64,000 nucleotides of DNA from Salinispira pacifica. GTDB taxonomy: Bacteria; Spirochaetota; Spirochaetia; DSM-27196; Salinispiraceae. The notes beneath the pieces are model-generated. The model saw only the letters and a list, made by a program, of their open reading frames with translations, had not been told where the DNA came from and made no database searches. The stretch is taken from positions 3,515,570 through 3,579,569 of the forward strand of contig NC_023035.1 of NCBI RefSeq assembly GCF_000507245.1, in the 5' to 3' direction. Below, in pieces: positions 1-64,000 of the stretch. Both the position numbers and the translations under genes were made by a program. Position 1 is the first letter of the stretch. Each line of letters starts with the position of its first letter.

Positions 1-1245
1 TTTCAGCTCCATTTCGCCCTTGACTCCTACTCCACCCATCAACTGGAGTATACAAACACATATACAGACACCGCCGATGTGAGCGAAGCGAGCCTGGATA
101 CAAAGGGTGACCGCACCGAAACACTGAACAGCCTTCTCAACTCCAACGGCACAAACAGGATCGCATTGGACACAGAACTGGGACTGAATACAGGGTCCCT
201 GCGAAGCAGAATTGCCCTTGGCATCGCATTGGACAATCTCCGGTTGAACAGCAGCTATACTGAAACAGTTACAGATTTTGATGCAGTTGCAGGAATAGAT
301 GAAACAATCAGGGACAGCGAGACCATCGAAAGCAGAGAAGGGGCATACTACACAACCAACGGAGACAACGAAAATGCTTCAATCGGCATGAATTTCAATG
401 ACCCCACTGCACTCACTGCCCTCTACGCAGGCATCGGTTCGGAAACCGAGCTTCCCCTGGGCGAGCTTTCTCTGATCATCCCCTTCACCTTCGGCATGGA
501 AATCCCTCTGGGAGCAGAATCTGTAGCGACCAGCACTACAGTAACCTACGATGATGCTGCAGCGGATAATCCGGAGACAGGAAGAACCTCTACCATTATC
601 ACCACATCACTGGACTCAGCTCTCTACCTGGATTTCATGGCCGGAGCAGGACTGGAGAAAGAGTACAATCCCGCCGATGGCGTCCGGGTTATTCTCAGCC
701 CCACACTCACCGGTGCATTCGGCATCTCAAACGATGTACGAAGCAGAACAGAAGCTGTTCAGACCCAGGTGGATGCAAACAGTGACGGGGACTATGAAGA
801 TGCCGGCACAGATACTGATACCACCTACACCGAAAGCGGATACGAGTATCAGCGAAAAAACTATGAAACCACCATAGCTCTGGATATCCCGCTGAGTGCC
901 AGCTGGGAAGCCAATGAGTTACTCACCTTCCAGGCCGGATACAGCATGGGAGTAGAGTTTATTATCGATGCATTGAACACCCTGATAACCGGAGATGCGG
1001 GTTATATCTATGAAGCGTTCAGTGACAATCTGGAAGATGCAAACTCTTATGCCCAGCGGACGAAGGACGGCAGCAGCAGCCAAAGCACCCCCGATTCATC
1101 AACCAGCTTCGATTTCGGATTCACCAGCGGCGGCAGCTTCGGTGTGCAGCTGAATATTTCCGAGAACTTTATGGTGGATCTCAAGGCAACAGGCACCCAG
1201 GTTGAATTCGATGCATTCACCGTAATGGGTATCATGAAGTACTAA
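1..1245 (+). CDS. Outer-membrane beta-barrel-like protein, 3' part
   Basis: The reading frame is open from the first base, so the gene starts upstream; 414 residues are visible. I do not recognise the family. The sequence alternates short hydrophobic, often amphipathic segments with Asp/Thr/Ser-rich loops and ends in a segment finishing with an aromatic residue (Tyr), as outer-membrane beta-barrels often do. No catalytic motif is visible. Its stop codon overlaps the ribosome site (AAGGAGA, 1244-1250) of the following lipoprotein, so the two are co-transcribed and may act together at the cell surface. The barrel reading is inference from composition and periodicity. Confidence 0.7.
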   Translation, partial: FQLHFALDSYSTHQLEYTNTYTDTADVSEASLDTKGDRTETLNSLLNSNGTNRIALDTELGLNTGSLRSRIALGIALDNLRLNSSYTETVTDFDAVAGIDETIRDSETIESREGAYYTTNGDNENASIGMNFNDPTALTALYAGIGSETELPLGELSLIIPFTFGMEIPLGAESVATSTTVTYDDAAADNPETGRTSTIITTSLDSALYLDFMAGAGLEKEYNPADGVRVILSPTLTGAFGISNDVRSRTEAVQTQVDANSDGDYEDAGTDTDTTYTESGYEYQRKNYETTIALDIPLSASWEANELLTFQAGYSMGVEFIIDALNTLITGDAGYIYEAFSDNLEDANSYAQRTKDGSSSQSTPDSSTSFDFGFTSGGSFGVQLNISENFMVDLKATGTQVEFDAFTVMGIMKY

Positions 1246-1255
1246 GGAGATAACT

Positions 1256-3337
1256 ATGTTACGTAAAATACTCAGTATTGCCGGGCTCATCGCCGCGGCA
1301 ATGCTGCTCAGCGGTTGTCCGGGCTTGCTCACTTCAAGCCTGAACAGCGACCTGGTGATTTCCCTGGGACGATTCCGTCCCGAGGAAAACGGCGGGCTTG
1401 TATCAGCCGTGGGCGGCGAAATGCATATACCGGTACAAATCAGCGACCTGTCGGGAAATGAAGTTACCGGCCCATTCGATGTGAGTTTCACCCTCTCCGG
1501 AGATGCTGATTTAAGCACCGACGGCGATAACATCGATGCGGGAAGCGCAAGCATTACAGACGGGACAGTTCAAAATGTTTCCCTGGATGTTCCTGCCGCT
1601 GTGGTTGCAGGAGGTTATACTCTGTTTGCAAGTTTTTCTGCGGCTGAGGGCGATCCTGCGGTGGAAATCGGAGATGAACTGCTGAACATCGGAAGTGTGG
1701 GCATTAATTTTCTGGCTACAAATGAAGCGGATCTTGAAATCCAATTTGTCGATCCCCAAAGTATTTTCCGGAATGCAGGATCCACCTTTAATCTTTCCTA
1801 CCGGGTAAGCAACACCGGAGGCAAGGCAATCAGCTCCGGCACAGATATTCTCACCGATTTCGAAATCGATATAGATGGTACTCCTACCGAGTTCGGCAGC
1901 AACACCATCACATTGGAAAACGATCTGTTCCCCACTGATTATGTGACAGCAACTGCTGAAATCAGCATGCCCACTCTCACCCAGATGGCTGCAGATGCAT
2001 CAGTGGACGAGGCGGATCTGACCATCTGGAACGGAACGCTTACGGGTACCATTGATCCCGATGACAGCATCCCAGAAATTGCTGAGGGCGGAACGGACAC
2101 ATTTTCCGTAAGCTCGGGAAATCGAAAACCCGAGTTATCCGTCAGCAGCATCGATTTGCCCGATACGGCGAAGGTTGGGGGACCCGTGGAATTCGCGGTT
2201 ACCATAACCAACAGCGGAACCAGCCTGGCAGCTGCAGGAAGTTACGGACTGCTGCTGTTTCATGACGTCAACTCCAACGCAGATTATGATGTGGGAACCG
2301 ATACGGAAATCGACACCATCAGCTCCACGGCAGCCGTACCTTACGATCTCACAGGGGGAAATGACGAAGTAATTTACTTCGCTTCGGATTTTTCTGTGGA
2401 GAACTATCCCGCAAGCATTACGGAAGGCGGACAGGAGATCGGCGTGGTTATTACCGGCGATCTGGATGAGTATAACACCGGAAATAACAGCTCATCCGCA
2501 TCTATAACCTTCATCGATTCCCTGGTGGATCTGGAAATTCTTAGAATTACCAGCAGTCTTTCATCATTCATCGACGAGGGAACCGGAGGAACCATCCCCC
2601 TCGATCTGAAGATCATCAACAGCGGTGAAGAAACAGTTACCACTGACTTCGATATCGAGTTCTTTGCAAGTGATGACGGATTCCTCAATGTGGCGGACAC
2701 CAACCTGGGAACCATAGAAATAACCGAAGATATCGCAGCGGGTGAAATTCTGGATGTCCCCTTCGATGGCAGCTTTCCCGCCGGTGAAGGTGCGGGATTT
2801 TACACCGTTTTTGCCTTCGTGGACAGAAACGCCGAAGTAGCTGAAACAGATGAGGACAACAATCTTCCTGACGATCCCGACGAGACCCCGGTATACGTGG
2901 TGGTTGATGATGGGGCAACCAGTCTGAATGCAAATGTATTGGTGAAAAATCCTGAAAGCGTTTCAGGAACCAACTACCACACGATCTATTTCTACGATTC
3001 AGTGTGGACGCTAACGAACAGCTCAAGTGAGTGGCAGTACAGCCCTCTGGAATCTGATTCAATGGCGATCACCCTTACTCCCGGTCAGGATCACGGCCTG
3101 CGCTTCAGAAATAATTATCGCAATCTTGCCTTAGCTTTCAGATTGGTACCGGATTACGTGTTTGATGTCGCCAACTACACCATGATTTCGGTTCCTCTGA
3201 GGGATGACGGGTTCGGAGATAATACATCCACCGCTTCCGCCGTAGATCTCAGCGGGACCAACAATCCGTTCTTTGGTTTGGTTGGCATCTATGAGTCAGA
3301 AGATGACGAAGACAATTATTTTACATTCAGTTTCTGA
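1256..3337 (+). CDS. CARDB-domain lipoprotein
   Basis: A 693-residue exported protein. The N-terminus is a short basic stretch, a hydrophobic segment and a lipobox (LSGC, Cys about residue 21), so it should be lipid-anchored. Three CARDB-like Ig-type adhesion repeats are visible, starting near residues 155, 290 and 425; each begins with an acidic-hydrophobic strand (ADLEI, PELSV, VDLEI) followed by a V/I-x-N-S/T-G turn. The last 150 residues resemble a beta-rich capping domain. It starts 10 bases after the upstream barrel-like gene with a strong ribosome site. Role in surface adhesion or scaffold binding is inferred from the repeats; ligand unknown. Confidence 0.75.
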   Translation: MLRKILSIAGLIAAAMLLSGCPGLLTSSLNSDLVISLGRFRPEENGGLVSAVGGEMHIPVQISDLSGNEVTGPFDVSFTLSGDADLSTDGDNIDAGSASITDGTVQNVSLDVPAAVVAGGYTLFASFSAAEGDPAVEIGDELLNIGSVGINFLATNEADLEIQFVDPQSIFRNAGSTFNLSYRVSNTGGKAISSGTDILTDFEIDIDGTPTEFGSNTITLENDLFPTDYVTATAEISMPTLTQMAADASVDEADLTIWNGTLTGTIDPDDSIPEIAEGGTDTFSVSSGNRKPELSVSSIDLPDTAKVGGPVEFAVTITNSGTSLAAAGSYGLLLFHDVNSNADYDVGTDTEIDTISSTAAVPYDLTGGNDEVIYFASDFSVENYPASITEGGQEIGVVITGDLDEYNTGNNSSSASITFIDSLVDLEILRITSSLSSFIDEGTGGTIPLDLKIINSGEETVTTDFDIEFFASDDGFLNVADTNLGTIEITEDIAAGEILDVPFDGSFPAGEGAGFYTVFAFVDRNAEVAETDEDNNLPDDPDETPVYVVVDDGATSLNANVLVKNPESVSGTNYHTIYFYDSVWTLTNSSSEWQYSPLESDSMAITLTPGQDHGLRFRNNYRNLALAFRLVPDYVFDVANYTMISVPLRDDGFGDNTSTASAVDLSGTNNPFFGLVGIYESEDDEDNYFTFSF

Positions 3338-3365
3338 TCGGTAAAATACTTCTCCTGGCGAAACC

Positions 3366-3403
3366 GGGCTGTCTGGGACCTGTTCTCAGGCGGCCCTTTT
3401 TTT
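3366..3403 (+). terminator. Rho-independent terminator
   Basis: A GC-rich stem (GGGCTGTCT pairing with AGGCGGCCC, including G-U pairs) extends inward through GGGA/TCTC around a short loop and is followed by seven T. It lies just after the lipoprotein gene and runs into the stop codon of the convergent minus-strand gene. Confidence 0.8.
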
Positions 3404-5453
3404 ACCCCCGCCCGTACACACCAAGCACCCGGATATCATCCGAGTACTCTGAAATGTCCTCCAGGGCCTTCCGGAAGTCTTCTTCCCTGCCGTCAATATC
3501 CACATCCAGATAGAACATATATTCCCAGGGTTTTCCGTGAATGGGGCGGGATTCGAGCTTGCTCAGGTTGAGCTTCCGGCTGCTGAGCCGTTCCATGCAG
3601 CTGAGAAGGGCTCCCGGACGGTCGGGCGTACTGAACACCAGTGAGGCCTTCTGGGCAGGGGCGGAGCCGGCCTGATCCTCCCGCTGTATGACCACGAATC
3701 GGGTGTAGTTATTGGGATTGGTTTCGATCCCCTCCTTGAGCACTTCCAGCCCGTACACTCCCGCAGCCGCCGCATTGGCTATGGCCCCGTAACGGGGGTT
3801 CTCCTCCCGGGCCACATAGGCAACCGCCCCGGCGGTGTCGTAGAAGGGCCGCCGCTCACAGTCCTTCAGACCGTCCAGATAGCGGCTGCACTGGGCAAGC
3901 CCCTGGGGATGGGAATATACGGCTTCAAGATCTTCGGGACGGGCTCCCGGCAGCCCCATGAGGCTGTGTTGTATGCGGATCTTGATTTCTCCGCTGATCA
4001 CGATGTCGGGGAACTGAAGCAGCAAATCATAATTCTCATGAATGGAACCGGTGAGGGAGTTTTCTATGGGTAGAATCGCATAGGCGGCCTCTCCAGCCAG
4101 CACCCTGGTGAAGGCGGTCTTGAAATCGGGGCAGGGAATACTGCGGATGGAGGGAATATCAGGGGAGAAGTAGCGGTACAGTGCCATTTCGCTGTACGCC
4201 CCCGCCTCTCCCTGAAATGCGATTGGAACGGCAGACAGGTTTTCACCTGCCGGTCCTGGTTTATCGGCAGAGGAGGCCCGGGTATCGTCTTCCTGCCCGC
4301 CGGCTCCGGCTCCGGGCTGGTTCGCCCCGAGCTGGGCCGATCCGTCCTGGGCCGCCCCGCCCCGGTTCAGGGCACCGCGGTTCACCGAGCCGCTTCCCGG
4401 GGAAGTACCGGTGAGAATTTCATAGCTCCGAAGAGGAATGCGTTCCAGTTCACGGTGAAGCACCGGACAGAGTGCTTCGATGTCCCGGGCAAGTTTCTCA
4501 AACTGCTGGGGGTAGAGGCTTTGAGCGCCGTCGGATTTGGCATGGTCCGGGTCCGGGTGCACTTCCACCATCAGGCCGTCGGCTCCTGCGCTCACCCCGG
4601 CCATTGCCATGGGCATCACATTTTCCCGTATGCCGGTGGCATGGCTCGGGTCTACAATTACCGGCAGGTGGCTGAGCTTCTTCACCACGGGAATAGAAGA
4701 GAGATCCAGACTGTTGCGCGTATATGTCTCGAATGTGCGTATGCCCCGTTCGCAGAGCACCACATTATCTGTGCCGTGGGCCATCAGGTATTCGGCTGCC
4801 ATGAGCCATTCTTCGATCCGGGCGGACAGCCCACGTTTCAACAGCACGGGCATGCCGGTTTGGCCAACGGCCTTCAAGAGCTCGAAGTTCTGCATGTTTC
4901 TGGCCCCGATCTGGAACATATCAACAAAAGCCAGCATATCATCCACATGCTGGGGGGAAACGATCTCCGAGACAACCGGAAGCCCGTAGGCATCCCCCGC
5001 CTCCCTGAGATACTTCAGTCCTTCCGACCCCAGCCCCTGGAAGCTGTAGGGCGAAGTGCGCGGCTTATAGGCACCTCCCCTGAGCATCACTGCGCCGGCA
5101 TCCCGAACGGTCCGGGCGGTCTCCATGATCTGTTCCCGGCTCTCCACCGAACAGGGGCCGGCAATGAGGGCGATACGCCCGCCGCCGATGCGCACAGAAC
5201 CGATGCTCACAACGGTATCCTGCTGTTTAAGCTCCCGGGATGCCAGCTTGTAGGGCTTGGAGATGGGAATGACCCGCTGCACTCCGGGCTGAACCTCCAC
5301 ATCACGAATATCCAGAACCGCAGGTCCCACCGCTCCGAAGATTGTCTCTTCCTCGCCGATTATTTCTTTTACCCGGTATCCGTGGTCCTGGAGATAGTTT
5401 CGAAGTCTGGACTTATCGTCCTCATGAATGTGCTGATGGAGAATTATAACCAT
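3402..5453 (-). CDS. aroF-pheA: DAHP synthase / prephenate dehydratase fusion
   Basis: A 683-residue fusion joining the first step of the shikimate pathway to the committed step of phenylalanine synthesis. Residues about 1-65 are the ferredoxin-like regulatory domain of type Ib DAHP synthases; 80-345 are the catalytic barrel (AGPCSVE, RGGAYKPRTSPYSFQG, IGARNMQNF, VDPSHATG). A Gly/Ala/Gln-rich linker follows (about 355-410), then a prephenate dehydratase domain (FQGEAGAYSE, PIENSLTGSI, the catalytic TRF in NNYTRF) and a C-terminal ACT domain that keeps the phenylalanine-binding GAL and ESRP motifs. No chorismate mutase is present between them. I prefer the ATG at 5453 because it opens directly into the regulatory domain; an upstream TTG at 5510 would add 19 unconserved residues. 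Feedback control by Phe through ACT is likely. Confidence 0.92.
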   Translation of the reverse strand: MVIILHQHIHEDDKSRLRNYLQDHGYRVKEIIGEEETIFGAVGPAVLDIRDVEVQPGVQRVIPISKPYKLASRELKQQDTVVSIGSVRIGGGRIALIAGPCSVESREQIMETARTVRDAGAVMLRGGAYKPRTSPYSFQGLGSEGLKYLREAGDAYGLPVVSEIVSPQHVDDMLAFVDMFQIGARNMQNFELLKAVGQTGMPVLLKRGLSARIEEWLMAAEYLMAHGTDNVVLCERGIRTFETYTRNSLDLSSIPVVKKLSHLPVIVDPSHATGIRENVMPMAMAGVSAGADGLMVEVHPDPDHAKSDGAQSLYPQQFEKLARDIEALCPVLHRELERIPLRSYEILTGTSPGSGSVNRGALNRGGAAQDGSAQLGANQPGAGAGGQEDDTRASSADKPGPAGENLSAVPIAFQGEAGAYSEMALYRYFSPDIPSIRSIPCPDFKTAFTRVLAGEAAYAILPIENSLTGSIHENYDLLLQFPDIVISGEIKIRIQHSLMGLPGARPEDLEAVYSHPQGLAQCSRYLDGLKDCERRPFYDTAGAVAYVAREENPRYGAIANAAAAGVYGLEVLKEGIETNPNNYTRFVVIQREDQAGSAPAQKASLVFSTPDRPGALLSCMERLSSRKLNLSKLESRPIHGKPWEYMFYLDVDIDGREEDFRKALEDISEYSDDIRVLGVYGRG

Positions 5454-5577
5454 GGATGAAGCATAGCATACCCTGCCCGGCCGCCGCCAGAGAAACAGCA
5501 GGTCCCCCAACCGGCTTCCAACGGTGCGGGAAGGGGACCGGAAGTTTTTATATCCGGTTGTGGATCTTCACCGGTGA

Positions 5578-6336
5578 TCAGGGAGTGTGGGAGGCTGCGG
5601 GGACCGCCGCCAGGTTCAGCACCCGGTGGGGAATTTCAGCAACGAGATAGCGGTAAAACTCCTCTTCCAGTGTGCGGCGGTATTCGTGAATTTTCGCAAT
5701 GTAGCGGATGGTACTTGCAGGAATATCCCCCCGCTTCACCTTTCCGTAACCGGCATTATAAATTGCCAACGCCTCATCAAGACTGGAGGACACGGAAAGA
5801 CACCATTCCAAATGTGACACTCCGTAGCTTGCATTCAGATCCGGGTCGAAAAAATCATGTTCATTCAGATGAGGAAATGCCAGGTTATTCAGCTGGAACA
5901 CCCCCCGGTCTATGGAAGTTGCGTTCTGATTCACCGCATCCGGAAGAAAGCGGCTTTCGGTGTGCATGAGTGAAAAAACCAGTGTAAACGGAAGATTATG
6001 CTTATCCGAATAATACATGGCCGACAATGCAACCTGTTCAGAGCCTGCAAGACTTACAAAGAAATCCTTCACCGCACCCCGTGTCTGTGGGTTTCGGTAA
6101 AAATGGATTGCCGGTGCATCCGAATAGAAAAACACATCCAGAGACGGCAGGTCAGGCTGTCCTGCGCTGCCGTACAGTTCCGATTTTTCGGGAATATAAA
6201 AGGCGACCTTTCTGCTTTTCCGGTTCATGCGGTGTTCCAGAACGGTAGAAGCAGTTTCCGCTCTCCGTGGATTAAAATAGAGTCCGCTTCCGCTTAATGT
6301 GAGGGCGCCCAGTATCAGGAAAATTATCCGATTAAT
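5578..6336 (-). CDS. Lytic transglycosylase, probable ATT start
   Basis: A periplasmic peptidoglycan lytic transglycosylase of the SLT/goose-lysozyme-like fold. The catalytic Glu lies in HTESRF, followed by a G-V-F-Q-L substrate-binding segment and the conserved A-x-Y-N-A-G-Y motif. The first in-frame ATG (6228) would give 216 residues without any export signal. The frame stays open upstream, encodes a hydrophobic segment (IIFLILGALTLSGSG), and ends at an ATT (6334-6336) with a perfect AGGAGG five bases before it. I therefore place the start at ATT, giving 252 residues with a signal or anchor. Family confident; start inferred. Confidence 0.8.
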   Translation of the reverse strand: MNRIIFLILGALTLSGSGLYFNPRRAETASTVLEHRMNRKSRKVAFYIPEKSELYGSAGQPDLPSLDVFFYSDAPAIHFYRNPQTRGAVKDFFVSLAGSEQVALSAMYYSDKHNLPFTLVFSLMHTESRFLPDAVNQNATSIDRGVFQLNNLAFPHLNEHDFFDPDLNASYGVSHLEWCLSVSSSLDEALAIYNAGYGKVKRGDIPASTIRYIAKIHEYRRTLEEEFYRYLVAEIPHRVLNLAAVPAASHTP

Positions 6337-6341
6337 ACCGT

Positions 6342-6347
6342 CCTCCT
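6342..6347 (-). promoter_or_regulatory. Ribosome binding site that points to an ATT start
   Basis: On the minus strand AGGAGG is followed by five bases and then ATT-AAT-CGG. No ATG, GTG or TTG lies at a usable distance, and the downstream in-frame codons encode a signal-like hydrophobic stretch. Confidence 0.6.
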
Positions 6348-6593
6348 GTTTTTATTTTTACATGTATTTGAGGGCATAACCATCTGCTGCACAGAAAGTT
6401 ACAGCCTCATACCAATCAATTGCCACGACGCTCAATGGCTGCCGATGCCGTGTCAGCGGACGAAATTAGCACAGTCCGGATAAAAATTCCATAACTCGCC
6501 CGCCTGAACTCATGGTTTTTTAACATCCGCAGTTTATGTTTTGCAGATATCAGCTTCTTGTTTCGACGTATCCGGTAGCTTGTGTGGTAATAT

Positions 6594-8474
6594 ATGAAAG
6601 AACTTCTACAAAATCCAGGATTTTTCGCTGAACTGGCACTGGCAATAATCCTTCTGATCTATTCTCTGAGAATTCGCCGGAAAACCGGTGGAGGCAGCAT
6701 GGCTCTCCCCGTTGTGGCCATGATTCTGATCGCCGGCATTATCATCCGCGGAATCAGCTCCTCTCCGGAAAGAATTCTCCCGTTCATCGGGCTGGGATTC
6801 ATGGCAGGGCTGCTGTTCTGGGTCCGCGGACATATCAGAATTGCTCATCCTGCCATCCTCTGGCTGCTTGTGGCCGGATCCGGAATCGGCATGCTGGCCC
6901 TCAGTCTTATTGATTTTTCATCCGGCGCTCTGGCACCCGCAGGGAGCGGTATTCTCCTTCTGCTTTGGTCTGTTACGGTAGTCAGCATTGTCATCAATAT
7001 ATTCGGCGGGGAAAAAGGCGGCACGGTAATTTCCAAAAGCCGCAGCCTGATATTGGCGGGCCCGCCGATACTTTGGGTTCTCCCGCTGCTGCTCGGCTGG
7101 GAGCACCAGTTTGTACGGGAGATACTCCCGGTCTTACTTCCCATTCTGCCCTTCGCACTGCTGTTTATTACCGACAGATCCCTTGAGGAAGAGAACAGGT
7201 TCACCCAGTACCAGCTGAACGAAAATCTGGAAATGATTTTTTCCATCATCCGTAATCTGGGAAATATGATGATCAGCGATCGTCAGGCCAGGGATATCAA
7301 TACTCAAATTCTCACTGCAGCCGTTCGAAGCGCACGGGCAGGAACCGGCGTACTTCTGCTGGTTGAGGACGCAGAGGAAAAACTGATGAAAATCGAAGCC
7401 GTGGAAGGGGAAAATCCCCTGAAACTTGAGCTTCAGGACCTCAGGCCGGTACGGATCCAGGAGGGTGAAGGGGGAACCGAGGAGCATTACCGTATTCCCC
7501 GGGGACTGATTTCAGAAGTGCTTCAAACCGGCGTCTCCCGGCGGGATGGCAGCAGCTCCAATGGCGAGCGATTTTTTGCCCCCCTGGTATTGTCAAAAAA
7601 GGTGTACGGACTCATGGTGATAGCCCGGCCGGAACACCCCGTTGGATTCACCGCCCTGGATCTTCAGCATCTGGATTCGTTCATTCAGTTTTCCAGTATC
7701 ACCATACAGAACATACAGATGTTTCTGGAAGGGCATGAGCGGCGGCGGATTCATAGTGAATCGGAGATATCCGGTGAAATACAGCACATGCTGATTCCCC
7801 GGAAGTTCCGTGGAGATAAAAATATTCAAATTGTTGGAAATCTGGAACCGGCTCCCGGAGTCCACAGCGACTATCTGGATATGATTTCGGGGGACGGCAT
7901 GAAACCTTCCATGATTCTCTGTGATATTGCCGGCCGGGGGATGGCATCCTCCATGGTCATGACCATGATCCGGGCGACATTTCATTTAATCGGTGGTTCC
8001 GGGAGGAATGCCGGAAGCATTCTCAGCTGGATTAACCGGGCTGTGACCCGGCGCATCAGACTGGACCGCTTCGCCAACATGATTTACCTCAGCTATGATC
8101 CGGAAAAATCCGTAATAGAATATGCAGGAGCCGCACACCAGCCCATATTTCTTTACCGGCTTGAAGCAGGAAGTATTGAGCGTCTGGAAAGCAGCGATCC
8201 GCCCATCGGAATCGATCCCAGAACCCAATACCGGACACGGAAGATTCATGTGGAATCCGGTGATATACTGCTTCTTTACAGCGACGGAGTTATTGAAACC
8301 CGCAATACTCAGGGAGTACAATTCGGGTATAAAAACCTGAGCAGGAGTCTGGTGGCAAATCACCATCTGGACGCCCAGGGCCTGTGCGACAGCCTGGTGG
8401 ATGAACTCAACGGATTTCAAGGCAAGGCGGGCCAGGATGACGATAGAAGCATTATGGCGGTAAAGATACGATAA
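6594..8474 (+). CDS. Membrane-anchored GAF-SpoIIE phosphatase
   Basis: A 626-residue serine phosphatase. Residues 1-200 hold about seven hydrophobic segments, then a helical linker, a GAF-like sensor domain (about 215-380) and a SpoIIE/PP2C phosphatase domain (about 395-626). Metal-binding acidic positions are visible in SDYLD, CDIAGRG, YSDGVIE and the terminal DDDRS. The expected substrate is the phosphorylated STAS protein encoded 16 bases downstream; dephosphorylation would release it to bind the anti-sigma-type kinase. The membrane part probably senses an envelope signal. The first motif reads HSD instead of the usual GGD, but the Asp is kept. Confidence 0.87.
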   Translation: MKELLQNPGFFAELALAIILLIYSLRIRRKTGGGSMALPVVAMILIAGIIIRGISSSPERILPFIGLGFMAGLLFWVRGHIRIAHPAILWLLVAGSGIGMLALSLIDFSSGALAPAGSGILLLLWSVTVVSIVINIFGGEKGGTVISKSRSLILAGPPILWVLPLLLGWEHQFVREILPVLLPILPFALLFITDRSLEEENRFTQYQLNENLEMIFSIIRNLGNMMISDRQARDINTQILTAAVRSARAGTGVLLLVEDAEEKLMKIEAVEGENPLKLELQDLRPVRIQEGEGGTEEHYRIPRGLISEVLQTGVSRRDGSSSNGERFFAPLVLSKKVYGLMVIARPEHPVGFTALDLQHLDSFIQFSSITIQNIQMFLEGHERRRIHSESEISGEIQHMLIPRKFRGDKNIQIVGNLEPAPGVHSDYLDMISGDGMKPSMILCDIAGRGMASSMVMTMIRATFHLIGGSGRNAGSILSWINRAVTRRIRLDRFANMIYLSYDPEKSVIEYAGAAHQPIFLYRLEAGSIERLESSDPPIGIDPRTQYRTRKIHVESGDILLLYSDGVIETRNTQGVQFGYKNLSRSLVANHHLDAQGLCDSLVDELNGFQGKAGQDDDRSIMAVKIR

Positions 8475-8490
8475 TCTCTGGAGGATTTTA

Positions 8491-8829
8491 ATGGAATTGA
8501 AATTACGGAAACTTCAGGACATCTATGTAATAGATGTCATCGGCGAGCTTGATATGTACAATACATCCAAACTAATGGATCTGTTTATGAAGATGGTCGA
8601 TAAGAATGTTTCCCGCATTATCGTAAATCTTGACGGAGTGCATTATCTGGACTCCAGCGGAGTTGGTACACTCATCAGCATATATTCAACAGTTCAACAA
8701 AAAGATATCAAATTCTGCCTTGCCAACGTACACAGCACCGCCAGAAAAGTGATGGAGCTTACCCGTCTCACCGGCTATTTTCCCATAGAAGAAACCATCG
8801 AAGCTGCCATTGGACGGGTAAACAGCTGA
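8491..8829 (+). CDS. STAS-domain anti-sigma factor antagonist
   Basis: A 112-residue single STAS domain of the SpoIIAA/RsbV type. The phosphorylatable Ser lies in the D-S-S-G-V-G motif (about residues 52-57). It should switch between a phosphorylated state, produced by the HATPase encoded next, and a free state produced by the flanking SpoIIE phosphatases. Ribosome site CTGGAGG; gaps of 16 and 13 bases to its neighbours show an operon. No sigma factor is encoded beside it, so the final target may be a signalling enzyme or a distant sigma factor. Confidence 0.9.
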   Translation: MELKLRKLQDIYVIDVIGELDMYNTSKLMDLFMKMVDKNVSRIIVNLDGVHYLDSSGVGTLISIYSTVQQKDIKFCLANVHSTARKVMELTRLTGYFPIEETIEAAIGRVNS

Positions 8830-8842
8830 TTTAGGAGGATCA

Positions 8843-9388
8843 ATGGACGACACAGTTAAGCAAATCCAGATAAACGGAAACAGTCCTCTGTTCAACACAG
8901 ATGATATGTTTTACAAGGAATTCCCCAGCGATTTCCGGCAGATCCGCTATTTCACCCTTCTGATTGTGCAGAAAGCACCCATGGAAATTAAGGAACTGAA
9001 TCTTCTGGAACAGCAAATCAGCGAAGTAATTAAAAATGCGGTAAAACACGGAAACAAAAGCGATCCGTCCAAGACGGTGAAAGTATGGTACAGATTTTCC
9101 CGGGAGGAAGCCCGGATTATCGTCGAGGATGAAGGACCGGGATTCCAGAACATCGAAGAGTGGAACGATTTTAACCGCAAGCGAATGGAATGCGTACAGA
9201 AAGACGATTTCTCTGAACTGGCCAGGTACGTGTCGTACCGGGGAAAAACCAGCGATGAAACAGACGGGGGAAATGCCCTGTTCGCAGCCGTGGAATACTG
9301 GAACGGCGGCTATGTGTTTACCGAAAAGCGCAACAAAGTGGCTGCCCAGAAAATTTTTCCCCGAAAACATTTAAATCTGGATGAATAA
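8843..9388 (+). CDS. HATPase serine kinase, RsbW/SpoIIAB-like
   Basis: A 181-residue GHKL ATPase. The N-box (SEVIKNAVKHGN, about residues 58-69) and the G1 box (EDEGPGF) are clear; the G2 region is atypical (GGNALFAAVEYW). Such proteins phosphorylate a partner STAS protein and sequester a target. Ribosome site TTAGGAGGA. Position directly after the STAS gene makes that protein its likely substrate. Confidence 0.83.
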   Translation: MDDTVKQIQINGNSPLFNTDDMFYKEFPSDFRQIRYFTLLIVQKAPMEIKELNLLEQQISEVIKNAVKHGNKSDPSKTVKVWYRFSREEARIIVEDEGPGFQNIEEWNDFNRKRMECVQKDDFSELARYVSYRGKTSDETDGGNALFAAVEYWNGGYVFTEKRNKVAAQKIFPRKHLNLDE

Positions 9389-9488
9389 CCCTCCGGCTGT
9401 TATTTTATATGATGAATCACTGTTTATAATATGAACCACTGTCCGTTCATTCATACATATCCCCAGGGCAGAAGAGAAGGAACCCCCC

Positions 9489-10757
9489 ATGAGCACCGAA
9501 CATAACGCGGAACTTGACAGCCTGCTGAGCGATTTCAATAACGAACTGCAGGAAGAACAGGAAGTCTTCGATACAGAAAACAAGAAAGTGATGAAGCTGG
9601 CCAGGGAATTTAAAGATCCCGGCGAGTCGATCATCAAGCTGGTCTCCAGCCGCTGGTATGTTGAGGCGGATGCGAACCTTCTGGATCTTGCGGATGACCT
9701 GAGTGTTGAGCAGGATGTTCAGGCAGTGGGTGTGACAGATGAGAAAGGAAAAGTCACCGGTCTTATCAACCGCAGAGATCTTTTCGACCTTCTCAGCCGT
9801 CCTTTCGGACGTGATGTAATGCGCCGGGAACAGGTGGATCGTGTTACGGCAAATGAAGAGGCAATTTACTACGACACGAATATTTTTTCCGTATCGGAAC
9901 GGCTGAGTCAGTTCGACCATCGGGGTGAAGTGCACTACTTCCCGCTGAAAACCGGCTCAGGAGAGTTCGCCGGCGTATTTTCCTCCCAGGATCTACTTAT
10001 TTATCTCTCAGATATGACTCAGCAGGATATTTCTCTGGCCCGGGCAATCCAGAACCGTGTTGTGAAAGAATTTTCCTATCTGAAAGAGGCGGATTTTGAG
10101 ATGGCGGCCTCCTCCACCATGGCCAAGGGCGTGGGAGGAGATTTTTATACTTCCAAGAACTTTGCGCCCAACAGATGGCTTTTTTCCCTGTGCGATGTCT
10201 CGGGAAAGGGAGTTTCAGCAGCACTCATTACTTCTGCCCTATGGGGAACCATTAAAGCCTTCGATAACCGACGGGGAATCGCATCTCTGGTGCGCACCCT
10301 CAATGACTTTTTTATTACCACATTTGAGCTGGAAAAATATGTTACAGGCGTGTTCTTCGACCTGAATCTTGAAAACGGAAGCATCAATATAGCAGACATG
10401 GGGCATGGACTTGCCTTTATCCTGCGAGAAGGAAAGCTGCTGAAGATCAAAAGCCACGATAAAAACTATCCTGTGGGAGTCATGGAGACCATATCCCCCG
10501 AAGTCTTTCATTACAGCCTGAAACCCGGCGACTTACTCATTCTGATTACCGACGGTATTATTGAGCAGGAAAATGCCAGGGGAGAGGCATTCGGGCTGAA
10601 GCGTCTGAAGGATTTTCTCACATCTCATCAGCAGGAAAACCTGAAAACTGTCCGTGTACGACTCCTGGAAGAGTTTCACGCCTTCAGAAAGCAGACGGCA
10701 CTCCACGACGACGTCACATTTTTCATGCTGCGCTACAAAGGCAAAAACCCGGGATGA
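9489..10757 (+). CDS. CBS-SpoIIE serine phosphatase
   Basis: A 422-residue cytoplasmic phosphatase. After a short coiled N-terminus, residues about 40-170 form a pair of CBS domains, which usually bind adenine nucleotides. Residues about 195-420 are a SpoIIE phosphatase with the full motif set: GVGGDFY, CDVSGKGVSAA, ITDGIIE and LHDDVTF. It closes the partner-switching cluster, so the STAS protein has two phosphatases available: one membrane-bound with GAF, one CBS-controlled. The first is presumably driven by an envelope signal and this one by energy state, which is inference. Ribosome site GAAGGAA. Confidence 0.87.
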   Translation: MSTEHNAELDSLLSDFNNELQEEQEVFDTENKKVMKLAREFKDPGESIIKLVSSRWYVEADANLLDLADDLSVEQDVQAVGVTDEKGKVTGLINRRDLFDLLSRPFGRDVMRREQVDRVTANEEAIYYDTNIFSVSERLSQFDHRGEVHYFPLKTGSGEFAGVFSSQDLLIYLSDMTQQDISLARAIQNRVVKEFSYLKEADFEMAASSTMAKGVGGDFYTSKNFAPNRWLFSLCDVSGKGVSAALITSALWGTIKAFDNRRGIASLVRTLNDFFITTFELEKYVTGVFFDLNLENGSINIADMGHGLAFILREGKLLKIKSHDKNYPVGVMETISPEVFHYSLKPGDLLILITDGIIEQENARGEAFGLKRLKDFLTSHQQENLKTVRVRLLEEFHAFRKQTALHDDVTFFMLRYKGKNPG

Positions 10758-10786
10758 GCTGCCGATTCAGCTCATCACCCGGGTTT
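10745..10786. terminator. Bidirectional terminator hairpin
   Basis: AAACCCGGG-ATGAGCTG pairs with CAGCTCAT-C-ACCCGGGTTT around a six-base loop. The stem includes the stop codon of the plus-strand phosphatase. On the minus strand it is followed by five T, so it should also end the convergent coiled-coil gene; the plus-strand T tract is weak. Confidence 0.6.
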
Positions 10787-10829
10787 CATATTGTCGTTGG
10801 CGGAAAAGCAGCTTGTCGCTGGCCGAAAA

Positions 10830-12518
10830 TCAGTCTTCTGTACTGAGCACCTGAAGGTTACGGAATTCTCCGGCATTCAGTGTTCTCAGTGCCATATCAA
10901 CTCCCGATTCAATACCGAACCAGGTTTTATACCGGAGCTTTTCCTCACCGTTCACCGCCACGGTAATGTATTCGTCATCGGGCTGATACAGCAGTTCAAT
11001 GTTCAGCCATTCGCCCAGGGATTCGGGAATGGCAGCTGACAGAACCCGGGCCATATTAATATCGTCACTTGAGCGGTACAGCTCCATGTAGGTCTGATCG
11101 TTTCCGTATGTGTCCCGATCCCGGGTGAACCAGAGCAGAAGGCTCTCACCGTATCCATAGCCCCGTTTCTCAACTCCCGAGGCGAATATGTGCACGCCGA
11201 ATCCCACCCATCCGGCTTGCCGGGAACGTGCATCGAAGCTGTATAGGGTGGGTCTGCTGTCCTGGGCAAGGGGAAGTTCCAATTTCGCGAAGAACTCCCC
11301 GGGGTCTGTCTGCCGAATGGCCGACCCGCTTTGCTCCCAACTGCCGATCTGGGTTGAGGCGATGGAAAAACCTTCCTGAACATCCCTGGTCAGCCGGGGA
11401 CGCATCACTTCGATCACGCCCTTTTCAAGGAGCTCACGGCGGATATCCTGCTCCAGCTCATTCCGCTCACCCGCAAGCCGGGAATTTTCCACCTTCAGAT
11501 CCCGAATTTCATCTTCCAGGGTTTCAATGCGCTGTGTGTACTCCCGCACATCCTGACCTGCCAGCCGTTCAGAACGGTCTTCCCCGGCACTCTCTTCCGG
11601 AACCGATTCCCGGAGAGCGGAAATTTCTGTTTCCAGGCCGGAAATATGATCTTCAAGGGAATCAATTTTCTGGAGAAGGGTACCAATGCGCTGGATCAGT
11701 TCCTGGTTGATTTCCTCCACGTTTGAGTCTGTTCCGCCGGATTCAGCGGCAGCGTTATCTTCCGGATCCGATTCATCAGCCGCAGATTCCGCAGTCTCCC
11801 GGGCACTCTCCTCAGCTGCTGCTTCAGAAGCTGTAAGCCGGGCCTGCAAATTATCCACTTCACCCAGTAGATCCGACTTTTCTTTTTTCAGCTGTTCCAG
11901 CTGTTCCTGAATTTCCGCATTTTTCGTTCTCAGCTGTTCCAGGCTGCCGTTCATGCTCCCCACCTGGGCGAGAAGCCGGGTGTTTCGTTCTGTCAGTTCC
12001 GCAAGCTGTTCCTGCTGTCTATCCAGTGTTTCAGGGTCGCTGAGACCGGCATCCAGGGTAATCCGGGAAAGGGAGGAGCCCACCAGCTTTCCGGCCTGCA
12101 GTCCGCCGCTGAGGCGCAGTGCATCATCCCTCAATTCCAGGCGTGTACTGTATGGTTTTCCGTTTATCAGTATTCCGTCGATAACCAGGGCTGAATCCTC
12201 CACCGTAACCCGGGCAAAATCCAGCACCACGTTATCCGGCAGTACCGGCTCCCCCTGCTGGGCTATCAGCTCGGTCACTACCCAGTTCCCATTCTGTTCT
12301 TTGAAGAGTACCGAATAGGGCTCTCCCTCAATGCGTACCGAGCGAATCAGAAATGCAGATGGCCCGGCTATGCTCAATCGTGCTTCGGAGAAATCTATAG
12401 TCTCAAAATCTATGGTATCTAATTGAACAGTGGATGGCTCATCACTTGTGTCCTGTGCTCCCAGTGAAATCACCGGGATTAATAAACAGGTAACAGCCAT
12501 CCGCCAGACAAATTTCAT
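10830..12518 (-). CDS. Exported coiled-coil protein with LamG-like C-terminus
   Basis: A 562-residue protein not recognised as a named family. It opens with a signal peptide (MKFVWRMAVTCLLIPVISLGAQ). Residues about 30-150 are beta-rich. Residues about 165-225 and 265-360 are strongly coiled-coil, separated by a low-complexity Ala/Glu/Ser/Asp segment. The last 190 residues, rich in W, Y and F strands, resemble a jelly-roll/LamG-type domain. It stands alone between two plus-strand operons. A periplasmic structural or carbohydrate-binding role is inference. Confidence 0.7.
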   Translation of the reverse strand: MKFVWRMAVTCLLIPVISLGAQDTSDEPSTVQLDTIDFETIDFSEARLSIAGPSAFLIRSVRIEGEPYSVLFKEQNGNWVVTELIAQQGEPVLPDNVVLDFARVTVEDSALVIDGILINGKPYSTRLELRDDALRLSGGLQAGKLVGSSLSRITLDAGLSDPETLDRQQEQLAELTERNTRLLAQVGSMNGSLEQLRTKNAEIQEQLEQLKKEKSDLLGEVDNLQARLTASEAAAEESARETAESAADESDPEDNAAAESGGTDSNVEEINQELIQRIGTLLQKIDSLEDHISGLETEISALRESVPEESAGEDRSERLAGQDVREYTQRIETLEDEIRDLKVENSRLAGERNELEQDIRRELLEKGVIEVMRPRLTRDVQEGFSIASTQIGSWEQSGSAIRQTDPGEFFAKLELPLAQDSRPTLYSFDARSRQAGWVGFGVHIFASGVEKRGYGYGESLLLWFTRDRDTYGNDQTYMELYRSSDDINMARVLSAAIPESLGEWLNIELLYQPDDEYITVAVNGEEKLRYKTWFGIESGVDMALRTLNAGEFRNLQVLSTED

Positions 12519-12622
12519 ATGCTCCCCCCGAGACCCGTCACCTCATCTATCTCCGGAGTCTCTCTCTTAGGATTTTCGGCATCTGAAAAAGCTTCTTTAG
12601 CAAGTATGTAATGGAGAGCATT

Positions 12623-13462
12623 ATGGACTATAGTTACACTATGATACCGGCTGATGCCCCTCTGGAAGAACTTGCATCAACTCTCGCCAAACTCCCGGCG
12701 GATGCTCACTCAGAAGGAAATTTCAGTGTTCAATGGGCGTTTTCACAAGGGAAGTTTCAATACACCCCGGTATTTTCCGATACGGCAGAGCTGATCCGGG
12801 ATTTGCTGGGTGATATTGCAGATCTTGGCTACCGGAGTTTCACCGTGCAGATTTCCAGCAGCGCCGAACAGGAAGACAGCACCGCTGGACGGGAAAACAG
12901 CACCGCCGGACAGGAAAAACCGGGCGATCATCAGCTTCCCAGAGTCCGCTACCAGGTTCAATGCAGCCGCCGGACATTATATGCGTCGGGGGATCTGGAC
13001 AGCGTATTGCGACAGCTTATGGAAAACCGGGAGGAAAAGCTGTCTCCCCGGTATGATGTATCACAATACACCCTGCATCTTCGCTGCAGCGTATTATGTA
13101 CGGAAATCGAATATTCGGCCCGGGAGGACGGTGTGCCGGTGGACCTGGATGAGCTGAAGAAAAAAATCCAGGACGGTGATATGTACCGAACGATGATTCA
13201 GTTGTTCAAGGATAAAACACCCCAGCGGATCATTGAGTGGAAAAAGGCCTTTCAAAAGGGGGATGTTCAGGAAGCCCACCGTATCATCCACAGCTTAAAA
13301 GGAAGTGCAATGAATATCAGCGCACTGCGTCTTTCCCAGCTTGCCCGAAGGCTGGAAATTGCCTTAAAAATCCATCATACTGACGATGCAGAGAAACTGC
13401 TTGATCTGGTAGAAAAAGAATTGCAGCGGGTCATGGATTATCTAGAACGCAACACTCCCTGA
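12623..13462 (+). CDS. HPt-domain phosphotransfer protein
   Basis: The C-terminal 90 residues are a histidine phosphotransfer domain with the H-S-L-K-G motif (His about 223). The N-terminal 170 residues match nothing I know and include two tandem copies of an (N/D)-S-T-A-G-(R/Q)-E segment. I start at the second ATG (12623) because the first, at 12611, has no ribosome site and GGAGAG lies five bases before the second. The next gene, nine bases downstream, is a single-domain receiver, its natural phosphotransfer partner. No histidine kinase is adjacent, so the pair probably serves a distant hybrid kinase. Confidence 0.82.
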   Translation: MDYSYTMIPADAPLEELASTLAKLPADAHSEGNFSVQWAFSQGKFQYTPVFSDTAELIRDLLGDIADLGYRSFTVQISSSAEQEDSTAGRENSTAGQEKPGDHQLPRVRYQVQCSRRTLYASGDLDSVLRQLMENREEKLSPRYDVSQYTLHLRCSVLCTEIEYSAREDGVPVDLDELKKKIQDGDMYRTMIQLFKDKTPQRIIEWKKAFQKGDVQEAHRIIHSLKGSAMNISALRLSQLARRLEIALKIHHTDDAEKLLDLVEKELQRVMDYLERNTP

Positions 13463-13471
13463 GGATCCTGT

Positions 13472-13825
13472 ATGGCATCGATACTATATGCGGAAGATGA
13501 ATTCACAAACCGGAAGCTCATAGAAATTCAGCTGCAGCGGGCCAATTTGAATTGTGACCTTGCGTGCAACGGGGAAGAAGCCTGGGAGATGTTTCAGAAC
13601 GGAGATTACAAACTCATTATTCTGGACCGGTACATGCCGAAAATGAACGGTGATGAACTGGCGCGGAAAATCAAGCAGGTTCGTCCTGATATCCCCCTGA
13701 TTGCCATAACCAGTGATGACAGCGATGTAAAACAACTTCGGGAAGCAGGTTTTTCCGAGATTTTTATTAAGCCTCTCCATGGACGTGAGTATATTACACT
13801 CATCAGGCAGTACCTGGAAGATTAA
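13472..13825 (+). CDS. Single-domain response regulator
   Basis: A 117-residue CheY-like receiver with no output domain. The acidic pair is at E8-D9, the phospho-acceptor is Asp52 (ILDRYMP), and the switch residues are Thr80 and Lys100. It follows the HPt gene at nine bases with a GAGGAT ribosome site, so the two form a His-Asp relay pair. Confidence 0.88.
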   Translation: MASILYAEDEFTNRKLIEIQLQRANLNCDLACNGEEAWEMFQNGDYKLIILDRYMPKMNGDELARKIKQVRPDIPLIAITSDDSDVKQLREAGFSEIFIKPLHGREYITLIRQYLED

Positions 13826-13854
13826 AAAACCAAGACAATAACGCGGAGTTATCA

Positions 13855-15507
13855 TTGCATACGAAAACATTACAGCGCATATTTCAGCATTCAAAGGGCC
13901 TGCTGGCCAGCCCCCTTATGTTTCTTCTGTTGTTTACCGCATTCCTTCTTAGTTCAGGAGTGCAAGCATTTGGAGACGAATCCACAGAGGATGAAGACCA
14001 GACCTCAAGCTTTATCATGAGTCTTCTCCCTTCAAATATTGAATTCAACCCATTGTACACCTACTCTTCCCTGGAAGCGCAGGTGTACAGCGCATTATTC
14101 GAGGGGCTGGTATCATACGACCCCTTTTCCCTTGAGCCCATTCCCGGCGTCGCCCGGCGATGGGAAATTCTGGAAGAAGGTACACTGTACCGCTTCCATC
14201 TCAGACAAGGGGCCAGATACTGGAATGGTGATACGGTTCGGGCCGAGGATTTTCGTGACACATGGCTGAAACTGCTGGACCCGGAAACCGATGCTCCCTT
14301 TGCCTTTCTGTTGGATCCAGTGGTCAACGCCCGGGAATACCGCAGAGGTAGACTGGAAGAAGGTGAAAAACCCGCGATCCGGGTTGTGGACAGTCGGACG
14401 CTGGAAGTGGAGCTGCACAGTCCTGCACAGCATTTTCTCTCCATATTGGCCCACCAGAGCCTGGTCCCCGTACACCCCGACGCATTGGAGGTCCGGGACT
14501 GGTCAGGTTTTGATTCTCCCCCGGGGAACGGTCCGTACTATATTGTTGAACAGGATGAATCACATATCCGCATGAAACGAAATGAGCTGTATTGGGATAG
14601 AAGAAACTCCCATTACGATGAAATTATTATTGAGTTCAACGAAAATCATACGGCAACCACCAGAAGATTCAACTCCGGCGAAATCCACTGGATCTACAGC
14701 GGGTTTGATCTCAGCGAGCTCAATCTTGCCAATTCCCTGCAGATAACCCCCCAGTTCTCAACCAGCTATTATTTCATTAATTCACGAAAACCGCCCTTCG
14801 ATGATCCGCGCATCAGGGAAGCCCTGCTGAAGCTGCTTCCCCTGGAACAGATTCGCAGCGATGAGGTGCATTTTGTTCCAGCCACCACTCTTGTACCCCA
14901 AATTCCCGGATATCCGGATGTGGAAGGTATAGAACAAACGGATGCCCAGAGAGCCCAAACCTTGCTTGAGGAAGCAGGATATCCCTCGGGAGACGGCCTG
15001 CCCGATCTCAACATCGTTCTCACTCCCGGCAGCGAGAGCCGAAGGGTTTCAGAACTGATGAAAACCGCCTGGGAGGAACAGCTTGATGTACAGGTACGGG
15101 TTGAATTTATCGATTTTGCACGCTATCAGCGGGAACTGAAAGACAGCGGTTTCACCGTGGGGTCATTATCCTGGATAGGCGATTATGCTGATCCCATGAG
15201 TTTTCTGCAGATGTGGGACAGTGACAGCAGCATCAATGACGCCGGCTACAGCGATGATACATACGATCGTCTTCTTACAGAAAGCAATTCCCTCACCGGT
15301 CTCTCCAGATATGAAAAACTTGCCGAAGCCGAACAGCATTTGCTGGACAGCTCAATTCTCCTTCCGGTGAATCACAGTCCTGCCATCCATCTGGTAAACC
15401 TTGATGCGGTGGGCGGATGGTATCCCAATCCTCTGGATATCCATCCGTTTAAGTATCTGTACGAAATCAAACTTACCCCGCCCTCCAACATCGCAGGGAA
15501 TCAATAA
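13855..15507 (+). CDS. Oligopeptide ABC transporter substrate-binding protein
   Basis: A 550-residue solute-binding protein of the OppA/DppA family (SBP family 5). A signal peptide (about residues 15-40, ending GVQAFG) precedes the family signature around residues 60-110 (NPLYTYSSLEAQVYSALFEG). The start is TTG with GGAG seven bases upstream. No permease or ATPase genes are adjacent, so it must work with an Opp system elsewhere. Confidence 0.88.
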   Translation: MHTKTLQRIFQHSKGLLASPLMFLLLFTAFLLSSGVQAFGDESTEDEDQTSSFIMSLLPSNIEFNPLYTYSSLEAQVYSALFEGLVSYDPFSLEPIPGVARRWEILEEGTLYRFHLRQGARYWNGDTVRAEDFRDTWLKLLDPETDAPFAFLLDPVVNAREYRRGRLEEGEKPAIRVVDSRTLEVELHSPAQHFLSILAHQSLVPVHPDALEVRDWSGFDSPPGNGPYYIVEQDESHIRMKRNELYWDRRNSHYDEIIIEFNENHTATTRRFNSGEIHWIYSGFDLSELNLANSLQITPQFSTSYYFINSRKPPFDDPRIREALLKLLPLEQIRSDEVHFVPATTLVPQIPGYPDVEGIEQTDAQRAQTLLEEAGYPSGDGLPDLNIVLTPGSESRRVSELMKTAWEEQLDVQVRVEFIDFARYQRELKDSGFTVGSLSWIGDYADPMSFLQMWDSDSSINDAGYSDDTYDRLLTESNSLTGLSRYEKLAEAEQHLLDSSILLPVNHSPAIHLVNLDAVGGWYPNPLDIHPFKYLYEIKLTPPSNIAGNQ

Positions 15508-15561
15508 GCCCCGTTGACGGGGCATCCCGCTCCCGTGCCCCGGAGGGCTGTTTTCCGGGGC
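15508..15561 (+). terminator. Two GC-rich hairpins after the peptide-binding gene
   Basis: GCCCCGT-TG-ACGGGGC immediately follows the stop, and GCCCCGG/CCGGGGC follows at 15537-15561. Neither has a T tract, so intrinsic termination is doubtful; they may stabilise the 3' end. Confidence 0.35.
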
Positions 15562-15595
15562 GCTGTTCCCCTGGAGCCCCTTTCCCCGGCCTCCT

Positions 15596-15624
15596 TTGAC
15601 CAAGACGCTGTTTTTTTGTATATT
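15596..15624 (+). promoter_or_regulatory. Sigma-70-type promoter of the CarD gene
   Basis: TTGACC, a 17-base spacer and TATATT, about 45 bases before the start codon. CarD genes are usually housekeeping, which fits a strong vegetative promoter. Confidence 0.7.
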
Positions 15625-15668
15625 GTAGAACTATATATCTAAAACCGTTTCTCAGGAGTTTCAGAAGC

Positions 15669-16259
15669 ATGTCCACCACCTTTAAGGTAGATCAGCAGGT
15701 AGTATACCCGACACACGGAGTAGGTCAAATCACCGAAATTAAAGAACGCATGTTCAAAGGTGAACCCACACCGTATTACACCATTTATATTGAAGTCAGC
15801 GATATGACCATCATGATTCCCGTCAACAAGGCAGAAGAGCGCGGAATCAGAGCCATTGTTCCTAAATCCGAGGCGGAAAAAGCGCTGAAGCTCATCGAAG
15901 GGGAGTATGAAGTCGCCCCTGCTGACTGGAAAATGCGCTACGAAATGAACCGTCAGCTGCTTCTGAAAGGAAGCGTTACCGACATTGCGCAGGTGGTACA
16001 GACCCTGTACCATCGATCCAAAATCAAGGAACTCCCCATCCTGGAGCGGAAACTCTACGACTCGGCAATCAAATTGCTGGTAGACGAGCTCAGCATCTCC
16101 CTGAAAAAAGACCGAACACACATTGAGGAAATGATCTTTGAACGTCTGGAAACAGAACCGGAAACCCCGGAGGTTGAAGAGGAAGCACCCAAGACTGTAG
16201 AAGATGATTTTGATGCAGGTGTGGATGAAGATGATATCGAGGTGAACGAGGAAGGCTGA
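15669..16259 (+). CDS. CarD/CdnL-family transcription regulator
   Basis: A 196-residue protein with the N-terminal RNA-polymerase-interacting domain of CarD (VDQQVVYPTHGVGQI, about residues 7-21) and the helical DNA-binding C-terminal domain (about 75-160). It ends in an acidic tail of some 35 residues. The family binds the RNA polymerase beta subunit and stabilises open complexes, notably at rRNA promoters. It has its own promoter and terminator. Confidence 0.92.
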   Translation: MSTTFKVDQQVVYPTHGVGQITEIKERMFKGEPTPYYTIYIEVSDMTIMIPVNKAEERGIRAIVPKSEAEKALKLIEGEYEVAPADWKMRYEMNRQLLLKGSVTDIAQVVQTLYHRSKIKELPILERKLYDSAIKLLVDELSISLKKDRTHIEEMIFERLETEPETPEVEEEAPKTVEDDFDAGVDEDDIEVNEEG

Positions 16260-16316
16260 TTTCCATTTCACCCATATTCTGAAGCGTACCGAAAAGAACC
16301 CAATAAACCACTGTGA

Positions 16317-16349
16317 AAACCGCCGCTGTAAGGATACAGGGCGGTTTTT
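16317..16349 (+). terminator. Rho-independent terminator of the CarD gene
   Basis: AAAACCGCC-GCTGTA pairs with TACAG-GGCGGTTTTT around AGGA; the T tract follows directly. Confidence 0.85.
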
Positions 16350-16384
16350 GAATAATATCTGTATGCCTGGACTTTCAGTCCGGT

Positions 16385-17080
16385 TTATTCTTCGGCAATC
16401 AGAAGAGTTTTGGCTTCAAGCTTGAGATGCAGATCCTCGTCCACAAAACGCTCGTGGTCTTTCACCAGAGTCAACTCGATATGATCATCCTTGTTCTGGA
16501 GATCAATAAGCACATTTACTTCTTCTATATATGATGACAGTACCGAGGGAACTCCCCGTTCATCCACGTCTCCATCAACATCGGCGGTCATCCAGATCGC
16601 AATTTTGTGATCAGCTGCAAACTTGCGCAGCGCTTTTAAAGTTTCCGGTTTCCCTTTGGAAAAATCGTAGCCGTCAACAACCACAACTTCAGCGGTGAAA
16701 TTTCCGTCGGAGATCATTGCGCTCAGGCTCTTGAGAACCTGACTCACATCGGCACCTTCCTGGCTGAAGTTCATAATCACACGATTTTTTATCAGACCGT
16801 CGTGAATTTCCTGAACCCCTTCCAGGCTTCGTTTTTCTGCGATTTCCTTGAAAATCAGCTCATACCAGTCGATTATATGGTCTGTTTTACTGGAAAACGA
16901 GAGATGGATAACATGCTTTTCCTGAAACAGCTTATCGGTTGCAATATGCACCAGACATGCCGTTTTACCCACACCCCGATCGGAGGCGATAATTCCGATA
17001 TTTCCTTCACCCACTCCGCCGTGGATCGATTTTTCCAGGATCCGCAACGGACTTCGTTTAATTAGTTCTGTTTTCACCAT
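16385..17080 (-). CDS. P-loop ATPase, RecA/KaiC-like
   Basis: A 231-residue ATPase. The Walker A motif is SDRGVGKTA (about residues 30-38) and a Walker B-like VVVVDGYDF lies near residue 132. The overall order resembles the single-domain RecA/DnaB/KaiC group, but I cannot name a family. I start at ATG 17080 (MVKTEL) because GAGGGAG lies about ten bases upstream; the GTG at 17143 adds a basic stretch with no support. It lies downstream of EF-G on the same strand. Confidence 0.7.
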   Translation of the reverse strand: MVKTELIKRSPLRILEKSIHGGVGEGNIGIIASDRGVGKTACLVHIATDKLFQEKHVIHLSFSSKTDHIIDWYELIFKEIAEKRSLEGVQEIHDGLIKNRVIMNFSQEGADVSQVLKSLSAMISDGNFTAEVVVVDGYDFSKGKPETLKALRKFAADHKIAIWMTADVDGDVDERGVPSVLSSYIEEVNVLIDLQNKDDHIELTLVKDHERFVDEDLHLKLEAKTLLIAEE

Positions 17081-17173
17081 TGGCTTCAATCTCCCTCTTC
17101 GGCTGGGGACCCGGGCAGAATGAGCCCGGATCCGGGGGTACACTCTCTACAATAAAGTGTACCACAATTCAGC

Positions 17174-19261
17174 TTAGTTCTGTTCAGCTTTTCTCTTTTC
17201 TTCGTACTCTTTCTTCAGCTCGTCAGCTACGCTGTTGGGAACACGTCCGTACTTGAGAAATTCCATTGAGAACTCCGCCTTACCCTGGGTAGAAGACCGG
17301 AGAGTGGTGGAATACCCGAACATTTCGCTCAGCGGCACTTCAGCTTCAACACTGGTGAATGCTCCATCTTCATTGGAGGCTACGATAACACCACGTCGCT
17401 GGTTGATGGTTCCGAAGATATTTCCCTGAAACTCGGTGGGACCTTCTACAACGACTTTCATGATTGGTTCCAGAATGATCGGCTTACATTTGTTGTAGGT
17501 TTCCCGGAATGCTCCCAGAGCAGCTGCCTGGAACGCATTGTCTGAAGAGTCAACGGGGTGAGTTGATCCGTCATTGATGGTTACCCGTACACCCACGATG
17601 GGGAATCCTACCTGAGTACCCTTTTCAAGACCCTTCTTGAAACCTTTTTCACAGGACGGAATGTATTCCTGGGGAATCACACCACCCTTGATCTTGTTTA
17701 CAAACTCGAAGTCGCCCTCTTCCAGAGGCTCGATAAACCCGGCAACCCGGCCGAACTGTCCGGAACCACCGGTCTGCTTCTTATGGGTATAGTTGAAATC
17801 AGCTGATGTGGAGATCGCTTCCCGATATGAAACCTGGGGCATACCGGTTTTCACTTCGGCTTTATATTCACGTTTCATCCGTTCAACGTATACGTCAAGG
17901 TGAAGCTCTCCCATGCCCTGAATAATGGTCTGATTGGATTCAGGATCCACATAGGAACGGAACGTGGGGTCTTCTTTGGTGAAACGGTTCATAGCCTTGG
18001 CCATTTTATCCGCGGCACTCTTATCAACCGGCTCTACAGAGAGAGAGATAACCGGTTCGGGAACATACATGGATGTCATTGAATAGTTGATGCTGTTGTC
18101 ACAGAAGGTATCGCCGGAAGCACAGTCCACACCGAAAAGGGCTGCAATTTCACCCGCCCATGCTTCTTCAATATCTTCCATATGATTGGAATGCATCTTG
18201 ATCAGACGACCTACCTTGAACTTCTTTTTGGTCCGGATATTGTAAAGGTCTGTACCTTTCTTAACAGATCCCTGATAGACACGGATGTAGGTCAGCTGAC
18301 CGTACTGACCGTCTTCAAGCTTAAACGCCAGGGCAACGGTTTTTTCTTCAGGATCAGATACGAGGGATACTTCTTCTTCGTTATTATTCAAGTCAAGAGC
18401 TTTGTTCTCAATATCAAGAGGGCTGGGCAGATAAGCGGTAACCGCATTGAGAAGGGGCTGTACACCTTTGTTTTTGTACGCGGATCCCATGAACACCGGA
18501 GTCATTTCCATGCTCAGTGTACCTGCACGAACCGCCCGGTGAAGCATATCGCTGCTTACCTCGCCTTCAAGAAAGGCTTCTGCCAGTTCATCATCAAACA
18601 GTGAAGCAGCATCAATCAGTTCTTCCCGGCGCTGCTCGGCTTCCGCCTGCAGATCTTCAGGGATATCTTCGATGCGCAGTTTTTCACCGGCATCACCGTC
18701 GAAATAGATGGCTTTCATTTCGATCAGATCAACCACACCAACATGCTTGTCTTCAAGACCAATGGGGATCTGCATGAGAACTGCATTATGGTCAAGCTTA
18801 TCAATCAGCTGATCCTTCACCTTGTAGGGATTGGAACCGGTCCGGTCCAGCTTGTTGATGAAAGCAATCCGGGGAACATTGTAGCGCTTCATCTGACGGT
18901 CAACGGTAATTGACTGGGACTGAACGCCTTCTACACCGGAGAGCACCAGAATGGCACCGTCAAGAACCCGGAGTGAACGCTCCACCTCAATGGTAAAGTC
19001 AACGTGTCCCGGGGTATCAATAATATTGATGGGCGTATCTTTCCATGTTACATGGGTCGCCGCTGATGCAATGGTAATACCACGTTCTTTTTCAAGCTCC
19101 ATGGAGTCCATGGTCGCACCGACACCGTCCTTTCCCCGGACTTCGTGGATTGCATGAATCCGGTCACAATAGAAAAGAATTCGTTCGGTAAGTGTGGTCT
19201 TTCCTGAGTCAATATGGGCGCTAATACCGATATTGCGCATTTTTTTAATAGCATCACTCAT
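17174..19261 (-). CDS. fusA: Elongation factor G
   Basis: A 695-residue translocation GTPase. The G motifs are [14 protein letters not shown] and NKLD; the switch I region reads [20 protein letters not shown], the form seen in the EF-G1 of spirochaetes, planctomycetes and delta-proteobacteria (spd type). Domains II-V follow in normal order, with the domain IV loop near [13 protein letters not shown]. The start is ATG 19261 (MSDAIKK), with GAGAGGT ten bases upstream; a further upstream start would add 18 unconserved residues. If it is spd-EFG1, a second EF-G for ribosome recycling should exist elsewhere. Confidence 0.95.
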
Positions 19262-19523
19262 TTGTACATTTACCTCTCTGATCCCTTGAATATCATCACA
19301 ATAGACTTCACACATTTTGAGCCGTTCGGTCAGGATGATGCGTGGTCAGTATCTCAGTTGATGATTAGAAGGATGTTAAAGTGACAGGATTATGATCAAT
19401 CCTGACTATTGAGGGCCCATCTTATAGATTCCATCCGGTTTTGGCAAGTGATAGCCTCCCCTCTATCCTTTTGCCCCAGGCGGAATTACTGAATTCCTTC
19501 ACAATTCCGCATATAATATTCCC

Positions 19524-20492
19524 ATGAAAGCATATCCGCAGCTCCATATCGGCACCTCAGGCTATTCCTACAAGGACTGGGTGGGCCCGGTGTACCCGGA
19601 AGGAACCCCTCAAAGCAGGTATCTGGAAGAGTACCAGCAGCACTTTTCGTTTACCGAGGTCAACAGCAGCTATTACCATATTCCCTCCCCTGATATGTGC
19701 AGTTCGCTGGTTCGCCGAAGCGGCAGCGGCTTCCGTTTTACCATCAAGGCCCATCAGTCGTTCACCCATCCGGGCTCCCCGGGCCCGGGCACAGGAGGAG
19801 ACACTGATCAGAGGGGATCAGCGCCGAATTCCAGAGGATGGGGGATTTCCGGGGAATTCACCGGAAACCTGGAAAAATATCTTCATGGAATCGCCCCTCT
19901 GGCAAACTCCGGTAAACTCCTGGGCGTACTGGCACAGTTTCCCTACAGCTTCCACTATACCAAAGCAAACCGTCAGTTTCTTGCGGATGCCATCGGCCTG
20001 TTCCGTGAACGTGCCAGTTTCATCATGAAAGTCCCCCGACTCCTGCTGGAGTTCCGGGGCGCTGAATGGAACCGTGTTTCGGTGTTCAGAGGATTGGAAG
20101 AGTATAAGGCCTTCCCGGTGTTTTCCGACACACCGGCGCTGGAGAAACTGCCTGGCCACCTGACCTGCGAAAAATGGCTGAACACCCGCAGCAGCACCAG
20201 CGGCAGCAATGAAAGCAAAAGCTGCCCCGGGGCGGCGGTACGGCTTCACGGACGGAATTCCTCCAACTGGTGGCAGGGAAATAATGTAAGCAGATACGAT
20301 TATCTGTACTCACCGGAAGAGATACAGGAAATAGCCGGTGAAATACAACGGATCGCCGCAGCCCTGCCCGGAGAAGACGGACTGTTGATCATCAGTTTCA
20401 ACAATCATCACAAAGGTCAGGCGGTGCAGAATGCCCGGGAACTGGCAAACACGCTGAATCTTATTGACCCGGAAACCCCGGGGGTGTCATAG
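19524..20492 (+). CDS. DUF72 family protein
   Basis: A 322-residue protein of the YecE/DUF72 TIM-barrel family. The opening (HIGTSGYSYKDWVGPVYP) and the F-x-x-V-x-x-S-Y-Y segment near residue 50 are typical. It is longer than usual (about 250-280) because of Gly/Ser/Pro-rich insertions near residues 80-105 and 225-245. Function of the family is unsettled. The next gene starts eight bases later. Confidence 0.85.
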   Translation: MKAYPQLHIGTSGYSYKDWVGPVYPEGTPQSRYLEEYQQHFSFTEVNSSYYHIPSPDMCSSLVRRSGSGFRFTIKAHQSFTHPGSPGPGTGGDTDQRGSAPNSRGWGISGEFTGNLEKYLHGIAPLANSGKLLGVLAQFPYSFHYTKANRQFLADAIGLFRERASFIMKVPRLLLEFRGAEWNRVSVFRGLEEYKAFPVFSDTPALEKLPGHLTCEKWLNTRSSTSGSNESKSCPGAAVRLHGRNSSNWWQGNNVSRYDYLYSPEEIQEIAGEIQRIAAALPGEDGLLIISFNNHHKGQAVQNARELANTLNLIDPETPGVS

Positions 20493-20500
20493 TTTGTTTC

Positions 20501-21439
20501 ATGACAGCAGACGTGCTGCTCATGCTGCTGGGGCAGCTTGCTGCGGCCATTTCCATTTTTTTTATTAAGGCGTCTCAGCTTTCTCCGGGGTATCTGGCGG
20601 CATACCGTCTTTTTTTCACGGTAATCATCATGTCGCCCTGGTTTTTCCGGGATCTGAAAAAGCTGGGAGCAGCGGATGGGGAGAACGGAACCATTCAGGG
20701 CTGCAGCGCGGTAAACCTGCTGCTGTTTCTGGTGCGCCGCAGCCTGTTTCCCGGAATTATGCTGGGTCTTCATTTCATTTTCTGGAATACCGGAGCCCGG
20801 ATGACCCTGGCGGCGAACGCAACCCTGTTCGTAAACATGACACCGGTATTTATGCCCCTGGTGATATTTGTTCTCACCCGGGAAAGACCGTCGTTACCGG
20901 AACTGCTGGCAACGGCAGTGGCGCTGAGCGGTGCGCTTCTGTTAACTCTGGGAGATATTTCCCTGGGAACGGATCATCTGCTGGGAGATATATTCTCCTT
21001 TGTGTCCATGCTGTTCATGACAGTCTACCTTGCCCTCTCCCGGAAAAACCGGGCTCTTCCGTTCTGGTATTACATCAGCGGAGTGTATTTTTTCGGGGGA
21101 ATTGTGGCGTTCCTGGGCAGTGCAGTAATGGGGCACAACCCCATGGGAGGCAGGGGGCCGGTGGAAATCATTCCGGTCATGGGGCTCAGCCTGGTCTCCA
21201 CCATTTTAGGACACAATCTCATTAACCGGGCCATGCGGAGCATCCCCAGTCAGATTGTGGGCGTAGGGCAGCTCAGCCAATTCATCTGGGCCGGGCTTAT
21301 CGCATGGGTCGTGTTCGGTGAACTGCCCGAACCTCTGTTCTACCCGTCAATGCTGCTTATTGCAGGGGGCACCTTGTTGATGATATATATCCATTCAAAA
21401 CCCAGGGAGAATATACAGCATGGACGTAGTCTGCCTTGA
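20501..21439 (+). CDS. EamA/DMT-family transporter
   Basis: A 312-residue inner-membrane protein with about ten hydrophobic segments in two EamA repeats (roughly residues 1-150 and 160-302). The family exports amino acids or other metabolites; the substrate cannot be read here. Its 3' end overlaps the start of the thrH-like gene by 20 bases, so they are co-translated. Confidence 0.85.
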   Translation: MTADVLLMLLGQLAAAISIFFIKASQLSPGYLAAYRLFFTVIIMSPWFFRDLKKLGAADGENGTIQGCSAVNLLLFLVRRSLFPGIMLGLHFIFWNTGARMTLAANATLFVNMTPVFMPLVIFVLTRERPSLPELLATAVALSGALLLTLGDISLGTDHLLGDIFSFVSMLFMTVYLALSRKNRALPFWYYISGVYFFGGIVAFLGSAVMGHNPMGGRGPVEIIPVMGLSLVSTILGHNLINRAMRSIPSQIVGVGQLSQFIWAGLIAWVVFGELPEPLFYPSMLLIAGGTLLMIYIHSKPRENIQHGRSLP

Positions 21440-22016
21440 CCTCGAAGGGGTCCTCATACCGGAAATCTGGCTCAACCTCGCAGAACGCAGCGGAATTTCC
21501 GAACTGAAACGAACAACCCGGGACGAACCGGATTACAACAAACTCATGGCCGGCAGACTTGAAATTCTCCGCCGTCATGGTCTGGGAATCTCGGACATTC
21601 AGGATGTCATCTCACATTTGGAGCCCCTTCCCGGGGCGGCGGATTTCCTGGAAAAACTGAGACAGGAGCGGCAGGTAATTATCCTTTCCGACACATTCAA
21701 TCAGTTCGCCAAACCCCTGATGAAGCAGCTGGATTGGCCCACGCTCTTCTGCAACGACCTTGAAATCGACTCAACCGGTGAAGTGAAGAATTTCCACCTC
21801 CGTCAGGAAAACGGAAAACTCAACGCAGTACGAGCTTTTCAGAGCATGAATCTGAAGGTTCTTGCCGCCGGGGATTCATACAATGATTTGAATATGATTC
21901 TGCATGCCGATAAGGGAGCATTCTTTCTGCCTCCGGAGCAAATCACCCGGGAGCACCCGGAAATACCGGTGTTTCATGAATATCCGGATTTCCTGGATTT
22001 CATTCTCAGCTCGTAA
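21420..22016 (+). CDS. thrH: ThrH-type phosphoserine phosphatase / homoserine kinase
   Basis: A 198-residue HAD-superfamily enzyme. Motif I is LDLEGVLIPE, with the D-x-E pattern typical of ThrH; motif II is ILSDTF; motif III/IV is AAGDSYNDLNMI. ThrH removes phosphate from phosphoserine and can transfer it to homoserine, linking serine and threonine synthesis. Length matches the family. Overlap with the EamA gene suggests a shared amino-acid theme. Confidence 0.87.
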   Translation: MDVVCLDLEGVLIPEIWLNLAERSGISELKRTTRDEPDYNKLMAGRLEILRRHGLGISDIQDVISHLEPLPGAADFLEKLRQERQVIILSDTFNQFAKPLMKQLDWPTLFCNDLEIDSTGEVKNFHLRQENGKLNAVRAFQSMNLKVLAAGDSYNDLNMILHADKGAFFLPPEQITREHPEIPVFHEYPDFLDFILSS

Positions 22017-22030
22017 CATTCCCCCTCCGC

Positions 22031-23581
22031 ATGGGTTATACTAGAATGGCTATGGATATCTCTTCACAAAACCTGATACGGGAGTTGTTTCAATCTCATC
22101 CCCTTCCCTCTTTTGTATTTAATCCTCAAGGTGAAGTTTTGATGATTAATCAGGCTGGAGAAGATATGCTTCGCGCCATCCCGGGTATTCGACTTGAAAC
22201 CGGTGAAAGCAGTTTCCTCACTGCCATTCACCGGGATCAACGCCTCCGTTTTGAAGCTCATCTTGTGGAATGTGTCAGCCGCAGCCATGCGGAACTGAAA
22301 GACCTCCGCATGGGACATGACGATGATTCCCCTCTGTGGCTCCGATTGAACTCCGTCTGCATCAGCCCGCCGCCGGGCAAGGCTCAGGCATCCGGTGAGC
22401 AAAGACTGATTCTCAGTTCCGGCGTGAATGTGAGCGAGAGTCGGCGCAACCAGGACGCACTCCTGCTGGCCCGGAATCAGGCTGAAAAAGCCCGCAAACA
22501 GCAGTCTGTTTTCCTGGGACAGATCAGCCATGAGATTCAAAGCCCCCTGAAGGACCTCTCACAAATCAGTGATCTGCTCAGAGAAGCGGTTCAGGAAGAA
22601 CGGCTCAATGCTGCGGAAGACCTCAGTCAGACAATCGGCAGTATCAGCAAAAACCTGGGAACTATTGTGAACGATCTTCTTGACCTGTCTCTCATGGATG
22701 AGAACAAGCTTGAGCTTCGTTCACGGCCGTTTTCTTTGCTGGAAGTTCTGGACGAGCTTGAGCAGCTGAACCGTCCCCTGGCCGAGAAACGTGGACTGGG
22801 ATTCTATGTCAGGAAGAACATGAGTACTGAAGGGATGTTCCAGGGAGATGAACGGCGGATCCGCCAGGTTCTGAATATTTTGATAACCAATGCACTGGAA
22901 TACACCGGGGAGGGACAGGTTGATATTATCCTCAGAGAGGATGAACTCAGCGACTATCTTTCGGAAATCAGCATAGAAGTCCGTGACACCGGTCCCGGCA
23001 TCCCTCCGCGAATACATCATGAACTGTGGGAAGGCATATACAGTGAGAAGGAACACGGCACAGGAGTAGGCCTCCCCATTGCCAAGCGGCTCACCCGCCT
23101 CATGCGGGGCCAGATCTACTTTGAAACTGCTAGGAACATCGGGACCAGTTTCTTTTTCACCATTCCTCTCACCCGGTTCACCGGAGACTCAAATCTGAAG
23201 ATCCTTGAAGCACGGCAGAACCGGCTGAAAAACCTCCGTATTCTTGCAGGGATCAGCCGTGGAAGCTCATGGCAGGGTCTGCTTTCAAGTCTTGGCGAAG
23301 ACGGTCATATGGTGGTTTCCAGCCACGACGGATCTGAAGTGGCCTCTCTTTTGGAGCTGAATACATTTGATGTAATTCTTCTGGACAGCTATCCGGAAAT
23401 GGTTCACAACCGGGATGTTGCAGATAAGATCAGCGAATCGGTGCACTCGGAAGAATCTTTTCCGGTGCTTATCCAACTGGGTACCGGGGAAGCGAACTCT
23501 ACAGCCAATCCCCCCCGGCACATCCTTCCGCCAAACAGCAGCAGCCTTGACCTCTACCGGATACTCACTGGAATTCTCTGA
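22031..23581 (+). CDS. PAS-histidine kinase with degenerate receiver
   Basis: A 516-residue hybrid-like kinase without membrane segments. A PAS domain spans about residues 10-130. The dimerisation/H-box is SHEIQSPLKDL (His about 165), then N-box (ITNALEY), G1 (RDTGPGIP) and G2 (GTGVGLPIAKRL). The last 120 residues resemble a receiver: VILLDSYPEM could supply an Asp, but the acidic pair and the Lys motif are not evident, so it may be a pseudo-receiver. The start is uncertain: ATG 22031, 22046 and 22052 are in frame and none has a good ribosome site. Confidence 0.82.
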   Translation: MGYTRMAMDISSQNLIRELFQSHPLPSFVFNPQGEVLMINQAGEDMLRAIPGIRLETGESSFLTAIHRDQRLRFEAHLVECVSRSHAELKDLRMGHDDDSPLWLRLNSVCISPPPGKAQASGEQRLILSSGVNVSESRRNQDALLLARNQAEKARKQQSVFLGQISHEIQSPLKDLSQISDLLREAVQEERLNAAEDLSQTIGSISKNLGTIVNDLLDLSLMDENKLELRSRPFSLLEVLDELEQLNRPLAEKRGLGFYVRKNMSTEGMFQGDERRIRQVLNILITNALEYTGEGQVDIILREDELSDYLSEISIEVRDTGPGIPPRIHHELWEGIYSEKEHGTGVGLPIAKRLTRLMRGQIYFETARNIGTSFFFTIPLTRFTGDSNLKILEARQNRLKNLRILAGISRGSSWQGLLSSLGEDGHMVVSSHDGSEVASLLELNTFDVILLDSYPEMVHNRDVADKISESVHSEESFPVLIQLGTGEANSTANPPRHILPPNSSSLDLYRILTGIL

Positions 23582-23621
23582 AAGAGGATTTCTCAGAAGA
23601 ACTCCGTTTCCGGGTGATCAG

Positions 23622-25718
23622 TCACTGATCTTCCCAAATTCCTCTGAGAACTTCTCTGGTCACCGCATACAGCGGAGGGACTCCCTCTGCCGCAGCCATG
23701 GGGGTGGAAAGGTTGTGACCGGTACCCAACGGAAGATCTGAAACATAATAGAAATATCTCTGGGGCATGTCTTTTGGAAGAAGTCCGCTGTGCTGGGCTT
23801 CAACCACTTCATGATGATAAAAACTTCCCTCCATTTCTATTCCCACGGCGGACCACAGATGACGGTAATAATTCAGCATCATCCGGTTCTGAAGCAGGGT
23901 GCCTTCAACGGTGACCATGGGGCCGGGGTGTACCCGCTCCGCGCCGATCGCTGCTTCCAGCCTCTGGAGCTGCAGCCGGTCCGGGGGAATAGGCGCCTGG
24001 AGCTCATCTCCCTGCTGGTGAATGAAACTGGTGGGTATGAGAATATCACCGCGCCGGCCCGCCAATGCTCCCGCCTTTCCAAGAAAATTCACACTGCGGA
24101 TATTTCTGTGAAACAGAAGAATCAGATTTCTCAGGATATGCTCAGCCTGCTCTCCGAATGCATAATCGATATTCACAATAAGACAGGGATCGGAAGAAGC
24201 GGATTCGGGCAGCAGACTGTCCATCCCCCTGCCCCGGGCCTTGGCACCGTCTATCAGCTGAACCTCTATTCCTGTGGCCAAGGTTTTTTCCAGCCGGACA
24301 ATTCCCGCCTCCCTCGCCCTCAGCTCAAAGGCATCCCGTTCCTCAGGATGTTCCTGAAGAAAGTCCCTGCCCAGGGCGTACATCATATCCTGGCGATTCT
24401 TCCAGCGATAGCCGCATACCGGATGTCCCGAGCTTTCAGCCCACTGAATAATGCGCTCCCCCTGTTCCCTGAACCATGGATTCAGACAGTTCGTCAACGA
24501 GTGGGTGTTGCTGCTCACAATATGAACCGGGTAATCATCGTCAAGATCGTTGGGGGAGGCTCCGATCAGTTTTTCCGCCGCCCTCCTGATCTGGGAGGTC
24601 CAGGATTCGGTACGCCTGCTGTTGTAACTGTTTCGCTGCCTTCGGATATCGATGCTGAACATCTCACGGTGGACGGCGATCTCATAGAGACGCTGAATAC
24701 TGTGTCCCGGCCACACCGATAGAAGTTTCCCGGCCATATCGGCATTGAAACCAAGACGGGCAAGCAGCTGTTCCGCCTGCTGCCGGTTCTCCACACCTTT
24801 TTTGTCCACCGTCCCGGGCTGTTCCAGCCAGGTTTTCAGATATCCGAAGGCAGATACTGCGTACATATGCTTGCGGAGCTTCCTGGCTTCCGTGGCGTAC
24901 AGACACATGAGGGTAATCAGGTCGGTAATATCACTGAGACCGCTTCGCAGCAATACCAGGTTCTTCCCTGGAAGCATCTCCCAGACCGCCCGCCGGCGCC
25001 CGGGACTGGGCTGGGGCTGGAAAAACCGGTCAGGAGGGGAGAATTCCTCGGGGAGCTCATCCCTGAGAAGAAAGGCAAAAGTCCGGGTTATGTTATTGGG
25101 AAGGCGTTTCACCGCATACTGAAGGGCGGCGGGATCCGGTTCGTCCGCATCAGACGCTCCGGGATGCAGGGCCGGATTTAAATCTCCATAGAGGGGCAGC
25201 AGATCCTCAAGATCCACATGCCCGAAGGCTATTCCCCTGCTGAGCTCCGCCCGGAAACGGTCAAAGGCCTGAAACACTCCCTGTCTGTCTCTAAGGAGAG
25301 AGGAAAGCCCCCTGGCAAAGGGAGGATACTCCCGTATGAGGGAAAGAAATTCCGATCCGTCCAGGAAGCAGAGGGAACAGTCATTTTCCAGGCGCAGACT
25401 ATAGCCCCGAGTGCCCCCGAACAGCAGCTCCCATTCTCCCAGGAAACGTCCGCTCCCCAGCCTGTCCCTGATTTCCAGGGTTCCATCCTCCCGTTGTTCC
25501 AGGAGCTGCAGGGATCCTTTGAGAACAAATACGATTCCCGGTTCGGATGCCGACTCCGGTCTGATCCCGCCGTCACCCGCCAGAGAAAGAATTCCTCCGG
25601 CACTTCCTGCCACCGGAACCATTTTTTCACTGAGTTCCAGCAGCTTTTTTCCGGGCAAAAAGCGAAAGGGGATCACATCCTCAAGAAAATGTATTAATAT
25701 TGTTCTGTCATCTTCCAT
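23622..25718 (-). CDS. Cyclic-nucleotide-binding protein with nucleosidase-like C-terminus
   Basis: A 698-residue two-part protein. Residues about 10-150 are a cyclic-nucleotide-binding (Crp/Fnr sensor-like) domain, with no HTH after it. The middle is helical. The last 230 residues carry features of the nucleoside phosphorylase/nucleosidase fold: a G-K-A-G-A-L turn, the strand G-D-I-L-I-P-T-S-F near residue 575, and G-I-E-M-E-G near 645, resembling the ribose-binding E-M-E motif. Full-length homologues are known to me only as uncharacterised spirochaetal proteins (DUF6909-like). Function unknown; a nucleotide-controlled nucleosidase-like role is inference. Confidence 0.7.
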   Translation of the reverse strand: MEDDRTILIHFLEDVIPFRFLPGKKLLELSEKMVPVAGSAGGILSLAGDGGIRPESASEPGIVFVLKGSLQLLEQREDGTLEIRDRLGSGRFLGEWELLFGGTRGYSLRLENDCSLCFLDGSEFLSLIREYPPFARGLSSLLRDRQGVFQAFDRFRAELSRGIAFGHVDLEDLLPLYGDLNPALHPGASDADEPDPAALQYAVKRLPNNITRTFAFLLRDELPEEFSPPDRFFQPQPSPGRRRAVWEMLPGKNLVLLRSGLSDITDLITLMCLYATEARKLRKHMYAVSAFGYLKTWLEQPGTVDKKGVENRQQAEQLLARLGFNADMAGKLLSVWPGHSIQRLYEIAVHREMFSIDIRRQRNSYNSRRTESWTSQIRRAAEKLIGASPNDLDDDYPVHIVSSNTHSLTNCLNPWFREQGERIIQWAESSGHPVCGYRWKNRQDMMYALGRDFLQEHPEERDAFELRAREAGIVRLEKTLATGIEVQLIDGAKARGRGMDSLLPESASSDPCLIVNIDYAFGEQAEHILRNLILLFHRNIRSVNFLGKAGALAGRRGDILIPTSFIHQQGDELQAPIPPDRLQLQRLEAAIGAERVHPGPMVTVEGTLLQNRMMLNYYRHLWSAVGIEMEGSFYHHEVVEAQHSGLLPKDMPQRYFYYVSDLPLGTGHNLSTPMAAAEGVPPLYAVTREVLRGIWEDQ

Positions 25719-25754
25719 GCTTTCATTATAGAACGTTTTTAAGGGGATATTTTC

Positions 25755-26330
25755 ATGGATTCACAATTAGACGAGCACAGAGACCGTATAATCAATTACC
25801 TCACGGAACTGTTCTCCCGGGATGTACTCACCACCGAGGAATATGAGCTTAGAGTGGAGAAAGCCAACGAAGCCAACTCCCCGGTGCAGCTTAACGATGT
25901 GGTATCTGACCTTCAGATCGATACATCCCGCAATCCCGGACCTTCCCAGGGAGAAACCGGGCTGGACATCAGCTCCGGCAGAGACAGTCAGAGAGTACTG
26001 GCGGTTCTTGGTTCACGGGAGCTGCAGGGAAACTGGTTGAGGAAGGATACCGTATTGGTTCAATCCTTTATGAGTTCAGTAACCTGTGATCTCAGAGATG
26101 TTGCCCTGCCGGAAGTCACCCGAATTCAGATTTACAGCATGATGGCCGAAGTGGTGATAATCCTTCCTGAAGGGGTGGTTCTGGAAACAAATGTGGCCCC
26201 TATTCTGGGCGAAGTGAATCACAAAGGGCTGAAAAAACGCCATAGACGGGACCTTCCGGTTCCACAACCGGGCAGAGTCGTGCAGATAAACGGTCTTGCG
26301 ATAATGTCTGAAGTCTCCATCCGCCAGTAA
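25755..26330 (+). CDS. DUF1707 / LiaF-like protein
   Basis: A 191-residue soluble protein. Residues 1-55 are a DUF1707 SHOCT-like helical segment (LFSRDVLTTEEYELRVEKA); residues about 75-190 resemble the C-terminal beta-helical domain of LiaF-type cell-envelope stress proteins. There is no membrane segment between them, unlike true LiaF. It is divergent from the preceding cNMP gene with a 36-base gap, so the two share a control region. Confidence 0.75.
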   Translation: MDSQLDEHRDRIINYLTELFSRDVLTTEEYELRVEKANEANSPVQLNDVVSDLQIDTSRNPGPSQGETGLDISSGRDSQRVLAVLGSRELQGNWLRKDTVLVQSFMSSVTCDLRDVALPEVTRIQIYSMMAEVVIILPEGVVLETNVAPILGEVNHKGLKKRHRRDLPVPQPGRVVQINGLAIMSEVSIRQ

Positions 26331-26398
26331 GTTCACAGCCTTTCACGGCAGCCGGGTTCCACAGCGCCCGGCCCGAGACAGGCTGAAGTCGGATATCC

Positions 26399-26446
26399 CC
26401 CCATCACATAGAGCCCCTCATCACACAGAGCCCCCCATTCAGAGAA
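26399..26446 (+). repeat. Short imperfect tandem repeat
   Basis: Two and a half copies of a 17-18-base unit (CCCATCACATAGAGCC, CCTCATCACACAGAGCC, then CCCCATTCAGAG) in the gap between convergent genes. No further structure seen. Confidence 0.5.
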
Positions 26447-26459
26447 CCCACGGGCACTG

Positions 26460-27449
26460 CTAACGGTCATCAAAACAGGGGCAAATTGATTGAAGCAGTG
26501 GTCCGTGATGGATGAATATCGTCTGGTAGCGGACCCGCTTTAATGCGGAATATGCCTCGGAGTAATCCATGCCCGAAGTGTGCTGAAGCAGGTTTACTTC
26601 CCGAATCTTGCCGTCATCATCCTCTATTCCCACCACAGGGTTCATCAGACTGCCGCATATCAGATCCCGGTCAATTCCCCTGTTGATGAGATAATTTCCG
26701 AATGTGAAATCCTCGATCCCGATTTTCTCGCGGTTTTGGGTGAATAAATACCCGATACCGTCCATGATCTGCTCAAAGGGTCCCTTGGAATAATGAAAGG
26801 CCCGGGAGGGGTCGAATTTCGGATTGATAATTCCGCCGTCCACCAGGGCCCGATGCATGGTGCGCACCAATCCCCGCACATGGGAATAGCCCAGTTTGGT
26901 GCGGAAGACCATTACTGCAATATCGGTTTCTTTGTTGTTCTTGTGCAGAAGAGCGGGAATATCGTAATTCACCACAAAAATATCATCAATTTTCTTCACC
27001 GTCTGTCCCTCGATTACCGCGATATCTTCTTCGGCAACCCAGGTATGGAAAAGTTCTTCAGGCTCCATGTGAAGATGGTGAATGGCATTGAATGCACCCA
27101 GGACTTCGCAGTCCTGAAAATCCTTATGAAAATAGCGATTAAAACGATTAATCATTGAGGGAGTGAAGGCTCGTCGGCCCATCACGGCGAAATGCAGCTT
27201 CAGGGCATAATACTGCTCGATGATGTTGTTTTTCAGAATAAACTCACCGGGAAAGTTGGCCATGTACACCAGCTTCATAGCCGATGAGTACTCTTCTGCG
27301 GACTTAATCACCTTCAGCATCGTGCTCTCAACAAGCACTCCGTTGGTTTCCGGTCTCAGGTACACGAAAATATCCTGGACACCCCATTCGCTGGAAGGTC
27401 CGGGATATGGTACGATAATGGTTGGAAGGCCCAACTTATCCGCGGTCAT
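26460..27449 (-). CDS. Uncharacterised protein
   Basis: A 329-residue protein I do not recognise. It has no signal peptide, membrane segment or known nucleotide-binding motif. Its start is rich in Pro/Gly (LPTIIVPYPGPSSEWGVQD), the middle is a mixed alpha/beta stretch with several His and Glu residues (HHLHMEPEELFHTW), and it ends with a Cys pair (SICPCFDD). ATG 27449 follows closely on TATACA, so the message may be almost leaderless. Confidence 0.6.
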   Translation of the reverse strand: MTADKLGLPTIIVPYPGPSSEWGVQDIFVYLRPETNGVLVESTMLKVIKSAEEYSSAMKLVYMANFPGEFILKNNIIEQYYALKLHFAVMGRRAFTPSMINRFNRYFHKDFQDCEVLGAFNAIHHLHMEPEELFHTWVAEEDIAVIEGQTVKKIDDIFVVNYDIPALLHKNNKETDIAVMVFRTKLGYSHVRGLVRTMHRALVDGGIINPKFDPSRAFHYSKGPFEQIMDGIGYLFTQNREKIGIEDFTFGNYLINRGIDRDLICGSLMNPVVGIEDDDGKIREVNLLQHTSGMDYSEAYSALKRVRYQTIFIHHGPLLQSICPCFDDR

Positions 27450-27535
27450 ATATACTATTGTATAACCCGCGGGCCGGGATTGCCAGAAGGAATTCCGCCC
27501 CCGGATAATATCCTTCGGGGATATTTTCCAAAATG

Positions 27536-28240
27536 CTAGTCAGCCGATGAGTCCTTTTGATCATCCCGGGAAGCGGAGCGTTTACGGGCTGCATTCAGCC
27601 GGTGCAGGATGCTGATCTTTTCAAATCTCCGCTCCTCTCCCTTGATCAGGCGGCGGATATTTTTCCGGTGAAGAACTATCACAAAAATTCCCAGGGCAAG
27701 GGAGAACAGCCAAATTCCGATTCCAACGGCATCTCCCGTCTCAAACGCCGCTTTTCCGCCCCCCAGAAAATACACCGAAGGGGGAAGAAGAATAGCCGCT
27801 GTAATGCTGGAGATAGACACAATCCCGCTGAGAAAAAGCACCCCAAGGAACCCTCCCAGGCATACCAGAAATGCCAGAGGAAAAAGCCCCAGCACCATTC
27901 CTGCCCCTGTGGCAACTCCCTTGCCTCCCTTGAAGCGGGCAAAAAGAGGGAACGCATGTCCGGCCACTGCTGCCAGACCGCTGAGCACAAGCACATAATC
28001 CGGCATTCCAGCAGCTCTGGCGATGGTGATGGCAAGCCACCCCTTTGCCAGATCCACCAGGCCCACGATGATTCCCCATCTGGCACCCAGCACCCGCACC
28101 GTGTTGGTGGCTCCAGCATTGCCGCTGCCCAGATCCCGGATATCCGCACCTTTGAGCACCCGTACTGCTATTACGCTTGTGGGAAAACTGCCCACAAGGT
28201 AACCGACCACAATGACCCCGACTATCATCAGCATATTCAT
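27536..28240 (-). CDS. plsY: Glycerol-3-phosphate acyltransferase PlsY
   Basis: An integral membrane acyltransferase of 234 residues that adds an acyl group from acyl-phosphate to glycerol-3-phosphate, the first step of phospholipid synthesis. The family motifs are present: GSFPTS, GSGNAGATNT and FKGGKGVATGAG, with several membrane segments and a basic C-terminal tail. I start at ATG 28240 (MNMLMIVG), which opens directly into the first membrane helix; a longer frame upstream is not conserved-looking. The fatty-acid-kinase-like gene is divergent next door, and fatty-acid kinase makes the acyl-phosphate that PlsY uses. Confidence 0.92.
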   Translation of the reverse strand: MNMLMIVGVIVVGYLVGSFPTSVIAVRVLKGADIRDLGSGNAGATNTVRVLGARWGIIVGLVDLAKGWLAITIARAAGMPDYVLVLSGLAAVAGHAFPLFARFKGGKGVATGAGMVLGLFPLAFLVCLGGFLGVLFLSGIVSISSITAAILLPPSVYFLGGGKAAFETGDAVGIGIWLFSLALGIFVIVLHRKNIRRLIKGEERRFEKISILHRLNAARKRSASRDDQKDSSAD

Positions 28241-28423
28241 ATCATGTGAAGTATATACCACCAGCGAAGTGCATGAAATCGGAAAAAGGTTGAATGAAGA
28301 GAGTTTTCTGCTTCTGTACAAAGCCGATGTGCTGAAGTATAATCCTGAATCGCAATCAGTTATAGAAAAATTGCCATTCACCTGATGCCGTAGTACACTT
28401 TAAAACGGCATACGGAGGTCCAC

Positions 28424-30220
28424 ATGAAAGAAATTTCCGGAAGACAATTATATTATGCCTTTGCTGCAGGCGGACAAGCAGTTATCGCCCAACGGGAAGA
28501 TCTGAATAAAATGAATGTGTATCCGGTTCCCGACGGCGATACCGGTTCGAATCTGTCCTTTACTTTAAAGAACATCATTGAACAGACTCAAATATCACAA
28601 TCGGCCGGTGAGACCATGCAAAGCCTTGCCGAATCGGCCCTCAGCGGTGCCCGGGGAAACTCAGGAATTCTGTTCGCACAATTTGTGAATGGAATGGCGG
28701 AGAACATCGGGGATGCCACACATCTCAGTATCGAAAAGTTTTCCTCGGCCGTTTCCCATGCGGCAAAAACGGCATACGGAGCAATCAGCAACCCCGTTGA
28801 AGGCACCATGCTCACCGTCATGAAAGATTTCGGCGACTCCCTGAAGGAGAAGCATCTCACTGCCAAAGATTTCGTCTCTCTGTTGAAAGTGGGTATGAGG
28901 GTTGTGAAAAAAAGCCTGGCATCCACCAAGGACAAACTTGAGGCGCTGAAAAAAGCCAACGTCATCGATGCAGGAGCCAAGGGATTTGCCGCCTTTCTTG
29001 AAGGGTTCATGGAATTCATTGAGCAGGGCGCCCATGTGGATCATCTCCAGGATGACGCCCGCCCGGAAATCCGGTTCAGTGCGAAAGCCGAGCATCATGA
29101 TGAGATTGATGTGGACGAGGATCTGACCTTCCGCTATTGTACCGAAGGATATGTGGCCGGAGAAAATATCGATCTTGAAAACATCAGAAGCAGACTGGGA
29201 AGTTACGGCGACAGCCTGATTGTTGCGGGCAGCAAAAAAATGGCCCGGGTGCACATCCACACGGATCACCCGGATAAGATTTTCCAGACCCTTCGGGACT
29301 TTGGTGAAATTCGGGAGCAGAAAGCCGACGACATGCACAGGCAGTATCAGATGGTTCATGCAAGAAAATTTGAAATCGCCCTGGTAATCGATTCAACCTG
29401 CGATCTTCCGGATACCGTTCTTGACGAACATCAGATTTATGAAGTTCCGCTGATGGTTAACTTCGGCGACATGCAATTTCTGGACGGACTGACGCTGAAG
29501 ACTCAGAAATTTTACAAGCTTCTTTCCAGCGAAAAAGCCCACCCCACAACAAGTCAGCCGAACATCAAGACCTTCAGCAAACTCTACGATCATCTCACAA
29601 GTCACTATACATCGGTGATATCCATCAGCATGTCATCCGGCCTCAGCGGCACCTATAACAGTGCCAAACAGGCGGCTGATTCAATAGACGGAGCCAAAAT
29701 TTCCGTTGTGGACAGCCGTGAAACCGCATCCGGTCTGGGACTGCTGGCCCTCAATGCGGCCAGGGACATTGGAAAAGGTCTGAGCCATGAGGAAGTTGTA
29801 AGAAACATTCACAGCAATCGTGACCGGACCCACAGTTTTGTCAGCGCCCGCAGTCTGAAATACTTCGTGCGGGGAGGCCGGGTAAGCCCCCTGAAAGGAT
29901 TTATCGGCAAACTGATTAATCTGAAGCCCATAATCGGGGTGGATGATGAAGGTAAGGCGTTTTTCCGCCAGAAGGCGTACAGCTACAGGCAAAGCGACGA
30001 AAAAATTCTCGCCATGATTCAGGAACTCCATGAAACCAAGGGCATACAGAACTTTGCCATTGTTCATGGCCAGGATGAAGAACATGCCAAAGCAATGGCC
30101 GAGGAAATTACCCGGCGTACGGGTGTGTCTCCCGAATACGTGGACGACATCACCCCGGTACTGGGGGCTCATGCCGGTCCCGGTGCCATGGATATTGCGG
30201 TGATTACCCGAAAAAGCTGA
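28424..30220 (+). CDS. DAK2 (FakA-like) / DegV (FakB-like) fusion
   Basis: A 598-residue fusion. Residues about 1-200 are a DhaL/DAK2 kinase domain (KMNVYPVPDGDTGSN, SGARGNSGI). Residues about 205-310 match the FakA middle domain (FRYCTEGYV, VHIHTDHP). From about 312 to the end is a complete DegV/FakB fatty-acid-binding domain (VIDSTCDLP, SISMSSGLSGTY, FVRGGRVSP). In Firmicutes FakA phosphorylates a fatty acid held by a separate FakB; here both appear in one chain, but the separate FakA C-terminal domain is absent. A strong GGAGG precedes the start. The divergent plsY supplies a fitting next step. Confidence 0.9.
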   Translation: MKEISGRQLYYAFAAGGQAVIAQREDLNKMNVYPVPDGDTGSNLSFTLKNIIEQTQISQSAGETMQSLAESALSGARGNSGILFAQFVNGMAENIGDATHLSIEKFSSAVSHAAKTAYGAISNPVEGTMLTVMKDFGDSLKEKHLTAKDFVSLLKVGMRVVKKSLASTKDKLEALKKANVIDAGAKGFAAFLEGFMEFIEQGAHVDHLQDDARPEIRFSAKAEHHDEIDVDEDLTFRYCTEGYVAGENIDLENIRSRLGSYGDSLIVAGSKKMARVHIHTDHPDKIFQTLRDFGEIREQKADDMHRQYQMVHARKFEIALVIDSTCDLPDTVLDEHQIYEVPLMVNFGDMQFLDGLTLKTQKFYKLLSSEKAHPTTSQPNIKTFSKLYDHLTSHYTSVISISMSSGLSGTYNSAKQAADSIDGAKISVVDSRETASGLGLLALNAARDIGKGLSHEEVVRNIHSNRDRTHSFVSARSLKYFVRGGRVSPLKGFIGKLINLKPIIGVDDEGKAFFRQKAYSYRQSDEKILAMIQELHETKGIQNFAIVHGQDEEHAKAMAEEITRRTGVSPEYVDDITPVLGAHAGPGAMDIAVITRKS

Positions 30221-30368
30221 ACCCGCCGGGCTCAGCAATTGATTCGTTGATCCGGTATTCAAGAGAATCGCCCGGATAAACGCAAATGTGAAACGCCGTA
30301 ACCGTCAATTTACCAGGCCCTGCACAACCTGAGCTTTAGATGGAATAATTCTTCCACATGGAGGAATT

Positions 30369-30671
30369 ATGGATAAAAAAGTAGAGAAATGGAAGGCTAT
30401 CACCGATCAATGGCGGGAAAGTGGACAAACCCAAAAGGAGTTCTGCCGAAATCACGAAATCAAGCTTTCAACGCTACATTACTGGATGAAGCGGGTTAAG
30501 AATTCCATGACCAGTGAATCTCCAAATCGGGATCTGGTCCACATTGAACCGAAGGGGCGCATGGCTTCTTCCAATGATATAGTAATAGAGATTGATCGAA
30601 GGTTTCGCATCATGGTGCCGGATAGAATCTCCTCCGAACGTCTGCAAGCAGTTTTGGCGGCATTCCGGTGA
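30369..30671 (+). CDS. tnpA: IS66 accessory protein TnpA
   Basis: A 100-residue protein with an N-terminal helix-turn-helix (QTQKEFCRNHEIKLSTLHYWMKR), typical of the first ORF of IS66 elements. Its stop overlaps the GTG of the next gene (GTGA, 30668-30671), giving translational coupling. Confidence 0.9.
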   Translation: MDKKVEKWKAITDQWRESGQTQKEFCRNHEIKLSTLHYWMKRVKNSMTSESPNRDLVHIEPKGRMASSNDIVIEIDRRFRIMVPDRISSERLQAVLAAFR

Positions 30672-31015
30672 TTCCTGATCTGTCCCAACTGGATATTTAT
30701 GTCCGTCCAGGTGTTACTGATATGCGCAAGCAGGTGAACGGTTTATCGGAAATTGTCGAGCAGAAGATGAACCACTTGGCCATGTCTGGATCCTTGTTTC
30801 TGTTCTGCAATCGGAACCGGAGATTACTCAAATGTATCTGGTGGGACCGCAACGGGTTCTGTCTGTGGCTCAAGCGGTTGGAAAAAGACCGCTTTCCCTG
30901 GCCGGACACCGAGGAACAGGCAAAGCAGATCACCACAGCCCAACTACAGATGATTCTGGACGGCATTGATTTTTGGCACGCCCATAAGGCAATTGAGTAT
31001 GTCGAATGTAACTGA
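30668..31015 (+). CDS. tnpB: IS66 accessory protein TnpB
   Basis: A 115-residue IS66 Orf2 protein (DMRKQVNGLS near the N-terminus, FCNRNRRLLKCIWWDRNGF near residue 50). It is needed for IS66 transposition but its biochemical role is poorly known. GTG start overlapping tnpA. Confidence 0.92.
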   Translation: MIPDLSQLDIYVRPGVTDMRKQVNGLSEIVEQKMNHLAMSGSLFLFCNRNRRLLKCIWWDRNGFCLWLKRLEKDRFPWPDTEEQAKQITTAQLQMILDGIDFWHAHKAIEYVECN

Positions 31016-31058
31016 AATGACTTCCCTCAACTGCTGAGTCCATGCTAGAATTTAGATC

Positions 31059-32639
31059 ATGTTGAGCGCAGCGGAGATTGAACAGTTACCAGACGCAGTC
31101 AAGACCCATATAACCGCACTGGACTCCCGACTTGCTGAGCGCGAACTAGAAATCGAAGACCTTCAGGAACAACTTAAACTGGCCCGGTTTCGAAAGTTCG
31201 CCCGCACCAGCGAGTCCGCTTCTGACCTACTGCAGACGATGCTGTTTGAAGAGTCGCAGGTCGCCTCGACACCGGCAGATGATACGGATGCCACAGACAC
31301 AGTTACAACAGTCACGTCTCATACCCGAAAGAAACGGGGGCGAAAACCATTATCCGATGACCTACCGAGGGTCGATGTCATCCACGACATCCCGGAAGAC
31401 GAGAAGCACTGTGGATGCGGTCATGAGCTCTCCAAAATCGACGAAGAAGTCAGTGAAAAACTGAAAACCATCCCCGAACAGTTTTTCGTCGAACGGCATA
31501 TACGGCCCAAATATGCCTGCCGTAAATGTGAAGGTTCCGGGGACGAAGACAAACCGGTGTTCCGTATTGCTCCGGTTCCTCCGTCCATCATCCCTAAGAG
31601 TATTGTCACCCCGGAGCTTCTGGCATTCATTATTCAGAACAAGTTTGTCGATCATCTACCCTTTTACCGGCAGGAAAAGCGCTTTGAACGGGTTGGAGCG
31701 AGAATCAGCCGGCAGGATATGTCAAATTGGCAACAGAAAGCGTACGAGCTACTGAAACCCTTTAAAACCCTCATGAAAGCGCAGATTCTGTCCGGATCGG
31801 TCGTTCAGATGGATGAAACCACCGTCCAGGTCATGAATGAAGAGGAAAAATCCAATACCAGTAAATCGTATATGTGGCTCGCAAGAGGAGGCCCGCCTGA
31901 TAAAAAGGTGGTGGATTATGAATATCACCGAAGCCGCGGGTCAGACTATGCAAAAAATTACCTCAAAGAATTCTCAGGCTACTTACAAACCGACGGGTAT
32001 GTTGGATACGAAACAGCTCTCAAGAACCGGAACGATATCGTACATGTTGGCTGTATGGCTCATATTCGCCGGAAATTCTTCGAAGCAGGCAAGTCATCAA
32101 AGAAAGCCGGAAGCGCTCATGAGGCGGTTTCGAAAATCGCCAAGTTTTACCGTATAGAGAAAGAACTGCGTAGCCTTGATCTGTTAGATGAAGAATTTAT
32201 CTCTGAACGCAAGGCACGAATTGCACCGGTAGCCAAAGATTTCAAAGCATGGCTCGACAAGAAAGCCCTGAGCATTCGCCCCACCAGTGCCACTGGTCAG
32301 GCAGTAAGTTATGCGCTCTCGCAGTGGGACAAGATCATGAAATATCTCGAACATCCTCAGCTCACCCCGGACAACAACAGTTCGGAAAATGCTATTCGTC
32401 CTTTTGTGCTTGGACGCAAGAACTGGCTATTCAGCGGGAGCCCACAGGGGGCAGAATCCTCCTGTTTCATGTTCTCGCTCATCGAGACTGCCAGACAGAA
32501 TGGTTTGAACCCCTACGGCTATCTGGTTCATGTATTCACCCGTGCACCAGAGATTGCCCTTTCTGGAAAATGGGAAGAATTACTGCCCTGGAACATTAAG
32601 GACGAACTCTTGGAAATGAAGTCGATTTTACAGGCTTAA
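31059..32639 (+). CDS. tnpC: IS66 transposase TnpC
   Basis: A 526-residue DDE transposase. In order: a leucine-zipper-like helix (about 20-50), a zinc-finger-like region (CGCGHEL and a CRKCEG motif), then the catalytic domain with QMDETTVQ (first Asp), DGYVGYE (second Asp) and SSENAIRPF (Glu), and the IS66 C-terminal region. Full length, no frameshift. Confidence 0.95.
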   Translation: MLSAAEIEQLPDAVKTHITALDSRLAERELEIEDLQEQLKLARFRKFARTSESASDLLQTMLFEESQVASTPADDTDATDTVTTVTSHTRKKRGRKPLSDDLPRVDVIHDIPEDEKHCGCGHELSKIDEEVSEKLKTIPEQFFVERHIRPKYACRKCEGSGDEDKPVFRIAPVPPSIIPKSIVTPELLAFIIQNKFVDHLPFYRQEKRFERVGARISRQDMSNWQQKAYELLKPFKTLMKAQILSGSVVQMDETTVQVMNEEEKSNTSKSYMWLARGGPPDKKVVDYEYHRSRGSDYAKNYLKEFSGYLQTDGYVGYETALKNRNDIVHVGCMAHIRRKFFEAGKSSKKAGSAHEAVSKIAKFYRIEKELRSLDLLDEEFISERKARIAPVAKDFKAWLDKKALSIRPTSATGQAVSYALSQWDKIMKYLEHPQLTPDNNSSENAIRPFVLGRKNWLFSGSPQGAESSCFMFSLIETARQNGLNPYGYLVHVFTRAPEIALSGKWEELLPWNIKDELLEMKSILQA

Positions 32640-32667
32640 ATTTACGCTTACGAAACGCCATCATATG

Positions 32668-32708
32668 AAAAAAGGCAGGAATCCAGGGAATGGATCCTGC
32701 CTTTTTTT
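32668..32708. terminator. Bidirectional terminator
   Basis: AAAAAAGGCAGGA-ATCC pairs with GGAT-CCTGCCTTTTTTT around a seven-base loop. A-tract and T-tract lie on both sides, so it serves the plus-strand genes and the convergent TPR gene. It was presumably the terminator of the DAK2-DegV gene before IS66 inserted. Confidence 0.85.
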
Positions 32709-32725
32709 AACCTGTGGATTTCAGA

Positions 32726-34162
32726 TTACTCCGACCCCATCCGCTTGCTGATGCTTCTGAGCTTATCCCGGATGCCCCGCATCCTTTCCCGCAGACGCTC
32801 AGCTTCCTCAGGAGAAACTGCCTCGGATAAATCCTTCGCAAATGCCAGGCTTTCCATCAGCCTGCCCATGGGATTGCCATTGGAAGAGGGAGGGGAAGGT
32901 TTTCCTGCGCCGCCGGATGGGGATGCACTTTTCCCAGGAAATTTTTGATTCCCCTGTGCAGCAGCGGGCCTGGATGACGGGGGGCTGTTCTCCTGAGAGC
33001 TCTTTCTCAACCGATCCTTCAGACGCCCGACCCGTTCATTCAGATGGTCTACTTTGGCCCGTTCTGCCTGTTCGGGAGGAAGCTGATTGACCAGACCCAA
33101 AAGATAATCCAGCATCTTAGCCTGAGCCTCAGGATCGGCAGATCGCCGAGGAGCTTCAGAAGGAGAATTCTCACCGGATTTTTGCGGTTCTGGGTGAATA
33201 ATATCATTTTCATCATCCGGGCCATTCTCCACGGCTTCAGGGAAAGGTTCTTCCCCTCCTGCCTCTATATCTTCCAGCTCTTCAGGAAGACCGTAGTCGA
33301 TGACGGTATCCTCTTCTTCACCGGGAATTTCCTCATCATCCGACTCCTCACTGAGATCCGGAATGTCCTGAATATCCTCTTCACCGGGGATCCCTCCGTC
33401 TGCCCATGGATTGAGAGGGGGACCAAGATCCTCGTCTTCATCCAGATCTCCCAGCTCCTCGGCTTCCAGCGGCTCTTCGGACAGCAGATCCGGGTCCAAT
33501 TCATCCACTTCATCTTCATCTGAATCGCCTTCACCATCGTCGAAAACATCATCCTCCAGGCTTACCTGTTCATCTTCCGGAAGAAGCTGATCCTCGGGAA
33601 TCTCAGGATGGCTGCCTCCATCGTCTGAATAGTCATCTTCTGACAAGGATTCTTCGTCTGCTTCATCATCCTGGGTTTCATTCTGGTCTTCATCCGCACC
33701 GGCCCGGACTTCTTCTCCGGTTTCATCCGGTTCAGCGCTTTCAGCTTCTTCAAATCCTGCATCGTCCAGGGAATCCTCCGGAAACAAATCATCATCCTGG
33801 TATTCGGGAACTGCCTCTTCACCGGAATCCGGTTCCCCGGACTCATCATGAGGTTCAGGCCGGCTTTGGGGCTGCTCGCGTTGAGGCATGGGCTGCTTCA
33901 CCGGAGGCATGTGGGGCGTGGGCTGAGGCGCTGCCTGTTGATTCGGAGGCTGAGGCTGTGGCGGCTGTTGAGGCGGCGGAGCCTGGGGTTGGGGCGCTTG
34001 TTGAGGCTGCTGTGGCGCCTGGGGCGGCGGAGCCTGAGGCTGAGGAGCTTGTTGAGGCTGAGGCGGCACAGGAGGCTGCTGAGACATAGCCTGGGGCTGA
34101 GGTGCCTGCTGAGGCTGCTGGGGCGCCTGGGGAGGCGGAGCCTGAGGCTGGGGAGCCGGCAT
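32726..34162 (-). CDS. Acidic C-terminal part of the TPR protein (frame-shifted from it)
   Basis: A 478-residue reading frame that begins inside a Pro/Gln/Ala repeat (PQAPPPQAPQQPQQ units), runs into about 190 residues dominated by Glu and Asp, and ends in a basic helical tail. It lacks a ribosome site at its first ATG, and its Pro/Gln repeats continue those at the end of the upstream TPR frame. It is therefore best read as the displaced C-terminus of that protein, thrown out of frame by one base at 34203-34206. Confidence 0.6.
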   Translation of the reverse strand: MPAPQPQAPPPQAPQQPQQAPQPQAMSQQPPVPPQPQQAPQPQAPPPQAPQQPQQAPQPQAPPPQQPPQPQPPNQQAAPQPTPHMPPVKQPMPQREQPQSRPEPHDESGEPDSGEEAVPEYQDDDLFPEDSLDDAGFEEAESAEPDETGEEVRAGADEDQNETQDDEADEESLSEDDYSDDGGSHPEIPEDQLLPEDEQVSLEDDVFDDGEGDSDEDEVDELDPDLLSEEPLEAEELGDLDEDEDLGPPLNPWADGGIPGEEDIQDIPDLSEESDDEEIPGEEEDTVIDYGLPEELEDIEAGGEEPFPEAVENGPDDENDIIHPEPQKSGENSPSEAPRRSADPEAQAKMLDYLLGLVNQLPPEQAERAKVDHLNERVGRLKDRLRKSSQENSPPSSRPAAAQGNQKFPGKSASPSGGAGKPSPPSSNGNPMGRLMESLAFAKDLSEAVSPEEAERLRERMRGIRDKLRSISKRMGSE

Positions 34163-36150
34163 GGGCGGCGGCTGTTGATATTGGGGCTGGGGCGGAGCCG
34201 GCGGGGCGGAGCCTGAGGTGGCTGTTGGGGCGCAGGCTGGGGTTGCTGCTGAGGAGCAGGCTGGGCTGGTGCGGGAGCCGGAGCATCAGGCTGCGGCTGT
34301 GCCGGAGCAGAGGGCGACGGAGCAGGACTGGATGGACGCTCCATGGGAGCAAAGGCTTCGGGAGCATCTCCGGCAAGATTCATCAGGCTGGGTGCAAGCT
34401 CATCCAGCTCTTCCTCAACCTCCTCGGCCTCTTCTTCCCAGTCTTCGTCATCCTCGGAGTCTTCTTCCTCCAGAAAAAAGCTCTCATCACCAAAGTCCAG
34501 GATGGGCACCAGATCTTCCTCATACCCGTCGGTGATTTCCATGTCGTACTGTTCTTCCTGAGCTTCTTCCCCGGATTCACTGCCGATGGCACCCAGACGC
34601 TCAAGATTTTTTGCCCAGGCTTCACCCAGCTCATCACCGAAGGCTCCTGCGGCCTGTTCATACAACGACAGACTCTCGTTGAGAGCGCTCAAATCCTCGG
34701 AATTGGCCCGGCTGCCCTGGAGATTTATCAGATCAACCGCAGCTTCAATTGCCTCGGTTTTATGTCCCAGCTTCTGATAGGCCTTGGCCAGTTGAGCCAG
34801 TACTGCCCCGTCCTCCGGGTAATCTTTCTTGATTTCGTGCAGAGTCTGGAGGGCCGTATCCGCATCACCGTGCTTCAGGGCATATTCTGCGAGAAGCATT
34901 CGGGAGGAATAGTCCGAAGGATAAAGGTCGATATAATCCCTCAGCAGATTCATTGCTTCGCTGTGTTTGTCCTGCCGCTCCTTAATCTCCGCCAGATCTA
35001 TCATGTAATCCTGGGCGGAGGGGTCTTTTTCCAGGAGGGTATTGAACATTTTCCGGCTGGAATCCGGCTGCCCCATGAGTTCATAGAGCAGACCCATCTG
35101 TCGGTAATAATCAGGCTCCTCCGGATCCTTTTTCAACAGTTTGGTGAACTGTTCTTCGGCATCCCGGTATTTCCCCGCCTTCATTAAGTTGAGCGCATAC
35201 TGGTAGACAAGTTCCGGCGAATCGGGATTTGCAGAAACCAGTTTTTCCAGCTCGCCAAGTCCGGAATCACCAGGATCTGCCTTGCCGATTATGTGACTGA
35301 GATTCACAGCCGCCCGGGAGTAGGCGGGATTCTTTTCCAGAGCCTTCCGGTACAGATCCTGCGCCTGATCCTGCCATCCCTGGGCCATATAGGTTGTTGC
35401 CAGATTGTTTTGAGCCGTAAAGTTATTGGGATCCAGCCGGAGTATTTCCTTGAAGGATTCGCCGGACTCATCCAGACGGTGCTGCTTCTGCAGGGAAATA
35501 CCCAGATTATTCAGGGCATCGGTCCATCCGGGCCTGCTTGTGAGGGCTGCACGGAAGCATTGCTCAGCTTCATCATGGCGCTCAAGGGCCTGAAGGGATA
35601 TCCCCTTATTGTACTGGATGGTGGGATGATTGCTGTCCTTTTCCAGGGCGCGATCGTATACGGATATGGCCTGTTGGTAATCACCGGCCTTTTCGTATAG
35701 AGTTCCCAGGTTATTGTATGCCAGAATAAAGTCAGGACTTTGGCGGATGGCGTTTTCGTAGGCATCCACCGCATCTACGGTTTTCCCCTGCTCTTTGTGG
35801 ATATTCCCCAGGTTATAATAGATATCGCCCCGTTCAGGACTGAGCTCCAGAGCCCGGGTCAGCGCATGTTCGGCCTCATCATACCTTCCCTGGATACGGT
35901 AGATAACCCCGAGGTTATTATAGCCTTCAGGAAGATCCTCCCGAATATCCAGGGCTTCATTGAAGTAATGTTCTGCTTCCTCGTAGCGCTTCTGACTTCC
36001 GTATATTGTTCCCAGCAATATCCGCGGCGCGGCGGATTTAGGCGCTGATTTAACAACTTCAAGGATGAGTTTCTCTGCTGTATCATAATCCTGAAGGGTA
36101 AAAGCATGCTTCGCCCTGCCCATCATTTCTTCAAGTACGGCTCGTTTCAT
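33898..36150 (-). CDS. TPR-repeat protein, frame-shifted in its Pro/Gln-rich segment
   Basis: As read, 750 residues. Residues 1 to about 470 are some thirteen tetratricopeptide repeats (e.g. PEGYNNLGVIYRIQGRYDEAE). An acidic stretch (about 545-585) and a Pro/Gln/Ala-rich segment follow. From about residue 650 the composition changes abruptly to Arg/Leu/Ser, the reading of a wrong frame. Inserting one C in the minus-strand CCCC at 34203-34206 restores Pro/Gln repeats and fuses this gene to the acidic frame ending at 32726, giving about 1141 residues. The start codon overlaps the stop of the LamG/FN3 gene (ATGA), so they are one operon. Either a real mutation, a phase-variable tract or a sequencing error. 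Confidence 0.8.
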   Translation of the reverse strand: MKRAVLEEMMGRAKHAFTLQDYDTAEKLILEVVKSAPKSAAPRILLGTIYGSQKRYEEAEHYFNEALDIREDLPEGYNNLGVIYRIQGRYDEAEHALTRALELSPERGDIYYNLGNIHKEQGKTVDAVDAYENAIRQSPDFILAYNNLGTLYEKAGDYQQAISVYDRALEKDSNHPTIQYNKGISLQALERHDEAEQCFRAALTSRPGWTDALNNLGISLQKQHRLDESGESFKEILRLDPNNFTAQNNLATTYMAQGWQDQAQDLYRKALEKNPAYSRAAVNLSHIIGKADPGDSGLGELEKLVSANPDSPELVYQYALNLMKAGKYRDAEEQFTKLLKKDPEEPDYYRQMGLLYELMGQPDSSRKMFNTLLEKDPSAQDYMIDLAEIKERQDKHSEAMNLLRDYIDLYPSDYSSRMLLAEYALKHGDADTALQTLHEIKKDYPEDGAVLAQLAKAYQKLGHKTEAIEAAVDLINLQGSRANSEDLSALNESLSLYEQAAGAFGDELGEAWAKNLERLGAIGSESGEEAQEEQYDMEITDGYEEDLVPILDFGDESFFLEEEDSEDDEDWEEEAEEVEEELDELAPSLMNLAGDAPEAFAPMERPSSPAPSPSAPAQPQPDAPAPAPAQPAPQQQPQPAPQQPPQAPPRRLRPSPNINSRRPCRLPSLRLRLPRRPSSLSRHLSPRLCLSSLLCRLSLNKLLSLRLRRPRRHSSLNKRPNPRLRRLNSRHSLSLRINRQRLSPRPTCLR

Positions 36151-37754
36151 CTGAAATCACGCGAGGGTCTCGCGAACACCTCCTGGCTGAGATTGCGCTC
36201 ACGGTACAACCCTATTTCGGGGCTGTTGTACCGGTTATAGCTGGCGATTCGAAAGTAATACATTTTCCCGTTCAATAGACCGTCAACCTGAACCTCGGTG
36301 ACATTCCCCAAGTCCACAGGACTCGGGCCAAGAGAGCTGTCTTCACCGAAATATGAACCCGGACTATCTCCGTAGTATAACAGATAACCCCGGACATTTC
36401 CGCTCACAACATCATTCCAGGCTAATTCCACATGTGAATCGCCGGAAAATGTCCTGAGATTCACCGGTGCGGGAGGTGCGGGATCTTGTTCATATTGCAG
36501 AGAGATGTTCTGGACAAGAGGAATGTTATCAGCTGAACCATCCGGCAGAAAATCCAGACGGAGATACACATGTCTTCCGAAGCTGTCGTCTAGCACCGAG
36601 GAAGGATTATCCCCCGGGCGAAGCAAAGACCATTGTGAAGGATCTGCCGCCTCGGAGCCCAGTACGGGATTGGCAGCATCCCGCTGCAGAATTGAATATC
36701 TGATCTCCGTATTTCCCGGTGTGCGGTACATGGGTTGAAAGGATGTGAGACGCACCGCATCATACCCAAGATCGATGGGACCGATTACCGCATAGCCCGG
36801 TTCATTCCTGGCCACCTCCAGTGATGGTCGCTCCACCCAGTTACGGCTGATGCGGAAGTCATCCAGAAATCCGTGGTAATTCCCCCCGATCTCGACGGCG
36901 CCGGTGGAATCCTTTCCCACATAGGGAAGCAGCGGACTGCCCATGGCACCATCCCGGGAGCTGAGATGCATCACCGCTTCACTCACTCCGTTCACAAGGT
37001 ATTCAAGAACTCCTGTTCCGCTGTCGTATCGGAGCATGTGGTGTGACCAGCTTCGGGGCACTATTTCCGACCTGCTCATGAGGCGGGCAGAATGATGTCT
37101 CAGTACGGCGTCGAACTCCTCATCTTCGCTGAGATTAATAAAAAAGTTTTCCAGATCCCACAACATTTTGCCGTCCCGGCTTCGGATTGATAATTCCTGC
37201 CGTACAGGCCTTCCGCTGATCCAGCTGGTACCAGTCCAGGCAAACAGTTCCTGCCCATTCTGGAAGTGGGCGGGGTACATCCAGAATTCCATGCTGAAAT
37301 CAGTCCACACCTGTTCGGGCCCGAACAGCCCGTTTTCGCTTCCCCGGAGCTTCAGGCCTGCGCCGGGGATAAACATTGCAGAACCGCTTCCCCGGTATTT
37401 ACGGTCACTGCGGATGCTCACAGCGGAAGATTCAACAGAATAGCCCTGGTTCGCTTCCATCAGTTCATACGCCGGTTCACGATTAAAGTTCAGCAGCAGT
37501 TCTGTGCGTGAATCGGGTACATATTCCTGATCCCCCAGCGCCAGAGCTTCATTCTCAAAAAGGCCGGGACGGATTTGAACCCCCGACTGAAACTCCTCAT
37601 TGAGATACTCGATGGGGTTTATTTCGATGCTGTACTCCCTGGCGGTCAGCGGCGTGCTTACCATGGTGAGCACCAATGCCGTCGGAATAACAGTCCGGAG
37701 GAAAATCCCGCGGAAACGGGTCATTATTGTAAGATCGCTTTTTTTTCTGCTCAT
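36147..37754 (-). CDS. Exported LamG-like / fibronectin type III protein
   Basis: A 535-residue secreted or surface protein. A signal peptide ends near residue 38 (STPLTA-R). Residues about 95-310 are a concanavalin/LamG-like jelly roll (FSMEFWMYPAHF, LDDFRISRNW), 320-430 another beta-rich region, and 435-530 a fibronectin type III domain (PPAPVNLRTFSGDSHVELAW). It overlaps the TPR gene by four bases. Adhesion or glycan binding is inferred from domains. Confidence 0.8.
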   Translation of the reverse strand: MSRKKSDLTIMTRFRGIFLRTVIPTALVLTMVSTPLTAREYSIEINPIEYLNEEFQSGVQIRPGLFENEALALGDQEYVPDSRTELLLNFNREPAYELMEANQGYSVESSAVSIRSDRKYRGSGSAMFIPGAGLKLRGSENGLFGPEQVWTDFSMEFWMYPAHFQNGQELFAWTGTSWISGRPVRQELSIRSRDGKMLWDLENFFINLSEDEEFDAVLRHHSARLMSRSEIVPRSWSHHMLRYDSGTGVLEYLVNGVSEAVMHLSSRDGAMGSPLLPYVGKDSTGAVEIGGNYHGFLDDFRISRNWVERPSLEVARNEPGYAVIGPIDLGYDAVRLTSFQPMYRTPGNTEIRYSILQRDAANPVLGSEAADPSQWSLLRPGDNPSSVLDDSFGRHVYLRLDFLPDGSADNIPLVQNISLQYEQDPAPPAPVNLRTFSGDSHVELAWNDVVSGNVRGYLLYYGDSPGSYFGEDSSLGPSPVDLGNVTEVQVDGLLNGKMYYFRIASYNRYNSPEIGLYRERNLSQEVFARPSRDFR

Positions 37755-37796
37755 AGTTCTGTACTTTAGTATCGGCAGAAGGAGAAGTCAGATAAA

Positions 37797-39629
37797 TTGA
37801 ATATAGATGAACTGAAGGACAGTATTTCAGATTTTCCTCTGAGTCCCGGAGTATATCTCATGAAAGATGATCAGGGGGCGATTATCTACGTGGGAAAAGC
37901 AAAAAAGCTGAGAAATCGGGTGCGCTCCTATTTTGCATCGGGCAAAGATGTAAAAACCGCCGCGTTGGTGGGAAAAATCAGGAATATCGACTTTATTGTC
38001 ACCGAAAATGAATATGAAGCTCTGATTCTTGAAAATAACCTGATTAAAGAACATAACCCCAGATACAATATCAATCTGAAGGATGGCAAAACCTATCCGG
38101 TTATCAGAATCACCGCCCACAAATACCCCAGAATTTTCAGAACCCGGCGGATCATCAGGGACGGCTCGGACTACTTCGGTCCATATGCTGATGTGAAGGC
38201 TATCGATACCTACCTGAATCTGGTGGACAACCTTTATCCCCTGAGAAAATGCAGGGGGGTACTGAAGAAGCGTGAGCATCCCTGCCTTTACTATCATATT
38301 AATAAGTGCCCCGGTCCCTGTGCAGGATTAATTTCCCGGAAGGATTACAACAAACGGGTGGAAAAGGTGAAAAACCTCCTGAGCGAACCGCCGGAGAAAA
38401 TCCGGGGCGAACTGGAAAAGAAAATGCTGGAAGCGTCTTCCCGGCTGAAATTTGAACAGGCGGCCGAGTACCGGGATAATCTTCAGGCTCTGGAATCCGT
38501 GGGAAGCGGTCAGATGGTAAGCGATTTTGACCCCGAAAGCAGGGACTACCTTGCCTTCCACGAACATGAAGGGCTGCTTTCCTTTGTGGTGTTTCAGATG
38601 CGAAACGGAAGACTTGTGGGCACAGACATCTTCCGGAACAGAAATTTCAACGCCGCCGCCGGCGATGAGGCCAATAATCTTGAACAGTTTGTCATGCGGT
38701 ATTACGAAGAGATGAGATCCCCCCCGGGAAAACTGTTCATCAGCCGCATAAACTTCGATACGGCCGCACTTGAACGCTTTTTTATTGAAGAGCGGGATTC
38801 CCGGGTGGAGATTCTCAGTCCCGAAAACACCAGGGATGCCAGCCTTCTGAATATGGCCGAAGAAAACGCCCGGCAGGACAGCTTTAAGCGGGCCCGTGAA
38901 ATCGGGGACGAAGAGGGCATAGCAGAACTGAAAAAACTGTTCCGGCTTCCGGGGCTTCCCCGGCGCATAGAAGGTTTTGACATTGCCCAGCTCCAGGGTA
39001 AATACACCGTTGCCGCAATGGTGAGCTTCAAAAACGGCGTTCCTGATAAAAAAGAGTACCGCTACTTCAATATCAAAAGCCTGAAAGGCAAGATCGACGA
39101 CTATGAGTCAATGCGGGAAGCCATGGCCCGGCGCTACAGCAGGCTGCAAAATGAAGGGAAACCAATGCCCGATTTAATACTCATCGATGGAGGAAAAGGC
39201 CAGCTGAATGCAGCCTGCGAAATTCTTGAATCGCTGGGACTCAGAGGCCAGCCGATACTGAGCATAGCCAAGCGTGAGGAAGAGATTTTTATCCCCGGAC
39301 ATTCTCAGGGAGTGGTGCTTCCACAGGGGACCCCCGGACTTCGGGTTCTCCAGGCGGTGCGGGATGAATCCCACCGATTCGGCACCAGCCTGAATCAGAA
39401 ACAGCGCAACCGGGATCTGGAACTGGATGCCAAAAAGATTCCGGGATTCGGTCCCAAACGGAGCAGTCAGCTGATAGTTGAATTCACAACCTATGAAGAT
39501 GCTTACCGGGCGGGAAGTGCGGAGATTTCCCGGCGGACCGGGATCCCGGAGGCCGTCGCCGAAGCTTTCATGGAGTATTTTGCAGATACCCGGGAGGATG
39601 CAGCGTCTCCGGATCAGGGGAAACGCTGA
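37797..39629 (+). CDS. uvrC: Excinuclease ABC subunit C
   Basis: A 610-residue nucleotide-excision-repair nuclease that cuts both sides of a lesion with UvrB. N-terminal GIY-YIG domain (SPGVYLMKD, IIYVGKAKKLRNRV), Cys-rich motif (KCRGVLKKREHPCLYYHINKCPGPC, about 143-167), UVR domain near 205-235 (EKKMLEASSRLKFEQAAEYRD), RNase H-like C-terminal nuclease domain, and HhH near the end. Start is TTG with GGAG twelve bases upstream. Divergent from the LamG/FN3 gene; convergent with holA, overlapping it by 16 bases. Confidence 0.95.
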   Translation: MNIDELKDSISDFPLSPGVYLMKDDQGAIIYVGKAKKLRNRVRSYFASGKDVKTAALVGKIRNIDFIVTENEYEALILENNLIKEHNPRYNINLKDGKTYPVIRITAHKYPRIFRTRRIIRDGSDYFGPYADVKAIDTYLNLVDNLYPLRKCRGVLKKREHPCLYYHINKCPGPCAGLISRKDYNKRVEKVKNLLSEPPEKIRGELEKKMLEASSRLKFEQAAEYRDNLQALESVGSGQMVSDFDPESRDYLAFHEHEGLLSFVVFQMRNGRLVGTDIFRNRNFNAAAGDEANNLEQFVMRYYEEMRSPPGKLFISRINFDTAALERFFIEERDSRVEILSPENTRDASLLNMAEENARQDSFKRAREIGDEEGIAELKKLFRLPGLPRRIEGFDIAQLQGKYTVAAMVSFKNGVPDKKEYRYFNIKSLKGKIDDYESMREAMARRYSRLQNEGKPMPDLILIDGGKGQLNAACEILESLGLRGQPILSIAKREEEIFIPGHSQGVVLPQGTPGLRVLQAVRDESHRFGTSLNQKQRNRDLELDAKKIPGFGPKRSSQLIVEFTTYEDAYRAGSAEISRRTGIPEAVAEAFMEYFADTREDAASPDQGKR

Positions 39630-40645
39630 TGATCAACGCCGAACATGCCCTTTGCCCGGGGAGACCGGAAGAAGTTCTTTACCGGATGGAACAGACTATA
39701 GAGCCATAACTGAATTAAATGATGGTGCAGGTTGCTTTTTTGTTCCCGAAGAGCCATCTCAAATTCATTGCAGGATCTGATATGGGAGAGAACTGTGGCC
39801 TCGTCCAGGCGGGAGAGGAGGTTTCTGTACAGATTCTGATTCCGCTTTCCTAAAATCCGTCTCCCGGTAAAATCAGCGGGTTCAAGTCTCCTCTCACTGC
39901 TGATTGCCTGCAAACCGGCGAGATTTCTGACCAGATAACTGAAACGGATAAGGATTGAGGTTTCCTCATGGGACTTGGCTCCCCTGAGTTTTGACAGGAT
40001 CTCCAGAGCCCGGGAGAAATCCCTGGCGGCGTAGGCATCGAACAGTGTGTACACCGACTCTTCCTTGGCATGAAAAATGTACGATTCCACCACATCAGCG
40101 CTGATTACCGGTTTCTCTCCTGAATCAAAGAGGAGGAGAATTTTGTCCAGCTCCTGCTGCATTTCCTGGGTGTTGGTGCCCACAAGGGAGAGGAAGAGCT
40201 CCAGGGCATCATCTTCAATGCCGGCATTCTGCTTTCGCAGATACTGGATTACCCAGCCCTCTTTCTGATTGTCGAACAGCTCCCAGCATATTTCCCGGGC
40301 TTCGGCCGCCGCCAGTTTCACCAGCTTTGAATCCAGCCTGCTTTGCTCGGATACAAAGACCAGGGTCACATCGGGATTTTGACTCTTGAGGAATTTCTCG
40401 AAATGCTGAATATCCGACTTTCTGCTGAGACTTTCGGCATTATGGATCAGTGCAAGGGTATGACTGGCAAAGAGGGCTCCATTATCCAGATCAGAAATAA
40501 TCTGCTCCGGGGTATCTTCTCCGGCATAGTATTTATGCACATCCAGAGCGTCTCCGTAATTCTTCACCAGGGCAGATTTCAGGTTATTGACCAGTCCCTG
40601 GCGTTTGCCGTGTTCGGGTCCATAGTACATGTAACAGGGATGCAT
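39614..40645 (-). CDS. holA: DNA polymerase III subunit delta
   Basis: A 343-residue clamp-loader subunit that opens the beta sliding clamp. The AAA+-like N-terminal domain begins YYGPEHGKRQG and continues through the ALIHNAESL and TLVFVSE strands; the C-terminal collar domain spans about 210-330 (LGKRNQNLYRNLL). Low sequence conservation is normal for HolA. It lies 41 bases downstream of lexA on the same strand. Confidence 0.85.
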   Translation of the reverse strand: MHPCYMYYGPEHGKRQGLVNNLKSALVKNYGDALDVHKYYAGEDTPEQIISDLDNGALFASHTLALIHNAESLSRKSDIQHFEKFLKSQNPDVTLVFVSEQSRLDSKLVKLAAAEAREICWELFDNQKEGWVIQYLRKQNAGIEDDALELFLSLVGTNTQEMQQELDKILLLFDSGEKPVISADVVESYIFHAKEESVYTLFDAYAARDFSRALEILSKLRGAKSHEETSILIRFSYLVRNLAGLQAISSERRLEPADFTGRRILGKRNQNLYRNLLSRLDEATVLSHIRSCNEFEMALREQKSNLHHHLIQLWLYSLFHPVKNFFRSPRAKGMFGVDHQRFP

Positions 40646-40686
40646 TAATTCACTCTCCGGAAAGGGCCCCTTCGGGGGGCGGATCT

Positions 40687-41325
40687 CTAATAGGTTCTGA
40701 TGATATGTTCCAGCTTGCCCAGAATTCGAATATCCCGGGTATACATGGGCGGATACTTGCTGTTTTCAGATTGGAGTTTCACCCTGTTGGCCTCCCGGTA
40801 AAAACGTTTCAGGGTAACCGAATCTTCAAGCATGGCCACGATAATTTCCCCGTTTTCCGCAGTACTCTGCTCTTTTACAATGGCCAGATCCCCTTCCATG
40901 ATGCCCGCGCCGGTCATGCTGTCCCCCCGTATCTGAAGGGCGAAATGCCGGCCGTTCCGGAGAAAATCCGAAGGAACACTTACATGGCCGTCCCAGTTTT
41001 CCTCCGCGTGGATGGGTTTTCCGGCAGCCACCGAGCCCAGGATTGGAATTCGGTGCTGAAGACCTTCTTCTTTTTCGTTCCCGGCGACTGCAGCGGATGC
41101 GTACTGCTGCTCCGGATGATCAAGCACTTCGATGGCTCTGCTACGCATATTGTTGCAGCGGAGGACATGCTTTTTTTCCAGGGCTTTAATATGGTCATAG
41201 GCACCCCGGACAGACATGTGAAAGTTCTCCGACACCTCCCTCACCGTGGGAGGGAATTTATGCTCCCTGATGAAGGATTTTATAAAGTTGAGAACTTCAG
41301 TCTGTCTGGCAGTTAGACCTTTCAT
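40687..41325 (-). CDS. lexA: LexA repressor
   Basis: A 212-residue SOS repressor. Winged helix-turn-helix at residues about 1-65 (PPTVREVSENFHMSVRGAYDHIKAL), Ala101-Gly102 self-cleavage site (SVAAGKP), catalytic Ser136 (GDSM) and Lys173 (TLKRF). It is the last-but-one gene of the long minus-strand run: its ATG overlaps the stop of the NtrX-like gene (ATGA, 41322-41325), so it is translated with the regulator, not from an obvious own promoter. Confidence 0.95.
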   Translation of the reverse strand: MKGLTARQTEVLNFIKSFIREHKFPPTVREVSENFHMSVRGAYDHIKALEKKHVLRCNNMRSRAIEVLDHPEQQYASAAVAGNEKEEGLQHRIPILGSVAAGKPIHAEENWDGHVSVPSDFLRNGRHFALQIRGDSMTGAGIMEGDLAIVKEQSTAENGEIIVAMLEDSVTLKRFYREANRVKLQSENSKYPPMYTRDIRILGKLEHIIRTY

Positions 41326-42683
41326 CGCTTCGTTTCTATTCCGTACTTTCGAATTTTATTGTGAAGATTACTGGGGTAAATACCTAAACGCTGCGCAGCT
41401 TTGGTTATATTATACCCAGTCTCTTCAAGTTTTTGAAGGATCAGTTTCCTCTCAAACGCATCTTTTGCTTCCATCAGCCCCATCTCGCCGTATTCTTCCA
41501 GTTCATTGGAGATCTGGCCGGCGCCCCTGCTCATTTCCCCCTTCAGGGCAAAGTCCACGGACTCCTGGCTGATCACAGATTCATCGGAAAGTACCGAGAT
41601 CCGCTGAATTACATTCTTGTACTGGCGGATATTTCCCGGCCAGGGGTACTCCTTCAGGCGGGTCATGGCTTCCTCTGAAAAACTCCGCTTATCTCCTCCA
41701 TAGCGGCCGAGAAAATACTCCCCCAGGATCCTGATATCTTCTCCCCGCTCCCTCAACGGTGGAACATTGATGGGGACAACATGAAGCCGGTAATACAGGT
41801 CTTCCCGGAATTCACCGTCCTGTATCATCTTCTGCATATTCCGGTTGGTGGCTGCCAGGAGCCGCACATCAACGGAGATGCTTTCTTCGCTGCCGAGCCG
41901 TTCAATGCGCATTTCCTGGATGGCCCTGAGTATTTTGGCCTGGGCGGAAAGGGAGAGATCGGCGATCTCATCCAGGAACAGGGTCCCTCCGGAGGCCAAT
42001 TCGAACTTTCCCTTTTTTCTGCCGGAAGCACCGGTGAACGCACCTTTTTCATGGCCGAAAAGCTCGCTCTCGATGAGATTATCCGGAATGGCCGCGCAGT
42101 TCACCGGAATAAAGGGCTGGTTTTTTCTGGCGGACTTGCCATGAATTTCCCGGGCAACCAGTTCCTTTCCGGTACCGTTTTCCCCGGTGATCAACACCGT
42201 GGCATTGCTTGCCGCCGCCTGAACGATTACCGAACGGATTTTATCGATTCCCTCGCTGGAGCCCACCATTTCCTGGTCCGCTCCAAGCTGGGCTTTCAGA
42301 GCGCGGTTCTCCCTCCGCAGATCCTCAAGTTCGAAAATATTCCGGCATAACAGAAGAATCCTGTCCATACTCAGCGGCTTTTCCAGCATATCGTATGCGC
42401 CCAGTTTTATGGCCTTTACGGCCATCTCAATATTTGCGTGACCGCTGATCACAACCACTTCGACGCCGGGAAACTCATCACGGATTTTTTGAAGAACTTC
42501 AATGCCGCCGATGCCCGGCAGCCAGATATCAAGAAATACCAGATCCACAGGCTCGATCTTCAGTATTTCCAGCCCCTTGTATCCGTCCTCGGCAGTAAAT
42601 ACCCGATAATCCTCGTCGCTGAGTATATCTTCAAGAATCTCACGGATTCCCTGTTCGTCGTCAATTACAAGTACGGTATTCAT
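41322..42683 (-). CDS. ntrX: Sigma-54-dependent response regulator, NtrX/NtrC-like
   Basis: A 453-residue activator: receiver (Asp51 in VFLDIWLPG; Lys in LEKPLS), AAA+ domain (Walker A GENGTGKE, the sigma-54 contact GAFTGA, Walker B GGTLFLDEI) and a C-terminal Fis-type HTH (NITKAAQRLGIYPSNLHNKI). It should activate RpoN promoters when phosphorylated by the NtrY-like kinase, whose stop codon it meets within one base. A candidate target promoter lies at 57122. Confidence 0.93.
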   Translation of the reverse strand: MNTVLVIDDEQGIREILEDILSDEDYRVFTAEDGYKGLEILKIEPVDLVFLDIWLPGIGGIEVLQKIRDEFPGVEVVVISGHANIEMAVKAIKLGAYDMLEKPLSMDRILLLCRNIFELEDLRRENRALKAQLGADQEMVGSSEGIDKIRSVIVQAAASNATVLITGENGTGKELVAREIHGKSARKNQPFIPVNCAAIPDNLIESELFGHEKGAFTGASGRKKGKFELASGGTLFLDEIADLSLSAQAKILRAIQEMRIERLGSEESISVDVRLLAATNRNMQKMIQDGEFREDLYYRLHVVPINVPPLRERGEDIRILGEYFLGRYGGDKRSFSEEAMTRLKEYPWPGNIRQYKNVIQRISVLSDESVISQESVDFALKGEMSRGAGQISNELEEYGEMGLMEAKDAFERKLILQKLEETGYNITKAAQRLGIYPSNLHNKIRKYGIETKR

Positions 42684-44440
42684 TACTGCTCCAGTATGGG
42701 GAGATCGATGTAAAAACGGGCGCCCATGCCCGGTTCGCTTTCCACCCGAATCTCTCCGCCATGATCTTGAATGATACGCTGCACAATGGCAAGCCCGAGA
42801 CCTGTTCCGCCGGCCTTACTGGTGAAATAGGGATTGAAAATCTGGGATGAAGTTTCCTCATCCATTCCCTCCCCGTCATCCTTAATCTGTATGCGCTGAA
42901 ACCGCTTCCCGGAACTGCTGAGAATCTGACTCTCAAAGCGTAATTCGCCGGGATTTTGACCGATAGCCTCCACCGCATTTTTCACCAGGTTTCCAAGCAC
43001 CTGCCGAAACTGGGCGGGGTCCACAAACACCATGGTATCATCCTGAATATGTTCCAGAATAACATCCACGTGGGGTATCCGGTGCACATCCAGCACATCC
43101 TGTATCAGCTGCTTCAGGCTCACCTCCCGGGGCTGGGGATAAGGAAGCCGGGCGAAGTCCCTGAATTCGGTAAGCAGCCCTGCCAGGTGATCCACTTCCC
43201 GGGTGATGGTGGCAACCGAATTCTCCAGCACCCGGGGAAAATCCGCACCCTCCCTCTCGTATTTGCGCTTCAGCCGTTCTGCGGACAGCTTGATGGGAGT
43301 GAGAGGATTCTTGATCTCATGAGCAAGTCGCTGGGCAATATCCTTCCAGGCGGAAACCCGTTCGCTCTGCACCAGCTGAGTACGGGAACGCTCAAGCTCG
43401 GCTATCATCCCGTTAAAAGACTCCACAAGATGCCCCAGCTCTTCCCGGGACCGACCCAGAATTCTGAAACTGAAATCTCCTTCCGCCACCCTTCTGGTGG
43501 CCTGCTCCAGATTCACAATGGGTCTGATGAGGACATCGCTGAGATAGAATCCCGCCAGAATTGCCAGGAAAACCAGAGGCAGGGAAAATACTCCGTAGAA
43601 AATGATGATGCCGGTGAACAGCAGATCCTTGATTTCCCGATACTGACTGAACAATTCCAGGGCCGAAACAATTTTCAGAGTTTTTTCCCCGAAGCCCCGG
43701 GGAAGCTCCTCGATGAGGATGATACTCAAATCACGTTCCGGACTGGATATATTCCGGAGAATTCGTATGAAACTCCGGTCCCTGCGGACATCACGGATCA
43801 CCAGACCTTCATCCTGGAGAAACGAGGATGAGTATTCAATAGCTGCTTCTTCATCACCGTTGAAATAGAGCATTTCACCCTCTGAATCAAAAATCTGCAG
43901 GGCATCCAGCGAAGGCCTGATCTGGCTCAGCTGCACAAAGTAGCGGGCGGGATTCTCTCCGGCGCGTTCACTGAGATTTTCAAAGAGGGATGAAAAGGCA
44001 AACTCTTCAAGCTCGCTGCTCAGAGTTTGCTGAATATTCACGGTAATATCCAGACTGTTCTCCAGAGCCTCACCGATCTCATCGTTAAACCAGGTATCGC
44101 CTATTACTCTGATAAAGCTGAGACTCAATGCCGCCTGGGGTCCGGCAGAAAGAATCACCATAATGAGAAAGTAGATAATCAACCGGGTTTTCAGTACCGA
44201 ACCGGGTGCATTATCCCGCCGCTCCCTGAGCAAACGCAGCAGGTTGGAGAAGATACTGAATAGAAGCACTACCGGGACAATCAACGCCGCAAACCAGAGT
44301 ATCACCAGATACAGCTCATTATCCTGATTCTCACTGTTCAGAACCTGTCCGGCGAACAGCACCAGCAGAATAATGAGAAAGAAATAGAAAAACACAAGAC
44401 TGATAAGACTGCTCAAACCGCTGCCGGCGGATCTGTTCAT
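42683..44440 (-). CDS. ntrY: NtrY-like membrane sensor histidine kinase
   Basis: A 585-residue kinase. Two N-terminal hydrophobic segments, two more framing an extracytoplasmic sensor (about residues 110-290), then HAMP (about 315-365), HisKA (LAHEIKNPLTPIKLSAERL) and HATPase (KNAVEAIGQNP, DDGEGMD, GGTGLGLAIVQRI). The arrangement and the H-box are those of NtrY. It overlaps the ntrX-like gene by one base and follows a DUF4390 gene, the same neighbour it has in beta-proteobacteria. Confidence 0.92.
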   Translation of the reverse strand: MNRSAGSGLSSLISLVFFYFFLIILLVLFAGQVLNSENQDNELYLVILWFAALIVPVVLLFSIFSNLLRLLRERRDNAPGSVLKTRLIIYFLIMVILSAGPQAALSLSFIRVIGDTWFNDEIGEALENSLDITVNIQQTLSSELEEFAFSSLFENLSERAGENPARYFVQLSQIRPSLDALQIFDSEGEMLYFNGDEEAAIEYSSSFLQDEGLVIRDVRRDRSFIRILRNISSPERDLSIILIEELPRGFGEKTLKIVSALELFSQYREIKDLLFTGIIIFYGVFSLPLVFLAILAGFYLSDVLIRPIVNLEQATRRVAEGDFSFRILGRSREELGHLVESFNGMIAELERSRTQLVQSERVSAWKDIAQRLAHEIKNPLTPIKLSAERLKRKYEREGADFPRVLENSVATITREVDHLAGLLTEFRDFARLPYPQPREVSLKQLIQDVLDVHRIPHVDVILEHIQDDTMVFVDPAQFRQVLGNLVKNAVEAIGQNPGELRFESQILSSSGKRFQRIQIKDDGEGMDEETSSQIFNPYFTSKAGGTGLGLAIVQRIIQDHGGEIRVESEPGMGARFYIDLPILEQ

Positions 44441-44467
44441 ATCCTTCGACTCCTCGCCGTGGAAAGA

Positions 44468-45112
44468 TCAGAGAAAGAAGTGGGTCTCCCCCCGTGTTTC
44501 ATATCGGCTGCGAAAAAACATATTCAACCATCTGGCAAATACTGAACCCGGCCCCAGGTGGGGCAGATAGGCACGAACCCTGGCCTGAATTGTACCGCCA
44601 CGCAGCTCATTCAGTTCCGCTGCAGGAATATGCAGAATCACCGGTTCTTCCAGCATCCGCTTCAACTCATCAATGCTGCGGGCCTGCTTTTGGCTGGGCT
44701 TTGCCGCTTCTTCAATATAGTACAACGATGTGTACGGATCATATCCGGCAATGAGCGTTTTCCGATACTGCAATCGACCGGTAAACAGAGCTTCATTTCT
44801 CAGAACCACCCTGTACACCATCTGCTGCCGGTAGTTGAGCCCCGTATCGCCGGAAAGGACTTTATCCCCCATGGAATTCCAACGCATCAGCAGTTCTATT
44901 CCTCCCAGCCCGTCGGAGGCGGGGCGGACACGAACCTCCAGGGCATCCTGCTTTTTATCCTCTACCGCATCCTCCCGATCCTGCCGGGGATCCGGGCTGC
45001 AGGAAATCCACAGAAGCATGACTGCAAGAACGGAGAAAAAAAACGCCGCCCGGAAGAATCTTCCAAGGCGGCGCTGCTGTTGTGAAGTACATCCCCGTCT
45101 ATTCTTCTTCAA
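44468..45112 (-). CDS. DUF4390-like lipoprotein
   Basis: About 214 residues. A basic N-terminus and hydrophobic stretch (AAFFFSVLAVMLLWISC) end in a lipobox Cys, so it is probably a lipoprotein. The remainder resembles DUF4390 (YRVVLRNEALFTGRLQYRKTL, LRGGTIQARVRAYL). DUF4390 genes commonly sit before ntrY, as here. The start is uncertain: I use TTG 45112, which gives a normal signal sequence but overlaps the HPr gene by 14 bases; ATGs further up would overlap more and add a long leader. Confidence 0.65.
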   Translation of the reverse strand: MKKNRRGCTSQQQRRLGRFFRAAFFFSVLAVMLLWISCSPDPRQDREDAVEDKKQDALEVRVRPASDGLGGIELLMRWNSMGDKVLSGDTGLNYRQQMVYRVVLRNEALFTGRLQYRKTLIAGYDPYTSLYYIEEAAKPSQKQARSIDELKRMLEEPVILHIPAAELNELRGGTIQARVRAYLPHLGPGSVFARWLNMFFRSRYETRGETHFFL

Positions 45113-45365
45113 ACCTGGTCTCGAAGAGCCGTGCGATGGCATTAACAGCATCTTCTTCATCCTCACCATCTGCACTGATGGTAATTTCAGTATTATACGC
45201 CGCACCAAGGGTTATTACCCCCATTATTGATTTTGCATTGATTTCCTCATGGTCTTTCTTGAAGAAAATTCGTGAATCGTAACGGCCGGCTGTCTGTACA
45301 ATCATGGCTGCTGGACGGGCATGAATTCCCGCCCTGTTCTTTACCACAATAACTTTTTCGGTCAT
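45099..45365 (-). CDS. ptsH: Phosphocarrier protein HPr
   Basis: An 88-residue HPr with both regulatory sites: His15 (AGIHARPA), phosphorylated by enzyme I, and Ser46 (AKSIMGV), the target of HPr kinase encoded next. No sugar permease is seen in the window, so its role may be regulatory, tied to the adjacent sigma-54 genes. Confidence 0.93.
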   Translation of the reverse strand: MTEKVIVVKNRAGIHARPAAMIVQTAGRYDSRIFFKKDHEEINAKSIMGVITLGAAYNTEITISADGEDEEDAVNAIARLFETRFEEE

Positions 45366-45423
45366 GGCGCTATTCTACCCTTATTTAATGCGGAGGGAAA
45401 GGTATTTTTATCCGGAAACAACT

Positions 45424-46461
45424 TCAGCGGCGTTCATCCACGTCGTAATTAGGATCTTTCAGCTGATCAAGCATCTCTTTTTTATGCATATACAGCTTCC
45501 TCGCATTTTCACTCTCCAGCCACTTCATAACGCTCTGATTAAACTCTTTCGCCGAGTAGTATCCCATTTTTTTCAGGCGTTCATTCATGGCTGCAGTCTC
45601 GATAATTATGGGGATATTTCTTCCGGGCTTCACCGGAACAACATGATAGGGAACCTTAATACCCAGAATTTCCTTTTTCTTCTCCTCGGCTCCGATACGG
45701 TCGTATTCCTTTTCCGCATCCCAGTGCTCGAGTTCGATAATCAGCTGAATCTGCTTGGTTTCACGGATCGCTCCCACTCCAAAAAGATGGCTGATATTTA
45801 TAATCCCCAGCCCGCGGATTTCCATATGATGGCCCAGAGCCCGGTTGGCACCTGCGCCCACCAGAATATTTCCCGCAACATTTTTTATTTCAACCGAATC
45901 ATCCGCAACTATCCGGTGCCCCCGGTGAATAAGCTCCAACGCTGTTTCGCTTTTTCCCACTCCGGAATCTCCGGTTATGAAAATTCCGATTCCGAACACC
46001 TCCATGAGTACACCATGGGTGGTAATCATCTTCGCAAAAACATTGCTTAACGCCCGCAGGAGTCTTGCACTGAATTCCGAGGTGCTTAAATCCGTCTGGA
46101 GTATGGGCGTCCCTGTCTCCTTGGCCATGGCAATCATCTCATCTGTGGGATCCAGGTCATGGGTGAGAACTGCACAGGGGATATCCGAATCAAACAGGGT
46201 GCGTACATTATCCATCAGGTGTCGGCTGTCCGGATTTGTGTGGATCATATCAAGATAGGCGTGTTCACCCCTGCCGAACAGCTGAATACGCTCAAATGCG
46301 AAGTTGTCGAAAAATCCGCTCAGTGCGAGACCGGGACGATTGAGATCAGGAATCTTGATTTCCCGGGTAAGACCCTGGCGCCCCGCTATGCAGCGGAGGC
46401 TCAGGGCATCCTGCTCCTTTAAATCCATATTGAGCAGATCTAAAACGGTAAATGCTTTCAT
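45424..46461 (-). CDS. hprK: HPr kinase/phosphorylase
   Basis: A 345-residue bifunctional enzyme that phosphorylates HPr at Ser46 and reverses it. The C-terminal catalytic domain has the P-loop GDSGVGKSE (about residue 165) and the HprK signature near 206-225 (GLGIINISHLFG); the N-terminal domain is normal length. Lies just upstream of ptsH. Confidence 0.94.
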   Translation of the reverse strand: MKAFTVLDLLNMDLKEQDALSLRCIAGRQGLTREIKIPDLNRPGLALSGFFDNFAFERIQLFGRGEHAYLDMIHTNPDSRHLMDNVRTLFDSDIPCAVLTHDLDPTDEMIAMAKETGTPILQTDLSTSEFSARLLRALSNVFAKMITTHGVLMEVFGIGIFITGDSGVGKSETALELIHRGHRIVADDSVEIKNVAGNILVGAGANRALGHHMEIRGLGIINISHLFGVGAIRETKQIQLIIELEHWDAEKEYDRIGAEEKKKEILGIKVPYHVVPVKPGRNIPIIIETAAMNERLKKMGYYSAKEFNQSVMKWLESENARKLYMHKKEMLDQLKDPNYDVDERR

Positions 46462-46506
46462 ATTCTACGCCAAGATCCGGTTCAGCGGAGTGTAAACTCC
46501 CATCTG

Positions 46507-46803
46507 TTACCGGTGCTTATCCTGAACCTTCTCCTTTTCCTTTCGGATTTTCTGATCAAGACGGTCCACAAGCTTCTCTATTGATTCGTGCAGGTTAAAG
46601 GTGTCTTCCTTCAAATGGGCCGTAACCCCCCAACGGAAATTTACATTCACCTCGGCTATCCAGGCATCATGGTCCTTGGCCAGGGTGAACATCAGATCCA
46701 CAATATAATCTTCGGCATAATTGATTTTCTCAAGCTTGGACTCAAGAAAATTCCGGGTAACATCGGTAATCTGATAATGAACACCTTTGATGTCTACACG
46801 CAT
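46507..46803 (-). CDS. hpf: Ribosome hibernation promoting factor, short form
   Basis: A 98-residue HPF/YfiA protein (VDIKGVHYQITDVTRNFLESKL; DLMFTLAKD) that binds the 30S subunit and, in its short form, promotes 100S dimers. It follows rpoN at 18 bases, the classic rpoN-hpf order. Confidence 0.92.
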   Translation of the reverse strand: MRVDIKGVHYQITDVTRNFLESKLEKINYAEDYIVDLMFTLAKDHDAWIAEVNVNFRWGVTAHLKEDTFNLHESIEKLVDRLDQKIRKEKEKVQDKHR

Positions 46804-46821
46804 ACACTACCTCCAAAAAAA

Positions 46822-48201
46822 TTAGCGATTGTACGAGGACGAAATATCCAATTCCTTCCGGTATTTCGCCACCGTACGCCGTGCGATTTTAATACCGCGT
46901 TTTTCCAACAAGTCTGAAATCTTCTGATCCGACAAATGGCGGTCCGCTTCGGCTTCCAGAATTTCCTTCATGATCGCCTTCACCGCTTCCTTGCCGTAGC
47001 TTCCGCCGCCTTTCCGGGTTCCGGTCACCGCGTTGGTGAAAAAATACTTCAGTTCAAATATGCCGAAGTCGGTCTGCATATATTTTCCCCGGGTGAGGCG
47101 GCTCACCGTGGCCTCATGAACTCCGATATCTTCAGCCACATTCTTTAATGTAAGGGGAACTATGCTCTTGGGTCCATGAATAAAAAAATCACGCTGATAT
47201 TCCACAATGGCAAGAGCAACTTTTTTCAGGGTGTCATGCCTCTGTTGAATGCTGTTGATGAACCATCTGGCATCCCGAATCTTGGATGTGACAAAACTCT
47301 TTGCCTCTGCGTGGCCGGGCTGATCGTTGTTTCCCGACTCCTGGAAAACCTGGTCAAAGAATGAGTTCAATCCCAGAACCGGAATTTCCTCCTCATTCAC
47401 CATGATCCTGAACTCACCATTCTCCCTGGTAACTGCCACATCCGGGATTACATAGGTCGGCTCGGCACTGGAATATTCCCTTCCGGGAAAGGGAGTGAGG
47501 CTCTTCAGGATTTCCAGGCAGTGCAGCACCTCTTCTTCCGGGATTTTTTCAGCACGGGCAATATCCCGGTATTTCCCCCGGTCCAGGGCCTGCAGATGTT
47601 TTTCAATCAGAGGATAGATGGCTTCAGGGACATCAACCACCAGTGAGGCCTGGATTTTCAGACTTTCAATATAGTCTGCGCTGCAGCACCCTGGAGGATC
47701 GAATCGCTGGATAATAGAGATCATTTCCTTCATTGCCGGATGCTGATCCTGCGATACCAGCAGTTCAGGATCTTCCAGATGGAAACCGTTTTCATCCAGA
47801 TTCCTGATAAGCAGCTCGCCGATCTGAAAAAATTCCTCGGGAATAGGCTGGAGGCGAAGCTGCCATATCAGATGCTCCCGAAGGCTCTCGGGTTTGGATA
47901 GGGCGTTTTCCATAAAACTCTGTTTAGAGTCAGCCGCAGCCTGATCGTAGCTTGAAGAAAACCCGGGGTCTGAGCTGTTTTCAAAATAGCTTTCAACTTC
48001 GCTGTTTTTCTCCGGCATGGAATCCAGGGAGATGGTTTCCCGGTCTTCGAGCACTTCCAGAGCAGGATTTTCGTCCAGTTCCTGGTCAATCCGGGCTTTG
48101 AGATCCTGAAGGGGAAGAGCCATAATCTGAATGGACTGCAGCATCTGCGGACTCAGCTTGAGTTTTTGTGTCTGTACTAGTGCCGGTCTCTGATACTGCA
48201 C
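46822..48201 (-). CDS. rpoN: RNA polymerase sigma-54 factor
   Basis: A 459-residue sigma-54. Gln/Leu-rich region I (QTQKLKLSPQMLQSIQIMALPL), core-binding domain, HTH and the C-terminal RpoN box (ARRTVAKYR). It reads promoters with GG/GC elements at -24/-12 and needs an AAA+ activator such as the one at 41322. Located between lptB and hpf. Confidence 0.96.
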   Translation of the reverse strand: MQYQRPALVQTQKLKLSPQMLQSIQIMALPLQDLKARIDQELDENPALEVLEDRETISLDSMPEKNSEVESYFENSSDPGFSSSYDQAAADSKQSFMENALSKPESLREHLIWQLRLQPIPEEFFQIGELLIRNLDENGFHLEDPELLVSQDQHPAMKEMISIIQRFDPPGCCSADYIESLKIQASLVVDVPEAIYPLIEKHLQALDRGKYRDIARAEKIPEEEVLHCLEILKSLTPFPGREYSSAEPTYVIPDVAVTRENGEFRIMVNEEEIPVLGLNSFFDQVFQESGNNDQPGHAEAKSFVTSKIRDARWFINSIQQRHDTLKKVALAIVEYQRDFFIHGPKSIVPLTLKNVAEDIGVHEATVSRLTRGKYMQTDFGIFELKYFFTNAVTGTRKGGGSYGKEAVKAIMKEILEAEADRHLSDQKISDLLEKRGIKIARRTVAKYRKELDISSSYNR

Positions 48202-48270
48202 CTCATCCTCCAGGGGTTATAGATTAATTGTGTGTTAGGCACATCCATTTGTCAACGCAGCGGGATCGCA

Positions 48271-48996
48271 TCAGGCTTCAAAAGACTCCCCAAGATACAC
48301 TTCCCGTGCCAGTCGGTTTTTCAGCAATTCAGCCTTGTCGCCTTCAGCCACAATCTGGCCATCCTTGATAATATATGAACGGCGGGTAATCTCCAGGGTG
48401 TCTCTCACATTATGGTCGGTAATGAGAATTCCGATATTTTTATCCACAAGAATGCGGATGATATTCTTGATCTCATGAACGGCAATAGGATCAATTCCTG
48501 CGAATGGCTCGTCCAGCAGCAGAAAATGGGGATCAATGGCCAGACTCCGGGCAATTTCCGTGCGCCGCCGCTCCCCCCCTGAGAGAGTGTAGGCAGGCTG
48601 CTTCCGCTTTTCCTGCAGACCAAGATCACCCAGAAGGGATTCCAGAAGATCCCTTTTTTCTGTGGTACTGAGGGTGTTTCTGTTCTCGATGATAGCCCAG
48701 ATATTATCCTCCACGCTGAGCTTCCGGAATACGGAAGCTTCCTGGGGAAGATAGGAAATTCCCAGGCGGGCCCTGCGGTACATGGGCAAATTGGTGATCA
48801 CATGATCATTCAGAAGAATATCGCCGCCGTTAGGTTTGATAAACCCCACTATGCTGTAGAAACAGGTGGTTTTCCCCGCACCATTCGGCCCGAGCAGCCC
48901 CACAACCTCTCCCTTATGCATGGAAAAATCAATTCCCCTGAGAACCTGCTTCTTTCCGTATTTTTTCTGTAGATTTGATACCTGCAGTGTACTCAT
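48271..48996 (-). CDS. lptB: LPS export ABC transporter ATPase LptB
   Basis: A 241-residue ATPase with Walker A (GPNGAGKTT), signature (LSGGERRR), Walker B (LLLDEPFAGID) and switch His (ITDHN). Powers extraction of lipopolysaccharide from the inner membrane with LptFG, not seen here. Its start overlaps the end of the lptA-like gene by four bases. Confidence 0.95.
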   Translation of the reverse strand: MSTLQVSNLQKKYGKKQVLRGIDFSMHKGEVVGLLGPNGAGKTTCFYSIVGFIKPNGGDILLNDHVITNLPMYRRARLGISYLPQEASVFRKLSVEDNIWAIIENRNTLSTTEKRDLLESLLGDLGLQEKRKQPAYTLSGGERRRTEIARSLAIDPHFLLLDEPFAGIDPIAVHEIKNIIRILVDKNIGILITDHNVRDTLEITRRSYIIKDGQIVAEGDKAELLKNRLAREVYLGESFEA

Positions 48997-49754
48997 TCGT
49001 CCCCGCTCTCACCGGTTTCTTCTAGGGCTGCGCCGCCGGAAGTTGCGTTCTCTCCCGCAGACCCGTTCTCTGCGGCAGATCCGCTCTCTCCGGATGCATC
49101 AGGACTTCCGGAAGAATCCTCCCCTTCGGAGTCCTGTTCCGGATCACTGATCTGTCCCCGGACTTCACCCTCAAGAATAATCTCATTTGATTCGGTAAAA
49201 ATCGTAATCACCGCAGCTGAATACTCGTCTCCCTGGTAATACACCACAGGAAATCCGCTGAGTTCCAGCCTGCCGCTGTCTTCAAAGTACCGTACATACT
49301 CCGCCTGTGCCAGCATATCTTCCCGGACAATTTGCACATCCAGCTGGAAAACCGCAAGCGCCCCTTCCCGTTCCATGTAGGTGCTACGAACAAGAATATC
49401 CTCACCGGGATCATTGAATTCGGCGCTGCCTTCGAGAACCAGAGCTTCGGTTTCCGTATCATAATTCAGCACATTTGCAGAAATCTCCGTGCCCGAATCC
49501 TTGTCCAGGAGCTTCACTGCACCCCGTGCTTCAATATATCGGTTTTCTTCTCCGCTGAGACTGATACTTTCACCCTCTATGCGGATTGTCTCCCCTTCAA
49601 CCTTTGCATCATTTTCGAGGACGGTGCGCTCGCTGCCTTCGGCAAACACCGAGCGTATAAAACCGGCGGTGGCTTCCAGCGGTTCTGAGAAAAGAGGGCC
49701 GGCTGCCAAAACGGCAATAAGGGCTGTAAGGGCGTACGCTGTTCTATCTCTCAT
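48993..49754 (-). CDS. lptA: LptA-like periplasmic LPS transport protein
   Basis: A 253-residue exported protein: signal peptide to about residue 23, then an OstA/LptA beta-jelly-roll (about 45-200: repeated strands such as YIEARGAVKLLDKDSG and LVLEGSAEF). The last 50 residues are a low-complexity Glu/Ser/Gly/Ala tail not usual for LptA. ATGA-type overlaps with lptB and lptC. Confidence 0.82.
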   Translation of the reverse strand: MRDRTAYALTALIAVLAAGPLFSEPLEATAGFIRSVFAEGSERTVLENDAKVEGETIRIEGESISLSGEENRYIEARGAVKLLDKDSGTEISANVLNYDTETEALVLEGSAEFNDPGEDILVRSTYMEREGALAVFQLDVQIVREDMLAQAEYVRYFEDSGRLELSGFPVVYYQGDEYSAAVITIFTESNEIILEGEVRGQISDPEQDSEGEDSSGSPDASGESGSAAENGSAGENATSGGAALEETGESGDE

Positions 49755-50386
49755 TGCCGTTCCTCTTCTCCGACGGGCTCATCATCGCTTGTTTCATTAC
49801 GATTATTTTCATCACCGGAACCGGTGATGATGCGCCCGGTGCCGCCTCCGTCAAACCGGAGCTCCTGCAGCAGAAGATCCACCACAAAACCTCTTCCCCT
49901 GAATTGTGAGCCGTCGTCACGAATCAGTTCTACCCATTCATCATCCGGGCTCCAGATCAGATCCTGTTCCGGGCTGTATAAAAACTGATCCCCCAGAACT
50001 CTCGATTCGCTGTCGGTAATATAGATTTCCACACCATCTCTCAGCAGAATATCCTCACTGTCCAGATCTCTGGAAGCGAATCCCGCCCTGCCCTGGAGGG
50101 AAACGGATGCATCTTCATTGTATTGAGTGAAACTCAATCCTTCAATTTCCTGGAGTTCACGTTCCTCAAAGGTTCGCAGAATATCCGACTGAAGCTCAAG
50201 AAGCAGATTTCCGTCTTCATATACCCGCTCCACAATATTACTCAGGGAAACATCCGGGATCTGCTGTTTCTCCTCTTCACTCATGGCCATCTGATCATAG
50301 TCAAAACTGCAGGAGCCGAGAAGAGCAACCATGGCGGCTGATAATACAACATAGATGGGAAGGGCCGGAGGAAAAAAGGACCTCAT
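49751..50386 (-). CDS. lptC: LptC-like lipoprotein
   Basis: A 211-residue protein with an N-terminal hydrophobic segment ending in a lipobox (LLGSC) and an LptC-type beta-rich body. In other bacteria LptC is membrane-anchored by a helix; here a lipid anchor appears to replace it, as inferred from the Cys. Overlaps pyrG and lptA by four bases each. Confidence 0.78.
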   Translation of the reverse strand: MRSFFPPALPIYVVLSAAMVALLGSCSFDYDQMAMSEEEKQQIPDVSLSNIVERVYEDGNLLLELQSDILRTFEERELQEIEGLSFTQYNEDASVSLQGRAGFASRDLDSEDILLRDGVEIYITDSESRVLGDQFLYSPEQDLIWSPDDEWVELIRDDGSQFRGRGFVVDLLLQELRFDGGGTGRIITGSGDENNRNETSDDEPVGEEERQ

Positions 50387-51987
50387 TTCTTCCGGCCGGC
50401 ACTTGCTTCAATGAAACTTGCAAACAGGGGATGGGCGTCCAGGGGACTGGAAAGAAATTCCGGATGATACTGCACCCCGATGCCCCAGGGATGCCCGACC
50501 CACTCACTGGATTCCACCAGTTCTCCCTGGGGTGTGGTGCCGCCGAAATTCAGGCCTCCCTCCGCCAGGGCGGATCTGAATTTATTGTTCACCTCATAGC
50601 GGTGGCGGTGTCGTTCCTTGATTATCTCTTCTCCGTAAATCTCCCGAATTCTGCTCCCCGGGAGCAGCCGTGAACTGCTCAGTCCCAGACGCATGGTTCC
50701 GCCGTAGTTCTTCACATCCACCTGTTCTTCCAGGAGACTGATGACCGGATTATCCGCTTCCGGAGCGAACTCGGTGCTGTTGGCATCTTCCAGTCCCAGT
50801 ACATTCCGGGCATATTCCACCACCAGCACCTGCATCCCCAGGCAAATTCCGAAATACGGGAGTTTATGTTCCCGGGCATATCGGGCCGCCAGGATCATCC
50901 CTTCAACACCCCGGCTTCCAAAACCTCCGGGCACCAGTATTCCGTCCAGCTCACCCAGCACCGATTCGGGGTCATCAAGTTTTTCCAGATGCTCGCTGTC
51001 AATTTTACTGATTTTTACGTCAACTCCGTTGGCGATACCGCCGTGAATCAGGGCTTCGTCCACCGACTTGTATGCATCCGCAAGCTCAATATACTTCCCA
51101 ACCATTCCGATGGTGACAGTTTTTTTCGCCGACCGGATGACATCCACGATGGCCTCCCAGCGGGACATATCCGATTCTGCGGCTTCCACACCCAGACGGT
51201 GGAGGACGATGCTGTCCAGTCCCTGGCTCTGATAGTTCAGGGGAATTTCATAAATGCTTTTGGCCACATCGTGGGCTGAGATCACGGCATTCACCGGAAC
51301 ATTGGTGAACAGGGCAATTTTCCTGCGCATATCCTCATCCACTTCATTGGGAGAACGGCACAGCAGGACATCCGGCTGAAGCCCGATTTCCCGCATTTTA
51401 TTCACCGCATGCTGGGTGGGCTTGGTCTTTTGTTCGCCGCCGGCAACCTCTGGAACCAGAGTAACGTGTACCGAGATCACATTATCCCGACCATGCTCGT
51501 GAACCATCTGACGGGCAGCTTCAAGAAACGGGATGGATTCTATATCCCCCACGGTGCCGCCGATCTCAATGATGGTGGCATCAACGCCTTCTTCCTCACC
51601 GATGTTAACTATGCGCTGCTTGATTCTGTCTGTGATATGAGGGATGACCTGAACCGTCCGGCCCAAATATCTGCCTTCCCGTTCACGCTGGATAACTTCC
51701 TGATAAACCTGACCTGTGGTTATTGAGTGATGCCGGGATAGCGTAGATTTGGTGAAACGGGCGTAATTCCCCAGATCCAGGTCGGTTTCCGCACCGTCGT
51801 CGGTGACGTACACTTCGCCGTGCTGATAGGGGCTCATGGTTCCCGCATCCACATTGATATATGGATCGATCTTCACCATCCGAACAACAAGTCCCCGGGA
51901 TTCCAGGAGGGTTCCTAAACTGGAGGCCGCTATGCCTTTTCCAAGGCTTGAGCAAACGCCGCCAGTGACAAAAATATATTTCCTCAT
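50383..51987 (-). CDS. pyrG: CTP synthase
   Basis: A 534-residue enzyme converting UTP to CTP with glutamine. Synthetase domain ([32 protein letters not shown]) and glutamine amidotransferase domain with nucleophile Cys (FGICLGMQ) and the C-terminal His-Pro-Glu (YHPEF). First gene of the long minus-strand run, with a near-consensus promoter upstream. Confidence 0.97.
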
Positions 51988-51995
51988 GGAACTTC

Positions 51996-52024
51996 ATTAT
52001 TCCCGGCGGGCTTCGCCTTGTCAA
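51996..52024 (-). promoter_or_regulatory. Sigma-70-type promoter of pyrG and the lpt run
   Basis: On the minus strand: TTGACA (52024-52019), 17 bases, AATAAT (52001-51996), just before the pyrG start. It is the clearest promoter I see for the run through to lexA/holA. Confidence 0.72.
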
Positions 52025-52057
52025 TGAAATACGGCAAGCCCATGTGAATCAATTTCC

Positions 52058-52086
52058 TTGACACCGCTATGGCCAAGTCATAGACT
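52058..52086 (+). promoter_or_regulatory. Sigma-70-type promoter of cheR-cheB
   Basis: TTGACA, 17 bases, TAGACT, about 35 bases before the cheR start. It is divergent from the pyrG promoter. Confidence 0.65.
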
Positions 52087-52120
52087 TTACTATAACCACC
52101 ACGCTAAAGAAGCAGGTTCA

Positions 52121-52936
52121 ATGGCAGGATATTTAACAGATACACAATTTGAAAAGTTTAAAAAGCTTATTTACGATGAGAGCGGGATTACATTCTCCAG
52201 TTCCAACCGTTCCATTCTGGAAAGCCGGCTTCGTGAACGGGTGAGGAATTCTTCAGCCGATGATCTGGACGGCTATTATCAGATTATTATTCGGGATGAA
52301 GGGGAGCTTAAAGGCCTTCTTGATTCGGTGACCACTAACCTGACCCGGTTTTTCCGGAATCAGGCTCATATAGAAACGTTTGAATACTATGTCATTCCTG
52401 AACTGATAAAAATGAAACGGGAACAGGGCAACAAGGAAGTGAAGGTCTGGAGTGCAGGGTGTTCCACCGGGGAAGAGCCCTACACACTGGCCATGGTATT
52501 GAAAGAAACCCTTCCACCGGATTTCACCATTACCATTACCGCTTCCGACATCTCTCTGAAGTCCCTGATGATCGGGAAAGAAGGATTTTATGCGACCCAG
52601 CGGATCAGCGGAGTGCCCGAGAAATATCTGAAAAAATATTTCGATCAACGGGAGGGGGGATACGCAGTAAAAGACGAATTGAAAAAGCTGATTAAATTTG
52701 ACTATCATAACCTGCAGAATGACAGCGGCCAGAGAAATCTCGATGTAATATTCTGCAGAAATGTTTTGATCTATTTTGATGCCGTTGCACAGAAAACGGT
52801 AATAGACCGCTTCTGGGCAAGCCTGGCAACCAAGTCATTCCTTTTTATCGGACATTCGGAGTCTCTCTTCGGAATGGACACCCAGTTCCAGTTTCTGAAA
52901 ACAGACTGGGCATGTATTTATGCAAAGAACAGCTAA
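52121..52936 (+). CDS. cheR: Chemotaxis protein methyltransferase CheR
   Basis: A 271-residue SAM-dependent methyltransferase for chemoreceptor glutamates. N-terminal helical domain, then SAM motif (WSAGCSTGEEPYTLAM) and the late motif FCRNVLIYFD. I start at ATG 52121 (MAGYLTD), preceded by AGCAGG; an earlier ATG (52058) coincides with the -35 box of the promoter and is unlikely. Confidence 0.94.
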   Translation: MAGYLTDTQFEKFKKLIYDESGITFSSSNRSILESRLRERVRNSSADDLDGYYQIIIRDEGELKGLLDSVTTNLTRFFRNQAHIETFEYYVIPELIKMKREQGNKEVKVWSAGCSTGEEPYTLAMVLKETLPPDFTITITASDISLKSLMIGKEGFYATQRISGVPEKYLKKYFDQREGGYAVKDELKKLIKFDYHNLQNDSGQRNLDVIFCRNVLIYFDAVAQKTVIDRFWASLATKSFLFIGHSESLFGMDTQFQFLKTDWACIYAKNS

Positions 52937-52946
52937 AGAGGTATCC

Positions 52947-54104
52947 GTGAGTTCTGACGCTATATCTGTTCTGGTAGTTGATGATTCAGCCCTGATGCGC
53001 AACCTTGTGGGCAGAATAATAGAAGGTGCCGACGGCCTGCGTCTTGCAGGCAAGGCGATGAACGGGAAATTCGCCCTCTCCAAAATCCCCAACCTCAAAC
53101 CTGAGGTGATCGTTCTCGATTTGGAGATGCCGGAAATGAACGGGGTGGAATTTCTCCAGGCCTGTCAGGAGCAGGGCATCGACCTGCCGGTGATCGTCCT
53201 TTCTGCAGTGGCAAAAAAGGGCGCAAAAATCACCATGGAAGCCCTCGCCGCGGGAGCCGTCGATTTCATCATGAAGCCCCAGGGCGCAGCTCCCGACGAG
53301 GTTCGCAATATCGCCGACCATCTCATAGAACTGGTGCACTCCTATGGAAACCGCTACCGAAAACGCCGGGGCGAACCCATGGTGAAACCGGCCAAACGCC
53401 GGGATGTGCTCAAAGAACGGCCGGCGGAGATGCCGGTGAACCGGAAGGCTCCGGCAGAGATCCGCCGCCCCGCAGCCATCCCCAAAGATATCACGCCGAA
53501 AGACACACCCGGACAGCTGGAAATTATCGCAATCGGGATATCCACCGGCGGCCCCAACGCACTGAGAAAAGTGTTCTCAGAAATATCTTCTGATCTTCCG
53601 GTGCCGGTGCTCATCGTCCAGCATATGCCTGCGGGCTTCACCCTGGAATTTGCCCGGAGTCTGGACCGCATCTGCCCCCTGGAAGTGAAGGAGGCGGCGG
53701 ACGGCGACATCATTAAAAAGGGCCGGGTGCTTATTGCACCGGGGGACTTTCATATCACCGTGGAAAAACGGAAACTGGCAAATATTCTCCGCCTTAATCA
53801 GGATCCGCCCATGAACGGACACCGTCCGTCGGCGGATGTGCTGTTTGAATCGGTTGCCAAAAACTTCGGGAACCGTGCCATGGGTGTGATCATGACCGGC
53901 ATGGGCCGGGACGGGGCCAGAAATATCGGGGAAATTTACATGGCCGGGGGCATTACCCTGGGGCAGGACGATGCCAGCTCGGTGGTGTACGGTATGCCCC
54001 GAGTCGCTTATGAAAACGGATTCATTACCGAACAGGTTGCCATAGAAGATATGGCAGAAAAAATTTCGTCCTGGGCCCGGAAGCTTACCGGCGGGGATGA
54101 ATAG
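52947..54104 (+). CDS. cheB: Chemotaxis methylesterase CheB
   Basis: A receiver domain (VLDLEMPEMNG) and a C-terminal methylesterase/deamidase domain with Ser (GISTGGPNAL), His (VQHMPAGFT) and Asp (TGMGRDGARN). It reverses CheR action. I choose GTG 52947 because AAAGAGG lies five bases before it; an ATG at 52920 overlaps cheR and has no ribosome site. A basic linker lies between the domains. Operon with cheR. Confidence 0.94.
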   Translation: MSSDAISVLVVDDSALMRNLVGRIIEGADGLRLAGKAMNGKFALSKIPNLKPEVIVLDLEMPEMNGVEFLQACQEQGIDLPVIVLSAVAKKGAKITMEALAAGAVDFIMKPQGAAPDEVRNIADHLIELVHSYGNRYRKRRGEPMVKPAKRRDVLKERPAEMPVNRKAPAEIRRPAAIPKDITPKDTPGQLEIIAIGISTGGPNALRKVFSEISSDLPVPVLIVQHMPAGFTLEFARSLDRICPLEVKEAADGDIIKKGRVLIAPGDFHITVEKRKLANILRLNQDPPMNGHRPSADVLFESVAKNFGNRAMGVIMTGMGRDGARNIGEIYMAGGITLGQDDASSVVYGMPRVAYENGFITEQVAIEDMAEKISSWARKLTGGDE

Positions 54105-54136
54105 ACGCATCCGGTTTTTTTCAGTATATATCCATC

Positions 54137-54940
54137 ATGTATTCCGGAGAACCATCACGCAAGCTCAGCACAACCATCTTTCCCGACCCGGTTACCTATG
54201 AAGAAGGGTATGCCCTGCAGAAAAAACTTCACAGTCAGGTTGCCGCAGGAAGACTGAACGATCAGCTGCTTCTCCTGGAGCATCTCCCGGTGTACACCCT
54301 GGGAAAACGGGCGGAAGAATCAGATTTTCTGCTGGGCAGGGAAGCGCTCACCCGGGCCGGGGCGGATATCGTGGAAATCGACCGGGGCGGCCAGATTACC
54401 TACCATGGGCCGGGTCAAATCGTCCTCTACATTATCAGCAATCTTGGGGATCGTGCCCGGAGCATTCGCCGCTTTGTTGAACAGCTGGAGCAGGTGGTCA
54501 TGGATTACCTTGAGCAGGAGTTTGATATCCATTCCGGACGGAATCCCCGCCATCCGGGGGTCTGGGTGGGAGATGCGAAAATCGCCGCAGTGGGCATATC
54601 AATTCATGAAAAAACCAGCATGCATGGGTTTGCCCTGAACCTGCGCCCCGACCTCTCTGCCTTTGCAAAAATTATTCCCTGCGGCATCCGGGATAAAGAA
54701 GTGTGCTCGGTTGAATCCCTTCTCCGAAGCAGGGTTCGGCCGGCGGACAGCTCCCGGGATGATACTTCCTTTCAGGATTTTCCCCGTGAGAATATTTCAC
54801 AGGTGGATATTTCACGGTTGGATATTTCACGGTTGGATATTTCACAGGTGGATATTCACCTGGAGATGGGGAAGGTGGCGGAGCATTTCCGCCGTATCTA
54901 CGGTTATTCAGAGATGGAAATCAGTTCACTCCGGATCTGA
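54137..54940 (+). CDS. lipB: Octanoyltransferase LipB with a tandem pentapeptide insert
   Basis: A 267-residue enzyme that transfers octanoate from acyl carrier protein to lipoyl-dependent enzymes. Family motifs: HLPVYTLGKRA, RGGQITYHGPGQ, catalytic Lys (AKIAAVG) and Cys (IIPCGI). Near residues 213-240 a stretch D-I-S-(R/Q)-(L/V) is repeated four times, encoded by a 15-base unit (54804-54858), before the normal C-terminus. The insert is likely surface-exposed and harmless; I know of no function. Confidence 0.92.
   Translation: MYSGEPSRKLSTTIFPDPVTYEEGYALQKKLHSQVAAGRLNDQLLLLEHLPVYTLGKRAEESDFLLGREALTRAGADIVEIDRGGQITYHGPGQIVLYIISNLGDRARSIRRFVEQLEQVVMDYLEQEFDIHSGRNPRHPGVWVGDAKIAAVGISIHEKTSMHGFALNLRPDLSAFAKIIPCGIRDKEVCSVESLLRSRVRPADSSRDDTSFQDFPRENISQVDISRLDISRLDISQVDIHLEMGKVAEHFRRIYGYSEMEISSLRI
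54804..54862 (+). repeat. 15-base tandem repeat inside lipB
   Basis: Four near-identical units of GGATATTTCACRGKT in frame, encoding D-I-S-(R/Q)-(L/V). A 15-base period keeps the reading frame, so unit number can change without inactivating the gene. Confidence 0.75.
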
Positions 54941-54960
54941 CGGCGGCGGGATAGTCCCGA

Positions 54961-55833
54961 TCAGTCGTCCCTGTTGCCTTCCGGGGTTTCCACCTTTCGT
55001 CTGAACGGCTCAATGGATTCCGCAGCACCGTCATCCCCCACCTTCAGCAGTACACCCTGTATTTCCAGGCCGTCCCAGTGCTCGTTGCTCCGGGCGGGTA
55101 CGCCCAGCATCTTCTGCCGGATTTCCGTTTCGGGCTCAAATCCTCCCACACTCTGAATGCTTCCGGTTCGTCCGGCGTCTGATATCACCGCAGTTCCCCG
55201 GGGAAGAATCTGAGCGTCATTAGTCTGTGTGCGGGAGCCGGATCCGATAACCGCAGTAAGCTTCCCGTCGGCATACAAATTCATGGTGGCCTTCTCTGCG
55301 GTAATGGGGGAATGAAAATCCATGATTACAATATCCGCATCCTTTTTGGCACGCTCAACAATATTGGGGAGGAAGGTGTAGGGATTACTGGGATGAATCC
55401 GGTTGAACCCCGACTGGCCCAGCAGGCTGATCACTACAATATTCTCGCTGCGCTCGGGCTTGTCATCGGGCTTTTTACCGCCCACCGTGTAGGTCCGCCA
55501 GCCTCTGCCCGGATTCCCCTGAGGAAAATTGGCGGGTCGCAGCAAGTGGTACGCCTTGGGCAGATGCTCCTGAATATCCTTCTTGAAAAAAATCTGGTCT
55601 CCCGAGGTGATCACATCTATACCCAGCTTCCGCAAATATATTGAATGAGTCTTACCAAGACCGAAGCCGCCGGTTGCCCCGTCGCCGTTGGCAATAACAA
55701 AATCAGCCTGGAACTCCTTGATCAGGGACTTGAGCTGGTTTTTCACACAGTAGATACCGGTTTTGGTTACAATTTCGGCAATATACAGAATCGTTTTTCC
55801 CATACCAAGCAGAATATACGGTTCGGGTGACAT
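54961..55833 (-). CDS. YmdB-like protein with lost metal ligands
   Basis: A 290-residue member of the YmdB/TIGR00282 metallophosphoesterase family, recognisable from VIANGDGATGGFG, RPANFPQGNPG, MDFHSP and TAVISDAGRTG. Compared with B. subtilis YmdB from memory, the metal ligands are replaced: D8 by E, E39-N40 by D-G, N67-H68 by D-Q, H175 by G and H177 by R; only H150 is kept. It probably does not bind metal normally and may be a regulatory pseudoenzyme. The start is either ATG 55833 or ATG 55803; the latter begins like the family. Confidence 0.82.
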   Translation of the reverse strand: MSPEPYILLGMGKTILYIAEIVTKTGIYCVKNQLKSLIKEFQADFVIANGDGATGGFGLGKTHSIYLRKLGIDVITSGDQIFFKKDIQEHLPKAYHLLRPANFPQGNPGRGWRTYTVGGKKPDDKPERSENIVVISLLGQSGFNRIHPSNPYTFLPNIVERAKKDADIVIMDFHSPITAEKATMNLYADGKLTAVIGSGSRTQTNDAQILPRGTAVISDAGRTGSIQSVGGFEPETEIRQKMLGVPARSNEHWDGLEIQGVLLKVGDDGAAESIEPFRRKVETPEGNRDD

Positions 55834-55876
55834 TTTACTACCCGTCGCATGTTTTATTTGATAGATTACACGTAAG

Positions 55877-56035
55877 CGGAGTTAATACTCCGTTTGAGTG
55901 GGCGTGCTGGTTGGCAACCACAGCAGTCAGCCGGAGCTGTAGAATCCGGTAAACGGTTGGAGCAAGGCTCAGCCGTTAATCCATTCTGTCGCCCGAACGG
56001 GGACAGGTTAGAGCGCATAAGGCTCTTACAGGAGG
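55877..56035 (+). promoter_or_regulatory. Structured leader of the first hsp20 gene, six hairpins
   Basis: Six successive stems occupy nearly all of the leader: 55877-55892 (CGGAGT/ACTCCG), 55905-55925 (TGCT-GGTT/AACC-AGCA), 55931-55949 (CCGGA/TCCGG), 55952-55977 (AACGG/CCGTT), 55986-56006 (CTGTC-CCCG/CGGG-GACAG) and 56010-56026 (AGAGC/GCTCT). The last ends four bases before AGGAGG (56030-56035). It does not match a ROSE or CIRCE element I know. It could be a regulatory leader or a separate small RNA. Confidence 0.5.
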
Positions 56036-56039
56036 ACAT

Positions 56040-56579
56040 ATGAAAAAGCATGATTTTCTCGACATTCGCGAGCTGTTGGATGATATCTTCGGTGCGGCCG
56101 AAGACTTCCGCATGGCATTCACCAATGAATTCAACGATTTCGGCAAGCAAACCTTCCGATGGCAGGAACACCGGGATTTTTACCCCGGCTACTCCTACCC
56201 TCCGGTGAATGTGTATATGACTGAGGACAAAACCATGGTCCTGCAGTTCGCACTTGCGGGCTTCTCGGAAGATGATATTAACCTTGAATTCAAGGGAGAT
56301 TACCTTATCTTCTCCGCCGATGCTCCCAGCGACTTCGACCCCGACGGTGATGTCCGGTATTTTAAGCGCAGACTGAAACTGAAAAATGTGAAGGATCAAC
56401 GCTATTTTGTGCCGGCAGACAAATATCACCAGGACAAAGTCAAGGCAGCTTTGAAAAACTCCATACTCACCGTCACCATCCCTCCCAGAGATGAAATTCA
56501 GGAGGAAGAAGGTGTGAAAGTTGATATCAAAGCCGAGGATCAAAAGAGCAGCGGCAAATCAAAAATCAAGGATGCCTGA
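56040..56579 (+). CDS. Hsp20-family small heat-shock protein (first)
   Basis: A 179-residue small chaperone. The alpha-crystallin domain spans about residues 55-150 (NVYMTEDKTMVLQFALAGFSEDDINLEF), though the usual G-x-L motif is diverged. The N-terminal region is longer than average and the tail is Lys/Glu-rich. Ribosome site AGGAGG five bases before ATG. The long hairpin leader suggests post-transcriptional control, and the micro-protein gene follows 24 bases later. Confidence 0.85.
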   Translation: MKKHDFLDIRELLDDIFGAAEDFRMAFTNEFNDFGKQTFRWQEHRDFYPGYSYPPVNVYMTEDKTMVLQFALAGFSEDDINLEFKGDYLIFSADAPSDFDPDGDVRYFKRRLKLKNVKDQRYFVPADKYHQDKVKAALKNSILTVTIPPRDEIQEEEGVKVDIKAEDQKSSGKSKIKDA

Positions 56580-56603
56580 CGGCACCCTGCAGGAGGAGGA
56601 AAT

Positions 56604-56726
56604 ATGATTTTCTGGACAATCGTAGGAATCGGAATCGGATTCTTCTTCAACCCCCAAATCGAGGACGGTCTTCATAAAGTCTCCCGCATGATCAAAGATA
56701 AGCGGGGCGGCCACGACCGCTACTGA
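56604..56726 (+). CDS. 40-residue membrane micro-protein
   Basis: ATG at 56604 is preceded by AGGAGGAGG, one of the best ribosome sites in the window. The product begins with a hydrophobic segment (MIFWTIVGIGIGFFFNP) and ends in a basic, Gly/His-rich tail. It lies 24 bases after the first hsp20 gene and before a strong terminator, so it belongs to that transcript. No family recognised; it resembles the single-pass small proteins often found with stress genes. Confidence 0.65.
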   Translation: MIFWTIVGIGIGFFFNPQIEDGLHKVSRMIKDKRGGHDRY

Positions 56727-56815
56727 ATCCCCGGGGTTTTGAAAATACAAACCCGAAAACAATCTGCAGGCTGAGCAATTCGCTACCGTCTGCGGACAAT
56801 TACCAGCACCCGAAG

Positions 56816-56847
56816 CCGTCCGGATCATTTCCGGACGGTTTTTTTTT
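56816..56847 (+). terminator. Rho-independent terminator of the first hsp20 operon
   Basis: CCGTCCGGA pairs with TCCGGACGG around a short loop and is followed by nine T. Confidence 0.9.
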
Positions 56848-57045
56848 ACTCTAAGGCATTGTACAGCAGCCCAGGTAAATTTGACCCAGGGCAAAACGGG
56901 TCATTATGACCATGTGAGTCTTTTTGATACACAAACTTCCCCGTGCGGCCATGAGTGGGCTCAACCTGAAACCATTTGGCTTAGGAGTATCCAGCTCCGC
57001 CCTCACAGCTCCTGCCGCCTGAAAATGTATCGGCACAGCAATGAT

Positions 57046-57064
57046 TGTATAATTCTCTAATACA
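57046..57064 (+). promoter_or_regulatory. Possible upstream activator dyad
   Basis: TGTAT and ATACA separated by nine bases, about 60-80 bases upstream of the sigma-54 promoter at 57122. Activators of the NtrC type bind such dyads, but this spacing is not diagnostic. Confidence 0.25.
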
Positions 57065-57121
57065 CAAGCATTTATTAACCCAAGAATTTTTTACAAAATT
57101 TTCATCATAAATCCTGAATAG

Positions 57122-57138
57122 TTGGCACGAATAATGCA
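57122..57138 (+). promoter_or_regulatory. Sigma-54 promoter of the second hsp20 gene
   Basis: TTGGCACGAATAATGCA: GG at 57124-57125 and GC at 57136-57137 with ten bases between, matching the -24/-12 consensus in nearly every position. Transcription should start near 57148, about 30 bases before the ATG. rpoN and an NtrX-type activator are in this window. Confidence 0.85.
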
Positions 57139-57178
57139 TATGAGAGTGTAAGAACAGAAATTACCATGGAGGTAGAAA

Positions 57179-57613
57179 ATGAATACAGTAGTACGATACA
57201 GAAACGGACGCGGGCTGGCCAACCAGATGGATGAACTGTTCAACAGCGTATTTTACGCAACACCTGAGCAGCGCATGAGAAAACCCGCAGTGGATGTACG
57301 GGAAGAAGACGACCGCTACATTGTGGAGGCTGAACTGCCCGGCATGAGCGATGCTGATATCGATATCACCATCGATGACGGAAAGCTGAAAATTGAGAAC
57401 CGCAAGCAGGAACCCGAAGACGAGCAGAAGGCAACACAGAGCGAAGCAACCTATCTGCTGAAAGAACGCCGGGAAATGAACTTCAGCCGCAGCTTCGGTC
57501 TCCCCCGGGACGTGGACCAGGAACAGATCAGCGCCAATTTCACCAACGGCCTGCTTACCCTCACTCTTCCCAAGGCGGAAGAAGCCAAGCCCCGGCAGAT
57601 TAAAATCAGCTAG
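57179..57613 (+). CDS. Hsp20-family small heat-shock protein (second)
   Basis: A 144-residue small heat-shock protein of normal length. The alpha-crystallin domain covers about residues 38-140 (AVDVREEDDRYIVEAELPGMSDADI; ANFTNGLLTLTLPK with the G-L-L-T-L motif). Ribosome site GGAGGT. The gene has its own sigma-54 promoter and terminator, and differs clearly from the first hsp20 gene. Confidence 0.95.
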   Translation: MNTVVRYRNGRGLANQMDELFNSVFYATPEQRMRKPAVDVREEDDRYIVEAELPGMSDADIDITIDDGKLKIENRKQEPEDEQKATQSEATYLLKERREMNFSRSFGLPRDVDQEQISANFTNGLLTLTLPKAEEAKPRQIKIS

Positions 57614-57742
57614 GCCAAATGACTTCGGGCACTATCTATAATGCCCGGCAGACGGCAGGCGGGAACCTCCCGCCTGTTCCTTACATCAGTGTGAAATCAG
57701 GTGCAGTGTTCTGGTAAAACCGGCACCTGTTAAAAATACAAG

Positions 57743-57775
57743 CCCGGGGGTTTCGAGATTCCCCCGGGTCTTTTT
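57743..57775 (+). terminator. Rho-independent terminator of the second hsp20 gene
   Basis: CCCGGGGG pairs with CCCCCGGG, followed by TCTTTTT. A second hairpin (GGCGGGA/TCCCGCC, near 57658-57676) without a good T tract precedes it. Confidence 0.85.
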
Positions 57776-57888
57776 ATGCCTGAGTGATGTCCCCCTAAGA
57801 AAATTTCCGCTCTATTTATAACCTCTTGTATGAGTAATGTTCGATTCCACATCCTGTTGTAGTATAATCATAAGACAGGGGGCCTGAA

Positions 57889-58935
57889 ATGAACCAGGAT
57901 CAATCGGAACAGACAAAACCCAGATTGCGTGCGTTGCATGCCGTACCCTTCTTCATCGGATACAGCCTTCTCCCCCTCTATTGGCTTTTTCCCGGGGGAT
58001 GGAGTGTGGCGGTCTTTGTATTTGTGCTGATACCCGTTTTTGACGTGATTTTCGGCAAGAGCAGCGTAAATTTCACGTCCCCACGAATCCCGCGGGCCTT
58101 TGATGTGCTCATATGGCTGTGGCCGTTCCTCCAGATGGGAAATCTGGTTGCCGCTCTGATCATGCTGCAGACTGCCGGAGGAAATGTCTGGTTTTTTACC
58201 GGGCACATTCTTTCGCTGGGCATAATAAACGGCGCAGTGGGCATTACCTACGCCCACGAGCTGATTCACAGGAAATCCAGGGCGGAAAATTTTCTTGGAG
58301 AGATAATACTCAGTACCGTGTGGTATCTGCACTGGAAAGTTGAGCATGTACGCGGACACCATGCTTTTGTAGCAACACCCAAAGATCCCGCCAGCGCTCC
58401 TCTGGGATCAACTATCTACAGCTTCATTCCCAAGTCATTTTTCGGCGGATGGAAAAGCACAGCAGCTCTGGAATCGGAAAGACTCAAGCGGAAAGGCCTT
58501 CCCCCCATCTCCCTGAGAAATTATCTATGGAGTGCAGCTCTCATTCCTTCAGTCTTTACCGCTGCCGTGGGTCTGCTCATTGGTTTCAAGGCAATGCTGA
58601 TATTTCTCCTTCAGGCCCTGGTAGCCATAATTCTGCTTGAAATTGTAAATTACATCGAACACTACGGTCTTCGGAGAAAACAGCTGGAAAGCGGAAACTA
58701 CGAACGGCCCCACCCCGGTATATCATGGAATGCTGACAATCGGCTTACCAACGCCTTCCTCATAAACCTGCAGCGGCATTCTGACCATCATGCCCGCCCC
58801 AGAGTTCAGTACCCCATGCTGGAAAGCCGGAAAGATGCGCCCCAGCTCCCCTTCGGCTACGCGACCATGATCCTGGCAGCCCTCATTCCTCCTCTGTATA
58901 AGCGCATAGTTGAACCCCGGATTCCCCCGGACTGA
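57889..58935 (+). CDS. AlkB-type alkane hydroxylase / fatty-acid desaturase family
   Basis: A 348-residue membrane di-iron enzyme of the alkane 1-monooxygenase group. The three His boxes are HELIHR, HVRGHHA and LQRHSDHHA, with the additional NYIEHYGL motif typical of AlkB/XylM, and about six hydrophobic segments. Such enzymes hydroxylate terminal carbons using O2, a rubredoxin and a reductase, none seen here. An O2-using enzyme is unexpected in a largely fermentative spirochaete. A -10 like TATAAT at 57863 lies close upstream. Confidence 0.9.
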   Translation: MNQDQSEQTKPRLRALHAVPFFIGYSLLPLYWLFPGGWSVAVFVFVLIPVFDVIFGKSSVNFTSPRIPRAFDVLIWLWPFLQMGNLVAALIMLQTAGGNVWFFTGHILSLGIINGAVGITYAHELIHRKSRAENFLGEIILSTVWYLHWKVEHVRGHHAFVATPKDPASAPLGSTIYSFIPKSFFGGWKSTAALESERLKRKGLPPISLRNYLWSAALIPSVFTAAVGLLIGFKAMLIFLLQALVAIILLEIVNYIEHYGLRRKQLESGNYERPHPGISWNADNRLTNAFLINLQRHSDHHARPRVQYPMLESRKDAPQLPFGYATMILAALIPPLYKRIVEPRIPPD

Positions 58936-58982
58936 AAAACCGGCATGTAAATCCGAGACCTGCACTGTTGATTACTTAGCCC

Positions 58983-59691
58983 ATGCTTCCGCTGAAATGG
59001 CAAATTTTCAGCGCTCTGATAGTGGTGATCACGCTTATATCAGTTTTTATTATATATCGAAGACAAAACCCCGCAGACAGAGCTTACTCAACCCCTATCC
59101 GGATTGATGATCCCTCTGGACATCCAATCGGCTCCCGTATCTCACAATCGCCCCTCATACAGGGAGGAGCAAATTTTGCAACCCAAAGGCTCATCCGTAG
59201 AGGCGGCGAATTAATAATTCGCTCATCGTTTGCCTTTTAAATTCTTTGCGTTGATGTTCGCCATTCCGGCTCTCTACCTCATGGGCTTCGAAATTGCCGA
59301 GAAAGTTCTGGCCGGAATCATAGTAGGCGCGACCGAAATCGCAGAATACGCAGTGCACAATACAAACCCCGGTTATTGGCTTTTTATTTTGATTGCATTG
59401 GGCCTGCAGTTTTTTTACCAAGAGGGCACGCGAATACAGCCTCAGGAACAGAAGGTTCTGAAAGGTTCACACCGCATCGGCTTCCAGGAAATTGCCGGTC
59501 TCCAGGTTCTTACAAAGCAGGTATTCTCAAGACGCTCAGGCGGTTTTATGAGCTATGAACTGAACTTAGTACAGAACAACGGAAACCGGCTTACCCTGAT
59601 GAATCATGGAGACCAGGTCAGATTACTCCATGACGCCAGAAAAATTGCCGATGTGATTGAAAGACCGCTATGGGCTCCGGAATTCCGCTAG
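58983..59691 (+). pseudogene. Membrane protein split by a +1 frameshift at TTTT
   Basis: A membrane protein of about 235 residues read in two frames. The first part (58983-59240) has one membrane segment (IFSALIVVITLISVFIIY), a G-G-A-N-F motif and a strand E-L-I-I-R-S-S-F-A-F, then stops at TAA. The continuation in the +1 frame (K-F-F-A-L-M-F, to 59691) has two more membrane segments and a soluble beta-rich tail. The join lies at TTT-TAA (59235-59240): removing one T, or slipping +1 on TTTT, makes a continuous protein. I do not know its function. Possible causes are mutation, sequencing error or recoding. Confidence 0.6.
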
Positions 59692-59797
59692 GGCCTCTAC
59701 CTCAGCCTGTGCAAATAGGTCCGGGCGAAAAGACGCACACGCGCCAACACATCTCTGAAGGAAGAAAACAGCAAACCAAAAGACAGCCTGGATAGTC

Positions 59798-59826
59798 TTG
59801 ACAGATATAGAGTGAATCTATATATT
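59798..59826 (+). promoter_or_regulatory. Sigma-70-type promoter of tRNA-Leu
   Basis: TTGACA, 17 bases, TATATT; the expected start is a few bases before the tRNA 5' end. Very close to consensus. Confidence 0.85.
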
Positions 59827-59837
59827 CATCTTCGCCT

Positions 59838-59921
59838 GCCCAGGTGGCGGAATTGGTAGACGCGCTAGATTCAGGTTCTAGTGGGGGCAACCCCGTGGAG
59901 GTTCAAGTCCTCTTCTGGGCA
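59838..59921 (+). tRNA. tRNA-Leu (anticodon CAG)
   Basis: An 84-base tRNA. Acceptor stem GCCCAGG/TCTGGGC, D-arm GGTGGCGGAATTGGTAGAC, anticodon loop TTCAGGT in stem CTAGA/TCTAG (anticodon CAG, reads CUG), a long variable arm (GGGGGCAACCCC) as expected for Leu, and T-arm GGTTCAAGTCC. CCA is not encoded. Its 3' 18 bases are repeated twice downstream. Confidence 0.96.
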
Positions 59922-59923
59922 CT

Positions 59924-59964
59924 AAAAAAAGAGATTCGGCTCATAGAGTCGGATCTCTTTTTTT
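59924..59964 (+). terminator. Terminator after tRNA-Leu (copy 1)
   Basis: AAAAAAAGAGAT pairs with ATCTCTTTTTTT, starting three bases after the tRNA end. It would also work in reverse. Confidence 0.8.
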
Positions 59965-59979
59965 ATGTCCCAAGGATTG

Positions 59980-60116
59980 GAGGACTTGAAGCGCAGCCTC
60001 CGGCGCGAGCGCTGCGAGCCCAAAAAGCCATGGATGGCTTTTTAGGAGGCGGAGACGGCCTGGAGTTGAGCGACCCGGATGGGAGCGAAATGGAAGGCCA
60101 AGTCCTCTTCTGGGCA
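59980..60116 (+). ncRNA. Candidate structured RNA, unit 1
   Basis: GAGGACTTG (59980-59988) can pair with CAAGTCCTC (60099-60107) in the tRNA-derived 3' end and closes the unit. Inside, AAAAAGCCA/TGGCTTTTT (60022-60043) is a perfect stem, followed by TAGGAGG, and further GC-rich arms flank it. Arm spacing: 33 bases before and 55 after the central stem. Whether it is transcribed past the terminator is unknown. Confidence 0.4.
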
Positions 60117-60118
60117 AC

Positions 60119-60158
60119 AAAAATGGCATTCGATCTTTTTGATCGGATGCCATTTTTT
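60119..60158 (+). terminator. Terminator (copy 2)
   Basis: AAAAATGGCAT-CGATC pairs with GATCG-ATGCCATTTTTT around TTTTT, directly after the second tRNA tail. Confidence 0.8.
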
Positions 60159-60168
60159 GTGTCTGAAT

Positions 60169-60303
60169 AGAGGACTTGAAGCGAGGAGACGGCGTGACCG
60201 CTGAGGGAGCGCAAATCCACAGGATGTGGATTTAGGCGACGAGACGCCCGGAAGAAGTGAGCCACGACGGCGAACGACTGGAGGGCAAGTCCTCTTCTGG
60301 GCA
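60169..60303 (+). ncRNA. Candidate structured RNA, unit 2
   Basis: AGAGGACTTG (60169-60178) pairs with CAAGTCCTCT (60286-60295). The central stem AAATCCACA/TGTGGATTT (60213-60233) occupies the place of the unit 1 stem but shares almost no sequence with it, and is followed by TAGGCG. Spacings (34 and 52 bases) match unit 1. Same order, different bases: this suggests the shape is what is kept. Confidence 0.4.
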
Positions 60304-60332
60304 ACATTAAACCCTTTCGGGGTAAGAGAATA

Positions 60333-60363
60333 GGACGAGTCAAATTGGCTCGTCCTTTTTTTT
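60333..60363 (+). terminator. Terminator (copy 3)
   Basis: GGACGAG pairs with CTCGTCC and is followed by eight T, about 30 bases after the third tRNA tail. Confidence 0.8.
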
Positions 60364-60372
60364 ATTCTGGCG

Positions 60373-60681
60373 TCAAAGGGAAATGACGCTCTTATTGACG
60401 CTTTTTGGTTTGTGATTGGGTGTTTGGAAAGTGGAAATGTTTCTGCTCCTTTTACGTGTTTGATCAGAAATAAATTCATATGCGTGAGAGCGCAATGATT
60501 CGATATATTGATCTTTTATCGGTGATGGAATCGTCGCTAGCAATTCGGGAGCAATAAGCTCAGTGAAATAAAATCCGGTGTACTCTGTTGTATTAAAAAC
60601 AGCATCGGCACTGCCGATATACTCTCCAATCACCGTCGTTCCCGAACGTGGAGAGTCGAGGACAAAAATTGGCGTAATCAT
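60373..60681 (-). pseudogene. Truncated sulfotransferase (N-terminal part)
   Basis: About 102 residues. The beginning matches the PAPS-binding loop of sulfotransferases (FVLDSPRSGTTVIGEYIG), but the usual 280-300 residues are missing: after about residue 80 the sequence turns into unrelated basic/Ser-rich codons ending just beyond the third terminator. The start is ATG 60681, overlapping the stop of the acetyltransferase gene (ATGA). It was probably cut where the tRNA-linked array and island sequence meet. Confidence 0.65.
60384..60406 (+). repeat. GACGC repeat motif, copy 1
   Basis: TGACGCTCTTATTGACGCTTTT, matching a copy at 63636 in about 18 of 22 positions. Both are plus-oriented in the island. 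It is preceded by an inverted GGCGTCA. Function unknown. Confidence 0.35.
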
Positions 60682-61220
60682 GAATACTCCCATTCGGATC
60701 GTAACAGTGAGTACAGCTTCAAATCGTGCACAGATTCATTAATCCGTTCTGCTTGCCGTAATATTCCTTCACAGGTAAAACCAAGTTTTTCAGCAACTTT
60801 CTGGCTTGCAACATTTTTGGTGGCACATTTAATTTCAAGACGTGCGAGATTATATTCCTGAAAGCCGATACGCATGAGATGCCTGATTGATGTCGTTGTA
60901 TATCCCATGCCGGTACAATGCTTATCTATCCAGTACCCGAGAGAGCCCGTTCTATTTTTAAAGTCTATAGGATGATACGATGCAATTCCTTTAAACATTT
61001 CCTCAACAAAAATGCCTAAAGTGGGCGAACCATTTTCAGTTTTCTTTTGTGCAAATGATACAAAATCTTGAGCATCTTCCAGTGTATTGTTTTTCGATAC
61101 CCAACCGAGCCATGGCGAGAGGTGTGACCTGTTTTCCTGGATTATTTTGTGAATCTCCGGGGCATCTTTTTGTTCGAGAGGACGGACGAGTAATATTTCA
61201 CCTAACTGTCTTGCTTCCAT
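60678..61220 (-). CDS. GNAT-family acetyltransferase (RimJ/RimL-like)
   Basis: A 180-residue N-acetyltransferase: substrate-side start (LVRPLEQKDAPEIHKIIQENR), acetyl-CoA motif (YWIDKHCTGMGYTT) and the motif NVASQKVAEKLGF. AAGGAG lies five bases before the ATG. It is a common island cargo type. The truncated sulfotransferase follows on the same strand. Confidence 0.88.
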   Translation of the reverse strand: MEARQLGEILLVRPLEQKDAPEIHKIIQENRSHLSPWLGWVSKNNTLEDAQDFVSFAQKKTENGSPTLGIFVEEMFKGIASYHPIDFKNRTGSLGYWIDKHCTGMGYTTTSIRHLMRIGFQEYNLARLEIKCATKNVASQKVAEKLGFTCEGILRQAERINESVHDLKLYSLLRSEWEYS

Positions 61221-61389
61221 TTTTTCTCCTTACATGCACCACTACACCTCGAATTGAACCAAACATGAATAAACCTACCAGAATAACTGCAATAATGATG
61301 GCATTCATAGAGAATATTCGTTCGGTAATTATTAATATATCTTCCACTCCTGACAGCCATGTGCGGAATATGAGTAATGCTGCAATTGT

Positions 61390-61467
61390 ACCATGGCAAC
61401 ATTCACGACGATAACCGCCCCTTCGTCCCAATTTTGGGACATTACCCATCTTCATACCTGCAGTATA
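61390..61467 (+). repeat. 78-base direct repeat, copy A
   Basis: Matches copy B (63737-63814) with nine differences in 78 bases, same orientation. It contains the palindrome-like GTCCCAA-TT-TTGGGAC. The transposase and HigBA lie between the copies. Confidence 0.8.
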
Positions 61468-61496
61468 AAATTTATGTAAATTTCCAACTACCCTGC

Positions 61497-62894
61497 TCAC
61501 TTTGAACATGATCTGCAATCTCCTCCGGATTTTACCTTACTGCACGTACCTGCTTCACAGGTTTTATCCGTTTCCGTCCCCTTATATGCCTGGATTTCGA
61601 CCACAGGCTCATCAAATGGATATACCGGTGGCACAGGCTGGCAAGGTGGACAGGATGACCGGTTAATCTCCATGCGTTTCTCTCGGGCATCCGACATCAA
61701 AAGCTTGTATAACTCTTCATCCAGTTCATATCCGGAATATACCTCATTGGGAGTCAGGCCCTTCAGTTTTGTATGGGGCCGACAATTGTACTCCTCAATA
61801 TAATGTTTCAAAGATTCCCAGAGCCGATTTGCCTTCGGAAGTCCCCGAGGAAAGATATGCCGGTACTTCAGGGATTTGTTTACCGCCTCGATCATGGAGT
61901 TGGAAAAATCAACATCCTTCCCGGCAATCATAAGTTCCAAACCTGTTCCTGCCAATGTAGTTCTCATCATCATATTATCGAATTCACTTCCGCCGTCTGT
62001 AATCAGCATGGCTGATTTTTTCTTATCTGCCATTTGGGTAATCGCTTTCCTAGTCACGACTCTGGAGTTTCTCGCTCTGAGTTTGGTATCCAGATGCCAG
62101 GATAGAATTTTGCGCGAGTAATTATCTATCAGAAGATGAAGGTAATGAACTATTCCTTCTGTGGACTTTATCTGGGTCACATCCATATGCCACACCTCAT
62201 CCACATCCTCCGCTTCTATGCTGCCGCGTTTCTGCTTCTTATTTTTGACTTTCCGCTTATGCAGCCCAAGATCACGGGCATAGCTCAGGATAGTAGGGAT
62301 GCTGGATATGACGATTCGTTCCCGCACCAGAGTTGCGGCTATCGCGAATGCGGACCATGCGGATTTAATCGGATCACGGAATGCCTTGATCAACTTAGCA
62401 ATTTCATTATTAGTCAGCTGAGTCGGGTATGATGCAACACACTCAAAGCGGGGTGCTCTGGTGCAGCCTATTGGATTTGCTTTCCAGAGATTGAAACGCC
62501 TTGGCGTCATATCAAAGAACTTGAGGATCTGCTTGTCCGGAATAAATTGCTTTGTTCTTTCTACCAGATATATGAAAGATTCCCGAATTTGGGGTGATTT
62601 TATCTTATTCAGCCGGTGAGCATTCTTACCAAGCCGCTTCAAAAAGAATGCAACTCTGGCGATAGAATGCGCTACTGCTGTCGCTGTTCGAGAATCAAGA
62701 ATGTCTTTAATTTCCTCCAGGCGATTTGTGAGGCCTTCATATTTTTTGCCTACGATATCGGTGAAATCGGCATTTCGGAAGTTATGGCGAGTTGATGTCG
62801 GAAGCGACGATATATCAGCCTGATCAGCAATACCAAGATTTACTGCGAGTTTGAAGCTTGTTGAGTAGCGGGAATAGGATGCGTTTTTTGACAT
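61497..62894 (-). CDS. Integrase-type (rve) transposase with Cys-rich tail
   Basis: A 465-residue DDE transposase in one frame. An N-terminal helical DNA-binding part (about 1-220), then the rve catalytic core: WHMDVTQIK (first Asp), LITDGGSEFDN (second Asp) and NSMIEAVNKSL (Glu), then EYNCRPHTKLKGLTPNEVY, typical of IS3/IS481-like integrases. The last 45 residues are unusual: a Cys-rich stretch (SSCPPCQPVPP and CEAGTCSKVKSGGDCRSC). I did not find convincing terminal inverted repeats. Confidence 0.85.
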   Translation of the reverse strand: MSKNASYSRYSTSFKLAVNLGIADQADISSLPTSTRHNFRNADFTDIVGKKYEGLTNRLEEIKDILDSRTATAVAHSIARVAFFLKRLGKNAHRLNKIKSPQIRESFIYLVERTKQFIPDKQILKFFDMTPRRFNLWKANPIGCTRAPRFECVASYPTQLTNNEIAKLIKAFRDPIKSAWSAFAIAATLVRERIVISSIPTILSYARDLGLHKRKVKNKKQKRGSIEAEDVDEVWHMDVTQIKSTEGIVHYLHLLIDNYSRKILSWHLDTKLRARNSRVVTRKAITQMADKKKSAMLITDGGSEFDNMMMRTTLAGTGLELMIAGKDVDFSNSMIEAVNKSLKYRHIFPRGLPKANRLWESLKHYIEEYNCRPHTKLKGLTPNEVYSGYELDEELYKLLMSDAREKRMEINRSSCPPCQPVPPVYPFDEPVVEIQAYKGTETDKTCEAGTCSKVKSGGDCRSCSK

Positions 62895-62938
62895 GGAACC
62901 GGGACTATAGCAGAAATATTTCTATTTTGACTAGCGTA

Positions 62939-62967
62939 TTGAATTTTGCAACCCCACACGTTACAAT
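62939..62967 (+). promoter_or_regulatory. Promoter of higBA
   Basis: TTGAAT, 17 bases, TACAAT. The -10 box ends six bases before the higB ATG, so the message would be nearly leaderless. Confidence 0.55.
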
Positions 62968-62973
62968 CATAGT

Positions 62974-63252
62974 ATGATCAAATCATTCAGGCACAAAGGT
63001 CTTGAAGAGTTCTTCTTTACAGGAAAGAAAAAGGGGATCAATCCTGATCATGCCGGAAAGCTTTCGCGAATCCTTGACCGACTCGATGCATCTATTACCG
63101 TTCAGGATATGGCGCTGCCAGGTTATAAATTGCATAAACTTTCCGGAAATGAAAAAGACATTTGGTCTGTCTGGGTTAATGGAAACTGGCGCATCACTTT
63201 TTTCTTCGAGGAAGGCAATGCCTATATCGTAGATTACCGGGATTATCATTGA
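62974..63252 (+). CDS. higB: HigB-like toxin (RelE superfamily)
   Basis: A 92-residue toxin of the HigB/RelE mRNA-interferase fold: FRHKGLEEFF at the N-terminus, LHKLSGNEKDIWSVWVNGNWRITF and DYRDYH at the end, the characteristic HigB pattern. Toxin-first order and a promoter overlapping the start are typical of higBA. Confidence 0.9.
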   Translation: MIKSFRHKGLEEFFFTGKKKGINPDHAGKLSRILDRLDASITVQDMALPGYKLHKLSGNEKDIWSVWVNGNWRITFFFEEGNAYIVDYRDYH

Positions 63253-63304
63253 GGCTGGTCGGCAACTTTGTTACCTGCTCGCCCATGCGACCGGAGGGGA
63301 TTAT

Positions 63305-63616
63305 ATGAATACGCGAAAACCTACACACCCTGGAATTGTGTTAAAAGAGGATGTTCTTGTTCCTCTAAATCTCACTGTCACCGAAGCAGCTGAGGATCTT
63401 GGCGTTTCACGCAAAGCATTATCTGAGCTGATAAATGAACGAGCTGCGCTCAGCCCCGACATGGCAGTAAGAATTGCGAAGGCAACTAATACATCCGCTC
63501 AGAGTTGGCTAAATATGCAATCAAAGCTTGATTTGTGGAATGCCGAGCAAAAAGAATATAAGATTATTCCCTTTCCAAGCACAAAGCCTGATGATGATGT
63601 TCAGGTCCAAATGTGA
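63305..63616 (+). CDS. higA: HigA-like antitoxin (XRE family)
   Basis: A 103-residue antitoxin. It begins with the HigA signature THPGIVLKEDVL, followed by an HTH (TVTEAAEDLGVSRKALSELINERAALS) and the SWLNMQSKLDLW segment. A purine-rich ribosome site (CGGAGGGG) precedes the ATG. It should bind HigB and repress the operon. Confidence 0.92.
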   Translation: MNTRKPTHPGIVLKEDVLVPLNLTVTEAAEDLGVSRKALSELINERAALSPDMAVRIAKATNTSAQSWLNMQSKLDLWNAEQKEYKIIPFPSTKPDDDVQVQM

Positions 63617-63635
63617 ATAATTTACGGAAATATTT

Positions 63636-63659
63636 TGACGCCGTTATCGACGCCTTTAT
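63636..63659 (+). repeat. GACGC repeat motif, copy 2, and small palindromes after it
   Basis: TGACGCCGTTATCGACGCCTTT, matching the copy at 60384. Between 63680 and 63735 lie GGATAAC/GTTATGC and the perfect palindrome TATACAGCTGTATA. Nothing coding seen between higA and the partial gene near the window end. Confidence 0.35.
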
Positions 63660-63736
63660 TATGCGAGCATAGAAGCATTATATGGATAACTGACGACATA
63701 AGCTCCTGTTATGCGGCTCTATACAGCTGTATATGG

Positions 63737-63814
63737 ACCAAGGCAACATTCACAACGATAATCGCCCGTTCGTCCCAAATTTGGGACACTCCCCGTCTCC
63801 ATACCTGCAGTATA
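63737..63814 (+). repeat. 78-base direct repeat, copy B
   Basis: Direct match of copy A (61390-61467), with a perfect palindrome GTCCCAAATTTGGGAC in the centre. It marks the far side of the segment holding the transposase and HigBA. Confidence 0.8.
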
Positions 63815-63832
63815 AGTTCGGAGCAGTAATAG

Positions 63833-64000
63833 GGTAAAGAGCAGATCCTTTCGTCTCTTGGTTGCAAGAAACACAAGTCCCTGGAAGAGATTTATCAGGA
63901 AGTGAAACATATATTCAGTATCGTTGATTCAGAATATGGAAACATTTGCAGAATATGCGGCTGCAGTTCAAAAAACTATAGTACGGGCAGCTGTTCATCG
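63833..64000 (+). CDS. Cys-rich motif protein, partial, no clear start
   Basis: An open frame of 56 codons running off the window. It reads EQILSSLGCKKHKSLEEIYQ and later GNICRICGCSS, the beginning of a CRxCGC-type metal-binding motif found in small phage and plasmid proteins. No ATG lies before the motif in this frame (a GTG at 63902 is possible), so the gene may be cut by copy B or continue differently. Low confidence. Confidence 0.35.

Follow-up and report, generated by a model that had tools for sequence, protein, structure and literature searches.

Tail-copying hairpin units behind tRNA genes of Salinispira pacifica and other Spirochaetota: a possible mobile palindromic DNA repeat

tRNA-linked repeats (TLRs) have been known in Escherichia coli since 1978 (Egan and Landy 1978; Rudd 1999; reviewed in PMC8144298). 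They lie directly after a tRNA or rRNA gene, carry an 18-19 bp copy of the 3' end of this gene, and occur at several loci with one to five copies each; rtT of tyrT is one of them, and as of 2021 no function of TLRs had been established (PMC8144298). In the tyrT repeats, a core of several hairpins is closed by pairing of the anti-tail GGGGAAGGAT with the tail ATCCTTCCCC, and the copies of this family (RtT, RF00391, tyrT/tyrV) stand in tandem. A fourth RtT match was located in the tyrT-tyrV spacer of NC_000913 (L226 1364-1495), so the family is found not only behind tyrV. The repeats rrA, rrB and rrF follow 5S rRNA, lie between two terminators, have GGA in their hairpin loops, are transcribed and processed, and bind CsrA and Hfq in vitro (PMC8144298); for rrB, a link of CsrA activity to transcription has been proposed. 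Two further kinds of elements are of interest for comparison: the RNAs CsrB and CsrC, with CAGGANG hairpin loops and many GGA sites per RNA, and the REP/BIME elements with their RAYT (Y1) transposases, which lie between genes as short, strictly complementary hairpin repeats and have multiplied in their genomes.

The DNA analyzed here (the window) is a stretch of 64,000 nucleotides of Salinispira pacifica (NC_023035.1), the genome of which (3,782,798 bp) was also searched. The host gene of the array under study, tRNA-Leu(CAG), is located at 59838..59922 on the plus strand, as are all parts of the array, and is preceded by a promoter-like site TTGACA-17-TATATT (59798..59826; 11 of 12 matches, 0.3 expected). 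Its tail C56-A73 (CAAGTCCTCTTCTGGGCA, 59904..59921) recurs twice, 195 and 187 bases apart and with 0 mismatches at both copies, as had been claimed in an earlier note made from the letters of this stretch. The terminator-like hairpin T1 (59924..59964), with an A-run before and a T-run after it, lies between tRNA-Leu and unit 1. Unit 1 (59978..60116; covariance model match with 87.6 bits, L001 1579-1717) contains the anti-tail GAGGACTTGA (59980..59989), which is the 5' strand of the closing stem P1, the hairpin P2b with the loop ATGGAT (60022..60043), and the tail copy (60099..60116), identical with tRNA-Leu C56-A73 at 18/18 positions. After a second terminator-like hairpin, T2 (60119..60158), follows unit 2 (60168..60303), whose match of 106.4 bits (L001 1769-1904) is that of a seed member of the covariance model; it has the same anti-tail GAGGACTTGA (60170..60179), a hairpin P2b with the loop AGGAT (60213..60233), and again an 18/18 tail copy (60286..60303). 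The terminator T3 (60332..60363) stands after this last unit. Each tail is followed by a different terminator-like hairpin, as the earlier note had it, T3 being the only one to pass the strict pattern scan, which missed T1. The closing stem (GAGGACTTG/CAAGTCCTC) and the central hairpins (AAAAAGCC-ATGGAT-GGCTTTTT and AAATCCAC-AGGAT-GTGGATTT) were also found at the places claimed, the central stems differing in sequence as described there. Units 1 and 2 are more stable than dinucleotide shuffles (z -3.0 and -4.4). A pattern scan detected no promoter-like site inside the two units; since the sole one precedes the tRNA, transcription could reach the units only through T1 or from outside.

Using the covariance model R1, 27 units were detected in the S. 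pacifica genome, all of them behind a tRNA or a tRNA remnant. Arrays behind eight tRNAs hold 26 of the units; the hosts, among 42 tRNA genes found, are Leu(CAG), Met(CAT), Val(TAC), Pro(CGG), Pro(GGG), Asn(GTT), Leu(TAA) and Leu(GAG), each with one to six or more units and every array with the tail of its own tRNA. Near-identical units are arranged in tandem arrays. The remaining unit is an orphan (L225) behind a decayed tRNA-Arg(TCT), pieces of which are still readable upstream. The unit of tRNA-Val(TAC) is decayed, with mainly the anti-tail side left, and tRNA-Phe has tail repeats whose content is different from the units. Many tRNAs of the same genome are without units.

All units have the layout anti-tail, core and tail, i.e. 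a closing stem and two hairpins with A(G/C)GAN-type loops. The anti-tail/tail stem P1, for which only about 10 tail bases are needed, encloses P2 and P3; P2 carries P2a (GGCGC-GA..GA-GCGC) and the hairpin P2b, while P3 has a G-A internal loop and the hairpin P3b. In an alignment of 136 distinct sequences, which was fitted to the structure and leans towards it, compensatory changes on both sides were found at 36 of 39 pairs and 91% of the pair cells were standard; with the partners slid by 1-3 columns, pairing was 29-44%. The covariation score was matched by 0 of 500 shuffles, and the seed alignment agrees. The change of sequence under constant layout noticed before is accompanied by abundant compensatory changes in both alignments. 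Folding z-scores of the units range from -3 to -6.5. No Rfam family reached its gathering score in the window or the genome, RF00391 included, and a relaxed threshold gave chance-level matches only.

Units of this kind were also found in other genomes. Within the order, 30 of 46 genomes gave R1 matches. Of 393 genomes sampled from the phylum, 80 did so, which is a lower bound since the filter was stricter. The search of spirochaete genomes with a covariance model, suggested earlier as a check, yielded homologous units behind many tRNAs in many spirochaetes. An exact-pattern scan of all species genomes gave one spirochaete match only, the pattern being too strict. From 154 matches inspected closely, a tRNA was recognised upstream in 137, and these 137 units come from 70 genomes and 27 tRNA isoacceptors. 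The tRNA-to-unit distance has a median of 53 nt. Compared with C56-N73 of the upstream tRNA, the tail is identical at 18/18 positions in 88 of the 137 units and at 16/18 or more in 107 of them; only 2.2% of non-cognate tails reach at least 16/18. Matches without a recognised tRNA lie at contig ends, behind tmRNA, or behind tRNA 3' ends at island-like junctions. At five such junctions (L167, L177, L110, L121, L168), only the 3' part of a tRNA is left directly before the unit, and these remnants start from the anticodon loop or the T-loop. In one genome (G401), a unit of the same family follows the tmRNA gene and carries the tmRNA's own 3' tail (L095, CGACTCCCGCCACCTCCA). A shorter variant downstream of tRNA-Met (L213 in G362) has the same anti-tail/tail stem together with a CCCC..GGGG arm and a GAA-loop hairpin; since R1 scarcely sees it, the class is broader than R1.

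Judged by their sequences, the spirochaete units are TLRs by definition: they lie directly downstream of a tRNA, have an 18/18 tail (both units of the window), and occur at several loci with one or more copies, as the E. coli repeats do. They differ from these in belonging to another phylum, in having no Rfam match and a distinct core with A(G/C)GAN loops, in the terminator between tRNA and unit, and in longer arrays and many more host tRNAs. The comparison with tyrT/rtT, proposed earlier as the nearest analogue, was the right one, rtT itself being a TLR (PMC8144298). RtT shares the closing stem of tail and anti-tail around a multi-hairpin core as well as the tandem copies, and R1 gave 14-20 bits with three E. 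coli rtT units (E 0.0002-0.004 in 2.2 kb), mostly from the closing stem. The two would thus be the same kind by definition and layout, common descent of their cores being unproven. With RrA/RrB/RrF, the units share the position between two terminators and GGA in hairpin loops; they differ in that these repeats stand behind 5S rRNA and that transcription and CsrA/Hfq binding were shown for them. CsrB/CsrC have hairpins with the same CAGGANG loops, but lack a tail and a link to tRNAs, and they have many GGA sites per RNA and stems with 7% G-U. REP/BIME elements resemble the units in the properties given above; the units, however, are tied to tRNA 3' ends, and no Y1 transposase is present in their own genome. 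TLRs were previously known from E. coli and its relatives. A search of the open-access literature brought up no description of such repeats from spirochaetes, and the family is apparently unreported. A large covarying family in a second phylum provides, apparently for the first time, enough sequences to ask whether selection on RNA or propagation of DNA is at work, and complete genomes with up to 27 copies allow this to be tested.

Changing RNA helices often pass through G-U pairs, whereas in a hairpin of DNA G-T is a mismatch just as A-C is. The G-U content of the stems was determined. The apical hairpins P2b and P3b have G-U in 4 of 1,831 pairs, compared with 140 of 1,579 pairs (8.9%) in intrinsic terminators of the same loci, these counts not being independent due to related sequences, a flaw shared by the terminators from the same genomes. 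CsrB and CsrC of E. coli have G-U at 7 of the 97 pairs (7%) of their hairpins. Without the loop-closing pair, the ratio of G-U to A-C is 16:18 for the apical hairpins versus 118:9 for the terminators. As G-U and A-C are avoided equally strongly in the apical hairpins, complementarity looks as if it were kept at the DNA level. This argues, short of proof, that the apical stems may be kept complementary as DNA rather than as RNA. The basal helices are intermediate (P1 3%, helix 7 9%). The earlier RNA reading finds partial support only. A lack of homologous units behind other tRNA genes and of compensatory changes, named there as contrary to it, was not what the analysis showed, both being found in abundance; an RNA structure under selection is, however, not supported in this form, the apical hairpins avoiding G-U to the same extent as A-C.

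We consider it about an even chance (probability roughly 0.48) that the units are a palindromic, non-coding DNA repeat that moves from one tRNA 3' end to another and amplifies in tandem; a mobile repeat was one of the alternatives named in the earlier note and fits best among its readings. The basis of this reading is the location of the units, the identity of the tails, the pairing of the anti-tails, the tandem arrays and the near-absence of G-U, and further the cores common to different tRNAs with exchanged arms and the presence or absence of units within a genus. In one genome (G233), the units of tRNA-Arg and tRNA-Trp have cores that are 86-87% identical, with both arms swapped (GCAGGACTCG/CGAGTCCTGC in one unit and AGAAGGACTTG/CAAGTCCTTCT in the other). 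In one genus, a unit follows tRNA-Met in some genomes and the terminator alone in others (four such loci), and the similarity of related genomes often breaks off at the last tail. Pairing of the anti-tail with the cognate tail, analyzed for 106 units, is almost always present at positions 56-62 and at chance level by position 73; at positions 63-65, 80.5% are paired with the cognate tail versus 30.5% with other tails. Three units (L138, L154, L161) have a perfect 18-bp anti-tail, which makes a single palindrome of everything from tRNA C56 to the unit, and such units are read as probable young copies. In one unit pair with 94% identity, two P3b base pairs are altered on both sides. In near relatives, the unit is mostly retained behind the same tRNA, which indicates that jumps are rare. 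In some units, the tails are truncated or interrupted while the core persists.

For such a mobile DNA repeat, apparently confined to the 3' ends of tRNA and tmRNA genes, three steps may be envisaged. Either recombination or template switching at CRANTCC, the T-loop sequence common to tRNAs, would carry the core from tRNA to tRNA, so that both arms would match the tail of the new tRNA. The direct tail repeats would then drive tandem gain and loss, and a folded single strand, not RNA, would hold the apical stems perfectly Watson-Crick. The mechanism of this movement, an intermediate of single-stranded DNA and any enzyme at work are what we infer beyond the observations. Should the DNA reading be true, the units represent a way to insert beside essential tRNA genes without harm. 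A bolder version, which we regard as tentative and rather doubtful, would make TLRs in general phylum-wide, tail-capturing mobile DNA hairpins, whose folded strand docks on the shared T-loop sequence and takes the tail of the tRNA it has reached on both arms, leaving the tRNA gene undamaged. Against the reading as a DNA repeat stand the G-U pairs of some basal helices, which are RNA-like, and the conservation of loops and motifs across the phylum, which could equally mean a host function. The search for a transposase or recombinase tied to the units, and for a carrier phage, virus or plasmid, found none. A Y1 transposase (PF01797), present in 145 of 393 spirochaete genomes, was rejected as the mover, as it is absent from the S. 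pacifica genome at E 1e-8.

The main rival, to our judgement rather unlikely, would see the units as read-through small RNAs that bind CsrA via GGA loops: the polymerase would pass the first terminator, the unit RNA would end at the next one, and its GGA hairpins would titrate CsrA, coupling CsrA activity to tRNA transcription. The P2b loops are consistent with this, 137 of 145 units having GGA there, as part of the CAGGANG motif known from the CsrB repeats. Moreover, csrA is present in the own genome and in 76 of 80 unit-bearing genomes, P2b GGA was found in only 7 of 13 units of genomes without a csrA match, and the E. coli repeats rrA/B/F between their two terminators arise by read-through and bind CsrA in vitro by way of their GGA loops (PMC8144298). 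The P3b loops, however, have CGA in 52 of 115 units and GGA in only 61, and units are intact, with P3b mostly keeping GGA, in the four genomes without a csrA match, which have a completeness of 94-99% and in which the absences may reflect incomplete assemblies. In addition, G-U is far rarer than in CsrB/C, the tail copy and the exchange of arms are left unexplained, and 19 E. coli TLRs at tRNAs scored below 0.01 for CsrA binding (PMC8144298). Since CGA makes up almost half of the P3b loops and units persist without a csrA match, CsrA binding is the main rival, not the best explanation. The two readings could both be true, the transcripts of a DNA repeat binding CsrA incidentally. On the RNA reading, control by CsrA would be coupled to tRNA transcription.

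It is improbable that the unit RNA has the tRNA itself as its target. Here, within read-through transcripts, the anti-tail would pair with the tRNA tail or the unit tail and serve as a rescue or decoy for 3' maturation. The sequence from tRNA C56 to the 5' arm of the unit can indeed form one palindrome of tail, terminator and anti-tail, and the tail is complete (18/18) in the 88 of 137 units mentioned although P1 requires far less of it. Such a role, however, does not predict that G-U is avoided, and against it stand also the cores that persist with a truncated or interrupted tail and the many tRNAs without units in the same genome.

Many tRNA-targeting integrases use the 18-base segment that is duplicated here. 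On this general knowledge, the units might be relics or decoys of attachment sites for integrases targeting tRNA 3' ends, and island-like junctions do abut several host tRNAs, with similarity stopping at the unit tails. We regard this as very unlikely, because a conserved, covarying three-hairpin core is unexpected for island scars and the units of about 140 bp contain no integrase or ORF. The successive integrations of ordinary islands considered in the earlier note are not supported either, the units being gene-free and none being found in phages, plasmids or viral contigs. A phage, virus or plasmid origin was likewise rejected, phage matches covering tRNA-Leu only, viral pattern matches not being units, and plasmid matches being short and not significant. 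Chance similarity is ruled out by the same layout behind at least seven other tRNAs and by the 137 units in 70 genomes.

Further repeats were noticed around tRNA loci. A second, tiny hairpin-repeat family, CGAGCAG-hairpin-CGACCAG, is scattered around them and also occurs in the window (63255-63281, minus strand), and a related one has the form TACCGCAG-hairpin-GAGGAAC. Other sites of tiny hairpin repeats are L002 1950-2240, L012, L006 and L225; some lie inside unit tails at the border of T-stem and acceptor, others in tandem upstream of tRNA-Met. Downstream of the array, the window contains an ORF pair resembling a HigB/HigA-type toxin-antitoxin module (62974-63616; by eye from the translation) and a 465-aa ORF resembling a DDE/rve-type transposase or integrase (61497-62894, minus strand). 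Peptide stretches YTAGM..G.VP.LGR are found in ORFs near 61200-61518 and 63719-63910, and their similarity on both sides of the 465-aa ORF suggests a dispersed repeat.
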